This document shows positions 1 to 50,624 of a stretch of 50,624 bases of DNA, piece after piece (within the stretch, counting starts at the first letter, position 1; each line of letters starts with the position of its first letter). Made by a program: the position numbers and the translations under genes. Below the pieces are notes generated by a model. That model ran no database searches. It saw only the letters and a program-made list of their open reading frames with translations, and was not told where the DNA came from. The DNA is from Silicimonas sp. GTDB taxonomy: Bacteria; Pseudomonadota; Alphaproteobacteria; Rhodobacterales; Rhodobacteraceae. The DNA lies in NCBI GenBank assembly GCA_022820365.1, contig JAJEFO010000134.1:1-50624 (forward strand). The letters are read 5' to 3'.

Positions 1-111
1 GTCTGCGGTCTCGTGCTTGACCGCGACGTCAACGCCGCCCGCAACGTGCTGCAGCAGCTCAAGGGGCCGGGAACCGGCCTTCGGTCGCGAAGCGTGCGGG
101 TTGCCGCGTAG
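1..111 (+). CDS. tnpB: TnpB (IS200/IS605 family), C-terminal end only
   Basis: The frame is open from the first base and ends at TAG 109-111, giving 36 residues. It carries CGLVLDRDVNAARNVL, the join between the C-terminal zinc ribbon and the last RuvC motif (D-x-N-A-A-x-N) of TnpB, the RNA-guided nuclease of IS605/IS1341-type elements. The family is about 350-400 residues, so over 300 are outside the window and intactness cannot be judged. The sequence just downstream looks like the element's right end (see the reRNA entry). The family call is confident; whether the full gene is functional is unknown. Confidence 0.85.
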   Translation, partial: VCGLVLDRDVNAARNVLQQLKGPGTGLRSRSVRVAA

Positions 112-170
112 CTTGGCCGAGAAGCCGTCGTCTTCAGGCGAGGGAGTGTTCACCGAACAAGCAAGCATTC
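40..170 (+). ncRNA. Probable reRNA (omegaRNA) 3' part and IS right end
   Basis: TnpB guide RNAs overlap the 3' end of tnpB and stop at the right end of the element; the next roughly 16-20 nt of flanking DNA act as guide. Here GAAGCC (121-126) opens an imperfect stem CCGTCG (125-130) / CGAGGG (139-144) around a loop with TCTTCAGG. GAGTGTTCAC (144-153) follows, closely matching the usual ends of these RNAs. The right end is therefore placed near 153 and the guide would begin at 154 (CGAACAAGCAAGCATTCGGG). The 5' boundary is a guess. Confidence 0.45.
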
Positions 171-386
171 GGGAAACTGCGTCATTCTAAACTTGGCTGT
201 CGGACTTGGGAGTGGAGTCCAGCACTGCCGCAAGAAGCTCAAACATTGCCATCGGCAGGCTCTCAAGCGGCCGTTTCACCGGCTGAAATGGAGGCAATCG
301 TTGATGTGACGCCTGCACAAGTGACGACTTCCACGCAAGCTTCGATGCGGAGCGCTTTGCGCGACTTGCGATTGGAACTTGGCGAT

Positions 387-1298
387 TCACTTCTTGAAAC
401 TCTGCAGATGCTCCTCAAGCCGATCTGAGAAATGCAGGATTTCAATGCGGTGCTGCTCTTGCTTGCGGACCCAAAGCGCGATGTCTCTGCGGATCTCTGG
501 AAAGTCCGACTGGACAATCTGCGCCCCGCCGAGGTCACCAAGCATCCCGATGAGCCGTTCCGGCAATGCGACCAAGGCATCGGTCGTCTTCAGCAAGTGC
601 AGGGGGATCATAAGGTCGCCTGTAATTGAAATGTTCTGTTTCTTGGGTTCAATCCCTAGGAAACGGAAGATTTCGGACTCCGTTCCGTGGATGCCCGCGC
701 GTGCTCCAGCGATCACCCATCGCGCCCTTTCAAGTCGTTGCTTGGTTGCGGCCACTCCCTTTCGAGCTAGTTCCGATCGGGCGCCAGCGACAATCACCAG
801 CCTGTCAGGGAAGATCACTTTCTGGGTCAGGCTCCCCTCGTGAAGTCGCAACTGTGACGGCGCGAGAACAACATCAAGCCTGTTGTCGATCAGCCGCCTG
901 ATCAAAGGGGCAGCTGAGGCACTGAAGACGAGAAGGGCATAGGGCCATGCGCCACGGAGCGATTTCTCGACGAGGCCGGGGATGATCGTCGCTGCCAGAA
1001 ACGGGCCAACCCCGAGGCGCAACTCGGAAATGATCCCCTCTCGCCATCGCCGAAGGGCGTCATCCGCGGCATCGGATTCCGCCAGTATCGCCCGGCCCCG
1101 TTCCGCCAGTCTTTCACCGACGTCCGTGGCAGTGACGCCATGGCTTTCGCGGATCAGGACGGGCGCCCCGACACGGTCTTCGATGATCTTTATGCTGCGG
1201 CTGAGCGTCGGCTGAGTGACATTGAGCCGCTTTGCGGCCCTGTTGATCGAGCCAAGATCGATCGCAATGGCAAGTTGGATCAGGAGGCGCGGATCCAT
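387..1298 (-). CDS. LysR-family transcriptional regulator
   Basis: The 303-residue protein has an N-terminal winged HTH (about residues 1-60; SINRAAKRLNVTQPTLSRSI is the typical LysR recognition region). A substrate-binding domain follows (about 90-300). The start chosen is ATG at 1298 because the HTH begins directly there (MDPRLLIQLAIAIDLGS); the open frame continues 81 codons upstream but that part resembles nothing in the family. It diverges from the TAXI-TRAP operon across 95 bp, the usual arrangement for a LysR activator and its target. It therefore probably controls the transporter-sulfatase operon. The effector is unknown but is likely the transported aromatic or an intermediate. Confidence 0.9.
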   Translation of the reverse strand: MDPRLLIQLAIAIDLGSINRAAKRLNVTQPTLSRSIKIIEDRVGAPVLIRESHGVTATDVGERLAERGRAILAESDAADDALRRWREGIISELRLGVGPFLAATIIPGLVEKSLRGAWPYALLVFSASAAPLIRRLIDNRLDVVLAPSQLRLHEGSLTQKVIFPDRLVIVAGARSELARKGVAATKQRLERARWVIAGARAGIHGTESEIFRFLGIEPKKQNISITGDLMIPLHLLKTTDALVALPERLIGMLGDLGGAQIVQSDFPEIRRDIALWVRKQEQHRIEILHFSDRLEEHLQSFKK

Positions 1299-1393
1299 GG
1301 GTATGCGAATTCCTATAACTGGCTTCGATTTTCTGATTTTATTTTTATCTCCTGTTTCTGCAAGCTGGGCGCGCAGACAATTGGGAGGACTCC
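1299..1393. promoter_or_regulatory. Divergent promoter region, LysR / TRAP operon
   Basis: This 95-bp gap separates two divergent start codons and is AT-rich in its middle (TTTTCTGATTTTATTTTTAT around 1329-1348). It must hold both promoters and the LysR site, though no clear T-N11-A dyad could be fixed by eye. A strong ribosome binding site GGGAGGA (1383-1389) precedes the ATG at 1394. Confidence 0.5.
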
Positions 1394-2401
1394 ATGAAAA
1401 CGCTTCGAATGGCGGCAATTGCCGCCGCACTTGCAACAGCACCGCTGACACTTGCACAGGCCGACACCCTGAAGGCCGAAGGTGGCTCGGCGGCGGGTCT
1501 GAGTGCGCTCGTTCCTCAACTTCTCTCGAAGTATGCGGCACCTGACCACGAAATCCGGGTCAACGTTGACCAGACCCTTACGCGGGCCGCGCTGAAGGTT
1601 GCCACAGGCGCGATCGACATGGCCAGCACGCCAGCTGGCGCATTCTCCCGCATGCGGGTTGGCAAGGGTCCGTACAAGGACCTTGGGCAAGAGGCGATCG
1701 ATGCTTCCGAGAACATCCGGTCCCTGTTCTCCTTCCTTGGCGGGCACATCCACGTCATGACCTATGAGGACAGCGGCATCGAAAGCTGGGAGGACATCAA
1801 GGGCAAGCGCGTGTTCGTCGGGCCGCCTGCAGGATCGGCGTCGGCCCAGACGACAAAGCTGATTCAATCGATCACCGGCTTCAAGGCCAACGAGGACTAC
1901 GAGGCGATCAAGCTCGCATGGTCCGCGGCAAGCCAGGCGTTCGAAGATGGCAAGTTCGATGTCTTCATGCGTACGGGGACCATGGGCTCGGCGGCGGTTG
2001 ACCAGTACGGCGCGGCCAAGAAGTTCCGCCTCCTCGGCATTCCAGAAGAGGTCATAGGCACCGATGCGTGGAATGACTACCTGAGCACCCCGGGCTACGC
2101 TGCCGATACGCTCCCGGCAGGGTCGTACTCCAACCAGGTCAACAACGATGAAGACCTTCTTGCCACGGCCTACGTGATGTTCCTTAGCGTAAACAAGGAC
2201 ATGGCTGATGACGTTGCCTATCAGTTGACCAAGGCGATGTTCGAGAACCTCGACGACGCGCATTCGGTCAATCAGGGCCTGACACCGTTGACGCTGGACA
2301 ATGCCTTTGTCTCGCTTGGTGCACGCCTGCATCCGGGCGCGATTCGCTACTATGAAGAAATGGGTGTGTCGATCCCGGACAATCTTCGCGGCGGTTCGTA
2401 G
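1394..2401 (+). CDS. TAXI-family TRAP transporter substrate-binding protein
   Basis: The 335-residue protein starts with a Sec signal peptide (about residues 1-23, ending TLAQADT). The mature part is of the TAXI type, as in the early GGSAAGLSALVPQLL segment and the KGKRVFVGPPAGSASAQT segment near 137. It would bind a small, probably carboxylated solute in the periplasm and pass it to the fused permease encoded next. GGGAGGA lies just upstream of the ATG. The 75-bp gap to the permease contains a stable hairpin. TAXI proteins are poorly characterised, so the ligand cannot be read from sequence; the downstream enzymes suggest a sulfated or methoxylated aromatic acid. Confidence 0.92.
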   Translation: MKTLRMAAIAAALATAPLTLAQADTLKAEGGSAAGLSALVPQLLSKYAAPDHEIRVNVDQTLTRAALKVATGAIDMASTPAGAFSRMRVGKGPYKDLGQEAIDASENIRSLFSFLGGHIHVMTYEDSGIESWEDIKGKRVFVGPPAGSASAQTTKLIQSITGFKANEDYEAIKLAWSAASQAFEDGKFDVFMRTGTMGSAAVDQYGAAKKFRLLGIPEEVIGTDAWNDYLSTPGYAADTLPAGSYSNQVNNDEDLLATAYVMFLSVNKDMADDVAYQLTKAMFENLDDAHSVNQGLTPLTLDNAFVSLGARLHPGAIRYYEEMGVSIPDNLRGGS

Positions 2402-2413
2402 GACACTCGCGTC

Positions 2414-2436
2414 GGGCCGGGCCCTGCGCCCGGCCC
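2414..2436 (+). promoter_or_regulatory. GC-rich hairpin between binding-protein and permease genes
   Basis: GGGCCGGG (2414-2421) and CCCGGCCC (2429-2436) form a perfect 8-bp stem with a 7-nt loop, 13 bases after the stop codon of the TAXI protein. No T-run follows, so it is more likely a 3' stabiliser or partial attenuator than a full terminator. It would let the binding protein be made in excess over the permease. Confidence 0.55.
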
Positions 2437-2476
2437 CTCACTCATCTCGTCCGTCCCAAGCTCCTGGAGTCAGGAC

Positions 2477-4408
2477 ATGGCCTCGGTGAACAATTCCGCG
2501 CGTCCCCTCAGGGAACGCATTCTGCTGCTTATCGGATTTTGCTTCGCGGCATTGGGGTTCCTCAATGCCGTTCCGGATCTTGGGCCATTGCCGTCGATTG
2601 GCGTCATTCCGGCGGTTGACCTTCATCCAACGGTCTTTGCCAGCGGGTTCATCATTTCCTTTCTTGCCATTTCGCGGTTCTCAGGCGGATCAAGCGCAAT
2701 TCTGACGACCGCCTTCAACGCAATTCTGGTGTGCGTCGGCCTCTATGCGCTTTGGTCCTTCAACGTCTCGGTCTCGCGGATCGAGGACGTCGGTCTCTTC
2801 TTCTTCGAGGATTTCCACGCTTGGATGACCGTGATTGGTTGCGTGATCATACTGTACTTCTGCTGGCGGATCTGGGGACTGCCGCTTGCCGTCGTTGGCA
2901 CCTTGGCCCTCCTCTATTTTTTCTTCGGCGAGCACCTTCCTGGAATACTCGGCCACGCAGGCATGGACTTTGTCCAGGATACACCGGCCGAGCTCTGGTA
3001 CAACACCGGCGACGGGGTCATGGGTAACATCCTGGCGATCCTCGTGAACACCGTCTTTCCATTCATCATCATGGGCGCGGTGCTTGAGGGGACAGGTGGC
3101 GGAGCCTCGATGATCAAGTTGAGCTTCTACGCCATGCGAAGGTTTCGCGGCGGCCCCGCGCACGCGGCGATCATGGCATCGTCGCTCTTCGGCACAGTGT
3201 CCGGTTCGGCCGTGGCCAACGTGGTCGGAACGGGGGTCATCACGATCCCAATGATCAAGAGGCGCGGCTTTCGCCCGACATTCGCCGGTGGCGTCGAGGC
3301 AACGGCGTCGACGGGCGGTCAGATCATGCCGCCGATCATGGGTGCCGCTGCCCTCGTCATGGCAGATTTCATTGCGATCGACTATCTCATCATCATTGTT
3401 GCGGCGGTTGTGCCTGCCGTTGCATATTATGCCTCGCTCTTCACGACGGTGGTGTTCGAATCCCGGTCTCTCGGCGTCGAGGCGACGCCCGATTCCGACA
3501 TGGATCCGATAACGCTGCAGGACTGGATCAGTCTCATTTTGGTCATCGTTCCGATCTCGATTGTCGTGATTGCGCTGATTCTAGGCTTCTCGCCGGCGGG
3601 ATCGGCGATGATCGCGCTGAGCGTGCTTCTCGTCCTGAGCTTCCTGAACCCCGAGATGCGCAGAAAGCCGATCCTGGTTGCCGAGAGCTTTGCCAAAGGC
3701 GGTGTGACATTTGGCCGGCTTCTCATGGCCATCGGCACAGTCAGCGTCATCATTGCCGTGCTCGGGTCCACGGGATTGCCGCTGGAATTTGCGAAGGTCA
3801 TCAGCAGCAACGCCGGTCAAAACTTGCTTCTTGCCCTGATCTTTGCCGCGGTCGCGGCGCTAATACTGGGTATGGGAATGCCCACATTGCCAGCCTACCT
3901 GACGATCATCATCATCCTCGGGCCGTCGCTCACCAGCCTTGGTCTGACCGACCTTACCGCGCACTTCTTCGTGTTCTATTTCGGGGTCGCTTCGGCAATC
4001 ACGCCGCCTGTCGCCATGGCCGCCTTTGCCGCGGCCTCAATCTCGGGCGGCGGGGCCATCGGGACGGCGGTTCAGGCGACCCGGATCGGCATCGTCATCT
4101 TCGCAATCCCGTTCTTTTTCGCCTTCAACCCCCAGATGCTGATCGTGGCCGAAGCCGGCGGTGTCTTTGCCATTGGCGGGTTCGTGTTCCTCCTGCTCCG
4201 TCTGGCGCTGCTCATCTACATGCTTGCGTCCGCGGCCTCGAGATTCGACCGGGGCAAGATGTCCGTCTGGGAGGCCATCGCGCGGGCAGCGGCCGGGCTC
4301 TTGCTGATCCACCCATCCGCAATAGTCTGCGGAATTGCGGCCTTGGCCTCCCTTGGCTTGATCGCACTGCACTACGGTGTTCTGAGCCGAAGAGAGGCCG
4401 CAGCATGA
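2477..4408 (+). CDS. TRAP transporter fused permease (DctQ-DctM)
   Basis: The 643-residue membrane protein joins the small (DctQ-like, about residues 20-190) and large (DctM-like, about 200-600) TRAP subunits, as is normal for TAXI systems. The large part shows GSAVANVVGTGVITIPMIK and the ASTGGQIMPPIMGAAA stretch, both hallmarks of TRAP large subunits. About sixteen hydrophobic segments are visible. With the TAXI protein it would drive secondary, cation-coupled uptake. The ATG at 2477 is in frame through the whole gene. Its last codons overlap the sulfatase start by ATGA, so the two are translationally coupled. Confidence 0.95.
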   Translation: MASVNNSARPLRERILLLIGFCFAALGFLNAVPDLGPLPSIGVIPAVDLHPTVFASGFIISFLAISRFSGGSSAILTTAFNAILVCVGLYALWSFNVSVSRIEDVGLFFFEDFHAWMTVIGCVIILYFCWRIWGLPLAVVGTLALLYFFFGEHLPGILGHAGMDFVQDTPAELWYNTGDGVMGNILAILVNTVFPFIIMGAVLEGTGGGASMIKLSFYAMRRFRGGPAHAAIMASSLFGTVSGSAVANVVGTGVITIPMIKRRGFRPTFAGGVEATASTGGQIMPPIMGAAALVMADFIAIDYLIIIVAAVVPAVAYYASLFTTVVFESRSLGVEATPDSDMDPITLQDWISLILVIVPISIVVIALILGFSPAGSAMIALSVLLVLSFLNPEMRRKPILVAESFAKGGVTFGRLLMAIGTVSVIIAVLGSTGLPLEFAKVISSNAGQNLLLALIFAAVAALILGMGMPTLPAYLTIIIILGPSLTSLGLTDLTAHFFVFYFGVASAITPPVAMAAFAAASISGGGAIGTAVQATRIGIVIFAIPFFFAFNPQMLIVAEAGGVFAIGGFVFLLLRLALLIYMLASAASRFDRGKMSVWEAIARAAAGLLLIHPSAIVCGIAALASLGLIALHYGVLSRREAAA

Positions 4409-5973
4409 GCAAGCGGCCCAACATCCTCTACTTCATGACAGACCAGCATCGGGCGGACTGGCTCGGGCATGCTGGTCATCCGGTGGTGAATACGCCCAAT
4501 ATCGACGACATCGCGGCACGGGGCACCCGGTTCACCAACTTCTATGTGACGTCGCCCGTCTGCATGCCGAACCGCGGTGCCATTTTCACCGGAAGGTACC
4601 CTTCGGTGAATGGCCTTCGTCACAACGGTCTGCCCCTTCCGGCAGATGCGAATACCTTCGTAGACGTCTTGCGTGCGGGAGGGTACCGAACGGCCTCGAT
4701 CGGCAAGAGCCATCTCCAGCCGTTCACGAGCCAGCCGATCAAGCGCGAAATCGAGTGCCATGTCGCAAATCCGGATGTCCCGGAAGCGCATAAGCCAAAC
4801 GGCATGCGATACGAAAGCGAGCAACCTGACACGTACGAAGGGACCGAGTATCATGTGTTGCCGGTCCCCTACTACGGGTTTGACCATGTCCGGATGGTTA
4901 CCAACCACAGTGACGAGTGCGGAGGTCACTACGTGCAATGGCTTAGACGCCAGACCAATGAGTGGGCCTTTCTGAAGAATCGCAAGAACCAGTTCCCGCA
5001 TGACTACGCGAATCCGCAGGCCTTCCGCACGCGATTACCCGAGGAACTCTATCCGACGTTCTACATTCGCAATGAAGCGCAGGCTTTCCTGGAATCGCGT
5101 GCGGGCGAAGACGCTCCCTTCTTTGCGTTCGTCTCGTTTCCTGATCCTCACCACCCGTTCACTCCGCCAGGCAAGTACTGGGACATGTACGATCCCGACG
5201 AATTCGAGATCGATCTGCCCTATTGCGCGCACAAGAATCCGCCGCCGCAGTTGCGCGAGTGGAAGCGGCTCATGGACGAAGGCATCGTTCCGTCGAATTT
5301 GCAGCAGGCATTCATGGCGTCGGAGCGGCAACTCCGGGAAGCCATGGCACTTACCGCCGGGATGATCACGATGATTGACGATGCAGTGGGCGACATCCTT
5401 GGAACGCTCGAAGCTTCCGGTCTCGCCGAGGACACGATCGTGGTCTTCAACTCGGATCATGGCGACTACATGGGGGCGTTTTCGCTCTTGCTGAAAGGCC
5501 CATTTTCGCACCGCTCTGTCAATCGTGTACCGTTCATCTGGGCTGACCCGCAAAGGGCCGGTGGACAGGTGGCCGACGGACTAGCCGCCTCGATCGACAT
5601 TGGGCCGACAATGCTCGAGCGCTGCGGGCTGCTTCCCTATTACGGGATGCAGGGCAGGTCGTTTCTGGACCAGCTCGACGGTGGCCCTCCCACCCGCGGT
5701 GCCGTTCTGATCGAGCACGAGGAGAACAAGATCTATCCGGGTTTCGAGAAGCGCCCAAACTTGCGAAACCTCGTCACGCCTTCGCATCGGATGACGGTCT
5801 ACAAGGGGCTTGATTTTGGAGAGCTCTACGACCTTCGTGTCGATCCTGACGAGACTCGGAACCTCTGGGACGCGCCGCAGGCGGCAAGCGACAAGGCCGA
5901 AATGATGATCGCCCTGAACCAGGCCATGCTTGACGCCATCGCGCACGGCCCGCGGCCCAAGAGGATTGCATGA
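4405..5973 (+). CDS. Formylglycine-dependent sulfatase
   Basis: The 522-residue protein is of the alkaline-phosphatase/sulfatase superfamily. The N-terminal metal motif (NILYFMTDQHRADW), the signature SPVCMPNRGAIFTGRYP near residue 52 and a second metal site (VVFNSDHGDYMG near 350) are present. The Cys of CMPNR would become formylglycine, the sulfatase nucleophile. No signal peptide is seen, so it should act in the cytoplasm after uptake. Start and stop overlap both neighbours by four bases. Phosphonate monoester hydrolases share this fold and motif, so a phospho- or phosphono-ester substrate is possible. Its place in the operon suggests it removes sulfate from an aryl sulfate ester. Confidence 0.88.
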   Translation: MSKRPNILYFMTDQHRADWLGHAGHPVVNTPNIDDIAARGTRFTNFYVTSPVCMPNRGAIFTGRYPSVNGLRHNGLPLPADANTFVDVLRAGGYRTASIGKSHLQPFTSQPIKREIECHVANPDVPEAHKPNGMRYESEQPDTYEGTEYHVLPVPYYGFDHVRMVTNHSDECGGHYVQWLRRQTNEWAFLKNRKNQFPHDYANPQAFRTRLPEELYPTFYIRNEAQAFLESRAGEDAPFFAFVSFPDPHHPFTPPGKYWDMYDPDEFEIDLPYCAHKNPPPQLREWKRLMDEGIVPSNLQQAFMASERQLREAMALTAGMITMIDDAVGDILGTLEASGLAEDTIVVFNSDHGDYMGAFSLLLKGPFSHRSVNRVPFIWADPQRAGGQVADGLAASIDIGPTMLERCGLLPYYGMQGRSFLDQLDGGPPTRGAVLIEHEENKIYPGFEKRPNLRNLVTPSHRMTVYKGLDFGELYDLRVDPDETRNLWDAPQAASDKAEMMIALNQAMLDAIAHGPRPKRIA

Positions 5974-7457
5974 GCAAGGAAATGAAGAATTTCGTAGCAG
6001 GGCAATGGATCGGCTCTGACGCGACCTTCGACAAAGTCAGCCCGTTCGACGGCGCTCATGTGGCGAAGGTCCACGAAGCGAGTGCAACCCTGGTCGATGA
6101 GGCGGTTGTACGGGGTCACGATGTCTCCATTGGCGGCAACGCAGCCCTTTGGGGCAGCCTTCCAAAGAAGCAGCGGTTGGCGGTGATCTATGACCTGGCC
6201 GACAGGTTGGTGGCGCGTGCCGAGGACTTGGTCGAGGCGGAGGTCGCTGACACGGGTCGCAGCTATTGGCAGGCCTCGATTTTCGACGGTGCGCGTGCCG
6301 CACGGCTGTTTCGGGCTTATGCCGATACCGCTGCAACGTTGGAGAACCGAAGCATGCAGTTCTCCGGGGAGATGGGTTTCCAAGGCATGTGGTATGCGAC
6401 GCGACGCCCCAAGGGGGTCATCGCCTGCATCTGCCCCTGGAACGTACCTCTTCTCATGGCGTGCATGAAGGTCGCGCCGGCATTGGTGATGGGCAACTCG
6501 GCCATCCTGAAGCCATCTGAAGAGACGCCGTCTTCCGCGACAGTCTTGGCCGAAGTGATCGCCGCCTCGGATGTGCCCGACGGCGCATTCAGCCTCGTTC
6601 ACGGTTTCGGGACCGGCTCGACGGGCGAGTTCCTGACATCGCATCCGAAAGTGGATGCAATCACCTTTACGGGCGAAAGCGGTACGGGCTCGGCCATCAT
6701 GAAGGCGGCAGCGAACGGCTTGCGAGAAGTCTCGTTGGAGCTTGGCGGCAAGAACGCAGCCCTTGTCTTCGATGACGCGCGCATGGATGCCGTGGCCGAG
6801 GGCATGACCAGGTCTGCCTTCTTCAATTGCGGCCAGATCTGCTTCTGCACCGAACGCGCATATGTTCACCGCTCGCGCTTTGATGAATTCGTGGAGATGA
6901 TGGCGGGGACCGCAAACGGGATCATCATCGGCGAAAAGAGCCACAATGGGTTCAACATCGGCCCGCTGATCAGTCACGGGCACCGTGACAAGGTTAAGGC
7001 GCTGCTGGATACCGTACCGACACATGGCGGCGAATTTGTTGCAGGCGGCGGAATTCCGTCCTTCGGAGATGAACGCGACAACGGGGCCTTCATCCAGCCG
7101 ACGGTCGCCATCGCGTCGCCAGAGGACTCGCCCTTCGTGAAGCAGGAGATCTTTGGCCCGGTATTGCATGTCGCACCGTTCAGCGACGAAGACGAAGCCG
7201 TCGCCCTGGCCAATGACACGCAATACGGTCTTGCCGCCTGCATCTGGACCGAGAACCTTAGCCGCGCCCATCGCGTCGCCCCTAAGGTGCGCGTCGGTCA
7301 CGCCTGGATCAACTCTTGGCAAATCCGCGATCTGCTGAGCCCGCTCACCGGAGCAAAGGCCTCTGGAGTTGGCGATCAAGGCGGGCGGCTGAGCCTTGAG
7401 TTCTCGTCGCTGCCGCAGACCGTAACCACCCGAATCTATGACGAGGACCCCGCATGA
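5970..7457 (+). CDS. NAD(P)-dependent aldehyde dehydrogenase
   Basis: The 495-residue protein has the family's full length. It shows the catalytic Glu in SLELGGKNAALVF (about residue 252), the catalytic Cys in FNCGQICFCTER (about 287) and the EIFGPVL segment near 394. The C-terminal WINSWQIRDLLSPLTGAKASG stretch resembles the 2-hydroxymuconic/2-aminomuconic semialdehyde and betaine-aldehyde dehydrogenase branch more than classical vanillin dehydrogenases. It overlaps the sulfatase and the ThDP enzyme by ATGA on both sides. In the operon it would oxidise the aldehyde released by the downstream decarboxylase. The exact substrate is inferred only from context. Confidence 0.92.
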   Translation: MSKEMKNFVAGQWIGSDATFDKVSPFDGAHVAKVHEASATLVDEAVVRGHDVSIGGNAALWGSLPKKQRLAVIYDLADRLVARAEDLVEAEVADTGRSYWQASIFDGARAARLFRAYADTAATLENRSMQFSGEMGFQGMWYATRRPKGVIACICPWNVPLLMACMKVAPALVMGNSAILKPSEETPSSATVLAEVIAASDVPDGAFSLVHGFGTGSTGEFLTSHPKVDAITFTGESGTGSAIMKAAANGLREVSLELGGKNAALVFDDARMDAVAEGMTRSAFFNCGQICFCTERAYVHRSRFDEFVEMMAGTANGIIIGEKSHNGFNIGPLISHGHRDKVKALLDTVPTHGGEFVAGGGIPSFGDERDNGAFIQPTVAIASPEDSPFVKQEIFGPVLHVAPFSDEDEAVALANDTQYGLAACIWTENLSRAHRVAPKVRVGHAWINSWQIRDLLSPLTGAKASGVGDQGGRLSLEFSSLPQTVTTRIYDEDPA

Positions 7458-9133
7458 CCGTGATGGTGTCGGCCGGAGAGGCCATCCTGCGTTCACTGAA
7501 ATCGAATGGGGTGGATACGCTCTTCATCAATCCCGGCTCGGACTTCGCGCCGATTATCGAAGCTTATGCAAAAACGGGTGGGGTCGACGTGCCTGAAGCC
7601 ATAGCCGCGGCGCACGAAAACGTCGTGGTGACGATGGCGCACGGCTACTTTCTTGCGACCGGGAAAATGGCGGCGGCCGCGGTGCATGTGAACGTGGGGC
7701 TCGCCAACGCGGTGATGGGGCTCTTGAACGCGCGCTCCGATGACGTGCCTATCTTCATGATCTCTGGCCGCAATCCGTTGACCGAGGGCAGCCGCATGGG
7801 CAGCCGCCATACGCCCATCCAATACGGACAGGAGATGTTCGACCAGACGGGCATCGTGCGAGAAGCCGTGAAATGGGACTATGAGCTGCGCTATGCCGAA
7901 AACGCCGCCGACCTGGTTTCGCGAGGCTGTTCGATTGCCATGACGGAACCCATGGGTGCGGTTTACATGTCGCTCCCGCGTGAGCCGCTTTGTGAAGAAA
8001 CCGAGGTGCCGGGTGCGCCCACCCAAGTGGCTCCGGCCGTATCCCATCCCGACCCGCAAGCCATTGCAGACGTCGCGGCCAAGCTGACAGCGGCCAAGAA
8101 CCCCCTCATCGTCTGTTCGCGCGGCGATGTAGGAGGCGAAGTCAGCGCCGAGCTGATGGCGATGGCCGAAGAGAACTCAATTGCGGTCAGCGAAGTCTTC
8201 GTCACGCGCAACTTATTGCCAACACGTTGGAAGAACGGAGTTGGCGGCAACATCGCGGCGCATCTTCCGGAGGCCGACGTGGTTCTGGTGGTCGATGCAT
8301 CGGTCGCCTGGATCGAAGCCAAGGCCAGCCCGGCCCCGGACGCCGAAGTGATCCATCTTGGCCCAGACCCTCTGTTCGCCCGCATCCCCGTTCGCGGCTA
8401 CAAGACGACGCAGGCCATCCAATGCAATGCGGTTCAGGGGATCAAGGCGCTGCGGACTGCCCTTCCTGGTGCGCCCGATCCGGCGCGGCAAGCTGGCATC
8501 GAGGCACGCCATGCCGAGTTCCGGGCCCGCATGACGTCGAAGATCGACGAAGGTTCAAGCGGGCTCGCCAACAAGCCATGGATTGCCAAGTGCATCTCCG
8601 ATGTTCTGGGCGACGGCGCGGTATTCGCCGAACGGGGCGGGCCGCGGCCCTTGTACGATGTCGTCGGCCCGAACCAGTGGTTTGGCAACACGCAGGCCGG
8701 AGGGCTCGGTTGGGGTTTGCCGGCCGCGCTCGGCTATCAGCTTGGAAATCGCGACAAACTGACGGTCTGCGTGATCGGCGATGGATCATACATGTTCGCG
8801 AACCCGATCGCGTGCCATCAGGTGGCGGCCGCTCAGCAGTTGCCGGTGCTGACGGTGGTCTTGAACAACGGCTCATGGGATGCGGTGCGTATATCGACGC
8901 TGGACATCTACCCCGATGGCGAAGCAGCCAAGGCGAACCACGTGCCAATGGTCCCCTTCATGCCAAATCCGGTTTACGGCGATATTGCGGGCGCTGCCGG
9001 TTGCCATGCCGAGACCGTAGAGTTGGCCGAGGATATGCCTGCCGCATTGGACCGCGCCCTCAAGGTAATCCGTGACGAAAGGCGTCAGGTCCTGCTCGAC
9101 GTGAAAATCGGGATGGACGACGGCGAAAAGTAG
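7454..9133 (+). CDS. Thiamine-diphosphate 2-oxoacid decarboxylase, benzoylformate-decarboxylase-like
   Basis: The 559-residue ThDP enzyme has the three-domain architecture of the acetolactate synthase/benzoylformate decarboxylase family. It retains the N-terminal INPGS (Ser as in benzoylformate decarboxylase), a catalytic Glu in AAAHENVVV, a His at AAVHVNVG and the cofactor motif GDGSYMF...NNG near 437-475. AGGLGWGLPAALG before the cofactor motif also resembles benzoylformate decarboxylases. The second active-site His of that enzyme is not obvious here. It lies between an aldehyde dehydrogenase and an O-demethylase, which suggests decarboxylation of an arylglyoxylate to an aromatic aldehyde. 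Carboligase or sulfopyruvate-type chemistry are alternatives. Confidence 0.85.
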   Translation: MTVMVSAGEAILRSLKSNGVDTLFINPGSDFAPIIEAYAKTGGVDVPEAIAAAHENVVVTMAHGYFLATGKMAAAAVHVNVGLANAVMGLLNARSDDVPIFMISGRNPLTEGSRMGSRHTPIQYGQEMFDQTGIVREAVKWDYELRYAENAADLVSRGCSIAMTEPMGAVYMSLPREPLCEETEVPGAPTQVAPAVSHPDPQAIADVAAKLTAAKNPLIVCSRGDVGGEVSAELMAMAEENSIAVSEVFVTRNLLPTRWKNGVGGNIAAHLPEADVVLVVDASVAWIEAKASPAPDAEVIHLGPDPLFARIPVRGYKTTQAIQCNAVQGIKALRTALPGAPDPARQAGIEARHAEFRARMTSKIDEGSSGLANKPWIAKCISDVLGDGAVFAERGGPRPLYDVVGPNQWFGNTQAGGLGWGLPAALGYQLGNRDKLTVCVIGDGSYMFANPIACHQVAAAQQLPVLTVVLNNGSWDAVRISTLDIYPDGEAAKANHVPMVPFMPNPVYGDIAGAAGCHAETVELAEDMPAALDRALKVIRDERRQVLLDVKIGMDDGEK

Positions 9134-9294
9134 ATGCGGAAACCCGAAAGAGATCACGGCACATGCGAAAATGCGCATCTCGGCCACGACGCGAGGAGCC
9201 ATTTCACGGAAATTGGTCCAATCGCGGCACAAGTCGGCCATGGCACACGTAGCGCACGTCATGATCCAAGGCGCGAAAAATCAGGGAGGAATGA

Positions 9295-10698
9295 ATGCCA
9301 AGCTTGAACGATGAGTTGAAGAAACATGCCAACCCGGTCGAGATGCTGAGGAACAGCAAGGCCGGTATGTATGTCTATCCGGTCGTCGCGCCGGAATTTC
9401 AGAACTGGCGGATCGAACAAGCCGCGTGGCGCAAAAAGGCAGTTCTGTTCGACCAGTCGCATCACATGGACGAAGTGATCGTCGAAGGTCCGCAGGCTGA
9501 AGAGTTTCTCGCCCGTCATGGCATCAACAGCTTTGTCAAATTCGACCTCAATCGGGCCAAGCACTATGTGCCTGTCACGCCAAATGGCCACGTGATCGGC
9601 GACCACATCATATTTCGCGAGCGCAAGGACAAGTTCGTTCTCGTGGGACGTGCACCGACGTCAAACTGGCTGATGTTTGCAGCCGCCTGGGGGAAGTGGA
9701 ATGTGCGGTTGCGGTACGATCCTCGCTCGCCAAGCCGTCCTGACGGGGAACGTGTCTTGCGCGAACACTACCGCTATCAGATCCAGGGACCCGACGTGGC
9801 GAAGGTCATCGAGAAGATGAACGGCGGGCCAATCCCGGAAATCAAGTTCTTTCATGTCGACTGGATCAATATCGGGTCCAAGCGCGTTCAGGCGCTGCGC
9901 CATGGCATGGCCGGTGCGCCCGGTCTGGAAATCTGGGGCCCCTACAAGGACAAGCACTACATCCATTCGACAATCCTTGAAGCTGCGCGGGATGCAGGTG
10001 TCGACCTGGTTCAGTGCGGGAGCCGCGCCTATGCCACGAACACGCTTGAATCCGGCTGGATCCCGTCGCCTCTTCCCGGCATCTACACTGGCGACGGAAT
10101 GCTTGCTGACTACCGCGACTGGCTCGGCTCCGACAGTTACGAGGCCACTGGCGCAATTGGCGGCTCATTCGTTTCCGACAATATTGAAGATTACTACGTG
10201 AACCCGTTCGAACTCGGATACGACTTTTACATCGGCTGGAAAAAGAGCGACTTCGTCGGCAAGAGCGCACTTGCGTCAATGAAAGACGCTCCCACCAATC
10301 GCAAGAAAGCCACGTTTGAGTGGAACCGCGAAGACGTTCTCAACGTGATCGCTTCAGCCTTCGAGGACGGGACACCATGCAAGTGGATTGATTTTCCGAT
10401 GGTGAACTATGCCTCCTCCAGTGCCGACATGCTTCTGCAGGACGACAAAATGGTCGGGATGAGCATGTTCACCAGCTACAGTTGGAACGAACGCTGTGTG
10501 CTGTCTTTGGGTGTGATCGATCAGGATGTCGAGATCGGGGATGTCCTGACGTTGAAGTGGGGCGAACCGGAACCGACGCAAAAGACTTCGACCGAATTGC
10601 ATCGTCAGGCCGATATCCGGGTGCGGGTGTCGCCGACGCCCTTTGCCAGTGAGGCGCGCGAAAACTATGCTGAAAGCTGGCGGACCAGAAGCGCCTGA
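9295..10698 (+). CDS. LigM/DesA-like tetrahydrofolate-dependent O-demethylase (GcvT fold)
   Basis: The 467-residue protein belongs to the aminomethyltransferase (GcvT) superfamily. It resembles Sphingobium LigM and DesA, which move the methyl group of vanillate/3-O-methylgallate or syringate to tetrahydrofolate. Segments remembered from that family appear in order: VYPVVAPEFQNWR (about 22), PEIKFFHV (about 182), ALRHGMAGAPGLEIWGP (about 201), NTLESGWIPSPLP (about 247) and IGGSFVSDNIEDYY (about 284). The ATG at 9295 follows GGGAGGA. A 161-bp gap from the ThDP gene may hold a second promoter, but orientation and context suggest the same regulon. DmdA-like dimethylsulfoniopropionate demethylases share the fold and are a less likely alternative. 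Confidence 0.85.
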   Translation: MPSLNDELKKHANPVEMLRNSKAGMYVYPVVAPEFQNWRIEQAAWRKKAVLFDQSHHMDEVIVEGPQAEEFLARHGINSFVKFDLNRAKHYVPVTPNGHVIGDHIIFRERKDKFVLVGRAPTSNWLMFAAAWGKWNVRLRYDPRSPSRPDGERVLREHYRYQIQGPDVAKVIEKMNGGPIPEIKFFHVDWINIGSKRVQALRHGMAGAPGLEIWGPYKDKHYIHSTILEAARDAGVDLVQCGSRAYATNTLESGWIPSPLPGIYTGDGMLADYRDWLGSDSYEATGAIGGSFVSDNIEDYYVNPFELGYDFYIGWKKSDFVGKSALASMKDAPTNRKKATFEWNREDVLNVIASAFEDGTPCKWIDFPMVNYASSSADMLLQDDKMVGMSMFTSYSWNERCVLSLGVIDQDVEIGDVLTLKWGEPEPTQKTSTELHRQADIRVRVSPTPFASEARENYAESWRTRSA

Positions 10699-11065
10699 AG
10701 CCATCGACAATTGGATCCATGCCTGGAGTGATTCACTTTCGGCATGGGGGCTGGTCCTTTGGCACCGGGTTTCACAATGTGCCATCCGAAAGGTCGTGCG
10801 ATCCGGTTCGGGCGTGTTTCGTGCCGACAGCAGTAACCAGCCGCGTCTGAATCTCGGTCCGCGGCTGGCAGAACTTGAGCGCCGACAGTTGGAGAACATG
10901 GAACGGCCGAGCCGTTGTTGGCAGGCTGCAACGGCACTGGCCGCGCGACCGGGCGACGGCGTTGACGAGGTCGACCGACGCTGAGGCCCTCGTTCAGGGC
11001 GTTGGCATCGGCCAGCCCGACGGTCCACTATATCAGTGCTTTCGCCACTTGATCACAAAGCAGCT
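10699..11065. other. Intergenic region between convergent genes
   Basis: These 367 bp lie between the O-demethylase stop and the stop of the convergent Ldh-family gene. No credible gene is seen. Short open frames exist on both strands but lack recognisable motifs and good ribosome sites. No strong terminator with a T-run was found. Confidence 0.5.
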
Positions 11066-12043
11066 TCAGAACGGAGCAACGATTCCTAACTCCCCAGCCT
11101 TGTCGTGGAGTTCTTTGGCGGTGTCTTCCGGCAATCGAATACCGTCCTGGCGCAGCCTCGCATCTGACCGCGCCTCCATCTCGCCAGGGTAGTATATTTC
11201 GTCGACACCTGGCTGGCGTGGCGTTGCCTTCAACTCGTCGATCAGTCGCTCCATGTCTGCCTCGAAATCCACCAGAGGTCGCGTCGCCTTGATGTCGATT
11301 GCAAGGGCAAGATGGCCAGCCCCGCTGACGCCGTCCGGCACGTATGGACCAACCACCGAGCTGCCAAATCGGCTTCCGGGCAGGATCCCCGACAGCACGT
11401 CCATGATTGTCGAAACGGCATATCCCTTGTGGCCCGCCATGGGCAAGATTGTTCCGGCGATGCCCGCTTCCGGATCCGTAGTCGCATTGCCGTCAGAGTC
11501 CATGGCCCAACCGTCCGGGATGCGTTCGTTGCGCTGCCGGGCCAGGTAAAGCTTGCCGCGGGCAACGGAGGTGTTTGCGATATCCAGCATCATGGGCGCA
11601 TGGCGGCCTGCCGGGGCGGACCATGACCATGGGTTCGTCCCGACCCGCCTTTCCTTGCCACCCCAAGGGGCCATCGCCGGGCTGGCATTGGTCGAGATGA
11701 AGCCGACGCACCCGGCCAAGGCGGCCAGCCTCGTGAAGTACATCGCGGTCCCGAAGTGCCCCGAATTCCGCACGGTGACTGCGCCGATGCCAAACTCCTT
11801 TGACAGCGCGATCGCCTTGGACATTGCCGAGTGCGCAACCACCTGACCAAGCCCGCCCTGGCCGTCAATGGTAGCGATCGCGCCGAATCCACCGTCTGTC
11901 AGTGGCTCCGCGTTTCCGCGCACGGCTCCGCTCTTCAGCCGCTCTGCGTACCAAAAGAGACGCATAACGCCATGCGACTGGTGACCCCAGAGGTCTGCCT
12001 GAACCAATGTATCAGCAACAATGTCCGCGGCCTGGCCGTTCAC
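11066..12043 (-). CDS. Ldh/AllD-family NAD(P)-dependent 2-hydroxyacid dehydrogenase, N-terminus short
   Basis: The 325-residue frame belongs to the malate/L-lactate dehydrogenase family that includes AllD, ComC and YlbC. Visible are QADLWGHQSHGVMRL with the family His (about 16-30), RNSGHFGTAMYF (about 91), VGTNPWSWSAPAG (about 133), GHKGYAVSTIMDVLSG (about 204) and QPGVDEIYYPGE (about 277). The first usable start is GTG 12043. The frame stays open upstream to a TAG at 12086-12088, and those codons read ICIQAFGV, which fits the family helix. About 10-20 N-terminal residues appear to be lost, or a rare start (ATT) is used. It could make a 2-oxoacid for the nearby ThDP decarboxylase. AllD activity is possible, but the ureide genes are 14 kb away. 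Confidence 0.75.
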   Translation of the reverse strand: MNGQAADIVADTLVQADLWGHQSHGVMRLFWYAERLKSGAVRGNAEPLTDGGFGAIATIDGQGGLGQVVAHSAMSKAIALSKEFGIGAVTVRNSGHFGTAMYFTRLAALAGCVGFISTNASPAMAPWGGKERRVGTNPWSWSAPAGRHAPMMLDIANTSVARGKLYLARQRNERIPDGWAMDSDGNATTDPEAGIAGTILPMAGHKGYAVSTIMDVLSGILPGSRFGSSVVGPYVPDGVSGAGHLALAIDIKATRPLVDFEADMERLIDELKATPRQPGVDEIYYPGEMEARSDARLRQDGIRLPEDTAKELHDKAGELGIVAPF

Positions 12044-12308
12044 TCCAAATGCTTGAATGCAAATTGAAGCAAATCCACGCAGGGCCTAGTGAGGAACGCT
12101 TTGAACCATCCGGGTCAGCCTATCTCATGCCCAACCGGAAGGAGTCCAGGTTCTCCGGCGTCGACATTCGTCTGAACTGCTTCGACCAGGGCGTCTGACC
12201 AGAAGACGCGCAAGTCCTCGGTTCTTGACTGATCAATGAACCCTTGGGGCAGGCGTTGCGGCAACTAGGTCACGTGGCCGGGAAAGGCACCGCTGTCCGT
12301 GACGCCGG

Positions 12309-12734
12309 TCAACGACAGCCATCAATCGCTTCCTCCCTGTTGCGGAGCACGTCCAGTCCGCCCGGATCCCTGTCCAGCAACAGGAGTGCGCTGGTGATGG
12401 CGCCGCTCGCAAGAACGTCACCGCTTTCGTATTTCTGGAAGGCATTCGGTCCGCCGCCGATCAACCGCCCCGCGTCCTTCTGCGTGAGTCCGAGTTTCTT
12501 GCGAATTCGCCGGACGGCCTGTGGGTCAAGGCGACCGTCAACCTTTGCTTTGAGGCTGGCAAGCGCCTTGTTGGAGACCTTCATGTCGGCTCCTTCGTGA
12601 ATGCTCTCTCCGCTGGCTTCACAGTACCAGCCGGGCATGTCCACGATGGTCGATTCACCTTTGTAGACAATCTTCATCGGCCGTGTGTTGCGGTGCATCG
12701 GCGCCCCGGTTTCCGGGCAGACTGGATTACCCAT
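12309..12734 (-). CDS. mqsA: MqsA-family antitoxin
   Basis: The 141-residue protein has an N-terminal YgiT-type domain (about 1-65) with YKGESTIVDMPGWYC, and a C-terminal HTH_XRE domain (about 70-135) with KKLGLTQKDAGRLIGGGPNAFQKYESG, closely like E. coli MqsA. The ATG at 12734 was chosen because it overlaps the toxin stop by eight bases and CPETGAPM starts just after. Of the two CxxC zinc pairs of E. coli MqsA, only the first Cys of each remains (CPET, CEAS), so classical zinc binding looks lost. It should neutralise the toxin and repress the operon. The toxin comes first, as in E. coli mqsRA. Confidence 0.88.
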   Translation of the reverse strand: MGNPVCPETGAPMHRNTRPMKIVYKGESTIVDMPGWYCEASGESIHEGADMKVSNKALASLKAKVDGRLDPQAVRRIRKKLGLTQKDAGRLIGGGPNAFQKYESGDVLASGAITSALLLLDRDPGGLDVLRNREEAIDGCR

Positions 12735-13044
12735 TGTCGTTCTCCTTGAAGGACAGCAGAAGGAACTCGTTCTCGGCATCAGCCGTGAATTTCACATAGA
12801 GCGGACCGGCCTCCGACGGGACATTATAAACGTCTTGCCAGACGCGGTGATCCGCATAGGAGGTCATGGACTTTCGAAAGTCGTGACTTTCAATGGACTG
12901 AATGACACAGACAATCTCTTCACTCCCAAACCCCAATTCGGCGGCGGTGCGAATTGCCGTGCCCGTCGCCCTGAGTCGATCCGACGTGCAGAAAGTCGAT
13001 TTGATCGCATCAAGATCATGGGTCGGCTTCAGCTTTTCTGTCAT
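12727..13044 (-). CDS. mqsR: MqsR-family toxin (mRNA interferase)
   Basis: The 105-residue protein matches MqsR in size and pattern: KPTHDLDAIKSTF at the N-terminus, ELGFGSEEIVCVIQSI in the middle, FRKSMTSYADHRVWQDVY and a C-terminal GPLYVKFTADAENEFLLLSFKE. MqsR toxins have a RelE-like fold and cut mRNA, in E. coli at GCU sites. It starts at ATG 13044, three bases after a KpnI-like GGTACC, and overlaps mqsA by eight bases. This overlap and order suggest co-translation with its antitoxin. Confidence 0.88.
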   Translation of the reverse strand: MTEKLKPTHDLDAIKSTFCTSDRLRATGTAIRTAAELGFGSEEIVCVIQSIESHDFRKSMTSYADHRVWQDVYNVPSEAGPLYVKFTADAENEFLLLSFKENDNG

Positions 13045-13054
13045 GGTACCCTAC

Positions 13055-13078
13055 GCAACCATTATGGTGTTTTGTCAA
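13055..13078 (-). promoter_or_regulatory. mqsRA promoter element and dyad operator
   Basis: On the minus strand a perfect -35 hexamer TTGACA lies at 13073-13078, 28 bases before the toxin start. Just downstream is the dyad ACCAT-T-ATGGT (plus strand 13058-13068) within AACC-N5-GGTG. E. coli MqsA binds AACCT/AGGTT palindromes, so this is a plausible autoregulatory operator. No good -10 hexamer is seen at normal spacing. Confidence 0.45.
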
Positions 13079-13176
13079 GTGGTAATTTCGGGGCTGATTT
13101 CCCATCCATGACAATCAAGCTAGGGCCCTTTATCTCATTAGCCGAGCCTCGGACGGAGCAACCAGATATGCCATGG

Positions 13177-13341
13177 TCAGGACCTGTCGGCATAACGAGC
13201 GCGGAGTTCCGTGAGCACCTGATCGGCCGGGATGTCAGTCCCATCGCCAATGCAGGCCTCGATTGCGTCTTGCAACGCTTCAAGCTCGCGCCGGTCCCCG
13301 TGAAGCAGCCCGAAGTTCACCGATGCCCATCCGAGATTGCG
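13177..13341 (-). pseudogene. Remnant of a ParD/addiction-module antitoxin C-terminus
   Basis: The frame read from about 13341 to a stop at 13177 gives LHGDRRELEALQDAIEACIG (about 13305-13246) followed by DIPADQVLTELRARYADRS. The PADxVxxxLRARY ending is typical of the C-terminal toxin-binding arm of ParD-like and similar short antitoxins. No N-terminal ribbon-helix-helix part precedes it; upstream the frame runs into the end of the TrmB gene. No partner toxin is adjacent. I read it as a decayed antitoxin, with low certainty because the match is short. Confidence 0.3.
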
Positions 13342-13351
13342 ATCCTGAGTG

Positions 13352-14257
13352 TCAACTGTCCCGCTTCGCGGCATGGACTTCCCTGGAATCGGCCTGCTCC
13401 CTCTGGCGCTCTTCGAACAGCGCGTATTGATCCGGGGTGTAGCTGTGTTGCCGCAGTTCCCGCAGGTTCGGGCCGAATTCGAGATCGATTTCCTTGCGAA
13501 AGACCCGGAAGATCTCTGCCATGTAGTAGTCATGGCGCAGCAGCGAAATTGCCATCTTGACGATTGCATGGCTCTCGGTGTGCGACGCGGTGACTGTATC
13601 GTCGCAGTTGGCTGTCAGCATTTCACGGTGATCGGCCGTCAACGTGAAGTGGTTGTCGGCAAAACCCATGGGAAAGCCCGTCCCCTCATGCTCGTAAACC
13701 TCGCAGAGGTCGTTGAAGCGAAACTCGTCCGCGTCGTCGCCGTAGAGAATGATCAGGAGCCGAACGCGTCGGACTGTCACGGCCTCGTGCAACGCTGAGG
13801 CGTGCCGGCGCAGAATCTCGGCATCAGCCTTGAACCAGATCGAGGTCTCTGAATTGGCAATCATCTCATCGACCTTGGCATGGACCTCTGCGTCGCCGCT
13901 GAGATTCCAGACAAAGCGCTCGCCCGGTTCGACGGTCATCTCCGACAGCCGATTTGCCACGCTCTCGCATAACTCGCCAGTCTTGGCAGCAATTGTCCGG
14001 AACAACACGTCGGGGGGCTGGGGCACGTATCGCACCGGGTTGGTGCTGACGGGCATTATCGCCTTGCGCGTGGTCAGTGCGTTCAATGCGGAATAGGTGT
14101 TGGGGCGCGGCACTCCGGATCCGTTCGAGACCTCGTACGCCGTGGCAGGCGATTTGGCGAGCAGCGCCAGATAGACCCGCGCCTCGTAGTCAGTGAAGCC
14201 GAGGCCTTTCATGTTGCTCAACACCGTCAGCGTTTCGGTATTCAAGTGCTGGTTCAT
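13352..14257 (-). CDS. TrmB-family transcriptional regulator
   Basis: The 301-residue protein has a TrmB winged HTH at about 10-80 (LGFTDYEARVYLALLAKSPATAYEVS, then SGVPRPNTYSALNAL). A coiled linker and an effector domain follow (about 105-280) with the WFKADAEILRRHA region of the C-terminal TrmB sensor. ATG 14257 starts just ahead of the HTH; the upstream open stretch has no homology. It diverges from the TTT transporter operon, with a 24-bp inverted repeat in between, and so probably represses or activates that operon. TrmB proteins are best known as archaeal sugar sensors; in proteobacteria they are less studied. Confidence 0.85.
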   Translation of the reverse strand: MNQHLNTETLTVLSNMKGLGFTDYEARVYLALLAKSPATAYEVSNGSGVPRPNTYSALNALTTRKAIMPVSTNPVRYVPQPPDVLFRTIAAKTGELCESVANRLSEMTVEPGERFVWNLSGDAEVHAKVDEMIANSETSIWFKADAEILRRHASALHEAVTVRRVRLLIILYGDDADEFRFNDLCEVYEHEGTGFPMGFADNHFTLTADHREMLTANCDDTVTASHTESHAIVKMAISLLRHDYYMAEIFRVFRKEIDLEFGPNLRELRQHSYTPDQYALFEERQREQADSREVHAAKRDS

Positions 14258-14309
14258 CGCGACCGCTTGAGTTGCCAGCTGCCGCAAAATGCCGCGACAG
14301 CATGAGGAT

Positions 14310-14333
14310 GTGTAGTTGCTATTGCCACTACAC
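14310..14333. promoter_or_regulatory. Near-perfect inverted repeat, candidate TrmB operator
   Basis: Arms GTGTAGTTGC (14310-14319) and GCCACTACAC (14324-14333) pair at 9 of 10 positions around the spacer TATT. The repeat sits in the 161-bp gap between the divergent TrmB gene and tctC, 53 bp from the regulator's start codon. Its length and symmetry suit a dimeric winged-helix regulator. Binding is inferred from position. Confidence 0.55.
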
Positions 14334-14418
14334 TCATTATCAGCTAACAGTCGCCCGCAGGTCAAGTCGCTTCCATGGTGGGACGCTTGGTCATTCTGGA
14401 CCGAATTGGGAGGAACCA

Positions 14419-15369
14419 ATGAGACTTACACGCAGATTGGCACTTGCTGCCGCGTTTGTTGCAGCACCGTTCGCGGTGCAGGCGCAGGACGATTTTCCGT
14501 CCAAGCCGATCGAGGTGGTGATCCATTCAAGCTACGGCGGCGGCACCGACACAACGGCGCGCATGATGATGATTCGCTCGCGCCGCAACCTTGAGACCGA
14601 CATGTATGTTGTTTCCAAGCGTGGCGGCTCGGGTGCCGCGGCGCAGGAGTACGTGTTGTCGAGACCGGCTGATGGCTACACGATCATGGCCTTGACCCAG
14701 ACGCATCTGTATACGATCGCGCAGGGCAAGTCGCCGATGAAGATCGATGACATCGTCGGCATCGCCCGCGCGATGGATGATCCGACGTTCATCACCGTAA
14801 GAAACGACAGCGATGTGACTTCGCTTGAGCAGCTTGTCGCGCTTGGAAAGGAGCGCGGGCTGAACTGGGGCGTGGCCAACATCGGAGGCACCGAACATAT
14901 CGGCCTGGCCAAGTTCTCGGATGCGGCGGAAATGAAGTACAAGCCCATTTCATTCGGTTCGGGTCTGCAGATGCTTCAGGCCCTCCTGTCTGGTGAGATC
15001 GACGCAACGCTGCCGAATGTCTCCGAAGCCGGCCAGATGATCGCCGACGGTTCGGTTCGTCCACTTGCCGTGATGTCAGAGGAGCGGCTCGCCGATTACC
15101 CGGATGTTCCGACGACCTTCGAGCTGGGCTATCCGGTCAGGACCTCGACCACCCGCGGTTATGCGGTGCGTGCAGGCACGCCGCCCGAGATCATCGCGAA
15201 GCTCTCGGAGGCACTGGTCAAGGCGATGAAGCACTCAACGTTTGCGAACTATCTCATGAGTGCGGGCCTTGATCCCGAGACTTCGCCGGCAGGTTGGGAA
15301 GTTTGGGACACGCAACTGAAGGCGGAATACGAGACTGCCGCCGAAGCGCTGAAGAAATTGGCCAACTAG
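14419..15369 (+). CDS. tctC: TTT transporter substrate-binding protein (TctC/Bug family)
   Basis: The 316-residue protein has a signal peptide of about 22 residues (AAPFAVQAQDDF) and a Bug/TctC fold. It shows FPSKPIEVVIHSSYGGGTD at the mature N-terminus, GGSGAAAQEYVLSRPADGYT near 74, and a C-terminal PDVPTTFELGYPV plus GTPPEIIAKLSEAL. It would bind an organic anion, commonly a di- or tricarboxylate, in the periplasm. GGGAGGA precedes ATG 14419. It heads the operon with tctB and tctA. Confidence 0.92.
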   Translation: MRLTRRLALAAAFVAAPFAVQAQDDFPSKPIEVVIHSSYGGGTDTTARMMMIRSRRNLETDMYVVSKRGGSGAAAQEYVLSRPADGYTIMALTQTHLYTIAQGKSPMKIDDIVGIARAMDDPTFITVRNDSDVTSLEQLVALGKERGLNWGVANIGGTEHIGLAKFSDAAEMKYKPISFGSGLQMLQALLSGEIDATLPNVSEAGQMIADGSVRPLAVMSEERLADYPDVPTTFELGYPVRTSTTRGYAVRAGTPPEIIAKLSEALVKAMKHSTFANYLMSAGLDPETSPAGWEVWDTQLKAEYETAAEALKKLAN

Positions 15370-15399
15370 GCCGACGCCCGTAGGGGCAGAGAAATGCGC

Positions 15400-15423
15400 G
15401 GCCGGCTCCATCCGGAGCCGGCC
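15400..15423 (+). promoter_or_regulatory. GC-rich hairpin between tctC and tctB
   Basis: GGCCGGCTCC (15400-15409) and GGAGCCGGCC (15414-15423) make a perfect 10-bp stem with a 4-nt loop, 30 bases after the tctC stop. There is no T-run. As in many binding-protein transporters, it probably protects the upstream transcript or thins transcription into the membrane genes. Confidence 0.6.
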
Positions 15424-15456
15424 CGCAGGCAGGGCTCATGACGATCGAGGGATGTG

Positions 15457-15999
15457 ATGAACCAGGATGCGAACGGACAAGATGCGCGCGAAGCGGGATT
15501 GCAGGACGGGCCAAAAGGGCTGCTTGACGGCCCGGATACCATCCTGGCACTGGTTCTGATCGCGCTCTGCGGGCTGCTCTACTGGGTGTCCGCCGGGTTT
15601 CCGGAGCCAGGGCTGTTTCTAGGTGAGAACGTCCTGCCGGAGCACTTCCCGCGCTTGCTGCTGGTTGCCATCGGCGTGCTTGCCTTGCTCCTGCCATTTG
15701 AACATCGGCTGGAGGTGGACCGCTGGCCATTGATCCGCAAGGCGCGAAGAGCACCCATCGGGGCGTCAACCTTCGTCACGATGGGCTCGTTGCTGATCCT
15801 TGTTGGCATCGGTGAATGGATCGGCACAATTCTGACGATTGTCATCGCCGCCGTCGGCCTGCCGCTGCTGTGGGGCGAGCGGCGCTTGATGCTGATCATT
15901 CCCTATGCGGCGATCTTCACCGGGATCGTTACCTACCTCTTTTCGATCGTTCTCAGCGTCTATTTCGAGCCCGGCGTGTTCGGGCTGACGCTGCGCTAG
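15457..15999 (+). CDS. tctB: TTT transporter small membrane subunit TctB
   Basis: The 180-residue protein has four hydrophobic segments (about 25-43, 62-81, 103-121 and 124-175, the last a split pair), the size and layout of TctB. ATG 15457 is used; a GTG one codon earlier (15454) is an alternative with the GAGGG ribosome site close by. It pairs with TctA to form the membrane part of the transporter. Sequence conservation in TctB is low, so the call rests strongly on position between tctC and tctA. Confidence 0.88.
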   Translation: MNQDANGQDAREAGLQDGPKGLLDGPDTILALVLIALCGLLYWVSAGFPEPGLFLGENVLPEHFPRLLLVAIGVLALLLPFEHRLEVDRWPLIRKARRAPIGASTFVTMGSLLILVGIGEWIGTILTIVIAAVGLPLLWGERRLMLIIPYAAIFTGIVTYLFSIVLSVYFEPGVFGLTLR

Positions 16000-16008
16000 G
16001 GGGCGGAC

Positions 16009-17517
16009 ATGGAATTGATGCTGACCGGTTTCGGGATGGTCGCCGACCCCGCAATCATTGGCGTCATCCTGCTCGGCGTGATCATCGGCGTGCTCGTCGG
16101 CGCTTTGCCAGGGCTATCATCACCAATGGCGATTGCGCTCTTGATCCCGTTCACCATATCGATGACGCCGATCGCCGCAATTGCGATGCTGGCCGGACTC
16201 TACTGCGCGGGCACGTTTGGCGGGTCGATCACGGCGATCCTGATCAATGCGCCGGGCGCGCCGCCCGCTGCGGCCACCGCGCTTGACGGCTATCCCATGG
16301 CCAAGCGCGGAGAGGCCGGCCGGGCGCTCGGACTTGCGACGATTTCCAGTGTCACCGGCGGAATTCTCAGCTTGCTGATTCTGCTTCTGGCTGCACCCCT
16401 GCTGGCCAGGATCGCCATCACCTTTACCTCGGCGGAGTACTTTGCGCTGGCTCTCTTCGCTCTCTCCATGCTGGCCTCGATCAGCGGCAAATCGTCCATC
16501 CGCAACCTGATCGCCGGATTCGTCGGCGTGTTTCTCTCGACGATTGGCATTCACCTGACCACCGGTGTCGAGCGCTTCACTTTCGGCGTTAACGAGCTCT
16601 ATGACGGGTTGCCGTTCGTGCCGGTCCTGATCGGCCTCTTCGCAGTTGCAGAGCTCCTTAGACAGGCCCGGGTCGGCGAAACCGTCTTTGAACGTGTCCG
16701 CGCCAACGTGATGAAACTGCCAAGCCGCGGGGACATTCGGCGGATAAAGTACACAGTTTTGCGTTCCAGCGGACTAGGGACATTCATCGGCATCCTTCCT
16801 GCCGAAGGCGCAACCGTTGCCGCCATCATGGGCTACAACGAGGCGCGGCGCTGGTCGGACCGCAAGGAGGAGTTCGGAACCGGCATACCCGAGGGAATCG
16901 CCGGGCCCGAAGCTGCGAACAACGCAGCCACTGGAGGCGCAATGGTGCCAACCTTGGCGTTGGGGATCCCAGGATCGGTTTCTACGGCGCTGATTCTTGG
17001 CGCGATGGTCATGCACGGGCTGAAGCCAGGACCTTACCTTTTGGAGAATCAGCCGCAGTTTCTCTACGCGATCTTTGCAGCCATGCTGATCGCCAACTTG
17101 GCGTTCATGGCCATCGGGATCGCTGGCGCCAAGCTGTTCAGCCAGCTAACGCTGATCCCGCGCACGATCCTTTGGCCATCGGTGCTGGTGTTTGCGATCA
17201 TCGGGTCGTATGCGCACTCTTCATCTTTCTTTGACATTTGGGTCATGGCGATAGCCGGGATCGTTGGCTATTTCATGCTGCGTTTCGGCTTCGGGCCAGC
17301 ACCCCTGATCATGGGGCTGGTATTGGGCCCGATCGTGGAAGAGAATTTCTCGAAGGCAATGATCATCCATGACAATTCAATCCTGTCGATGATGGAGCGG
17401 CCGTTGGTGCTGCTGTTCTTCGGCCTGACGATTCTGTCGCTGGCCGGTCCGGTCAGGAGCGCGATCAAGGCTCGGCGCAACAAGAAAGTGCTCTTGGCGA
17501 CCAAGGAGGGAGAGTAG
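16009..17517 (+). CDS. tctA: TTT transporter large membrane subunit TctA
   Basis: The 502-residue, multi-span membrane protein has the TctA signature regions: GVLVGALPGLSSPMAIALLIPFT near 28, GGSITAILINAPGAPPAAATALDGYPMAKRG near 74 and the repeat-related LGTFIGILPAEGATVAAIMGYNEA near 253. A late segment, GIAGPEAANNAATGGAMVPTLALGIPGS, is also typical. It forms the transport channel for a small organic anion. GGGGG lies five bases before ATG 16009, and AAGGAGG inside its last codons serves the next gene. Confidence 0.95.
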   Translation: MELMLTGFGMVADPAIIGVILLGVIIGVLVGALPGLSSPMAIALLIPFTISMTPIAAIAMLAGLYCAGTFGGSITAILINAPGAPPAAATALDGYPMAKRGEAGRALGLATISSVTGGILSLLILLLAAPLLARIAITFTSAEYFALALFALSMLASISGKSSIRNLIAGFVGVFLSTIGIHLTTGVERFTFGVNELYDGLPFVPVLIGLFAVAELLRQARVGETVFERVRANVMKLPSRGDIRRIKYTVLRSSGLGTFIGILPAEGATVAAIMGYNEARRWSDRKEEFGTGIPEGIAGPEAANNAATGGAMVPTLALGIPGSVSTALILGAMVMHGLKPGPYLLENQPQFLYAIFAAMLIANLAFMAIGIAGAKLFSQLTLIPRTILWPSVLVFAIIGSYAHSSSFFDIWVMAIAGIVGYFMLRFGFGPAPLIMGLVLGPIVEENFSKAMIIHDNSILSMMERPLVLLFFGLTILSLAGPVRSAIKARRNKKVLLATKEGE

Positions 17518-18273
17518 GTGGGCAGCATGCGAAAACCGCTTGACGGTGCCGCCGCGATCGTCACCGGCTCGGCAATGAACATCGGTCGCGAGATTTGTCT
17601 GCATCTGGCGCGGATGGGCGCCAACGTGGTGACGCATGCGGCCGGGAACCGTGTCGGAGCCGAGGAAACCGCTGAACTGGTTCGCACCGAGGGCGCGGGC
17701 GCCGCAACCTGGGTCGGCGACCTGACCGATCCGGCAGGCGCGCGGGCGCTCGTGCAAACCGCGCTGGATTCTTTCGGCACGCTCCATGTCCTGGTCAACA
17801 ATGCGGCGATTCGCGGCAACCATGCGTTGGCCGACATATCGTTGGAGAAGTTCCAGGCGATATTGCGCACCAATGTCGAGGCGCCGGTTCTATGCGCGCA
17901 AGCCGCCGCGCCACACATGGCCGCCTCGGGATGGGGCAGAATCGTCAACATCGGCGGCTTGTCGGCGCATCGAGGTTCCAAGGGTCGGGTGCATGTCGCT
18001 GCCTCGAAGATGGCGATGGTCGGTGTGACCAGGGCCTTGGCCGCGGAGCTTGCGGACGACAACATCACGTCGAACATTGTCGTTCCCGGAATGATCGATA
18101 CAGTGCGCGGCGCTTCGGCAGGAGCCTCGCCGCACGGCGGCCATCCAAACCTACTGGGCCGACAGGGCACGCCGACGGAAGTCGCGCACGCCGTGGCGTG
18201 TCTTTGTCACCCTAGTGCCGCCTACACCACCGGCCAGACAATTCACGTCAACGGCGGCAGTTATCTCGACTGA
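17518..18273 (+). CDS. SDR-family protein with catalytic Tyr replaced
   Basis: The 251-residue short-chain dehydrogenase fold shows a TGSAMNIG cofactor loop near 18, NNAAIRG near 97, INIGGLS-like catalytic-Ser region near 142 and a C-terminal VNGGSYL ending. The usual YxxxK reads VAASK (about 160-164, in GRVHVAASKMA), so the Tyr is Val although the Lys is kept. GTG 17518 is chosen as start because AAGGAGG (17503-17509) lies eight bases before it; ATG 17527 is too far. It follows the tctA stop directly. It may still bind NAD(P), but ordinary alcohol/ketone chemistry is doubtful, or His next to it stands in. Confidence 0.85.
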   Translation: MGSMRKPLDGAAAIVTGSAMNIGREICLHLARMGANVVTHAAGNRVGAEETAELVRTEGAGAATWVGDLTDPAGARALVQTALDSFGTLHVLVNNAAIRGNHALADISLEKFQAILRTNVEAPVLCAQAAAPHMAASGWGRIVNIGGLSAHRGSKGRVHVAASKMAMVGVTRALAAELADDNITSNIVVPGMIDTVRGASAGASPHGGHPNLLGRQGTPTEVAHAVACLCHPSAAYTTGQTIHVNGGSYLD

Positions 18274-18282
18274 TCCGATTCG

Positions 18283-19647
18283 ATGGCAGCAATCGCGGAA
18301 ACACTCGCCGGCTGGGGCAATGACCTGACCGCCCCGGAGATTCCGAATGGCGTCGCGGCAACGCTGCGTCGCGCGATGCTCGATGCCGGAGGACTGATGG
18401 TTGCGGCGCGCGGCACAGACTACGTCGCCGCCGCTTGCGACAGCGTCGAGGTGGCTGGCGCATGCACCGCCATCGGGCACGACGGCGGCTTCAGCGCCGG
18501 GGACGCGGCGCTGGTTTCGGGGATAGCCGCGCACGGCGAGGATTTCGACGACACGTTTGAAGGCACGCCGATGCATGTCGGTGCGGTGCTGGTTCCCGCG
18601 CTTCTTGCAGTTGTCGAGCGAGACGGGCTGTCGGGAGAGGAGCTCTTGCGCGGACTAGCGGCCGGGGGAGAACTGGCTTGCCGCATGGCCGTCGTGGCAC
18701 CAACGGCGATCCATCGCGCGGCCTTCCACCCCACTGCCGTCGTCGGCGCACTTGCTGCGGCTTTCGGTGTTGCCGTTGCAAAGAGGCTGATCCCGGAACA
18801 AACGGCCTGCGCCATGGGCATCGCCGGTTCCATGGCGTCCGGGATCATCGAGTATCTGGCCGAGGGCACCTCGACCAAGCGGCTGCATCCAGGTTGGGCG
18901 GCGCAGTCCGGCATCCGCGCCGTCGCGTTGGCCGAGCGCGGCTTCACCGGCCCTCGCACCGTGCTTGAAGGTGAGCATGGATTCTTCACGGCCTTCGCCT
19001 ACCCCGAGATCCCGCGCGATTTTGGACGGCTGACGAATGGGCTTGGCGATAACTGGGAACTGGAAGGCCTTGCATTCAAGCCCTACGCATGCGGGACAAT
19101 GGCTCAGCCATTCATTGACGCCGCGATCAAGCTGCGAGCGCAAGTGCCCGATCTTGAGGCAGTGGAAGAGATTGTGGCACCGACTGCCGAAGCGATCCTG
19201 CACAGGCTTTGGGAACCCAAGGCGGAAAAGATCGCGCCATCGACGCCTTATTCCGCAAAGTTCAGCGTGCCCTATTGCATCGCCTTGGGGCTCGTACGGG
19301 GCGCTGCGGGGCTTGGTGAGTTCACCAGCGACACGATACGCGAGCCGGAACTGTTGAAGATTGCTTCCAAGGTTCGCTACGAGGTCGACCCCAATGACCC
19401 GTACCCCGACAACTATGTCGGTGCCATCACTGTTCGGTTGCGGGACGGAACGGAATTGAAGGCGGCGCAGTCCTGCCTACGCGGTGGCCGTAGCGATCCG
19501 CTGAGCGATGCCGAGCTCGAGGCAAAGTTCCGCGCCAACACGGAATTCGGGGGTTGGCCTGATTTGCTGGCCGACCAGTATCACGCATTTTGCGCTGCCG
19601 CATTCACCACAGACCAGCCAGGTGACCTGACCCGGTTCCGCGGTTGA
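18283..19647 (+). CDS. MmgE/PrpD-family protein
   Basis: The 454-residue protein is full length for MmgE/PrpD. Typical stretches are GIAAHGEDFDDTFEGTPMHVGA near 85 (family substrate loop with the D-D-T pattern), AAFHPTAVVGALAAA near 145, GTSTKRLHPGWAAQSG near 196 and FKPYACGTMAQPFIDA near 264. Known members are 2-methylcitrate dehydratase and cis-aconitate decarboxylase, and many others are uncharacterised. It probably (de)hydrates or decarboxylates a branched polycarboxylate. It starts nine bases after the SDR stop without a strong ribosome site. Confidence 0.9.
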   Translation: MAAIAETLAGWGNDLTAPEIPNGVAATLRRAMLDAGGLMVAARGTDYVAAACDSVEVAGACTAIGHDGGFSAGDAALVSGIAAHGEDFDDTFEGTPMHVGAVLVPALLAVVERDGLSGEELLRGLAAGGELACRMAVVAPTAIHRAAFHPTAVVGALAAAFGVAVAKRLIPEQTACAMGIAGSMASGIIEYLAEGTSTKRLHPGWAAQSGIRAVALAERGFTGPRTVLEGEHGFFTAFAYPEIPRDFGRLTNGLGDNWELEGLAFKPYACGTMAQPFIDAAIKLRAQVPDLEAVEEIVAPTAEAILHRLWEPKAEKIAPSTPYSAKFSVPYCIALGLVRGAAGLGEFTSDTIREPELLKIASKVRYEVDPNDPYPDNYVGAITVRLRDGTELKAAQSCLRGGRSDPLSDAELEAKFRANTEFGGWPDLLADQYHAFCAAAFTTDQPGDLTRFRG

Positions 19648-19659
19648 GAGGAGATCGAC

Positions 19660-20853
19660 ATGCCACATCAGCCCGCATCATCTGCGCTCTCGCATATCCG
19701 TGTGCTTGACCTGACGCGTGTTCGCTCGGGTCCTACCGCCGTGCGACAGCTTGCCGATTGGGGTGCCGATGTCATCAAGATCGAACAACCCGCATCGCTT
19801 GAAGCCGATGGCGCCTTGGGTGCGGGCCGTAACACCGCCGACTGGCAAAACTTGCAGCGCAACCGACGTTCGCTAACGCTGAACCTGAAGGATCCCAATG
19901 GCATGGAGCTGTTCCGCAAGTTGGCGGCGACGGCGGATGTGGTGGTTGAGAACTTTCGCCCCGACGTGAAGGACCGGTTGGGGTTCGACTACGAGAGCCT
20001 GAAGGCGATCAATTCGAAGATCATCCTCGCCAGCATTTCGGGATTCGGCCACACCGGGCCCTACGCCAAGCGCCCGGGCTTTGACCAAATCGCTCAAGGA
20101 ATGGGTGGCCTGATGTCGATAACGGGCGATCCCGACGGCGGTCCGATGAGGGTGGGCATCCCCATTGCCGACCTGTCGGCGGGTCTCTTCGCCGCGCTAG
20201 GTATCTTGACAGCGCTGATCGAGCGCGAGAAATCGCATGAAGGCCAGTGGCTGTCGACGTCGCTTTTGCAGTCGCAGATCTTCATGCTGGACTTTCAGGC
20301 TGCGCGTTGGTTGATGCAGGGCGAAGTCGCGCCGCAAGCAGGCAACGAACACCCGACGAGCGTGCCGACCAACCGCTTTCCGACCAAGGACGGAGCGATC
20401 AATATCGCCGTGGCAGGTGATCAGATCTGGCGGCGGCTTTGCAGCGCTCTTGGTCGGCAGGATTGGGCCGAGGATGTGAGCCTTGCGACCAACAGCAAGC
20501 GCAAGGCACGGCGCGACGAATTGAATGCGGCGATTTGCGAGATCGTCAAGGAACGGACCAGTGCCGAATGGGTCGACGTCCTTACCGAAGCAGGCGTGCC
20601 CTGCGGTCCGATCTACCACATCGACGAGATGTTTGACGATCCGCAGGTTCAGCATTTGGGCATTGCCCAGCCGCTCGACACAGAACCTTTCGGTAAAACC
20701 CGCGCCTTGGCCCAGCCATTCCAGCTTAGCCGCACGCCAAGCTCATTTTCAGCTTCACCGCCGACGCGCGGTCAACACACGATGGAAATCCTGGAAGAGC
20801 TTGGGGTCGATGTGGACGACATTGCCACGCTTCAAGAACAGTCCGTCGTGTGA
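19660..20853 (+). CDS. CaiB/BaiF-family (class III) CoA-transferase
   Basis: The 397-residue protein has the class III CoA-transferase pattern: IRVLDLTRVRSGPTAVRQLADWGADVIKIE at the N-terminus, VVENFRPDVKDRLGFDYESL near 88 and ASISGFGHTGPYAKRPGFDQIAQG near 125. The catalytic Asp is expected in the GFDQIAQGMGGLMS region by family comparison. It would transfer CoA between a CoA donor (for example succinyl-CoA) and the carboxylic acid imported by the TTT system. GAGGAG sits before ATG 19660. Confidence 0.93.
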   Translation: MPHQPASSALSHIRVLDLTRVRSGPTAVRQLADWGADVIKIEQPASLEADGALGAGRNTADWQNLQRNRRSLTLNLKDPNGMELFRKLAATADVVVENFRPDVKDRLGFDYESLKAINSKIILASISGFGHTGPYAKRPGFDQIAQGMGGLMSITGDPDGGPMRVGIPIADLSAGLFAALGILTALIEREKSHEGQWLSTSLLQSQIFMLDFQAARWLMQGEVAPQAGNEHPTSVPTNRFPTKDGAINIAVAGDQIWRRLCSALGRQDWAEDVSLATNSKRKARRDELNAAICEIVKERTSAEWVDVLTEAGVPCGPIYHIDEMFDDPQVQHLGIAQPLDTEPFGKTRALAQPFQLSRTPSSFSASPPTRGQHTMEILEELGVDVDDIATLQEQSVV

Positions 20854-20875
20854 CGGGAAGACAAGGAACCGCAAA

Positions 20876-21691
20876 ATGACCGCTGACACCGCGCTTGCTC
20901 TGCCGACCGACAAGATCCTCGCCCGTGTCGAGGGTGCGGCCGGACACGTGATCTTCAACAACCCCGAAAGGCACAATGCCGTCTCGCTGGAAATGTGGGA
21001 CGCAGTGGAACAAGCTTTGTCGGCCTTCGCCGAGGATGAAACGGTGCGCGTGACGGTCCTTTCCGGCGCCGGCGGCAAGGCCTTTGTTTCGGGTGCCGAC
21101 ATCTCGAAATTCGAGAAGGAACGCGGCTCGAAGGATGCGACCGAGCGCTACGACTCCCGGCTCAAGTCAGTCTATGGCATCATTGAAGACTATCCCAAGC
21201 CCACTATCGCCATGATCAACGGTCATTGTATTGGCGGAGGGTTGAATCTGGCGGCATGTGCCGACATACGCATTGCCTCGGCCAAATCGCGCTTTGCCAT
21301 GCCAGCGGCAAAGTTGGCGCTGGGCTATCCCTTTGATGCGATTCGGAGACTGGTAAATGCCGTGGGCGCCGCCTCCGCGAAGCAACTGATGTTCACGGCT
21401 AAGTCGATCGATGCGGAAACGGCCCTAAGGATCGGTCTGGTCCAGGAGGTCGTGGCCGAGGATGCCCTGGAAGCTCGCGTGGCGGCGCTGGCGGAGACCA
21501 TCGCCGGCAACGCACCGCTGACCATTCGAGCGATGAAGTACATCTCGACCCAAGTGATGCACGCAGACCCGTCGACGCGCAACCTGGCGCGCTGCGAAGA
21601 AATGGTTGCCGAATGTTTCGCCTCGGAAGACTATGTCGAGGGGCGCAAGGCCTTCATGGAAAAGCGAAGACCTGAATTCAAGGGCCGTTGA
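20876..21691 (+). CDS. Crotonase-family (enoyl-CoA hydratase/isomerase) protein lacking the usual Glu pair
   Basis: The 271-residue protein has a crotonase fold: SGADISKFE for the first oxyanion loop (about 71) and GHCIGGGLNLAACADIRIAS for the second (about 112). The hydratase Glu in GGGxEL is Asn here, and the second Glu (P-E-x-x-L-G) reads PAAKLALG. The stretch GYPFDAIRRL and the ending EDYVEGRKAFMEKRRPEF resemble methylmalonyl-CoA decarboxylase-type crotonases. That would suit the MatB-like ligase two genes on. Isomerase or hydrolase roles are alternatives. ATG 20876 follows AAGGAA. Confidence 0.88.
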   Translation: MTADTALALPTDKILARVEGAAGHVIFNNPERHNAVSLEMWDAVEQALSAFAEDETVRVTVLSGAGGKAFVSGADISKFEKERGSKDATERYDSRLKSVYGIIEDYPKPTIAMINGHCIGGGLNLAACADIRIASAKSRFAMPAAKLALGYPFDAIRRLVNAVGAASAKQLMFTAKSIDAETALRIGLVQEVVAEDALEARVAALAETIAGNAPLTIRAMKYISTQVMHADPSTRNLARCEEMVAECFASEDYVEGRKAFMEKRRPEFKGR

Positions 21692-21695
21692 CGGC

Positions 21696-22436
21696 GTGGA
21701 ATACGGCACCTTGCTATTCATCTATCTGGCGGCAGCGGCCTTCGGCACTGCGGTGCTGCACAGCGTCGGCGGCTTTGCCGGGGCGTTGTTGATGGCAATT
21801 GCGGTCGCGCCAGTACTGGGGGTTAAGGAGACAGTACCCGTAGTGGCGACCGCCATGATGATCAGCCATGCTTCACGGGCCTGGCTCTTCCGCAAGGCGG
21901 TGGACTGGGGCGCATTTCGCATGCTGATTTGCTTCGGGTTGCCGTTCATCGTGCTGGGTGTCCTGTTCTATGTCGAACTCTCTGAACAAGCGGTCGCATT
22001 GTTTCTGGGCATGTTCCTCCTCGTGACGATGCCGCTCAGGCGCTACCTGACGGGCAAGAGCATCGCAGTACCACGCAGGGCAATCGCGGTGGTCGCAGTG
22101 CCTTACGGATTCATTTCCGGCACCAGTTTCGGTGCTGGCATGATCCTTGCTCCATTCATGCTGGGAGCTGGTATCGTTGGAGAAACGCTCCTGGCGACTG
22201 TTGCGGTAAGCGGGGTGATGCTGAATGTCACCAAGACAATCGCTTTCGGCCTGTCGCCGCTCTTGACCGTGGAACTGGCCGGACTGGGTGTGGTTTTGGG
22301 GTTGTGTACGTTCCCTGGTCATGCAGTCGGTCGCTGGATCGTGAGACGAACTTCGATTCGGGTGCATACGCTTGTTCTGGAGACTTTCGTCGGCATCGGC
22401 GCGTTCTACATGCTTTGGAAAGGGCTATCGGGATGA
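21696..22436 (+). CDS. TauE/SafE-family permease
   Basis: The 246-residue protein has about eight hydrophobic segments in two repeated halves, as in the sulfite exporter TauE/SafE family (DUF81). AVLHSVGGFAGALLMAIAVAPVLG opens the first half and GFISGTSFGAGMILAPFMLGAG the second. GTG 21696 lies four bases after the crotonase stop; the ATG of the next gene overlaps its stop (ATGA). Family members move sulfite, sulfoacetate, sulfonates or organic anions, so here it may export or import a pathway acid or by-product. Confidence 0.85.
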   Translation: MEYGTLLFIYLAAAAFGTAVLHSVGGFAGALLMAIAVAPVLGVKETVPVVATAMMISHASRAWLFRKAVDWGAFRMLICFGLPFIVLGVLFYVELSEQAVALFLGMFLLVTMPLRRYLTGKSIAVPRRAIAVVAVPYGFISGTSFGAGMILAPFMLGAGIVGETLLATVAVSGVMLNVTKTIAFGLSPLLTVELAGLGVVLGLCTFPGHAVGRWIVRRTSIRVHTLVLETFVGIGAFYMLWKGLSG

Positions 22437-23947
22437 ATCCAATGGCAGACGCACTAGTTTCGCCACTTGAACTGCGCGGGGACGCGGTTCTGATCCGGCC
22501 AGACGGAAGCGAGATGTCAGGCGGCGCCCTCCATCGCCTGTCCGGCCGGATCGCCAACGTGCTCACGGAGGCCGGAGTGCAGCCCGGCGACCGGGTGGCG
22601 ATGCAGACGGAGAAATCGGCCGAGGCGCTTGCCCTGTACCTTGCCTGCCTGCGCACCGGCGCGCTGTTTCTGCCGCTCAACACCGCGTACACGACCGCCG
22701 AACTCAATTACTTTCTTGGCGACGCAGAGCCGCGCGTTGCGGTCTGCGCCCCTGCCGCCGAGGCAACGCTGCGACCCGTGGCTGAGGCAATGGGTATCAC
22801 GCTCCTGACGCTCGACGGGGCGGCGACCGGCACGCTGGTCGAACGTGCGGCCGAAGCGCCAGAGGAATTCACAACTGTCGCGCGCCGCAGCGACGATCTG
22901 GCCGCAATCCTTTACACCTCGGGCACGACCGGGCGCTCGAAGGGTGCAATGCTGAGCCATGAAAACCTCTTGTCAAACGCAGACGCTCTTGTTGAGACTT
23001 GGCGCTTTTCTGCGGCGGACACCTTGCTCCATGCCCTGCCGATCTTCCACGCGCACGGGCTGTTCGTGGCAACGAACGTCTTGTTGCGAGTTGGCGGACG
23101 GATGATCTTCCTGCCGAAATTCGACGTCGACACAGTGTTGGCGCAGTTGCCGCGGGCCACTGCGATGATGGGAGTGCCGACCTTTTTCAGCCGACTTCTC
23201 GGCGATGTGCGCTTCACGCGAGAATTGACCGGACACATGCGGCTCTTCATTTCGGGATCCGCGCCTTTGCTGGCCGAAACCCATCGGGCGTTCGAGGCTC
23301 GTACGGGCCACCGCATTCTTGAACGCTACGGCATGAGCGAAACAACGATGAGCACGTCGAACCCTTACGACGGCGGGCGTCGGGCCGGCACGGTTGGCTT
23401 TCCGTTGCCTGGCGTAGAATTGCGAGTTGTCGACACAGAATCCGGCGTCGAGGTGCCGCAGGGCGAGATCGGCATCTTGGAAGTTCGCGGTCCCAACGTG
23501 TTCAAGGGATACTGGCGGATGCCGGAGAAGACGGCGGAAGAGTTTCGCGAAGACGGGTTCTTTGTCACCGGCGACTTGGCGCGGATTGATGCGGACGGTT
23601 ACATCACCATTGTCGGCCGCGCCAAGGATCTCGTGATTTCAGGCGGGTACAACGTCTATCCAAAGGAAGTCGAAGGGGAGATCGACAGGTTGGAGGGGGT
23701 CGCCGAGTCCGCGGTCGTTGGCGTGCCGCATGCAGATTTCGGCGAGGGGGTTGTGGCGATCGTCGTGCGCGAGTCTGGCAGCGGACTCACAGCCCAGGAG
23801 ATCCAGGTGGCGCTGCAGGACCGTTTGGCAAGGTTCAAGCAGCCCAAGGCGATCTTCTTCATGGGCGAACTGCCGCGCAACACAATGGGCAAGGTCCAGA
23901 AGAACGCCCTGAGGGAGATTTTCGACGACGCATTCACGGAGCCCTAG
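22433..23947 (+). CDS. MatB-like malonyl/methylmalonyl-CoA synthetase
   Basis: The 504-residue adenylate-forming enzyme is exactly MatB-sized. It has the AMP motif YTSGTTGRSKGAM near 160, LPIFHAHGLFVATNVLL near 201 (typical of malonyl-CoA synthetases), RYGMSETTMST near 300, GDLARIDADGYITIVGRAKDLVISGGYNVYP (split near 382) and the C-terminal Lys in PRNTMGKVQKN. MatB activates malonate or methylmalonate with ATP and CoA in the cytoplasm. ATG 22433 overlaps the TauE stop. The long open frame upstream lies inside the TauE gene and was not used. Other carboxylates are possible. Confidence 0.85.
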   Translation: MNPMADALVSPLELRGDAVLIRPDGSEMSGGALHRLSGRIANVLTEAGVQPGDRVAMQTEKSAEALALYLACLRTGALFLPLNTAYTTAELNYFLGDAEPRVAVCAPAAEATLRPVAEAMGITLLTLDGAATGTLVERAAEAPEEFTTVARRSDDLAAILYTSGTTGRSKGAMLSHENLLSNADALVETWRFSAADTLLHALPIFHAHGLFVATNVLLRVGGRMIFLPKFDVDTVLAQLPRATAMMGVPTFFSRLLGDVRFTRELTGHMRLFISGSAPLLAETHRAFEARTGHRILERYGMSETTMSTSNPYDGGRRAGTVGFPLPGVELRVVDTESGVEVPQGEIGILEVRGPNVFKGYWRMPEKTAEEFREDGFFVTGDLARIDADGYITIVGRAKDLVISGGYNVYPKEVEGEIDRLEGVAESAVVGVPHADFGEGVVAIVVRESGSGLTAQEIQVALQDRLARFKQPKAIFFMGELPRNTMGKVQKNALREIFDDAFTEP

Positions 23948-24326
23948 GTACGCGTGATGCCATGGGACCATGAAACGACATTTGTCGCCGCTTAACCAAG
24001 ATGGGGCTCGCAACAGGCCCGACAGAGGGCTCTAAGAAGCGAAACGCGGGACAGGTCGACTCTCCGGAAAGGACTTCCAAAAGTGCTTTCGTGCAATGTG
24101 CTCCAGGGGGCGCTGCGTGCAAATTACACGTGGCCGTTGCCGGCAATGGACTCTTGGCTCAGCAAGGACGCACTTTGAACGGAACCGCAGCTCTGGGCCG
24201 GCGTGAACATGAAGATCGTTGGCGGGAGGCCCGACGGTGCGCAGAGTGTTCAATCGGACGAAGTGGTTGAAGTTGAGTGCCACCATATGGTTATTGCTCC
24301 GAACGGACAAAAATAAGGAGATTATA
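23948..24326. other. Intergenic region with a perfect 10-bp palindrome
   Basis: No gene is supported in these 379 bp. Near the 3' end lies ACCATATGGT (24282-24291), a perfect palindrome 36 bp before the next start codon, in an AT-richer stretch (ATATGGTTATTGC). That places it where a promoter/operator for the downstream gene would be. No transcription terminator for the MatB operon was recognised. Confidence 0.4.
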
Positions 24327-25373
24327 GTGTCTTGTCGTATCGTAATTCTGGGCGCGTCCTACGGATCGCTTCTCTCGACGAAGCTGTTGATGGCCGGCCA
24401 TGCCGTCACGCTCGTCTGCCTGCCGGACGAGGCGGAACTGATCAATTCGGCGGGAACGATCGTCAGGATCACCTTGAAGGGTGAAAGCGAGCCGCGCTTG
24501 ATTCGGTCTGGCGAGCAGCCCGGACGCCTGGATGCGAAGACTCCGAATGAAGTGGATCCGGACGAATACGATCTCGTGGGGCTGGCCATGCAGGAGCCGC
24601 AGTTTCGTGCACTGCCGGTCTGGGGGTTGATGGACAAGATTGCCGAAGCCGAGAAGCCGTGCCTGTCGATCATGAACATGCCGCCGCTTGCCTACCTTCG
24701 GCGCATTCCCGGGCTCGACACGGAAGCGCTGAGGCACTGCTACACCGAGCCGAGGGTATGGGATGCATTCAACCCGGACTGCGTGACCCTTTGCAGTCCG
24801 GACCCGCAGGCGTTCCGGCCGCCAGAGGAAAGCCTGAATCTCCTGAATGTTGGGCTGCCCACCAACTTCAAGTCGGCGACGTTCGCGTCAGTGGCGCACA
24901 ACGCGATCCTGAAACGCTTGGCCGAAGACGTCGCTTCCGTCCGATTGGACGGGCAGGACGTGCCAGTGAAGTTGCGCGTGCACGACTCTCTCTTTGTGCC
25001 GTTCGCGAAGTGGTCGATGCTCCTGACAGGAAACTACAGGGCGATAACGCCAGATGCGCCCCGGTCGATCAAGGAGGCGGTTCATTCCGACATCGAACTG
25101 TCCCGGGAGATCTATGCCTGGGTGGATTCTGTTGCTGCACGGCTCGGAGCCGGCCCGGATGACAGTGTGCCGTTCGAGAAGTATGCCAAGGCAGCGGAGA
25201 GCCTTCTTAAGCCGTCGTCGGCCGCACGGGCCGCATTTGCGGGAGCTCCGCATATCGAGCGCGTGGACAAGCTCGTTCAGGCAATCGGCAAGACGCTCGG
25301 CCTCGAGAACGCAACCGTGGACAACACCGTAGAAATCGTCGACGCCCGGCTTGCACTGAATCGATCCGACTAA
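24327..25373 (+). CDS. Rossmann-fold oxidoreductase, ketopantoate-reductase-like
   Basis: The 348-residue protein begins with a Rossmann dinucleotide-binding segment, CRIVILGASYGSLLSTKLLMAGHAVTLV (about 3-30), where the GxGxxG glycines appear as GASYGS. An all-helical C-terminal half with KWSMLLTGNYRAI near 230 follows, as in ketopantoate reductase/ApbA-like and opine-dehydrogenase-like proteins. GTG 24327 is chosen because AAGGAG (24315-24320) lies six bases before it and the Rossmann motif begins at once. It stands alone between blocks. It might reduce a 2-oxoacid; no specific substrate can be named. Confidence 0.6.
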   Translation: MSCRIVILGASYGSLLSTKLLMAGHAVTLVCLPDEAELINSAGTIVRITLKGESEPRLIRSGEQPGRLDAKTPNEVDPDEYDLVGLAMQEPQFRALPVWGLMDKIAEAEKPCLSIMNMPPLAYLRRIPGLDTEALRHCYTEPRVWDAFNPDCVTLCSPDPQAFRPPEESLNLLNVGLPTNFKSATFASVAHNAILKRLAEDVASVRLDGQDVPVKLRVHDSLFVPFAKWSMLLTGNYRAITPDAPRSIKEAVHSDIELSREIYAWVDSVAARLGAGPDDSVPFEKYAKAAESLLKPSSAARAAFAGAPHIERVDKLVQAIGKTLGLENATVDNTVEIVDARLALNRSD

Positions 25374-25704
25374 GGATCAGGCACGAGAGAGCAGAAAGAT
25401 TTGCGGACCCTTTCGATTGCCCGCGGAGATGGACGAATCCAGGCATGATGGAGACCGCGATGAAGTCGGTCTTGCTGATGCCGGGGAAGGCTCTCAGCCT
25501 CAAATGAGGGCCGCTTGTTTCCCGTTCGCCTTGCCCTCACCAGGTGCGCCGCTGACCGCGCATGACCTTGCCACTCACTGGCACCCGTCAGTTTGGCGCA
25601 CTTGCTGACAGCTTGCGGGACAGGGCATTCAATGGGCGGTCAATTTTGAGGCAACTTGCCAAGGCGTGCCCTCATCCGGCAGAGCCGGGCCGCGCGTGTA
25701 GTCA
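25374..25704. other. Intergenic region between convergent genes
   Basis: The 331 bp separate the ends of two convergent genes (Rossmann oxidoreductase and puuD). Only short open frames without motifs are seen. No repeat or T-tailed hairpin was noticed. Confidence 0.45.
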
Positions 25705-26946
25705 TCAGTTTCTGCTGCGTGTCGCGTTGCGGTACCAGGCAACGATTATGGCGCGGCTGCCCGCGTCCATGGTTGAAATCGCGTTAGGCGGCGGCATGGC
25801 ATGGGTCACGCCCGCTTGGAGAAATATCTGCCTTGCGTGGCGCGCGACGTCGGATTCCGTTTCCAGGACCACGCCGTTCGGAGGCCAGTGCATGCCTTCC
25901 CAAACCGGCTCGCGCGCGTGACACATCGAGCAGTTGCCAAGCACCACGTCAAACACATCGCCAAACCCGTCGGCCGAAGCGAATTGCCGCTCAAGGGGCG
26001 TGAACGCACGCGCTTCGGCCTCTTCCAGGCTGTCGAGCATCGGTGCCACCGAAAGCCACGCCATGATGACGAAGAGAATGGCCGTGGCTGCCCAGGTCCA
26101 GTGCGGCCCCGATCCCGTCGCGTGCATCGTGTTGAAGTAGTGCCGGATCGTGACGCCTGTCAGGAACACCAGGCTCGCGATGATCCAGCTGTATTCCGTC
26201 GCGAAGGCAAGCGGATAGTGGATCGAGAGCATCAGGAAGATGACTGGCAGGGTCAGGTAGTTGTTGTGCGTTGACCTGAGCTTGGCGATCTTTCCGTATT
26301 CCGGATCGGGGGTGCGACCTGCCTTCAGATCCTCCACGACAATCTTCTGGTTTGGAATGATGATGAAAAAGACATTCGCAGTCATGATCGTCGCGGTGAA
26401 TGCCCCGAGATGAATGAGTGCGGCACGGCCCGTGAAGAGCTGGTTGAGGCCCCAGCTCATCACGACGATTATCAGGAAGAGGGCCAGCATCATCGCAGTG
26501 GGATGGTCGCCGAGCCTGGACTTGCAGAGAAAGTCGTACAGAAGCCAGCCCACGCCGATCGACGCGGCTGAGATCAGGATGCCCTGCCAAAGCGACAGGT
26601 CCGCCCTGGTCGGGTCGAGCAGGTACAGCTCTCCGCCGAGCCAGTAGATGATCATGAGGAGTACAGCGCCCGACAGCCACGTCGTGTAGCTCTCCCATTT
26701 GAACCAGACCAGGTGCTCCGGCATGTTCTCTGGCGCGACGAGGTATTTTCGGATGTGGTAGAAGCCGCCCCCGTGCACCTGCCATTCCTCGCCATGCACG
26801 CCTGCGGGCAGGTTGGGTGCTTTCTTCAGCCCGAGATCGAGCGCGATGAAATAGAACGACGAGCCAATCCAGGCGATCGCCGTGATGACGTGAAGCCAGC
26901 GGACCGCGAAGGCCACCCAGTCCCAGATTGCGGCGAGGTCGTACAT
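25705..26946 (-). CDS. puuD: Urate hydroxylase PuuD with C-terminal cytochrome c domain
   Basis: The 413-residue protein starts with the urate-oxidase N-terminal membrane domain: WLHVITAIAWIGSSFYFIALD near 17, KWESYTTWLSGAVLLMIIYW near 86 and about eight transmembrane segments. It ends in a small cytochrome c domain with heme motif CSMCH (about 334). PuuD oxidises urate to 5-hydroxyisourate and passes electrons through the heme to the respiratory chain. ATG 26946 is used because conservation starts at MYDLAAIWDWV. It diverges from a LysR gene across 100 bp holding two nested inverted repeats. Confidence 0.95.
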   Translation of the reverse strand: MYDLAAIWDWVAFAVRWLHVITAIAWIGSSFYFIALDLGLKKAPNLPAGVHGEEWQVHGGGFYHIRKYLVAPENMPEHLVWFKWESYTTWLSGAVLLMIIYWLGGELYLLDPTRADLSLWQGILISAASIGVGWLLYDFLCKSRLGDHPTAMMLALFLIIVVMSWGLNQLFTGRAALIHLGAFTATIMTANVFFIIIPNQKIVVEDLKAGRTPDPEYGKIAKLRSTHNNYLTLPVIFLMLSIHYPLAFATEYSWIIASLVFLTGVTIRHYFNTMHATGSGPHWTWAATAILFVIMAWLSVAPMLDSLEEAEARAFTPLERQFASADGFGDVFDVVLGNCSMCHAREPVWEGMHWPPNGVVLETESDVARHARQIFLQAGVTHAMPPPNAISTMDAGSRAIIVAWYRNATRSRN

Positions 26947-26993
26947 GGCGTGCGTCCCTTGATGTCGGTTCCAGGGCAGACTAGGCGGGCGAG

Positions 26994-27049
26994 CATTGTT
27001 CTGGTATTGAGGTAAGATACCAAGCTGCATCAAAAAAACCAGAACAATG
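26994..27049. promoter_or_regulatory. Nested inverted repeats in the puuD/LysR divergent promoter
   Basis: CATTGTTCTGGT (26994-27005) and ACCAGAACAATG (27038-27049) are perfect 12-bp inverted repeats 32 bp apart; the ATG of the LysR gene (27047-27049) is the last part of the right arm. Inside them GGTAT (27003-27007) and ATACC (27017-27021) form a second dyad, GGTAT-N9-ATACC, resembling LysR-type sites. Binding at both dyads could control puuD and repress the regulator itself. Confidence 0.6.
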
Positions 27050-27979
27050 TCCTATTTCGACAACATCCGGACCTTCGTGCGTGTCTACGAACTAGGCAGC
27101 ATGTCCGCCGCCGGGCGCGATCTCAGGATTTCGCCTGCGGTCACATCCTCGCGCATTTCGCAGCTGGAAGAGCATCTGAGCGTCCGTCTCTTTCAGCGCA
27201 CGACGCGAAGCCTGACGCCGACCGAGCAGGGCCGGGCGTTCTACAGCGGGGCTTGCGCGGTTCTCGAGTCTGTCGAGAATGCCGAAGCCCAGGTGGTCAA
27301 CATCACGGAAAACCCGAAGGGGTCGCTCTACGTCGCTGCACCACTCGGTGTCGGGCGTCGTCTTGTTGCGCCGCAAGTCCCGGAATTCCTGAAGCTGTAC
27401 CCGGAAGTGAGCGTCAGGTTGCGCCTGACCGATCGCAAGGTCGACCTGACGACGGAGGGCCTAGATCTCGCATTCTTCTTGGGCAAGCCTGAGGACAGCA
27501 ATCTCCGCATCCGCAAGTTCGCTGATGTGGAGCGCGTCCTCTGCGCTTCTCCCAGGTATCTCAGGAAGCGCGGACATCCGTCTGACGGGGACGAACTCAT
27601 TGCCGACGGGCATGAGTGCCTCAACCTGCGGTTTCCCGGCGCAACCGAATTCCAGTGGCGCCTGACAACTTCAGAGGGTCCCAAGCGGTTCCGGGTGACC
27701 GGGCGCTATGAGTCGGATGACGGGGACGTGTTGACCGACTGGGCACTCGCCGGACACGGCGTCGCGTTGAAGCCAGTCTTCGAGGTGGCCGAGCACCTGA
27801 AGACCGGACGCCTTGTGCCGGTGGCGACAAAGACGCCGCCCGAACCGATCCAGATGGCTTGCCTGTTCACCCACCGCAGGCGGCAGGATCCGAAGACGCG
27901 GCTCTTCATGGAGTTCATGATCGAACGGGTCAGCGCGATTGTCCGCAATGCCGAGAAGCGGGTTCAACTGCCTCGGTAG
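27047..27979 (+). CDS. LysR-family regulator of the urate block
   Basis: The 310-residue protein has the N-terminal LysR HTH (YFDNIRTFVRVYELGSMSAA, then SSRISQLEEHLSVRLFQRTTR) and an effector domain of the CrgA-like branch. ATG 27047 is inside an inverted repeat and has no good Shine-Dalgarno, so translation may be leaderless or weak. It diverges from puuD and its 3' end overlaps uraH on the other strand by 16 bp. It most likely responds to urate or a ureide and controls neighbouring genes; this is inferred from position. Confidence 0.9.
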   Translation: MSYFDNIRTFVRVYELGSMSAAGRDLRISPAVTSSRISQLEEHLSVRLFQRTTRSLTPTEQGRAFYSGACAVLESVENAEAQVVNITENPKGSLYVAAPLGVGRRLVAPQVPEFLKLYPEVSVRLRLTDRKVDLTTEGLDLAFFLGKPEDSNLRIRKFADVERVLCASPRYLRKRGHPSDGDELIADGHECLNLRFPGATEFQWRLTTSEGPKRFRVTGRYESDDGDVLTDWALAGHGVALKPVFEVAEHLKTGRLVPVATKTPPEPIQMACLFTHRRRQDPKTRLFMEFMIERVSAIVRNAEKRVQLPR

Positions 27980-28317
27980 GTCGAGTAGCCGAAGGGCGAG
28001 AGAAGCAGCGGCACATGGTAGTGCGATGCCTCGGGCATGCAGAACCTGACTGGAACGACATCGAGAAATCGCGGTCTTTCGGCCGACGCTTCGGCGGCGG
28101 CGTGATAGTCTCCTGCGTGAAAGACGAGTTCGTAGACGCCGGTCGCGAAGCTGTCCTCGGGCAGGATCTGTTCGTCCGTCCGCCCGTCGCTGTTCGTCAC
28201 GAGCGTCTTCAGGTGCGTGCGCGTGCCGCCCTCGATCTTGAAAAGCTCGATTTTCAGCCCCTCGGCCGGACAGCCACGGGCCGTGTCAAGCACGTGCGTT
28301 GTGAGGTATCCCGCCAT
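27964..28317 (-). CDS. uraH: 5-Hydroxyisourate hydrolase
   Basis: The 117-residue protein is of the transthyretin-like family. It begins LTTHVLDTARGCPAEGL, contains NSDGRTDEQIL near 43 and ends with the diagnostic YRGS motif (FGYSTYRGS). It hydrolyses the PuuD product to OHCU. ATG 28317 is used since the conserved LTTHVLD begins five residues later. It overlaps the tail of the convergent LysR gene and diverges from puuE-uraD. Confidence 0.96.
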   Translation of the reverse strand: MAGYLTTHVLDTARGCPAEGLKIELFKIEGGTRTHLKTLVTNSDGRTDEQILPEDSFATGVYELVFHAGDYHAAAEASAERPRFLDVVPVRFCMPEASHYHVPLLLSPFGYSTYRGS

Positions 28318-28392
28318 GTCAGTCCCTCCTGAATTCAATGCCTTATATCCTCGGACACCGCCGGGCCGCAAAGCGCACCTGTCAGAAGGCAC

Positions 28393-28411
28393 CTTCAAGT
28401 ATATTTTGAAG
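28393..28411. promoter_or_regulatory. Inverted repeat in the uraH / puuE-uraD divergent promoter
   Basis: CTTCAA (28393-28398) and TTGAAG (28406-28411) form a perfect 6-bp dyad with 7-bp spacing in an AT-rich tract. A small palindrome CAATT-C-AATTG (28414-28424) and GGTTT-N9-AAACC (28429-28447) lie just downstream. The 149-bp gap is thus dense in symmetric sites, likely shared by both divergent operons. Confidence 0.45.
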
Positions 28412-28466
28412 TGCAATTCAATTGTCTTGGTTTACAAGTGGCAAACCTTGGAGATGGAGGCCATCC

Positions 28467-29879
28467 ATGACGCGCTATCCTCGTGACATGACCGGCTACG
28501 GCGCATCACCGCCCAATGCCAACTGGCCAGGCGGGGCGAAGATCGCCGTGCAAATCGTCCTGAACTACGAAGAGGGCGGCGAAAACTGCATTCTCCATGG
28601 CGACGCGGCTTCGGAAGCGTTCCTCTCGGAAGTGACCGGCGCCCAGCCCTGGCCGGGACAACGCCACTGGAACATGGAGTCGATCTACGAATACGGCGCG
28701 CGCGCCGGGTTCTGGCGGGTCCACAGGATCCTGAAGGAAGTTCCGGTTACGATCTACGGCGTGGCGACAGCGCTTGCCCGGGCGCCCGAACAGGTCGCGG
28801 CGATGCAGGCGGCCGGATGGGAGATCGCGAGCCATGGGCTGAAATGGATCGAGCACAAGGACATGCCCGTTGAGGAGGAACGCGCGCAAATCCGCAAGGC
28901 GATCCGCCTCCATGCCGAGGTGACGGGAGCACCCCCGCGTGGCTGGTACACCGGGCGCTGCTCCATGAACACGGTCGATCTGGCGGCGGAGGAAGGCGAG
29001 TTCGCCTACATTGCCGACAGCTATGCCGACGATCTTCCGTACTGGATCCGGGCGGGCGGAAAGGACCAGTTGATCGTGCCTTATACGCTGGATTGCAATG
29101 ACATGCGGTTCGCGATCCAGGCAGGTTTTGCGTCCGGAGACGATTTCGAAACGATGGTGAAAGACGCATTCGACGTTCTCTACGAGGAGGGTCAGGCTGG
29201 TGTTCCGAAGATGCTGTCGGTCGGGCTTCATTGCCGGCTGATCGGTCGCCCAAGCCGTGCGGCCGCGCTGCGCCGGGTGTTGGAGCATTTCCGGAGCCAC
29301 GACGGCGTCTGGTTCGCGACGCGGCTCGAGGTCGCCGAGCATTGGGCAGCGGAACATCCTCCGGTGCACAAGGTACGGCCCTCGGAAATGGACCGGGAGA
29401 CCTTCGTGGCCGAATTTGGCGGCGTTTTCGAGCACTCGCCCTGGATTGCCGAGGATGCACATGCGCTCGAACTTGGGCCGATGCATGACAGCGCAGTCGG
29501 CGTTCATGCCGCGCTGGTTCGCATTTTCCGCACTGCGCCCAGAGACAGGCGCCTTGAAGTGCTGGCTGCGCATCCAGACCTTGCTGGCAAGCTGGCCCAA
29601 GCCAAGCGGTTGACGGACGAGTCGACTGCCGAGCAGGCCTCTGCCGGTCTTGATGCGCTGACCGACGAGGAGCGAGCGACGTTTACGAAGTTGAACGACG
29701 ATTACACTTCCAAGTTCGGATTTCCTTTCATTATCGCCGTGCGTGACAACACCAAGGCATCGATCATGGAGGCATTCCGCCGCCGGATCGATAGCGACCG
29801 GGACGCCGAGTTCGCGGAAGCCTGTCGGCAGGTCGAACGGATCGCAGAGCTCAGGCTGCAGGAGAAACTTGGCGCATGA
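28467..29879 (+). CDS. puuE: Allantoinase PuuE fused to OHCU decarboxylase UraD
   Basis: The 470-residue fusion joins a polysaccharide-deacetylase-type allantoinase (PuuE, about 1-300; VQIVLNYEEGGENCILHGD, ASHGLKWIEHKDM, LSVGLHCRLIGRPSRAAAL) to a UraD domain (about 310-470; FEHSPWIAEDAHAL near 324, LLAAHPDLAGKLA-like VLAAHPDLAGKLAQAK, and KFGFPFIIAVRDNTKASIM). UraD turns OHCU into S-allantoin, and PuuE opens allantoin to allantoate. Such fusions are known in alphaproteobacteria. ATG 28467 follows GGAGG. Its stop overlaps allA by ATGA. Confidence 0.95.
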   Translation: MTRYPRDMTGYGASPPNANWPGGAKIAVQIVLNYEEGGENCILHGDAASEAFLSEVTGAQPWPGQRHWNMESIYEYGARAGFWRVHRILKEVPVTIYGVATALARAPEQVAAMQAAGWEIASHGLKWIEHKDMPVEEERAQIRKAIRLHAEVTGAPPRGWYTGRCSMNTVDLAAEEGEFAYIADSYADDLPYWIRAGGKDQLIVPYTLDCNDMRFAIQAGFASGDDFETMVKDAFDVLYEEGQAGVPKMLSVGLHCRLIGRPSRAAALRRVLEHFRSHDGVWFATRLEVAEHWAAEHPPVHKVRPSEMDRETFVAEFGGVFEHSPWIAEDAHALELGPMHDSAVGVHAALVRIFRTAPRDRRLEVLAAHPDLAGKLAQAKRLTDESTAEQASAGLDALTDEERATFTKLNDDYTSKFGFPFIIAVRDNTKASIMEAFRRRIDSDRDAEFAEACRQVERIAELRLQEKLGA

Positions 29880-30403
29880 GCATGACCCTCTTGGCACAAC
29901 CCCTCACATCGGAGGCCTTCGCGCCGTTTGGCGATGTTCTCGAAGCCAGAGGCGTTCCCGACAGGATCATCAATCGCCGCCGCTGCGGCCGGTTCCACGA
30001 CCGTGCCCGTCTCGACTTCGGAACGGATGGGCGTGCGGGCATCAGCGTCTTTCAGGGAGAGCCTGTTGCATGGCCAGTAGAAATCGCCCTCGTCGAACGG
30101 CATCCGGAGGGCAGTCAGGCCTTTGTTTCAATGTCCGGCCACCCGTTCTTGGTCGTGGTCGCGCCGGATGAGGGCGGCGCGCCGGGTATGCCGTGCGCCT
30201 TCATCGCCGCGCCCGGTCAAGGCGTGAATTTCCATCGTGGAACATGGCACGGGGTCTTGACGCCCCTGCATGCGCCAGGACTGTTTGCGGTCGTGGATCG
30301 GATTGGGGACGGCCCGAACCTCGAAGAACACTGGTTCGAGGCCCCGTATCTCGTCGAGCCAGAAAAGGAAAGTGCCGAAATGGGGTCGGCATCGGCACCG
30401 TAG
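29876..30403 (+). CDS. allA: Ureidoglycolate lyase
   Basis: The 175-residue protein has the AllA cupin-like fold: LTSEAFAPFGDVLEARG near 10, FQGEPVAWPVEIALVERHPEGSQAF near 59, and FHRGTWHGVLTPL near 120 where the paired His are typical. It splits ureidoglycolate into glyoxylate and urea. It overlaps puuE-uraD by four bases, so they are coupled. The next credible gene on this strand is the HigB toxin, 700 bp on. Confidence 0.94.
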   Translation: MSMTLLAQPLTSEAFAPFGDVLEARGVPDRIINRRRCGRFHDRARLDFGTDGRAGISVFQGEPVAWPVEIALVERHPEGSQAFVSMSGHPFLVVVAPDEGGAPGMPCAFIAAPGQGVNFHRGTWHGVLTPLHAPGLFAVVDRIGDGPNLEEHWFEAPYLVEPEKESAEMGSASAP

Positions 30404-30478
30404 CAGGGAGGAAACTCTTGTGGCTGATGCATCGATCCGGACTTCGAAGCAATCCCACGACCCAAACCAATTATTTGA

Positions 30479-30682
30479 GTCCACAGCCTGGCCGACATCT
30501 TCGGCAATGAGATCAGCCGCGATCTGCCGGCCTGGCTGTGCAGCAAAGACCTGATCGCCCGCGGTCTGCGGTCGTCGCGACCGGTGGCGCCGCATACCTT
30601 CGTGACGACGGAGACGCTTCTGGCGACGTTTGGTCTGCAGAGCCTGCGCGATCTTCGGGACCTCGAACCTTCGGAGTTGTAA
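30479..30682 (+). pseudogene. C-terminal fragment of a ScpB-like (SMC-ScpAB) gene
   Basis: The frame from 30479 (a stop lies just before, at 30476) to TAA 30680-30682 reads LADIFGNEISRDLPAWLCSK, then LIARGLRSSRPVAPHTFVTT and FGLQSLRDLRDLEPSEL. The run R-G-x-R-S-S-R-P-x-A-P-x-T-F-V-T-T followed by FGLxSLRDL is the end of the second winged-helix domain of plasmid-type ScpB proteins. ScpB is normally about 180-250 residues, so two thirds are missing. It looks like a deletion or insertion scar between allA and the HigBA module. Confidence 0.6.
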
Positions 30683-31013
30683 TGAGTTTACAGGTCGCAA
30701 CCATAAATTGGTTACGGGCTCTCACGTTGGATCTTCAAACGAATCCGTACGCTCGTGGCGCGGGAACGCCGCCTCCTGAACTCGCTGCCACGACTCCACA
30801 CTGGACGAAGCCAAAATCGCGATTCAGCGAATTCGGTTTGGCAAGTCGGCAAGAAACTTCATCTTCGTTGGGCCTCTGAGTGTACATTGTCGTGCCGGAT
30901 TGCCGCCGGGGCCAAATTTCGGTTGTTGAGGTTGCACGCACCGTGCCTGGCTTGCCCACCGAAGGAAATGGGTGCGCCCACCTCGCCTGAACGCCTGCGA
31001 TTTAGTAGATCGC
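30683..31013. other. Intergenic DNA, scpB scar to HigBA promoter
   Basis: No gene is supported in these 331 bp. A small perfect dyad AACCA-TAAAT-TGGTT lies at 30699-30713. The composition drops in GC compared with flanking genes, consistent with non-coding joining DNA. Confidence 0.4.
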
Positions 31014-31088
31014 TTGACATGAGGGGCAGCGCCCCATATAAAGTAGTTCCCGTTTTGGGAGCATTATACTTGACGTGTATTCGGGAAC
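31014..31088 (+). promoter_or_regulatory. HigBA promoter with two operator-like dyads
   Basis: TTGACA (31014-31019), a 17-bp spacer and TATAAA (31037-31042) form a near-consensus sigma-70 promoter. Its spacer contains the perfect dyad GGGGC-AGC-GCCCC (31023-31035). Downstream, GTTCCCG (31046-31052) and CGGGAAC (31082-31088) are another perfect inverted repeat, ending 14 bp before the toxin ATG. These are likely sites for HigA autorepression. A second weaker promoter (TTGACG at 31070, CATATT at 31093) is possible. Confidence 0.65.
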
Positions 31089-31102
31089 GGTGCATATTGC
31101 CT

Positions 31103-31396
31103 ATGCGGATCATCGCCAAGAAGACGCTCCGGGAGTTCTGGCAGCGTCACTCAGATGCCGAAGAGCCACTTCTCGCCTGGTATCGGGAAGTGAAGCAAGC
31201 GGAATGGGACACACCGGTCGCCCTGAAGGAGATGTATGGCAATGCGAGCATCGTCGGCGACAACCGGGCGATCTTCAACATCAAGGGCAACGATTATCGC
31301 CTTGTGGTGAAGATCAATTACCAGCACCGGGTCGTCTACATCCGCTTTGTGGGTACGCATGCCGAGTACGATGCCGTAGACGTGAAGGAGGTGTGA
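31103..31396 (+). CDS. higB: HigB-family toxin (RelE-like mRNA interferase)
   Basis: The 97-residue protein fits the HigB family: MRIIAKKTLREFWQRHSDAE at the N-terminus, AWYREVKQAEWDTP near 25, IFNIKGNDYRLVVKINY near 57 and a C-terminal YIRFVGTHAEYDAVD. HigB toxins cut mRNA on the ribosome. ATG 31103 is taken because homology begins there. The antitoxin starts one base after its stop, with AAGGAGGTG inside the last higB codons as ribosome site. The operon begins at a near-consensus promoter. Confidence 0.92.
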   Translation: MRIIAKKTLREFWQRHSDAEEPLLAWYREVKQAEWDTPVALKEMYGNASIVGDNRAIFNIKGNDYRLVVKINYQHRVVYIRFVGTHAEYDAVDVKEV

Positions 31397-31397
31397 G

Positions 31398-32618
31398 ATG
31401 GGAAATGTCAAGCCAATCCGGTCTGAGCAGGACTACGAAGCGGCGTTGGGCCGAATCTCCGAGCTCATGGATGCGGAGCCCGAAAGCCCGGCAGGCGACG
31501 AGCTCGATGTGCTGGTCGATCTCGTAGAACTGTACGAAAGCAAAAATGTGCCGATGGGCTATCCGAGTCCGATCGCCGCGATCGAGTTTCGCATGGAACA
31601 GGCAGGTCTGCGCCCCGCAGACCTTGCCACATTCATCGGAAGCCGCGCCAAGGTCTCGGAAGTTCTTTCCGGTAAGCGTGCAATCACCATGTCGATGGCG
31701 CGCGCGCTACATGAGCATCTCGGGATCCCGGCGGACGTGCTGCTGCAGGAGCCGGATGTCGACCTGGACGATCCGTGGGCCGAAATGGATTGGAGCCGGT
31801 TTCCCGTCAAGTCGATGGCAAAGTTGGGCTGGATTCCGGAGACACCCGAACTAGCGGGACGCGCCGAACATGTCATGCGGGATCTGATAAATCGAGCAGG
31901 GGGAATGGATGTCGCGGGTGCCGCGCTCCACCGAAAGAACGATCACGCGCGCGCAAATGCCAAAATGGACCCGTATGCGCTCAAGGCGTGGTGCTGGCAG
32001 GTCCTAGCAAAGGCCAACGAACACCTTCCGAAGGCGCGATATGAACGTGGCACCATAACTTTGGATTTCCTGACGAAGGTCGCACGGCTGAGCTGGTCGG
32101 AGGACGGTCCGCGACTGGCGAAGGAAATGCTGGTCAAGCGAGGCATTTCACTCGTGATCGAAAGGCATCTGCCGAGGACGTATCTGGACGGGGCGGCACT
32201 CCGGCTCGGTGATGGCAGACCAGTAATCGGACTCACACTACGCTACGACAGAATCGACAATTTCTGGTTCTGCTTGCTGCACGAGCTGGCCCATGTGGGT
32301 CGACACATGGACAACGACAGGGGCGAAGCCTTCGTCGACGACTTCACGCTTCGGAAATTCGAAGGGAGACGGGAAGACCCCAAGGAAAGGCAGGCCGACG
32401 AATGGGCGGAGGAAGCCCTTATTCCGCGCTCGGCCTGGGAAGCGAGCGCAGTGCCGGACCGACCGACAGCCATGGCCGTGATGAATCTCGCCAACGCCCT
32501 GCAGGTGCATCCGGCGATCGTCGCAGGAAGGGTTCGATACGAACGGAAGAACTACCGGCTGTTATCGCAATTCGTCGGGACCGGCGAGGTGCGGCGACAG
32601 GTTGGCATGGGATCCTGA
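31398..32618 (+). CDS. higA: HigA-type antitoxin fused to ImmA/IrrE metallopeptidase
   Basis: The 406-residue protein has a HigA-like N-terminal half (about 1-120: DELDVLVDLVELYESKNVP, then an XRE HTH with LRPADLATFIGSRAKVSEVL and SGKRAITMSMARALHEHLGI). The C-terminal half (about 240-400) is an ImmA/IrrE (COG2856) zinc peptidase with HELAH in LLHELAHVGRHMD near 294 and ERQADEWAEEALIP near 333. Simple HigA proteins are about 100-130 residues. It probably neutralises HigB and represses the promoter; the peptidase part might cleave HigA itself or another repressor under stress. That last role is inferred. Confidence 0.88.
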   Translation: MGNVKPIRSEQDYEAALGRISELMDAEPESPAGDELDVLVDLVELYESKNVPMGYPSPIAAIEFRMEQAGLRPADLATFIGSRAKVSEVLSGKRAITMSMARALHEHLGIPADVLLQEPDVDLDDPWAEMDWSRFPVKSMAKLGWIPETPELAGRAEHVMRDLINRAGGMDVAGAALHRKNDHARANAKMDPYALKAWCWQVLAKANEHLPKARYERGTITLDFLTKVARLSWSEDGPRLAKEMLVKRGISLVIERHLPRTYLDGAALRLGDGRPVIGLTLRYDRIDNFWFCLLHELAHVGRHMDNDRGEAFVDDFTLRKFEGRREDPKERQADEWAEEALIPRSAWEASAVPDRPTAMAVMNLANALQVHPAIVAGRVRYERKNYRLLSQFVGTGEVRRQVGMGS

Positions 32619-32669
32619 GGTAGCGGGCCGACGAGCATCCATGACTGGCTGGGAGCTGGACTTTCCTCT

Positions 32670-33512
32670 TCATACGGCAATCGTGCTGGCCGCGGGCTTG
32701 AGCGCCATGTGACGGTTGACGTCCTTGTAAAGAAGGTACCGGAAGCGGCTAGGGCCGCCAGCGTAGCATGCCTGCGGGCAGAAGGCGCGGAGCCACATGT
32801 AATCTCCGGCCTCCACCTCGACCCAATCTTGGTTGAGCCGGTAGACGGCCTTGCCTTCGAGAACATAGAGCCCATGTTCCATGACGTGGGTTTCAGCGAA
32901 GGGAATGACGGCGCCGGGTTCAAGTGTCACAATATTGACGTGCATGTCATGGCGCATGTCTCCCGGATCGACGAACCGTGTGGTGGCCCACTTTCCGTCC
33001 GTTCCGGGCATCGGTGTCGGCGCGATGTCCTGCTCGTTGGTGATGATGACGTCGGGGTCGGGGAGACCGTCGACGCGTTGGTACGCTTTGCGGATCCAGT
33101 GAAAGCGGCATGCGGCGTCGCCCTCGTTCCTGAGCGTCCAAGTTGTTTCCGGCGGCAGGTAGACATAGCTCCCGGGCTTGATTGCGTGTGCCGTTCCTTC
33201 GATGGTGATCTTGGCCGTGCTGTCAACGACGAAGATGACACCCTCTGCATTGGGGTCGGTTTCCGGCCTTTCGGATCCACCGCCCGGGGCGACCTCCATA
33301 ATGTATTGGGAGAAAGTTTCGGCGAACCCGCTGAGCGGACGAGATAGAACCCATAATCGCGCGCCTGTCCAGAAGGGCAGGCAACTCGTGACGATGTCCT
33401 GCATGGTGCCCTTGGGAATTACGGCGTACGCCTCCGTGAACATGGCGCGGTCCGTCAGCAACTGGTGCTGCGGCGGGTGCCCTCCGGTCGGGGCGAAGTA
33501 GCGTGAGGTCAT
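32670..33512 (-). CDS. allE: (S)-Ureidoglycine aminohydrolase
   Basis: The 280-residue bicupin opens with SRYFAPTGGHPPQHQLLTDRAMFTEAYAVIP and carries a conserved C-terminal metal site (HVMEHGLYVLEGKAVYRLNQ near 216, AGDYMWLRAFCPQACYAGG near 243) like YlbA/AllE. It converts S-ureidoglycine to S-ureidoglycolate and ammonia, giving the substrate of AllA. ATG 33512 follows GGAG at five bases; the frame upstream is not conserved. It runs towards the HigBA genes and is split from the other ureide genes by them. Confidence 0.93.
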   Translation of the reverse strand: MTSRYFAPTGGHPPQHQLLTDRAMFTEAYAVIPKGTMQDIVTSCLPFWTGARLWVLSRPLSGFAETFSQYIMEVAPGGGSERPETDPNAEGVIFVVDSTAKITIEGTAHAIKPGSYVYLPPETTWTLRNEGDAACRFHWIRKAYQRVDGLPDPDVIITNEQDIAPTPMPGTDGKWATTRFVDPGDMRHDMHVNIVTLEPGAVIPFAETHVMEHGLYVLEGKAVYRLNQDWVEVEAGDYMWLRAFCPQACYAGGPSRFRYLLYKDVNRHMALKPAASTIAV

Positions 33513-33700
33513 GACAACTCCGGGGATGGCGACACTACGACAGAATAGGACGTGCACGCCAGCAGCGAACATACGGAACTTCGCGACAGCACCTTTCGGA
33601 AAATCAGGCAAATCCCGAACGCCCGTCGAAACATGCAGATTCGGCAATGCTGCGAACCGCCACCGACAGTCACCGCCGAGTTCAAGGTCTCGTCTGGACG

Positions 33701-34636
33701 CTATGCACCTTCTTTGTCGCCGACCAGCAGTTGGTCGATTTCACGTCGTGACGGCATTGATGGTGCGGTCCCAGGACGCGTGACCGAGATGCCCGCCGCC
33801 GCGCAGGCGAAACGTACGGCGTCGACGGGTGCCTGTCCCTCGGAAAGTGCGGTTGCAAACCCGCCATTGAATGCGTCGCCGGCCCCGGTGGTCTCGACAA
33901 CTTCATCGGCGGCGAATGCAGGCACGTGGACTGATTCGGACGCATCCTTGTAGTATGCGCCGCTTTCCCCAAGCGTGATGATGGCTGCGCCTGCTCCGGC
34001 AGCGAGAAGCGCTTTCGCCGCGCGGTCGGCATCCTCGACGGAAGCGACCGGGATGCCGGTGAGTCCCTCAGCCTCGGATTCATTCGGTGTCACGAAATCG
34101 CAGAGCGCGAGCATTCCGGGCGGCAAATCCGCGGCCGGAGCCGGGTTGAGTATGGTGCGGACCCTGGCGCCTCGTGCAATCTCAAGCGCCCTGAATGCCG
34201 CGTCGATCGGCTGCTCAAGCTGCGTGACGAGGATGCCGGCACCCTCGATCAGGTTTCTGCGCGCCTCGATGTCCTCCACGGAAATTTCCCGCGCGGCACC
34301 CGGGGAGACGATGATCGCGTTGTCGCCGGTGTTGTCGTCCACATAGATGAAGGCTGCGCCCGTGTAGCTGTCTTCGTGCTGGGTGACGACCGGCGTGACC
34401 CCCGCGTTTCTCCAGGTCTCCAGCGCAATGTCGGCGAAGGCATCCTTGCCAAGCCGGGTCACGAAATGCACGCTGCCGCCCGCTCTCGCTGCCGCGACCG
34501 CCTGGTTCGAGCCTTTTCCCCCGGGGCCCAGAACGAAGCTGTTGCCAAGGATCGTTTCGCCCATTCGTGGCATTCGCTCGGCGCGATAGGACGTGTCGGC
34601 GACGAAGACGCCAAGGATCACGATTTCCCCGCTCAA
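33701..34636 (-). CDS. Ribokinase-like PfkB-family sugar kinase
   Basis: The 311-residue protein has the PfkB signatures: GGKGSNQAVAAARAGG near 39 and TTGAGDAFNGGFATALSEGQ near 247, the latter with the catalytic Asp. Ribokinase fits best. The start is TTG 34636, which keeps the first strand IVILG; GTG 34621 is an alternative but cuts into that strand. It lies seven bases after the RbsD/FucU-like gene, so the two are probably co-transcribed and act on the same sugar. The link with the inositol genes is by proximity only. Confidence 0.88.
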   Translation of the reverse strand: MSGEIVILGVFVADTSYRAERMPRMGETILGNSFVLGPGGKGSNQAVAAARAGGSVHFVTRLGKDAFADIALETWRNAGVTPVVTQHEDSYTGAAFIYVDDNTGDNAIIVSPGAAREISVEDIEARRNLIEGAGILVTQLEQPIDAAFRALEIARGARVRTILNPAPAADLPPGMLALCDFVTPNESEAEGLTGIPVASVEDADRAAKALLAAGAGAAIITLGESGAYYKDASESVHVPAFAADEVVETTGAGDAFNGGFATALSEGQAPVDAVRFACAAAGISVTRPGTAPSMPSRREIDQLLVGDKEGA

Positions 34637-34643
34637 CGGTTCA

Positions 34644-35096
34644 TCACGCGTCTGGCGGAATCACGCCCTTGCGGAACATGAAGCATCCGTAGAATCGCCG
34701 CTCCCCGGTCTGGATCACGGCATAGGCTTCACGGGCAAGGTCGTAGAAGGCGAAGCGCTCGATGCCGATCAGCGCGCGGTGCCTGCCTTCCGAGGAGTCA
34801 ATTGCGGCCTGCACCTCCTTCTGCACGGGCGGCACATCGTCCGGCGCATCGACAACCTCCATGCGCCCGGCGAAGTCGTCGACGAAGGTGTCGAGAGGCA
34901 ACACCGACAGCACGGCCTCGGCTGCTTCGGCCGCCGTCAGGTTGTCCATGCGCAGGAGTTCGCCCAGCGTCGTGCTGCGCGCGATCGAATCCGCGGGAAA
35001 GTTCGTGTCCGAGATGATCAGGACATCGCCATGACCCATGGCCCGCAGCGCGTAGAGGACGTCGGCGTTCAGCCGGGGGTCGATTCCTTTCAGCAT
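34644..35096 (-). CDS. RbsD/FucU-family sugar mutarotase
   Basis: The 150-residue protein matches RbsD/FucU: MLKGIDPRLNADVLYALRAMGHGDVLIISD at the start, with the His of MGHGD as in catalytic members, RFAFYDLAREAYAVIQTGE near 113 and a CFMFRKGVI ending. These enzymes interconvert anomers of ribose or fucose. Together with the adjacent kinase it would prepare a pyranose or furanose for phosphorylation. Its ATG follows AAGGGA. FucU is slightly favoured by the length and the YAVIQTGERRFYG ending. Confidence 0.9.
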   Translation of the reverse strand: MLKGIDPRLNADVLYALRAMGHGDVLIISDTNFPADSIARSTTLGELLRMDNLTAAEAAEAVLSVLPLDTFVDDFAGRMEVVDAPDDVPPVQKEVQAAIDSSEGRHRALIGIERFAFYDLAREAYAVIQTGERRFYGCFMFRKGVIPPDA

Positions 35097-35211
35097 GCAT
35101 TCCCTTTCAGCAAGTTGGTCGTTTCGGCGGGATGGACATTTCGAACCGGACGTCCTGAACAGGTTGACTCAATTCCGCGACATGTCAATTCGGCAGGCAC
35201 GCCAACATCAG

Positions 35212-36042
35212 TCAAGCGGCCTTGAGATTTGCCAGCACCTCGCGCGCTGCCGCGACAAGCGGCGCCTCAACGTCCTTGAGTATCTGCACCCGGTCGAACT
35301 GGTCGGGATCGCGATTCACGGATTCTCGAAGCGCTTGCCCAAAGGCCATGCGCAACTCGGTGCCGATGTTGAACTTGCAGATGGCAGATTCGCGGGCGAG
35401 TCGCCTGCGTTGAGCGGACGGGACACCCGAGCCGCCGTGAATCACCAGGGGAATGTCCGTCAATGCCTCGATCGCCGCAATTCTGGCCTCGTCGATTCCG
35501 CCGGACTGCTCCTGCTGCAGATGCACGTTGCCAACCGAGACTGCCATCGCGTCTACGGCGGTATCACGGGCAAACTGCACTGCCTCTTCAGGGTCGGTGC
35601 CGGCAGAAGCTTCTCCTTGGTCATGTCCCACAAAGCCAATTTCGCCCTCGCAGGAGATGCCGGCGCCATGCGCCAGTTCGGCAACCGCTGCCGTCTCGTC
35701 GATGTTCTGCGCAAGCGGCTTGCGGGAGCCGTCGAACATCAGGGAAGTGAAACCCGCATCCAGCGCCGCCTTGCATTCGTCCATCGTGTACCCGTGGTCG
35801 AGATGCGCGACCACCGGCACGTCCGCTTCGTTCGCGAGGTGACGAAACATCCGACCCAGAATCGGCAGCGGCGTATGTGCCCGGCAGGACGGTCCCGCCT
35901 GCAGGATGACAGGGCAGTTCTCCGCTTCCGCAGCTTCGACGTAGGCTCGCATGTCTTCCCAGCCCAACGTCACGAGGCCTGCAACCGCGTATCTTCCGGC
36001 AAGCGCCGGCTGCAGCACCTCCGAAAGCGTCGCCAGCGTCAT
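35212..36042 (-). CDS. Class II aldolase, IolJ/FbaA-like
   Basis: The 276-residue protein is a zinc-dependent class II fructose-bisphosphate aldolase family member: VPVVAHLDHGYTMDECKAALDAGFTSLMFDGS near 77 holds the first zinc His and catalytic Asp, CEGEIGFVGH near 127, IPLVIHGGSGVP near 199 and CKFNIGTELRMAF near 221. In this setting the expected reaction is cleavage of 2-deoxy-5-keto-gluconate 6-phosphate to dihydroxyacetone phosphate and malonate semialdehyde (IolJ). ATG 36042 overlaps the iolB stop by ATGA, so it is in the iol operon. Tagatose- or fructose-bisphosphate activity is the alternative. Confidence 0.85.
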   Translation of the reverse strand: MTLATLSEVLQPALAGRYAVAGLVTLGWEDMRAYVEAAEAENCPVILQAGPSCRAHTPLPILGRMFRHLANEADVPVVAHLDHGYTMDECKAALDAGFTSLMFDGSRKPLAQNIDETAAVAELAHGAGISCEGEIGFVGHDQGEASAGTDPEEAVQFARDTAVDAMAVSVGNVHLQQEQSGGIDEARIAAIEALTDIPLVIHGGSGVPSAQRRRLARESAICKFNIGTELRMAFGQALRESVNRDPDQFDRVQILKDVEAPLVAAAREVLANLKAA

Positions 36043-36881
36043 TTGAACTTTGCGATCATGTCCTTGATGCCCGGAATCGTTTCGAGCTGGTCGGCATGCG
36101 AGGGTTGAAAATACTGTATCAGCGATCGCTGGCTGAGCCCGCCGAGGATGGTGAAATAGTACATTTCGTATCCCGGCAGCACGCAGCAAGGGTGGTACCC
36201 GCGGTCAAGGCAGATCGTGGAGCCGTCGACGATGTGATAGGCGTCCCCCGGCTTGCCGTCCTCGCGCTGGAGCATCTGCACGCCGGAGCCGTGCTTCGGG
36301 CGGAACCGAAAGTTGTAGGTTTCGTCGTGGCGTGTTTCGTCGGGAAGGCGGTCGGTGTCGTGCTTGTGGCTCGGGAATCCCGACCAGCCGCCGGAACCCA
36401 CGGTGAAGAGTTCGCTGACCAGCAGCCGGCCCACCTTGCCGTGCTGCTTCTGGCCCAGGATGTGCTTGATCTTGCGATGCGTCTTGGTGTCGTCGGAGCC
36501 GTACTGCACGAGGTCGAGCTCGTCTGAACGCACGGCAAATGGTTCAAGCACCTCGTCGAACTTCGCGCCGGCGACAAAGACCTCGGCGCTGTCTGACTTG
36601 CAGACCATTTCCGCACTTGCGCCTGTGGGCACATAGACACCTTCGGGCTCGCCGTCCCAGACGTCTTCGACGCGCCCGCCAAGGGCATCGAACCCTGCGC
36701 CCTCTACAACGACATCGACTGTGCCCGTCGCGGGAACGATGCAGGTCTCGTATCCCGGGACAGCGTATTCGAAGGCGTCTCCCTTCTTCAGCTTGACGAT
36801 GTTGAAGTAGTTGAGCGGCACCGTCGTGTTGTCGGCATCGACGACGGGCTTGTTCTGGTTGTCGTAGGGGGCAATATGCAT
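36039..36881 (-). CDS. iolB: 5-Deoxy-glucuronate isomerase
   Basis: The 280-residue bicupin matches IolB: SGFPSHKHDTDRLPDETRHDETYNF (split near 168) with the metal His/Glu set, GDAYHIVDGSTICLDRGYHPC near 212 and GYEMYYFTILGG near 240. It isomerises 5-deoxy-glucuronate to 2-deoxy-5-keto-gluconate in inositol breakdown. It starts five bases after the iolC stop and overlaps the aldolase start by four. Length is normal. Confidence 0.95.
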   Translation of the reverse strand: MHIAPYDNQNKPVVDADNTTVPLNYFNIVKLKKGDAFEYAVPGYETCIVPATGTVDVVVEGAGFDALGGRVEDVWDGEPEGVYVPTGASAEMVCKSDSAEVFVAGAKFDEVLEPFAVRSDELDLVQYGSDDTKTHRKIKHILGQKQHGKVGRLLVSELFTVGSGGWSGFPSHKHDTDRLPDETRHDETYNFRFRPKHGSGVQMLQREDGKPGDAYHIVDGSTICLDRGYHPCCVLPGYEMYYFTILGGLSQRSLIQYFQPSHADQLETIPGIKDMIAKFK

Positions 36882-36886
36882 GTTTC

Positions 36887-37867
36887 CTATCCTTCAGTCG
36901 GGCCGGGGTGATCGGCCAGGAATGCTTCAAGCGTTGGGGCGTCGGGCAGGGCCGGGGCGCACCCGGGGCGAGAGACCGTGATGGATGCGCAGGCGGATCC
37001 CCGCAGGATCGCGGGTTTCAGGTCATGCCCGTCGGCCAGCGAGGTCATGAGGCCGGCCATGAAGCTGTCTCCGGCACCTGTTGGTTTCAGCGCGTCGACG
37101 GGATAGATTCCCGTCCGGATTTCCTTGCCGCCCGCGAAGGTGATCGCGCCTTCATGGCCCATCTTGTAGACCACGATGTCAGCGGAAGTCTCCGAGAGGC
37201 TCCGGGCCTTGTCCAATCCCTTGTCGTAGTTTCCCGCCACGAAACCGAATTCCTCGTCATTCCCCACAATCATGTCGCATCCCGCGGCCGCACGGCTCAG
37301 CACTTCGGCGGCGACCTCAGGAGATGGCCAGGAATAGGGGCGGTAGTCGACGTCGAATATGATCGGAAGTCCGGCCGCCCTTGCAAGCTCGAAGGCCCTG
37401 AACGTGGCGGATCGTGATGGCTCCGCCGCAAACACCGTGCCTGCCGTGATGAGTGCGCCGAAGCGCTCGTATTCCACGGCTTCGACATCGCCCTTGTCCA
37501 TCTGGAAGTCCGCTGCACCGTTTCTGTAGATGACGTTCCTGTGGCCTTCGACCACACTCTCGTAGACCGCAAGCGAGTTGCGGAATTCCCCGCCCACCTT
37601 GGCGACATGGGTCGTGTCAACCCCGTAGTGTCTCAGCCGATTGATGCAGTAGCTTCCGATCGAATCGTCAGACGTCCGCGTCACGAGAGCAGCCTTGCCG
37701 CCGAGCTTGCAGATTCCCGCGCCTATGTTCGCCGAACTGCCCCCGAGGTCGACCGTCATGCGCTCGGCATCCTCCAGCCGTATCCCTGCATCGGTGAAGA
37801 AATCGATGCCGGCGCGTCCAACGATGATGAAGTTGTTCTGACGGATCCCGTCCAGCAGATCCGGCAT
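36887..37867 (-). CDS. iolC: 5-Dehydro-2-deoxygluconokinase
   Basis: The 326-residue PfkB kinase starts NFIIVGRAGIDFFTDAGIRLED and has GGSSANIGAGICKLGGKAALVTR near 42 and PTGAGDSFMAGLMTSL near 268. It phosphorylates 2-deoxy-5-keto-gluconate. Many proteobacterial IolC proteins carry an extra C-terminal DUF2090 aldolase domain; this one does not, which fits a separate IolJ-like aldolase two genes on. ATG 37867 overlaps the iolD stop (TGATG). Confidence 0.95.
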   Translation of the reverse strand: MPDLLDGIRQNNFIIVGRAGIDFFTDAGIRLEDAERMTVDLGGSSANIGAGICKLGGKAALVTRTSDDSIGSYCINRLRHYGVDTTHVAKVGGEFRNSLAVYESVVEGHRNVIYRNGAADFQMDKGDVEAVEYERFGALITAGTVFAAEPSRSATFRAFELARAAGLPIIFDVDYRPYSWPSPEVAAEVLSRAAAGCDMIVGNDEEFGFVAGNYDKGLDKARSLSETSADIVVYKMGHEGAITFAGGKEIRTGIYPVDALKPTGAGDSFMAGLMTSLADGHDLKPAILRGSACASITVSRPGCAPALPDAPTLEAFLADHPGPTEG

Positions 37868-39729
37868 CAGACACCCTTTCGCTGCCGGGCACGAGCCGCC
37901 TCGATCTCGACATGCTTCTCGCGGACGCTGGCATTTTCCGTGACATGGGGGGTGCCGATTTCCCACCATGCGTGGCCTTCCGTGGTCCAGCCCTCGTAGG
38001 CGTCCACCTTCATCACGATGACATAGGTCCCGTCGCTGGCCTGCGCCCGCTTGAACGCCTCGCCGAGATCCTTGGCGTGTTCGACCGTCTCCGCCTCGGC
38101 TCCCATGGCGCGCGCATGCACCTCGAAATCGACTTCAACCAGGTTAGTGGCGGTCGGCGTGTCCGCAATGAGGTTGTTGAAACTCTCTTGCCCGACGTTG
38201 TTCTGAAGCTTGTTGATGACTGCGAAGCCGCCGTTGTCGAGGACCAGGATTATCAGTTTCCTTTCCGTCAGGACCGACGAGAATATGTCCGAGTTCATCA
38301 TGAGATACGATCCGTCACCGCAGAAACTGATCGTGTCGCGTTCGGGTTCGCGTTCCATCTGGGCAATGCGCGCGCCCCAGGCGCCGGCGATCTCGTAGCC
38401 CATGCAGGAAAAGCCGAACTCGACATCAACGGTGCCGGTGGCCAGCGTCTTCCAGTTCGCGGTCACTTCCGCAGGCAGGCCGCCTGCCGCCGCCACGATC
38501 CTGTCTCGCTCGTGGCAGAGTTCGTTCACGATGCCGATGGCCTGCGCGTAGGAGTTCGGCCGGTTTCCGACACGCGTGTTGTTCGCGACGTAGTCGTTCC
38601 ACTTGGTCCGCTCGGCCTGTGCCGTCAAGGTCCATTCGCCGGGCGCGACATATCCTGCGGCGGACTGAAGTTCGGGAAGGGTCCGCTTGCAGTCTCCGAT
38701 CACGGTTGCTGCCAGGTGCTTGGCGGCATCGTGCCGGGCCACGTTCAGGCCGACGAATCTGGCGTCTCTTGCAAATGCGGTCCAGGAACCCGTGGTGAAG
38801 TCTTGAAGCCGCGTGCCGACGGCCAGCACAAGGTCAGCCTTCTCGGCGATGGAATTTGCGCAGTCGGATCCGGTCACGCCGATCGGTCCGATGTTCAGCG
38901 GGTGGTCGTTCAAGAGATTGGCACGCCCGGCGATCGTCTCCACGACGGGGATTTGGGTGGCTTCGGCAAATGTCGTGAGTTCAGCAACGGCGTCGCCATA
39001 CTGAACGCCGCCGCCCGCGATGATCATCGGTCGCTTCGAGGATTTGAGCAGCGCGGCCGCGTTGGCGATCTCGGAAGAATCAGCGGGCTGCGACCGAATG
39101 CGGTGCACGCGCCTTTCGAAGAGCTGAACGGGATAGTCATATGTCCATCCCTGGGTGTCCTGCGGCAGCGCGATGAATGCGGGCCCGCAATCCGCCGGGT
39201 CAAGCATCGTGCCGACAGCCGCCGGCAGCGACTGGATGATCTGGGCAGGATGCGTGATCCGGTCCCAGTACCGGCTCACCGTCTTGAAGGCGTCATTCAG
39301 GCCGAAGGCGGGATTGCCGAAGTGCTCGACCTGCTGCAGCACGGGGTCAGGCAGCCGTGTCAGGAACGTATCTCCGCAAAGCATCAGGACGGGCAACCGG
39401 TTGGCATGGGCAAGGGCGGCGCTGGTGAGGAGGTTTGCGGTACCGGGTCCGGCGGATGCGGTGCAGAACATGAAGCGCCGTCGCAGCCACGCCTTTGCGT
39501 AGCCCGCCGCGGCGAAACCCATCCCTTGTTCGTTTTGGCCGCGATAGAGCGGCAATGTGTCCTTGACGTCAGCCAGCGCCTCGCCGAGGCAGGTGACATT
39601 GCCGTGACCGAAGATGCCGAATCCGCCTCCGCACAGCCGGTATTCGGCGCCATCTATCTCGATGAACTGGCTTTCAAGAAAACGCACGATGGCCTGTGCC
39701 ACTGTCAGCGTCACCGTTCTTTCAGCCAT
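37867..39729 (-). CDS. iolD: 3D-(3,5/4)-Trihydroxycyclohexane-1,2-dione hydrolase
   Basis: The 620-residue ThDP enzyme has IolD length and features: LPLYRGQNEQGMGFAAAGYAKA near 61 with the catalytic Glu, FMFCTASAGPGTANLLTSAALA near 86, PVLMLCGDTFLTRLPDPVLQQ near 112 and the cofactor motif GDGSYLMMNSDIFSS...DNGG near 465. It opens the cyclohexanedione ring to 5-deoxy-glucuronate. ATG 39729 is used; the open frame reaches 69 codons further into the promoter but has no homology. It is the first gene of the minus-strand iol operon. Confidence 0.96.
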   Translation of the reverse strand: MAERTVTLTVAQAIVRFLESQFIEIDGAEYRLCGGGFGIFGHGNVTCLGEALADVKDTLPLYRGQNEQGMGFAAAGYAKAWLRRRFMFCTASAGPGTANLLTSAALAHANRLPVLMLCGDTFLTRLPDPVLQQVEHFGNPAFGLNDAFKTVSRYWDRITHPAQIIQSLPAAVGTMLDPADCGPAFIALPQDTQGWTYDYPVQLFERRVHRIRSQPADSSEIANAAALLKSSKRPMIIAGGGVQYGDAVAELTTFAEATQIPVVETIAGRANLLNDHPLNIGPIGVTGSDCANSIAEKADLVLAVGTRLQDFTTGSWTAFARDARFVGLNVARHDAAKHLAATVIGDCKRTLPELQSAAGYVAPGEWTLTAQAERTKWNDYVANNTRVGNRPNSYAQAIGIVNELCHERDRIVAAAGGLPAEVTANWKTLATGTVDVEFGFSCMGYEIAGAWGARIAQMEREPERDTISFCGDGSYLMMNSDIFSSVLTERKLIILVLDNGGFAVINKLQNNVGQESFNNLIADTPTATNLVEVDFEVHARAMGAEAETVEHAKDLGEAFKRAQASDGTYVIVMKVDAYEGWTTEGHAWWEIGTPHVTENASVREKHVEIEAARARQRKGV

Positions 39730-39792
39730 CCCTGGCCTCCTTGCAATTCTGATGTTGACCGCTTGCGCGAAAGAACAGAAAAGATACGGGAT

Positions 39793-39808
39793 TTGCAACC
39801 GGTTGCAA
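39793..39808. promoter_or_regulatory. Perfect LacI-type operator in the divergent iol promoter
   Basis: TTGCAACCGGTTGCAA is a perfect 16-bp palindrome with a central CG step, the hallmark of LacI/GalR-family operators. It lies in the 101-bp gap between iolD and the iolG-like gene, 64 bp from the iolD start and 22 bp from the other start. A single repressor here could switch both operons. No LacI-family gene is present in the window. Confidence 0.7.
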
Positions 39809-39830
39809 CAGGCAACGAGAGGGCATGGGC

Positions 39831-40934
39831 ATGTCCGATCTAGGCATAGGCATCGTTGGCGGAGGCTATATGGGCAAGGCCCGTGCCGTGGCGTTTTCTG
39901 CAGTTGGAGCGGTTTTTGACACCACGCTTCGGCCACGGCTCGAGATGGTTGCCGCGTCCTCGCCTGAGGCCGCCGAGCGTTATCGGAAGCAGTACGGCTT
40001 CAGGCGCGCGGTGGCGGACTGGCGCGAACTGGTTGATGACGACCGGGTCGAGGCGGTCATTGTCGCCACGCCCCAAAGCCTGCACAGGGAAATTGCCTGC
40101 GCGGCGCTTGCGCTTGGCAAGCCGGTGCTCTGCGAAAAGCCGCTCGGCGCCTCGCTTGTGGATAGCCGCGCGATGGTTGCGACGGCCGAAGCGTCAGGCG
40201 CCGTCAACATGATGGGCTTCAACTACATTCGCACGCCTGCCGCGCAATTTGCGCACAAGCTTTTGCAGGAAGGCCGGATCGGCGACGTGACGTGCTTTCG
40301 GGCCGAACATACCGAGGATTTCCTCTCTGACCCGGAGGCACCGGCCACTTGGCGAACCCAAGGCCTCGCAAACGGCACCATGGGAGATCTTTCGCCTCAC
40401 ATCATCAACGCCGCACACAGGCTGATGGGGCCGATTGCGCAAGTCATCGGCTTGGTCGAGACGGTTCACGCCGAACGCTCAGGGAAAAGCGTCACCAATG
40501 ACGACCAGGCACTGATGATGGTGCGTTTCGAAAGCGGAGTGACGGGCAGCATATTCGTCAGCCGCGTGGCGACCGGTCGCAAGATGGGCTACGCCTTCCA
40601 GATCGACGGCACGCGAGGCGCGATCCGGTATGACGGAGAGGACCAGAATGCGCTTTGGCTGTATGCAGCGGAGGGGCCGGATTCGGAGCGAGCGTTCCGC
40701 AAGGTACTGACCGGGCCTGACCATCCGGACTATCTTCCCTTCTGCCAGGGGCCGGGACACGGAACCGGCTTCCAGGACCAGATCATCATAGAGGCCAAGG
40801 ACTTTCTCACCGCAATTGCGCAGGGCGAGTCCCTTTGGCCGGATTTCAGGGAGGGGCTTCAGGTGAACCGCGTGATCGCTGCGGTCCATGCCTCGCATGC
40901 CGAGAGATGCTGGAAGGATGTCAGTGAATTCTGA
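39831..40934 (+). CDS. Gfo/Idh/MocA-family oxidoreductase, inositol-dehydrogenase-like
   Basis: The 367-residue protein has the N-terminal Rossmann motif GIGIVGGGYMGKARA, the EKP motif in GKPVLCEKPLGASLVDS near 94, and the C-terminal catalytic region GTMGDLSPHIINAAHRLMG near 183 where D and H fit the active-site pattern. In this place it should oxidise an inositol or a deoxy-sugar (IolG/IolW-like). ATG 39831 is preferred over ATG 39825 because GAGAGGG (39817-39823) gives seven-base spacing. It is longer than classical IolG (about 330-345), so scyllo-inositol or another polyol may be the substrate. Confidence 0.85.
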   Translation: MSDLGIGIVGGGYMGKARAVAFSAVGAVFDTTLRPRLEMVAASSPEAAERYRKQYGFRRAVADWRELVDDDRVEAVIVATPQSLHREIACAALALGKPVLCEKPLGASLVDSRAMVATAEASGAVNMMGFNYIRTPAAQFAHKLLQEGRIGDVTCFRAEHTEDFLSDPEAPATWRTQGLANGTMGDLSPHIINAAHRLMGPIAQVIGLVETVHAERSGKSVTNDDQALMMVRFESGVTGSIFVSRVATGRKMGYAFQIDGTRGAIRYDGEDQNALWLYAAEGPDSERAFRKVLTGPDHPDYLPFCQGPGHGTGFQDQIIIEAKDFLTAIAQGESLWPDFREGLQVNRVIAAVHASHAERCWKDVSEF

Positions 40935-40950
40935 GAATGGAGACAGGCCA

Positions 40951-41847
40951 ATGATCCAGATTGGCAACGCGCCGTGCAGCTGGGGCGTGGAATTCGCCGA
41001 TGATCCGAGGAACCCGCCATGGCGCCAGGTCCTGGGGGAAAACAGGGACGCCGGATACACGGGCATCGAGCTTGGTCCCGTCGGGTACATGCCCGAGGAT
41101 CCGGCGGTGCTCTCGGAAGCCCTGGACGAGTTCGGCCAGTCGCTGATTGGCGGCGTCGTGTTTCGTCCGTTCCATGATCCGGCCCAGTGGGAGAACGTGC
41201 TGGACGGCTCGATCCGGACCTGCAAGGCGCTCGTGGCGCATGGGGCGAGGCATCTGGTCCTGATCGACTCGATTTCAGAACGCCGTGCGGCCACGGCGGG
41301 CCGAGCCGACGAGGCCGAACAGATGGACAAGGCGGAGTGGAAAGCCTATCGCGACCGGATTGTTGCCGTGTCGAAGATGGGAGCCGAAGAGTACGGCCTG
41401 ACTGTTGGCATTCACGCGCATGCCGCAGGGTTCATGGACTTCGAGCCAGAACTGGAGAGACTTCTGAACGAGGTTGACGAGAGCATTCTGAAGATCTGTT
41501 TCGATACCGGGCACCACTCGTATGCGGGCTTCGATCCAGTGGCCTTCATGGAGCGGCATATGGCGCGCATCAGCTACGTGCACTTCAAGGACATAGATCC
41601 TGCCGTCAAGTCTAGGGTGATTGCAGACAGGATCGGGTTCTATGACGCCTGCGGGCAAGGAATTTTTTGTACGCTGGGCAACGGCGATGTGGACTTCCCG
41701 CGTGTCAGGGACATTCTCCTGGAGCACGGATTCGACGGCTGGTGCACTGTCGAGCAGGACTGTGACCCGGCCGGTGCGACGTCGCCGATCGAGGATGCAC
41801 GCTACAATCGCGAGTACCTCGGGTCCATCGGGTTCGAGGATCGCTGA
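40951..41847 (+). CDS. IolE/IolI-like TIM-barrel isomerase or inosose dehydratase
   Basis: The 298-residue protein begins IQIGNAPCSWGVEFADDP, as IolE proteins do (N-A-P-C-S-W-G), and contains GYTGIELGPVGYMPED near 37, HAHAAGFMDFEPELERLL near 154, CFDTGHHSYAGFDPV near 182 and YVHFKDIDPAVK near 210, with the His/Asp/Glu metal set of the xylose-isomerase-like barrel. IolE dehydrates inosose to the IolD substrate, completing the steps present here. ATG 40951 follows GGAG at eight bases, 16 bp after the previous stop. An IolI or IolH role is possible. Confidence 0.87.
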   Translation: MIQIGNAPCSWGVEFADDPRNPPWRQVLGENRDAGYTGIELGPVGYMPEDPAVLSEALDEFGQSLIGGVVFRPFHDPAQWENVLDGSIRTCKALVAHGARHLVLIDSISERRAATAGRADEAEQMDKAEWKAYRDRIVAVSKMGAEEYGLTVGIHAHAAGFMDFEPELERLLNEVDESILKICFDTGHHSYAGFDPVAFMERHMARISYVHFKDIDPAVKSRVIADRIGFYDACGQGIFCTLGNGDVDFPRVRDILLEHGFDGWCTVEQDCDPAGATSPIEDARYNREYLGSIGFEDR

Positions 41848-42077
41848 ACACGCGCGAGACTGGCGGGGAAGCCCTGTGCATCCAACCGCGTTTCCGCCGA
41901 GGACAAGAAGTTCCGGCATCGCCGTGATCTCGTTCGACCGGTCATCGAACCTGACTTGGCCGAGTGTCAGGAGCGCCTCCTCAGCGAAGGATGCGGCGAG
42001 ATGCAGCGGCCATTGACGGGCAACACGAATTGCAATCTGGGTCTTGACGGGCTTCATGGTAGGTTGAGGGGCGCACA

Positions 42078-43034
42078 ATGACTTTTCTGACGTTTGTACT
42101 GCGCAAGGCTCGGGCCCTGTTCGCCAGCCTGTCGTCCGCGTTGCTGATCGCGGCGAGCGTGCCGGGTCCGGCGGTGGCGCAAGACATCCGGGACGGGACA
42201 CCGCGCATCGCCGTGATGTCCGCCTTTGCCCCGGAACTGGAAATTCTCAAGGGGGAACTGCGGGACAGCTCGGAGCATTTTGCGAACGGCGTGAACTTCG
42301 CAACCGGCACGCTGGAAGGACATAGAGTCGTGCTGTTCCTGAGCGGGATCAGTGTTGTCAACGCTGCGATGACTGCGCAGCTAGCGTTCGACCGATTTGA
42401 CATCGACAGGATCGTGTTTTCCGGCATCGCAGGCGGTGTCGACCCTTCGCTCGGCATAGGCGACGTGGTGATCGCAACGCGTTGGGGGCAGTATCTGGAG
42501 ATGCTGTTCGCGCGCGAGGTCGACGGCGGCTGGGCGACATTGCCGTTCTTCGAGTATCCTTTCGGGAACTTCGGCATGATGTTTCCCCGCTCGGTCACGG
42601 TGCTGCGTGCCGGAGCCGACGGGCCCGAGACTCGCTTCTGGTTTCCGGTGGACGGGGCGTTGCTGGACGCGGCGCGTAGCGCAACGGACATGGTGACGCT
42701 TGCGCGTTGCACCGCAGACGGCCGTTGCCTCGACAGGCCTCCACGCATTGTGGTCGGCGGTTCCGGGGTCTCGGGTGGGGCCTTTGTCGACAATGCGGCT
42801 TTCCGGACGTGGGTCTACGAGACGTTCGGCGCGCAGCTCCTGGACATGGAGAGCGCCGCAGTTGCCCATGTCGCCTATGCCAACGACGTGCCGTTCGTCG
42901 CGGTGCGCAGTCTCGCCGACCTTGCCGGCGGCGGGGAAGGTGCGAACCAGATGGAGACATTCCTCGACCTTGCGGCGGGCAACGCGGCCGCAGTGGTCAA
43001 GACTATGTTGAGAGAGATGCCGGATCGGCCCTGA
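42078..43034 (+). CDS. Exported MTA/SAH-nucleosidase-like phosphorylase-superfamily protein
   Basis: The 318-residue protein has a signal peptide (about 1-35; SSALLIAASVPGPAVAQD) and then a nucleoside-phosphorylase superfamily fold. RIAVMSAFAPELEILKGEL near 43 has the catalytic Glu region of MTA/SAH nucleosidases, FSGIAGGVDPSLGIGDVVIAT near 115 the ribose-site glycines, and LLDMESAAVAHVAY near 255 the MES motif. Cytoplasmic MtnN is about 230 residues, so this is longer and exported. It may scavenge purine nucleosides outside the cell. ATG 42078 follows GAGGGG. Confidence 0.85.
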   Translation: MTFLTFVLRKARALFASLSSALLIAASVPGPAVAQDIRDGTPRIAVMSAFAPELEILKGELRDSSEHFANGVNFATGTLEGHRVVLFLSGISVVNAAMTAQLAFDRFDIDRIVFSGIAGGVDPSLGIGDVVIATRWGQYLEMLFAREVDGGWATLPFFEYPFGNFGMMFPRSVTVLRAGADGPETRFWFPVDGALLDAARSATDMVTLARCTADGRCLDRPPRIVVGGSGVSGGAFVDNAAFRTWVYETFGAQLLDMESAAVAHVAYANDVPFVAVRSLADLAGGGEGANQMETFLDLAAGNAAAVVKTMLREMPDRP

Positions 43035-43047
43035 AAGGCAGGTCCGG

Positions 43048-44910
43048 TCAGTACAGAAGGTTCAGGACGCCGAGCGAGACGACGAGGAACAGGATCGACA
43101 TGAATACTCCTGCCCGCATGAAATCGACGACCGAATAGCCGCCCGGTCCCATGATAAGCGCGTTGACCTGGTGCGTCGGGATCAAGAAAGAATTCGAGGT
43201 GGATATAGCGACCGTCAGGGCAAAGAGGGCTGGGTCTGCATCCGCGCCGAGGGCTATGTTCACGGCCAGGGGCACAAGGAGAACGGTGGCTCCGACGTTT
43301 GACATCACGAGCGTGAAGAACGTGGCCAAGACCGCAATTGCGGCCTGGAGAACCCAGAGCGGCATTCCATCCATGGCAAAAAGGATTAGGTCTGCGACCC
43401 AGGCGGCCGTTCCCGTCGCCTGCACCGCTTGTCCCAAGGGAATTAGACTGGCCAGCAGAAAGACGGTTTGCCAACTGACTGCGGCGTAGGCTTCCTCGAC
43501 GGAAATCACTCGACTGAGGATCATTCCGACGGCGCCGACCAGCAGGCAAAGTGAAAGAACGAGATTGGAAAACAGGACCAGCGCGATCGCAATGGCGAAG
43601 AACAGGAGCGCCCAGCCGATCTTCTTGGGCCTTATGTCCTCGTGAGGAAATTCGGTTGTCACCACAACAAAGTCGCGATCCGCCTCCAGCCGCACCAAGG
43701 CCTCCCAAGGCGTGTGACAGACCAGCGTGTCTCCGGCCGCGAGCGGCATGGTGCCAAAGTCCGGGCTGTCCTGCGTGACTGCGTTTCCGCCACGGTAGAC
43801 GATCAACGGCGAAAGCCCGTAGACCTTGCGGAGCCAAAGCTCCCGCATGCTCTTGCCGATAATCCCGGATCCCGGCGGAATCACGACCTCGGCAATGCCT
43901 GCCTTGCCTGGATGGAGCGTTTCCGCAAAAGTCTCGAGTTCCGATGCCTCGGGGAGCTCGAATGCGTCCTTGAAATCCGCTATGTCCCGGGCGTCGGAAA
44001 TTATCGCGAGCTTGGCTGGCGCCTCAATGAGAACGTCCCGCGGCGGGGCGGTGTAGGTCCGGCCCTGGAATGCCGTCGCAATGACCTGGACATTGAATGC
44101 GCGCTGGAGATCGCCCAGCGTATGACCGGCGAGAAGGCTGCCGTGAGGCACGTCGATTTCGTGGATGACGCCGTCAAGCCCGTATGTCGCGTTGAAATAC
44201 TCAAGAGTCGACTGCGCCGCACCGGAGTCGTCGCGCGCGGTGCTCGGCAGCACGAACTTGCCAAACAGGATGAAGTAGAGGAGGCCGGTCGCAACCAAAG
44301 CAATTCCGATCGGCGTGACGGAAAAGAGAGAGTAGGTGTCCATTTGGGCGCCTTCTCCCAGCGTCTCGTTTATGGAGACGAGCAGATCGTTCAGGAGGAT
44401 CAGAGGCGACGAGCCGACCAAGGTCATGGTGCCGCCGAGGATGGCGCAGAAGCCCATCGGCATCAAAAGCCGTGACATGGGCAGGCCCGTTCTCGTGGAC
44501 ACCCGGTTGACCACGGGCAGGAAGAGAGCCGCCGCGCCGACGTTCTGCATGAAACTGGAGATCACGCCGACCGTGGAGGAGATCAGGAAGATGATCCGGG
44601 ACTCTGTTTTGCCGCCGACCCTTGTGATCCATGCCGCCACGGTTGACATCGCACCGGTTCGGTCAAGGCCCGCGCCAATGATCATGACCGCGATGATCGA
44701 GATTACAGCGTTGGAGCCAAACCCGCTGAACAGCTGACGGAGGTCAGCAAGGCCTTCAAGTCCGGGCACCATTGTCAAGAGGCCCAGAAGCACCATGATC
44801 GAGAACGCGGCGACATCGACACGCACGATTTCCGAGACAAAGAGCCCGACGGTAATTGCTAGGATCGCCAGAACGACAGTCATCTCGAATGTAAGGCCAA
44901 GTGCCTCCAC
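43048..44910 (-). CDS. SLC13-family anion permease with two RCK_C (TrkA-C) domains
   Basis: The 620-residue protein has hydrophobic bundles at both ends (about 1-200 and 415-620) and a hydrophilic centre (about 220-400) made of two TrkA-C-like domains; PHGSLLAGHTLGDLQRAFNVQVIA opens the first and PPGSGIIGKSMRELWLRKVYGL the second. This is the layout of DASS/CitT-type SLC13 permeases in bacteria, moving sulfate, dicarboxylates or other anions. The last segment carries SNSFLIPTHQVNALIMGPGGY. The start is GTG 44910; ATG 44883 is possible. It converges with the nucleosidase gene. Confidence 0.9.
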   Translation of the reverse strand: MEALGLTFEMTVVLAILAITVGLFVSEIVRVDVAAFSIMVLLGLLTMVPGLEGLADLRQLFSGFGSNAVISIIAVMIIGAGLDRTGAMSTVAAWITRVGGKTESRIIFLISSTVGVISSFMQNVGAAALFLPVVNRVSTRTGLPMSRLLMPMGFCAILGGTMTLVGSSPLILLNDLLVSINETLGEGAQMDTYSLFSVTPIGIALVATGLLYFILFGKFVLPSTARDDSGAAQSTLEYFNATYGLDGVIHEIDVPHGSLLAGHTLGDLQRAFNVQVIATAFQGRTYTAPPRDVLIEAPAKLAIISDARDIADFKDAFELPEASELETFAETLHPGKAGIAEVVIPPGSGIIGKSMRELWLRKVYGLSPLIVYRGGNAVTQDSPDFGTMPLAAGDTLVCHTPWEALVRLEADRDFVVVTTEFPHEDIRPKKIGWALLFFAIAIALVLFSNLVLSLCLLVGAVGMILSRVISVEEAYAAVSWQTVFLLASLIPLGQAVQATGTAAWVADLILFAMDGMPLWVLQAAIAVLATFFTLVMSNVGATVLLVPLAVNIALGADADPALFALTVAISTSNSFLIPTHQVNALIMGPGGYSVVDFMRAGVFMSILFLVVSLGVLNLLY

Positions 44911-45138
44911 GTTGCCGCCTTTCGTTCGCGTTGTTCAGAGCGTTATGTCTTGAAACCGGAATTCCTGTCCGGATCAATGGGGTCCGGGGAAATTTCCGGA
45001 TTCAGGCGACATTTGCCTGACTTTCGAGACTAGGGCGGATGTCTCGCAAGGTGACATGTTCTTGCCGGAAGCGGCTTGACGATTCCATCGATCGTGCGCC
45101 TTGGCTCTTCAGTCGGGCACATTGCAGATAGCCTGACG

Positions 45139-45609
45139 CTACGATCCGATTCGGGCTGACACGGATCGCTCACGGGCCTCGCGGTCAGCCAACCAGTCCT
45201 CAAATCCCAGGATCGTTTGTCCGGCGGCTACGGACGCACGCCAATCCGCCTGATGGTCAGGAGCTACCCGTTCCGAATCCGGAAGGATGACTCCGTTTAC
45301 CATCCATGATGCGACGGGGATGCCCCTCAACCAGTCCGAGACAGAGGGAATTCGTCGACAATCTTCTCGGACATGCTGTTCCGCGACAAATCGCACCGGC
45401 ACCGCCCGCCCGTCAGAATTGACGAGCGAGCGGCCGAATACCTGCTGCGCCTCAAAGATGCCGTGGCTGTGATGTCTCAGGGCCCGATGGACCGGAAGCG
45501 CTTCATGAGCCTTCGAAGCATCGAACCAGTCATGAATCGCATGATAATCGGCAGGAACCCCACCGAATTTTCTCGCGGAACTTTCCGCATGGTGATTGGG
45601 ATGCGCCAC
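45139..45609 (-). CDS. DUF6915-family protein
   Basis: The 156-residue protein matches the DUF6915 pattern: AHPNHHAESSARKFGGVPADY, HDWFDASKAHEALPVHRALRHHSHGIF and SDGRAVPVRFVAEQHVREDC (near 70), then a DWLRGIPVASWM segment. The function is unknown; the family often occurs on plasmids and conjugative elements. GTG 45609 is chosen because the conserved part starts at once and it lies one base after the DUF6878 stop. The pair would be one operon. Confidence 0.8.
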   Translation of the reverse strand: MAHPNHHAESSARKFGGVPADYHAIHDWFDASKAHEALPVHRALRHHSHGIFEAQQVFGRSLVNSDGRAVPVRFVAEQHVREDCRRIPSVSDWLRGIPVASWMVNGVILPDSERVAPDHQADWRASVAAGQTILGFEDWLADREARERSVSARIGS

Positions 45610-45610
45610 C

Positions 45611-46024
45611 TCAGACGTCCTCGTGGACCGATTCAATGCTATCATAGATGAACGCGACGTGATTGACGTCGATCCGATCCTTGCCAATGTCCCACGTCAA
45701 CGTGCCTTCGCCCCCGTCATCGATTTCAAAGCCGGGATTCAAATTGTATGCGATCGCCCAAATGAAGTCTGCAAGCCTGGTGGCCAGTTCCTTGACCTCG
45801 ACGTCCGTCGGCGACACGGTGACATGGTTTACATTGCCGGAATCGCCGTAGCCGTCGTAACCGGCTTCGACCCGCTCCACGCCTTTGGTGCGCAGCAGGT
45901 CCCGCAGTTCGACACGTTCCCTTTGCCGCACCTCTTCCGCCTTGCGCTCTCTCTCGGCCCAATCCGCTGCCGCAGATGTCTTTGGGCGGCTGTGCCCGTT
46001 TGGGGTGCCTGGGTCATTGGTCAC
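45611..46024 (-). CDS. DUF6878-family protein
   Basis: The 137-residue protein has a charged, helical N-terminus (about 15-50, ADWAERERKAEEVRQRERVE) and then the DUF6878 core: YDGYGDSGNVNHVTV near 60, GFEIDDGGEGTLTWDI near 104 and an acidic C-terminus. No biochemical function is known. GTG 46024 has a strong GGAGGA (46033-46038) eight bases away and is therefore used. Two LexA boxes lie 53 and 86 bp upstream. It is the first gene of an operon with the DUF6915 gene. Confidence 0.78.
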   Translation of the reverse strand: MTNDPGTPNGHSRPKTSAAADWAERERKAEEVRQRERVELRDLLRTKGVERVEAGYDGYGDSGNVNHVTVSPTDVEVKELATRLADFIWAIAYNLNPGFEIDDGGEGTLTWDIGKDRIDVNHVAFIYDSIESVHEDV

Positions 46025-46076
46025 TGTCGAAATCCTCCTTTGCAAACGAATGAAGACCTGCATCAAGACACGTAAT

Positions 46077-46124
46077 GTTCAATTTATGTTCCGACTTTTG
46101 CTTGAGATTGTTCATCATATGTTC
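46077..46124. promoter_or_regulatory. Two LexA (SOS) boxes of alphaproteobacterial type
   Basis: GTTCAATTTATGTTC (46077-46091) and GTTCATCATATGTTC (46110-46124) each fit GTTC-N7-GTTC, the direct-repeat LexA box of Rhodobacter and related alphaproteobacteria. Their starts are 33 bp apart, about three helical turns. They sit directly upstream of the DUF6878-DUF6915 operon and about 380 bp before the divergent ArdC-like gene. LexA binding is inferred from the sequence match. Confidence 0.75.
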
Positions 46125-46502
46125 CATGATGCGCATGTCAAGCCAATCTCTTGGAGCCTTGTCCACGATGGATCTGCAGACCAGCCCGTCAGTTCGATCG
46201 CTGCAAGATTTGTGTGTCCATTCAATCCATTGCGCGGCCTGCGGGCGCATCCTGATCTGGCGGAGTCCCGTAGCGGCCAGTGCCGTCCGGCGACGTGTCG
46301 CGCCGCAGGGACGAATCGGAACACTCCGCCGAATCATGAAATTCGGGCCCCGCGTGAATGATTCGGACGGAAGGACTCCCGAACGGCAGAGCGGAATGAA
46401 GTTCGTCCAACTCTGGGGTGCCGCATGCGCGACCCGTTCAGATCTTCTCTGCAGATCTATTGGGAAGCGTGATCTGCGCAATTTCGAGAGGGAGTCGTGC
46501 CA
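46125..46502. other. Long leader between SOS boxes and ardC-like gene
   Basis: No gene is supported in the 378 bp. A long open frame on the minus strand covers it but crosses the promoter and shows no family features. The plus-strand end carries GAGAGGGAG (46486-46494), the ribosome site of the ArdC-like gene. Confidence 0.4.
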
Positions 46503-47681
46503 ATGTCGATGAAGATCATAACGTCCGGGGTCGAAACCCTGGTGAATCGGTCCGGCGAAAAGTGCCGGTCGATCCGGTTCAATTTCAGGGGGCCGTGTCA
46601 GGAACGTGACGATACGGTCGAACCAGGAGTCTGGCTCCATGTAAGGCACTCCAACACTGCGGCAAAGGCTGAGGTCGAGGAAGGCGCGGCAGCTTCCAGC
46701 GGGTCCAAGGGAAGCCGCAAATCGAGGAAGTCGCCAGGAAAGGTCAGCAGGTCTCGCGAGATTTGCGGATATGTGACCGACGCAATTGTCGATGCCTTGA
46801 CACGAGGCTCCCCGCCTTGGCGGACCCCTTGGCAACCCGGGCGCGGTGCGGCCCTGTTGCCGCTCCGGGCCTGCGGTACGCCGTACCGAGGGATTAACGT
46901 GGTCATGCTTTGGCGCAAGGCAATTTCCATGGGATACTCAGCGCCGTTCTGGATGACCTATCGTCAGGCAGCGGTACGCGGGGGACAGGTTCGCAAGGGT
47001 GAGCGCGGAACGACGGTCATCAAGGTCGGAACCGTGATGCGCGAAAGCGACAATCCGGATGAGGAGCCGACAAGATACGGATACTTGCGATCATATCGGG
47101 TCTTCAATCTGGATCAGATTGATGGCTTGGACGATCAGTTTCGCGCAGCAGCTGATCGGCCCAAGATCTCGGGAGCAGGCATTGACCCCGACTTGATGGC
47201 ATGGTTCCGGCGGCTCGGCGTGGGGATCGAGACTTCCGGGGCGCCGCGCGCGTTCTACGATGTTGCCCGTGACGTGATCCACATGCCGCCCGAAGACTGT
47301 TTCCAGGACGGCGCAACCTACGCCGGCGTGCTGTTGCACGAAACGATTCATGCGACCGGGGCTCCGCATCGGCTCGACCGGCGCTTGAGCGAGGCATTCA
47401 GCGACACCCGATATGCGCACGAAGAGCTCATTGCCGAACTGGGCTCGGCCATGGTGGGAGCATTGCTCGGCATTGAGCCCCGTTTCGAGGAGAACGCGGC
47501 CTATTTGAAGGAGTGGGTCAAGATCCTGAAATCGGACCATCGAGCGATCCTCAAGGCGGCCTCGGCAGCCCAGGCGGCTTGCGACTGGCTGATCACGCAA
47601 GCGGGTGACCTTGCCGGCAAGCCGATTGCTACGAAACATCCAGAGGAGTCCGAGGCGACGACCATATCCCACGGCCATTAG
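46503..47681 (+). CDS. ArdC-family antirestriction protein with N-terminal extension
   Basis: The 392-residue protein has the ArdC N-terminal ssDNA-binding domain (about 85-215; YVTDAIVDALTRGSPPWRTPW, TPYRGINVVMLW, FWMTYRQA, GERGTTVIKVG) and a C-terminal zincin-like peptidase domain with HETIH in LLHETIHATGAPHRL near 278 and HEELIAELGSAMVGALLG near 305. ArdC shields incoming single-stranded plasmid DNA from restriction. About 80 residues precede the usual start, with no recognised domain. ATG 46503 is eight bases after GAGAGGGAG; GTG 46497 is the outer alternative. Confidence 0.88.
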   Translation: MSMKIITSGVETLVNRSGEKCRSIRFNFRGPCQERDDTVEPGVWLHVRHSNTAAKAEVEEGAAASSGSKGSRKSRKSPGKVSRSREICGYVTDAIVDALTRGSPPWRTPWQPGRGAALLPLRACGTPYRGINVVMLWRKAISMGYSAPFWMTYRQAAVRGGQVRKGERGTTVIKVGTVMRESDNPDEEPTRYGYLRSYRVFNLDQIDGLDDQFRAAADRPKISGAGIDPDLMAWFRRLGVGIETSGAPRAFYDVARDVIHMPPEDCFQDGATYAGVLLHETIHATGAPHRLDRRLSEAFSDTRYAHEELIAELGSAMVGALLGIEPRFEENAAYLKEWVKILKSDHRAILKAASAAQAACDWLITQAGDLAGKPIATKHPEESEATTISHGH

Positions 47682-47803
47682 GCCTTGTCGCCGAAAAGCG
47701 TGGCCAAAGTGTCTCATGCGCTGGTCGGACGCGTCTCGGTGCGACAAGGCGGGGCAATTGACGGTCTTGCGGCCCCCTTTACCACGATGCACACATTGCC
47801 GCC

Positions 47804-48796
47804 ATGATTGAGAAATTCGGCGTCACCGCATCGGGCCGGGAGGTTCATCGACTGACCCTTCAGGACGGCCCGCTCGCAGCACGTGTCATTACGTTTGGTT
47901 CCGCGCTTCAGGATGTTCGCCTGGAAGGCCTGCAGCACAGCCTGACCGTTGGGAGCCCTGACATCTCGGCATATGAGGGTCCGCTCGGTCATTGCGGAAC
48001 GATCATGGGCCCGGTCGCCAACCGCATTGCGGGTGCCCGTGCCAGGATAGACGGCATAGAGTACCGATTTGAAAAGAATTTCCTCAATGCCCACACGCTC
48101 CATGGCGGCGGCGGCGCGTTTCACAAGAGAGTATGGGAACTGGTCGACCATTCCGAGCGCCACGCCACGCTCGTGCTCGTGGCACCCGACGGCGAAGGTG
48201 GTTTCCCGGGCACACGCCGCATCGAGGCGAGATTTGAAACGACAGGCAGGACCCTGTCCCTCACGCTCACGGCAAAGACCGACGCCCCGACAATCCTGAA
48301 TCTCGCAAACCACAGCTACTGGCGGCTGGGCGAAGCGTCCACGACCGGAGGTCACGTGTTGCAGGTTCACGCTGACAGGTATCTGCCCAGCGATCCAGGC
48401 ACCACGATTCCGACGGGCGAGATTGCGGATGTCGCCGGCACGCGCTTCGATTGCCGCGATGGGCGCGCATTGAGAAACGGCGCTGATGGCCTTCTTGACA
48501 CGAATTTCTGCTTGTCCGGTTCTCGCCAACCGCTCAGGGAGGTTGCGCGCCTGACCGGTCCCGACGCCATGATGGTGATGGCAAGCACCGAGCCCGGCCT
48601 CCAGGCGTTCGACGGGCACATTCTTGACTATCCGGACCAGCGAACAAACGACGGGTTTGCACCGGTTCCGTATTGCGGCCTTGCCCTCGAAGCGCAGTTC
48701 TGGCCCAACGCGCCGCACGAACCGGGATTTCCAGACATCACGCTGTTCCCTGACCAGAATTGGCGGCAGGTCACGACCTGGACGTTCAAGACTTGA
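47804..48796 (+). CDS. galM: Aldose 1-epimerase family protein
   Basis: The 330-residue protein has GalM features: GPVANRIAGARARIDG near 68 with the conserved N-R, NAHTLHGGGGAFHKRVWEL near 97, LNLANHSYWRLGE near 165 with the catalytic His, and GLALEAQFWPNAPHEPGFP near 287 with the catalytic Glu. It interconverts alpha and beta anomers of aldoses. ATG 47804 is the first in-frame start. It is a single gene after ArdC; its function may serve the sugar enzymes in the window. Confidence 0.92.
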   Translation: MIEKFGVTASGREVHRLTLQDGPLAARVITFGSALQDVRLEGLQHSLTVGSPDISAYEGPLGHCGTIMGPVANRIAGARARIDGIEYRFEKNFLNAHTLHGGGGAFHKRVWELVDHSERHATLVLVAPDGEGGFPGTRRIEARFETTGRTLSLTLTAKTDAPTILNLANHSYWRLGEASTTGGHVLQVHADRYLPSDPGTTIPTGEIADVAGTRFDCRDGRALRNGADGLLDTNFCLSGSRQPLREVARLTGPDAMMVMASTEPGLQAFDGHILDYPDQRTNDGFAPVPYCGLALEAQFWPNAPHEPGFPDITLFPDQNWRQVTTWTFKT

Positions 48797-49106
48797 GACG
48801 GTCAGAATCGCGCAAGTCGATGCGCATCAGTCGCTGAACTGCCGGAGTCATGTTGTCCCCGCCGCCACTCACTTCAAGTGGAAGTCCGACGGCGTGTTCG
48901 TCGTGCACCCTTGAGAGACATGATTGGCTTCGTGGCGCGAAAGTCGCAATGCGACCGCATTGCCGGAGTGGGAGGACCGAACGCCTGTCCCCGATCATTC
49001 GAGTTGCGCGGCTTAGGCATTTGCATGGATATTGTTGTCGTCGTCGAATGATATCACGGGGTATGACAACTGGCCGGGTCGAAGAAGGTCCCCGAGCACC
49101 GCCGGG
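48797..49106. other. Intergenic region between convergent genes
   Basis: The 310 bp between galM and the DapA-like gene hold no supported gene. A minus-strand stretch (about 48791-48940) reads HAVGLPLEVSGGGDNMTPAV and could be a decayed gene end, but I cannot name it. No clear terminator was seen. Confidence 0.35.
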
Positions 49107-50024
49107 TCAATCGTCGTCGTCGCCATTCCGAGGCATCATGACATGCTCTCTCAGGAATTCTCGAAGTCGCGATTCCTGCGCCTCGGAAAGAGGCCAGGAC
49201 GATGGCGGACGCGCCGGTCCGCAATTCTCGCCCATCAAGGCCAAGGCTGCCTTCACGACCGAAACGTTCGTTCCGCCCATTTCCTCCGCGCGGAGTTCTT
49301 CGAAGGCGCGAATGCCGTCAATGAGGGCCAGCGCCTCATCGTCGTTCCCCATATCGAGTGCGGCATGAATCTCAGCAGAACGTTTCGGCCAAACGTTGAT
49401 GAGGCCGGACGTGAACCCTCGGGCTCCGACCGCGTAGAGCTGCGGCGCCCAGATCTCGGCCAGGCCGCAGATCCAGTCGATGTGATCGGGCGACGCGGCA
49501 ATGGCTTCCGCTAGCTTCTCGGGTGATGGCGTCGCCCATTTTACGCCTACGACGTTATCAACTTTACAGAGATCGGCGATCGTACGCGTGCCGATCATGT
49601 CATTGCGCAGGTAGAGCAGGACTGGTGTTCCTTGGGCAGCATCCGAAATATGTGCGACGTAGTCTCTCAGGCCCCTAGGCGAGACGAACGGGTCGGGCGG
49701 CTGGTGAATCATGATTGCTGCAGCGCCTGCCGCAACTGAAGCTTGAGCCAATGCACAAGCCTCATTTACTGAACGTCCGACTCCGCCGATCAAGGGTGCG
49801 CGCCCGCTGATCGTTGCAGCGGCGGCATCCACCATCGTCAATGCCTCGTCGATCCTCAGGCCATAGAATTCGCTCGTGTTTCCATTGATCGTCAGGGCGT
49901 GAATGCCTGCCTCGACTGCCCGATCCACGATGGGCGCGAGTCGACCAGCGGCGATATTCCCGTCCCCGTCAAACGGTGTGACGAGGATTCCGGAGATGCC
50001 GGTCAGTTGGATGGTGGTATACAT
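49107..50024 (-). CDS. DapA-family (dihydrodipicolinate synthase-like) aldolase
   Basis: The 305-residue TIM-barrel protein has the DapA-family set: GISGILVTPFDGDGNI near 8, NGNTSEFYGLRIDEAL near 47, PLIGGVGRSVNEA near 77, LLYLRND near 140 with the active-site Tyr, and VVGVKWATPSPEKL near 163 with the Schiff-base Lys. Family members make or cleave 2-oxoacids such as KDG, KDX, N-acetylneuraminate or dihydrodipicolinate. With galM alongside, a sugar-acid role is more likely than lysine synthesis. The start is ATG 50024; ATG 50051 is possible. Confidence 0.87.
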   Translation of the reverse strand: MYTTIQLTGISGILVTPFDGDGNIAAGRLAPIVDRAVEAGIHALTINGNTSEFYGLRIDEALTMVDAAAATISGRAPLIGGVGRSVNEACALAQASVAAGAAAIMIHQPPDPFVSPRGLRDYVAHISDAAQGTPVLLYLRNDMIGTRTIADLCKVDNVVGVKWATPSPEKLAEAIAASPDHIDWICGLAEIWAPQLYAVGARGFTSGLINVWPKRSAEIHAALDMGNDDEALALIDGIRAFEELRAEEMGGTNVSVVKAALALMGENCGPARPPSSWPLSEAQESRLREFLREHVMMPRNGDDDD

Positions 50025-50386
50025 TTGCGCACACTCATAAAGATTGAACATGCCGTCAAGATTGGCGGTGCGGTCTGTCTTTCCCGGAACCGCGGTCGGC
50101 CATCCAAGTGAGCGCTTCCGTCACATCGGCGTCGTGACCCGTCACGATCTCCGTGAAACGCTGATGATCGCGCTTCCTTGCATCATTTGCCGCACAACAG
50201 GAATTCGCTTATTCCGCTGTAAACAAGCGTTCAGACCCTCGGGAATGCCAACCATTGAGATGCGAAGTTCAGACATGCACGAATTGGGGCGCCGCAGGGC
50301 TTCCGCGTTGTTCTCATCCAGAAAGAGATCTGAATGGTGTGCGGACGGAAATGTAAGGGGCTTACAAAGAAAGGTTGACGCAGGAG
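50025..50386. other. Non-coding region upstream of the DapA-like gene
   Basis: No gene is supported here. It should hold the promoter of the minus-strand DapA-like gene. A small hairpin TGTAAG-GGG-CTTACA lies at 50352-50366, and AT content rises towards the repeat element. Confidence 0.4.
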
Positions 50387-50527
50387 AGCACCAAAAACCT
50401 GGGGGTCAATGTGCGTTGTGGAGAAAAAAGTCTCGTGATCCACCGACTGACTCAATGGTGCTTCGGAGTGACTTGAAGCGGCCCTTGCTCGGCGGTGTCG
50501 TCGATTGACCCCCAGGTTTTTGATGCT
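50387..50527. repeat. 141-bp element with 24-bp inverted ends (MITE-like)
   Basis: The 24-bp ends 50387-50410 and 50504-50527 are inverted repeats with one mismatch; their 18-bp core AAAAACCTGGGGGTCAAT is perfect. The 93-bp interior has no gene. The GGGGGTCAAT ends resemble tips of IS21-like and related insertion sequences, so this may be a non-autonomous MITE or a deleted IS. No clear target duplication was identified. Confidence 0.6.
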
Positions 50528-50568
50528 TCCCACGCACGGGAAGCGCCCAACCGATGAAGGTTGGGCGC
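50525..50568. repeat. Two tandem perfect hairpins (REP-like)
   Basis: GCTTCCC (50525-50531) pairs with GGGAAGC (50538-50544) around 6 nt; GCGCCCAACC (50543-50552) pairs with GGTTGGGCGC (50559-50568) around GATGAA. The stems are perfect, and the two units share two bases. They abut the right end of the inverted-repeat element. There is no T-run, so a REP-like or structural role is more likely than a classical terminator. Confidence 0.55.
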
Positions 50569-50624
50569 ACATGTCCTGAGAAGCGGACTTTTGCGTGGAA
50601 CTACGCTAGGGACGCGGATCGGCT

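Follow-up and report, generated by a model that had tools for sequence, protein, structure and literature searches.

A divergent gene cluster around two LexA-type boxes

The window analysed here, a 50,624-nucleotide stretch of DNA from Silicimonas sp., contains a short intergenic region flanked by a DUF6878–DUF6915 gene pair on the minus strand and by a leader frame and an ArdC gene on the plus strand. The features are listed below; the starts of the DUF6878 and DUF6915 genes were refined from ribosome-binding sites and homologues.

45139–45609, minus strand: DUF6915 gene, GTG start, 156 aa (PF21866, E 4.7e-44)
45611–46024, minus strand: DUF6878 gene, GTG start, 137 aa (PF21798)
46034–46039, minus strand: ribosome-binding site of DUF6878, AGGAGG, read from the sequence
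46077–46091, plus strand: box 2, LexA-type, GTTCAATTTATGTTC, exact GTTC-N7-GTTC
46102–46130, plus strand: weaker promoter toward ArdC, TTGAGA-17-CATGAT, 9/12 consensus letters
46110–46124, plus strand: box 1, LexA-type, GTTCATCATATGTTC, exact GTTC-N7-GTTC
46114–46141, minus strand: promoter toward DUF6878, TTGACA-16-TATGAT, 11/12 consensus letters
46168–46512, plus strand: 114-codon leader frame; its start is conserved and it overlaps the start of ArdC
46497–47681, plus strand: ArdC gene, GTG at 46497 (ATG at 46503 or 46509 as alternatives)

The original prediction had placed two perfect GTTC-N7-GTTC boxes, 33 bp apart, ahead of a DUF6878–DUF6915 pair with ArdC next door. Both boxes are exact and correctly located (33 bp start to start, with an 18-bp gap), and all three protein families are matched by profile. 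DUF6915 scores 149.1 bits against PF21866 (cut-off 27) over the full profile (positions 1–102 of 102). DUF6878, whose gene lies one base from that of DUF6915, scores 33.4 bits against PF21798 (cut-off 24.3), with its best stretch covering only profile positions 4–47 of 128; by sequence, it is a divergent member of the family.

A promoter scan of 44900–46700 returned just two promoter-like sites (0.6 expected), both sigma-70-like, which are divergent and overlap at box 1. This box spans the –10 element of the minus-strand site and occupies the spacer of the plus-strand site. Because box 1 overlaps both promoters, a single LexA bound there could switch off transcription either way. Such a two-way reach, possibly including ArdC, would be an addition to the original prediction. 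The case appears weaker on the ArdC side, where the promoter has only 9 of 12 consensus letters and its columns vary: invariant positions across the genus number 4/6 in the –35 and 3/6 in the –10 element (7/12 in total), versus 6/6 and 4/6 (10/12) for the minus promoter.

How readily could such boxes arise by chance? Shuffled windows contain a mean of 1.96 GTTCN7GTTC matches, with three or more in 31 of 100 shuffles, and the genome as a whole holds 224, compared to 217 for the reversed pattern, which is no excess. A single match in the window is thus within chance and not significant. Both boxes, however, match the longer form TGTTCN6TGTTC, which is enriched in the window's genome (G000; 25 versus 3 for the control), with 11 of these 25 sites being copies of two repeated sequences. 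Corresponding counts in the other genomes of the genus are 19/4 (G295), 18/6 (G294), 26/6 (G298), 23/6 (G292), 22/1 (G293) and 26/7 (G296); in G297, the motif is barely above control (8 versus 6). Same-strand pairs of GTTCN7GTTC no more than 60 bp apart occurred in none of 300 simulated windows. A chance origin of the boxes is ruled out by this pairing, by their conservation and by their fit to the promoters.

Conservation of the boxes and their likely binder

We searched for the DUF6878 protein in 147 relatives and obtained matches in 16 genomes, including all eight of the genus (G000 and G292–G298). The arrangement of ArdC, boxes, DUF6878 and DUF6915 is present in 8/8 related loci examined. 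Box 1 is perfect in all eight genus genomes and box 2 in seven, one half-site being altered in G295; box-to-box spacing ranges from 33 to 35 bp. In the eight-sequence alignment, the half-sites are invariant in 15 of their 16 columns. From the DUF6878 ribosome-binding site to the leader start, only 46 of the 107 columns outside the half-sites are invariant (Fisher p 1e-4). Among these 107, promoter-hexamer columns outside the half-sites are invariant at 17/24 positions and the remaining columns at 29/83.

It had been proposed that boxes upstream of other DUF6878 genes would serve as a check. They are kept within the genus, as described above, and are absent outside it: none of 11 family loci has a LexA-type box within 300 bp upstream. 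These 11 exclude a paralogue array in G295 (L177–L181) and L041, and the upstream sequence of L176 is 165 bp only. In a wider search of the order, 52 of 292 genomes matched and 30 loci were kept, of which one (L024) has a box within 300 bp; by eye, this box falls inside a reverse-strand DUF6915 frame, over conserved HAWFD codons. Distances were taken from the match start, the frame being unassigned for L008, L010, L016, L017, L019, L021, L023, L024 and L026. Loci L033–L040 appear, from their identities and boxes, to be those of genomes G292–G298 and were not counted as independent. These data argue against the boxes being a general trait of DUF6878 loci.

The window's genome encodes lexA (L001; TIGR00498, E 3.1e-56), and a box, GAACACGGATAGAAC, lies 53 bp before its start. 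A close box, GAACATAAAGCGAAC, is found 18 bp before the start of an ImuA-like gene, the identity of which rests on a match far under the cut-off of model NF033429 (E 3.5e-6). Upstream of recA there is no perfect box in this genome, and two one-mismatch boxes, GTTCTACTTTTGATC and GAACATAATGCAAAC, are present. The recA gene of Rhodobacter sphaeroides is regulated through a GTTCN7GATC site. Other boxes of the window's genome lie within genes or ahead of unrelated genes; hence, the motif by itself defines no regulon. Two boxes, TGTTCGTTCAATGTTC (L064, G000:C37:95227) and TGTTCGCTGTGTGTTC (L060, G000:C26:9922), recur in at least several sister genomes and adjoin proteins with no Pfam or NCBIfam match, which are possible further SOS genes. 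At L045 (1094–1498), a frame of 134 codons, similar to the C-terminus of an error-prone DNA polymerase, starts 3 bp from a perfect box.

Available descriptions of Caulobacter LexA give GTTCN7GTTC as its consensus (PMC12700426, PMC9578287), and in Dinoroseobacter shibae, in-silico predictions place LexA sites with GTTC- and GAAC-type motifs at lexA, recA and other genes (PMC6473078). The window's locus resembles the alphaproteobacterial LexA/SOS regulon in the sequence of its boxes, in their position on a promoter and in the presence of a lexA gene with its own box. It differs from the known regulon in that its target would be a plasmid-type ArdC–DUF6878–DUF6915 cluster, with a single pair of operators probably acting both ways. 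Where tight DNA-damage control had been read from the tandem boxes, LexA control is well supported at the sequence level by conservation, by placement on a strong promoter and by the lexA box. We regard LexA control of the cluster as likely, and that of ArdC as plausible.

The encoded proteins and their plasmid relatives

ArdC comprises an ArdC-N domain (PF08401) and a zincin-like peptidase domain (PF18818), as does ArdC of plasmid R388 (PDB 6sna, 6i89). It matches the R388 structure 6sna with E 2.1e-80, and its peptidase motif HETIH aligns to HEATH of 6sna (HExxH). Unlike the R388 protein, the window's ArdC is chromosomally encoded and fixed, adjoins LexA-type boxes and has an N-terminal stretch of ~88 residues preceding the matched part. 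ArdC-N is found in all eight genus genomes, each with a copy at this locus. There is a second ArdC-N gene in the window's genome (G000:C3:65698–66039; 325-codon frame), and extra copies occur in G293 and G295 also. Purifying selection on ArdC is evident from dN/dS values of 0.20–0.36 (7 pairs).

R388 ArdC is an ssDNA-binding antirestriction protein, its peptidase domain was likened by the authors to Spartan and IrrE, and antirestriction did not require the peptidase (PMC7213743). The same authors observed an SOS response in cells that had received the ardC plasmid and attribute it to the transfer process. Nothing on LexA control of ardC was found in the available portions of PMC7213743 and PMC8744291, in a search made mostly without subscription papers. 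The type I restriction subunit HsdR is encoded in 5/8 genus genomes and was not found in the window's, all of these being draft genomes. For this reason, the cluster is unlikely to have the easing of type I self-restriction as a common purpose across the genus, and we prefer a putative role for ArdC in protecting ssDNA or removing DNA-bound proteins.

The conserved start of the leader frame follows the boxes in all eight loci. Its opening, ATGGATCTGCAGACC, differs by one letter in L035, and in L036 and L037 it is fused in frame to ArdC. The unfused frames span 112–114 codons, except in L034 (49 codons). Substitutions are spread over the three codon positions (21, 16 and 21, window versus L033), dN/dS is 0.55–0.95 (5 pairs) and there is no Pfam match, a combination that speaks against an ordinary protein gene. 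Because the body is nearly unconstrained, the leader seems to consist of a conserved start followed by what is probably not an ordinary coding sequence.

The DUF6878 and DUF6915 genes are likewise under purifying selection, with dN/dS values of 0.11–0.33 (7 pairs) and 0.08–0.21 (7 pairs, L036 left out), respectively. Many His, Asp, Glu and Cys residues are invariant over 43 DUF6915 sequences, and this hints at metal binding or catalysis. Structural models of DUF6878 (mean pLDDT 74.7) and DUF6915 (mean pLDDT 70.9) had no hit in the PDB at an E value of 0.001 or below; PADLOC and NCBIfam matched nothing for the DUF6878, DUF6915 and ArdC proteins. Neither DUF is named in any paper of the literature searched, mostly without subscription papers. 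In G295 (C8:9456–11731), five tandem DUF6878-like matches in longer open frames (L177–L181) are followed by a DUF6915-like match.

The DUF6878–DUF6915 pair is common on roseobacter plasmids. A tblastn search with DUF6915 matched 224 of 72,556 plasmid records, 123 of them typed conjugative, and a DUF6878 gene is named in 27 of 30 among the plasmid matches listed. We inspected four plasmid regions. DUF6878 adjoins the DUF6915 match in two; an unnamed gene occupies its place in one, and another has no annotation there. In region L076, DUF6878 is unannotated and its start was set by eye. Where the two are adjacent, their order is the same as in the window; among the genes nearby in the plasmid regions are those for ParB, DUF3768, strawberry notch, antirestriction and DUF736 proteins. 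In all four regions, the 300 bp upstream of the pair lack a box, even one with a single mismatch; two regions have one box, far from the pair. On these comparisons, a plasmid origin of the pair is supported. In viruses, the DUF6915 search gave 135 loci, of which 80 were kept, and 111 of 50,697 phage records matched. The window's DUF6878 had no relative in the viral scan, and two other members of its family had 1 and 5 loci.

Leading regions of plasmids carry antirestriction genes with ties to SOS, as well as SOS inhibitors acting at DNA entry, according to the accessible text of PMC11541004. The shared element with these anti-defence and anti-SOS genes is the link of antirestriction to SOS; in contrast to the leading regions, the host SOS repressor would here control chromosomal genes.

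A probable LexA-controlled region with genes of likely plasmid ancestry

The visible chromosomal flanks of the cluster agree in all eight related loci, with both shared in five and one in three. A citrate-type transporter gene is found in 7/8 and an aldose epimerase gene in 6/8. Between DUF6915 and the transporter gene, L037 (4913–7747) and L039 (3925–7016) contain ~3 kb of extra sequence. Elsewhere in the window, positions 50387–50527 form a 141-bp segment delimited by inverted repeats of 24 nt that are 96% complementary. An 18-mer within these repeats has seven copies in the genome, the others being a short pair (C80:12556–12684), a pair 1.87 kb apart (C68:104–1972) and one single copy; the segment looks like a short, non-autonomous relative of an insertion sequence.

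Given the constant chromosomal flanks and the purifying selection, the cluster looks like plasmid cargo that has been recruited to the SOS response rather than an active mobile element. The variable chromosomal location that is a hallmark of such elements is not seen, and the suggested role in mobile-element transfer is unsupported for the window's copy. That the cluster belongs to a still-mobile element that times its transfer by SOS is, in our view, very improbable. The abundance of the pair on plasmids, many of them typed conjugative, would be in keeping with this idea, but the constancy of the flanks and the lack of boxes before the plasmid pairs argue against it.

The reading we consider probable is that the intergenic region acts as a control region, repressed by LexA in both directions, for genes that came from the plasmid pool and are now fixed in the chromosome. 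LexA bound at box 1 would block both promoters to RNA polymerase; box 2, at a distance of about three helical turns, would strengthen repression. As ssDNA accumulates, RecA would trigger self-cleavage of LexA, after which ArdC and DUF6878–DUF6915 would be made together from both sides. The most speculative steps are that ArdC would bind ssDNA and either protect it or clear it of bound proteins, and that DUF6878 and DUF6915 may be co-acting DNA-handling factors like those carried by plasmids. In favour of a bidirectional switch we count the exact, conserved boxes, the enrichment of TGTTCN6TGTTC, the boxes at lexA and the ImuA-like gene, the one-mismatch boxes at recA, the divergent promoters, the four-part arrangement, purifying selection on three genes and kinship with R388 ArdC. 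We count against it the lack of genomic excess of GTTCN7GTTC, the weak and variable plus promoter, the one imperfect copy of box 2, the absence of a perfect box at recA, the finding of HsdR in only 5/8 genomes and DUF models without a match to a known fold.

Might LexA govern DUF6878–DUF6915 alone, with ArdC expressed constitutively or from a promoter nearer its start? We think this somewhat unlikely. The plus promoter is indeed weak (9/12) and variable, and the window's ArdC start lies ~370 bp from box 1, across a leader that is nearly unconstrained. On the other hand, no other plus-strand promoter-like site was found in 44900–46700, the leader start after the boxes is conserved in 8/8 loci, and its in-frame fusion to ArdC in L036 and L037 lies ~40 bp from box 1. 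Considerably less probable still is that the boxes serve a different repressor, one reading GAACATA-N3-TGAACA. Boxes 1 and 2 are closer to each other than to the lexA box; yet they match the alphaproteobacterial LexA consensus GTTCN7GTTC in the accessible accounts (PMC12700426, PMC9578287), the ImuA-like gene has a close box, and no regulator was recognised among the cluster genes.

We tentatively propose that a plasmid-type module of ArdC and DUF6878–DUF6915 was captured by the chromosome and rewired by a tandem LexA operator, yielding SOS-inducible handling of ssDNA or DNA-bound proteins; DUF6878 and DUF6915 would then be new damage-response proteins, a possibility we hold with rather less than even confidence. 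The LexA boxes offer a regulatory handle on the DUF6878 and DUF6915 families, and the locus suggests that plasmid antirestriction genes can turn into host DNA-damage genes.
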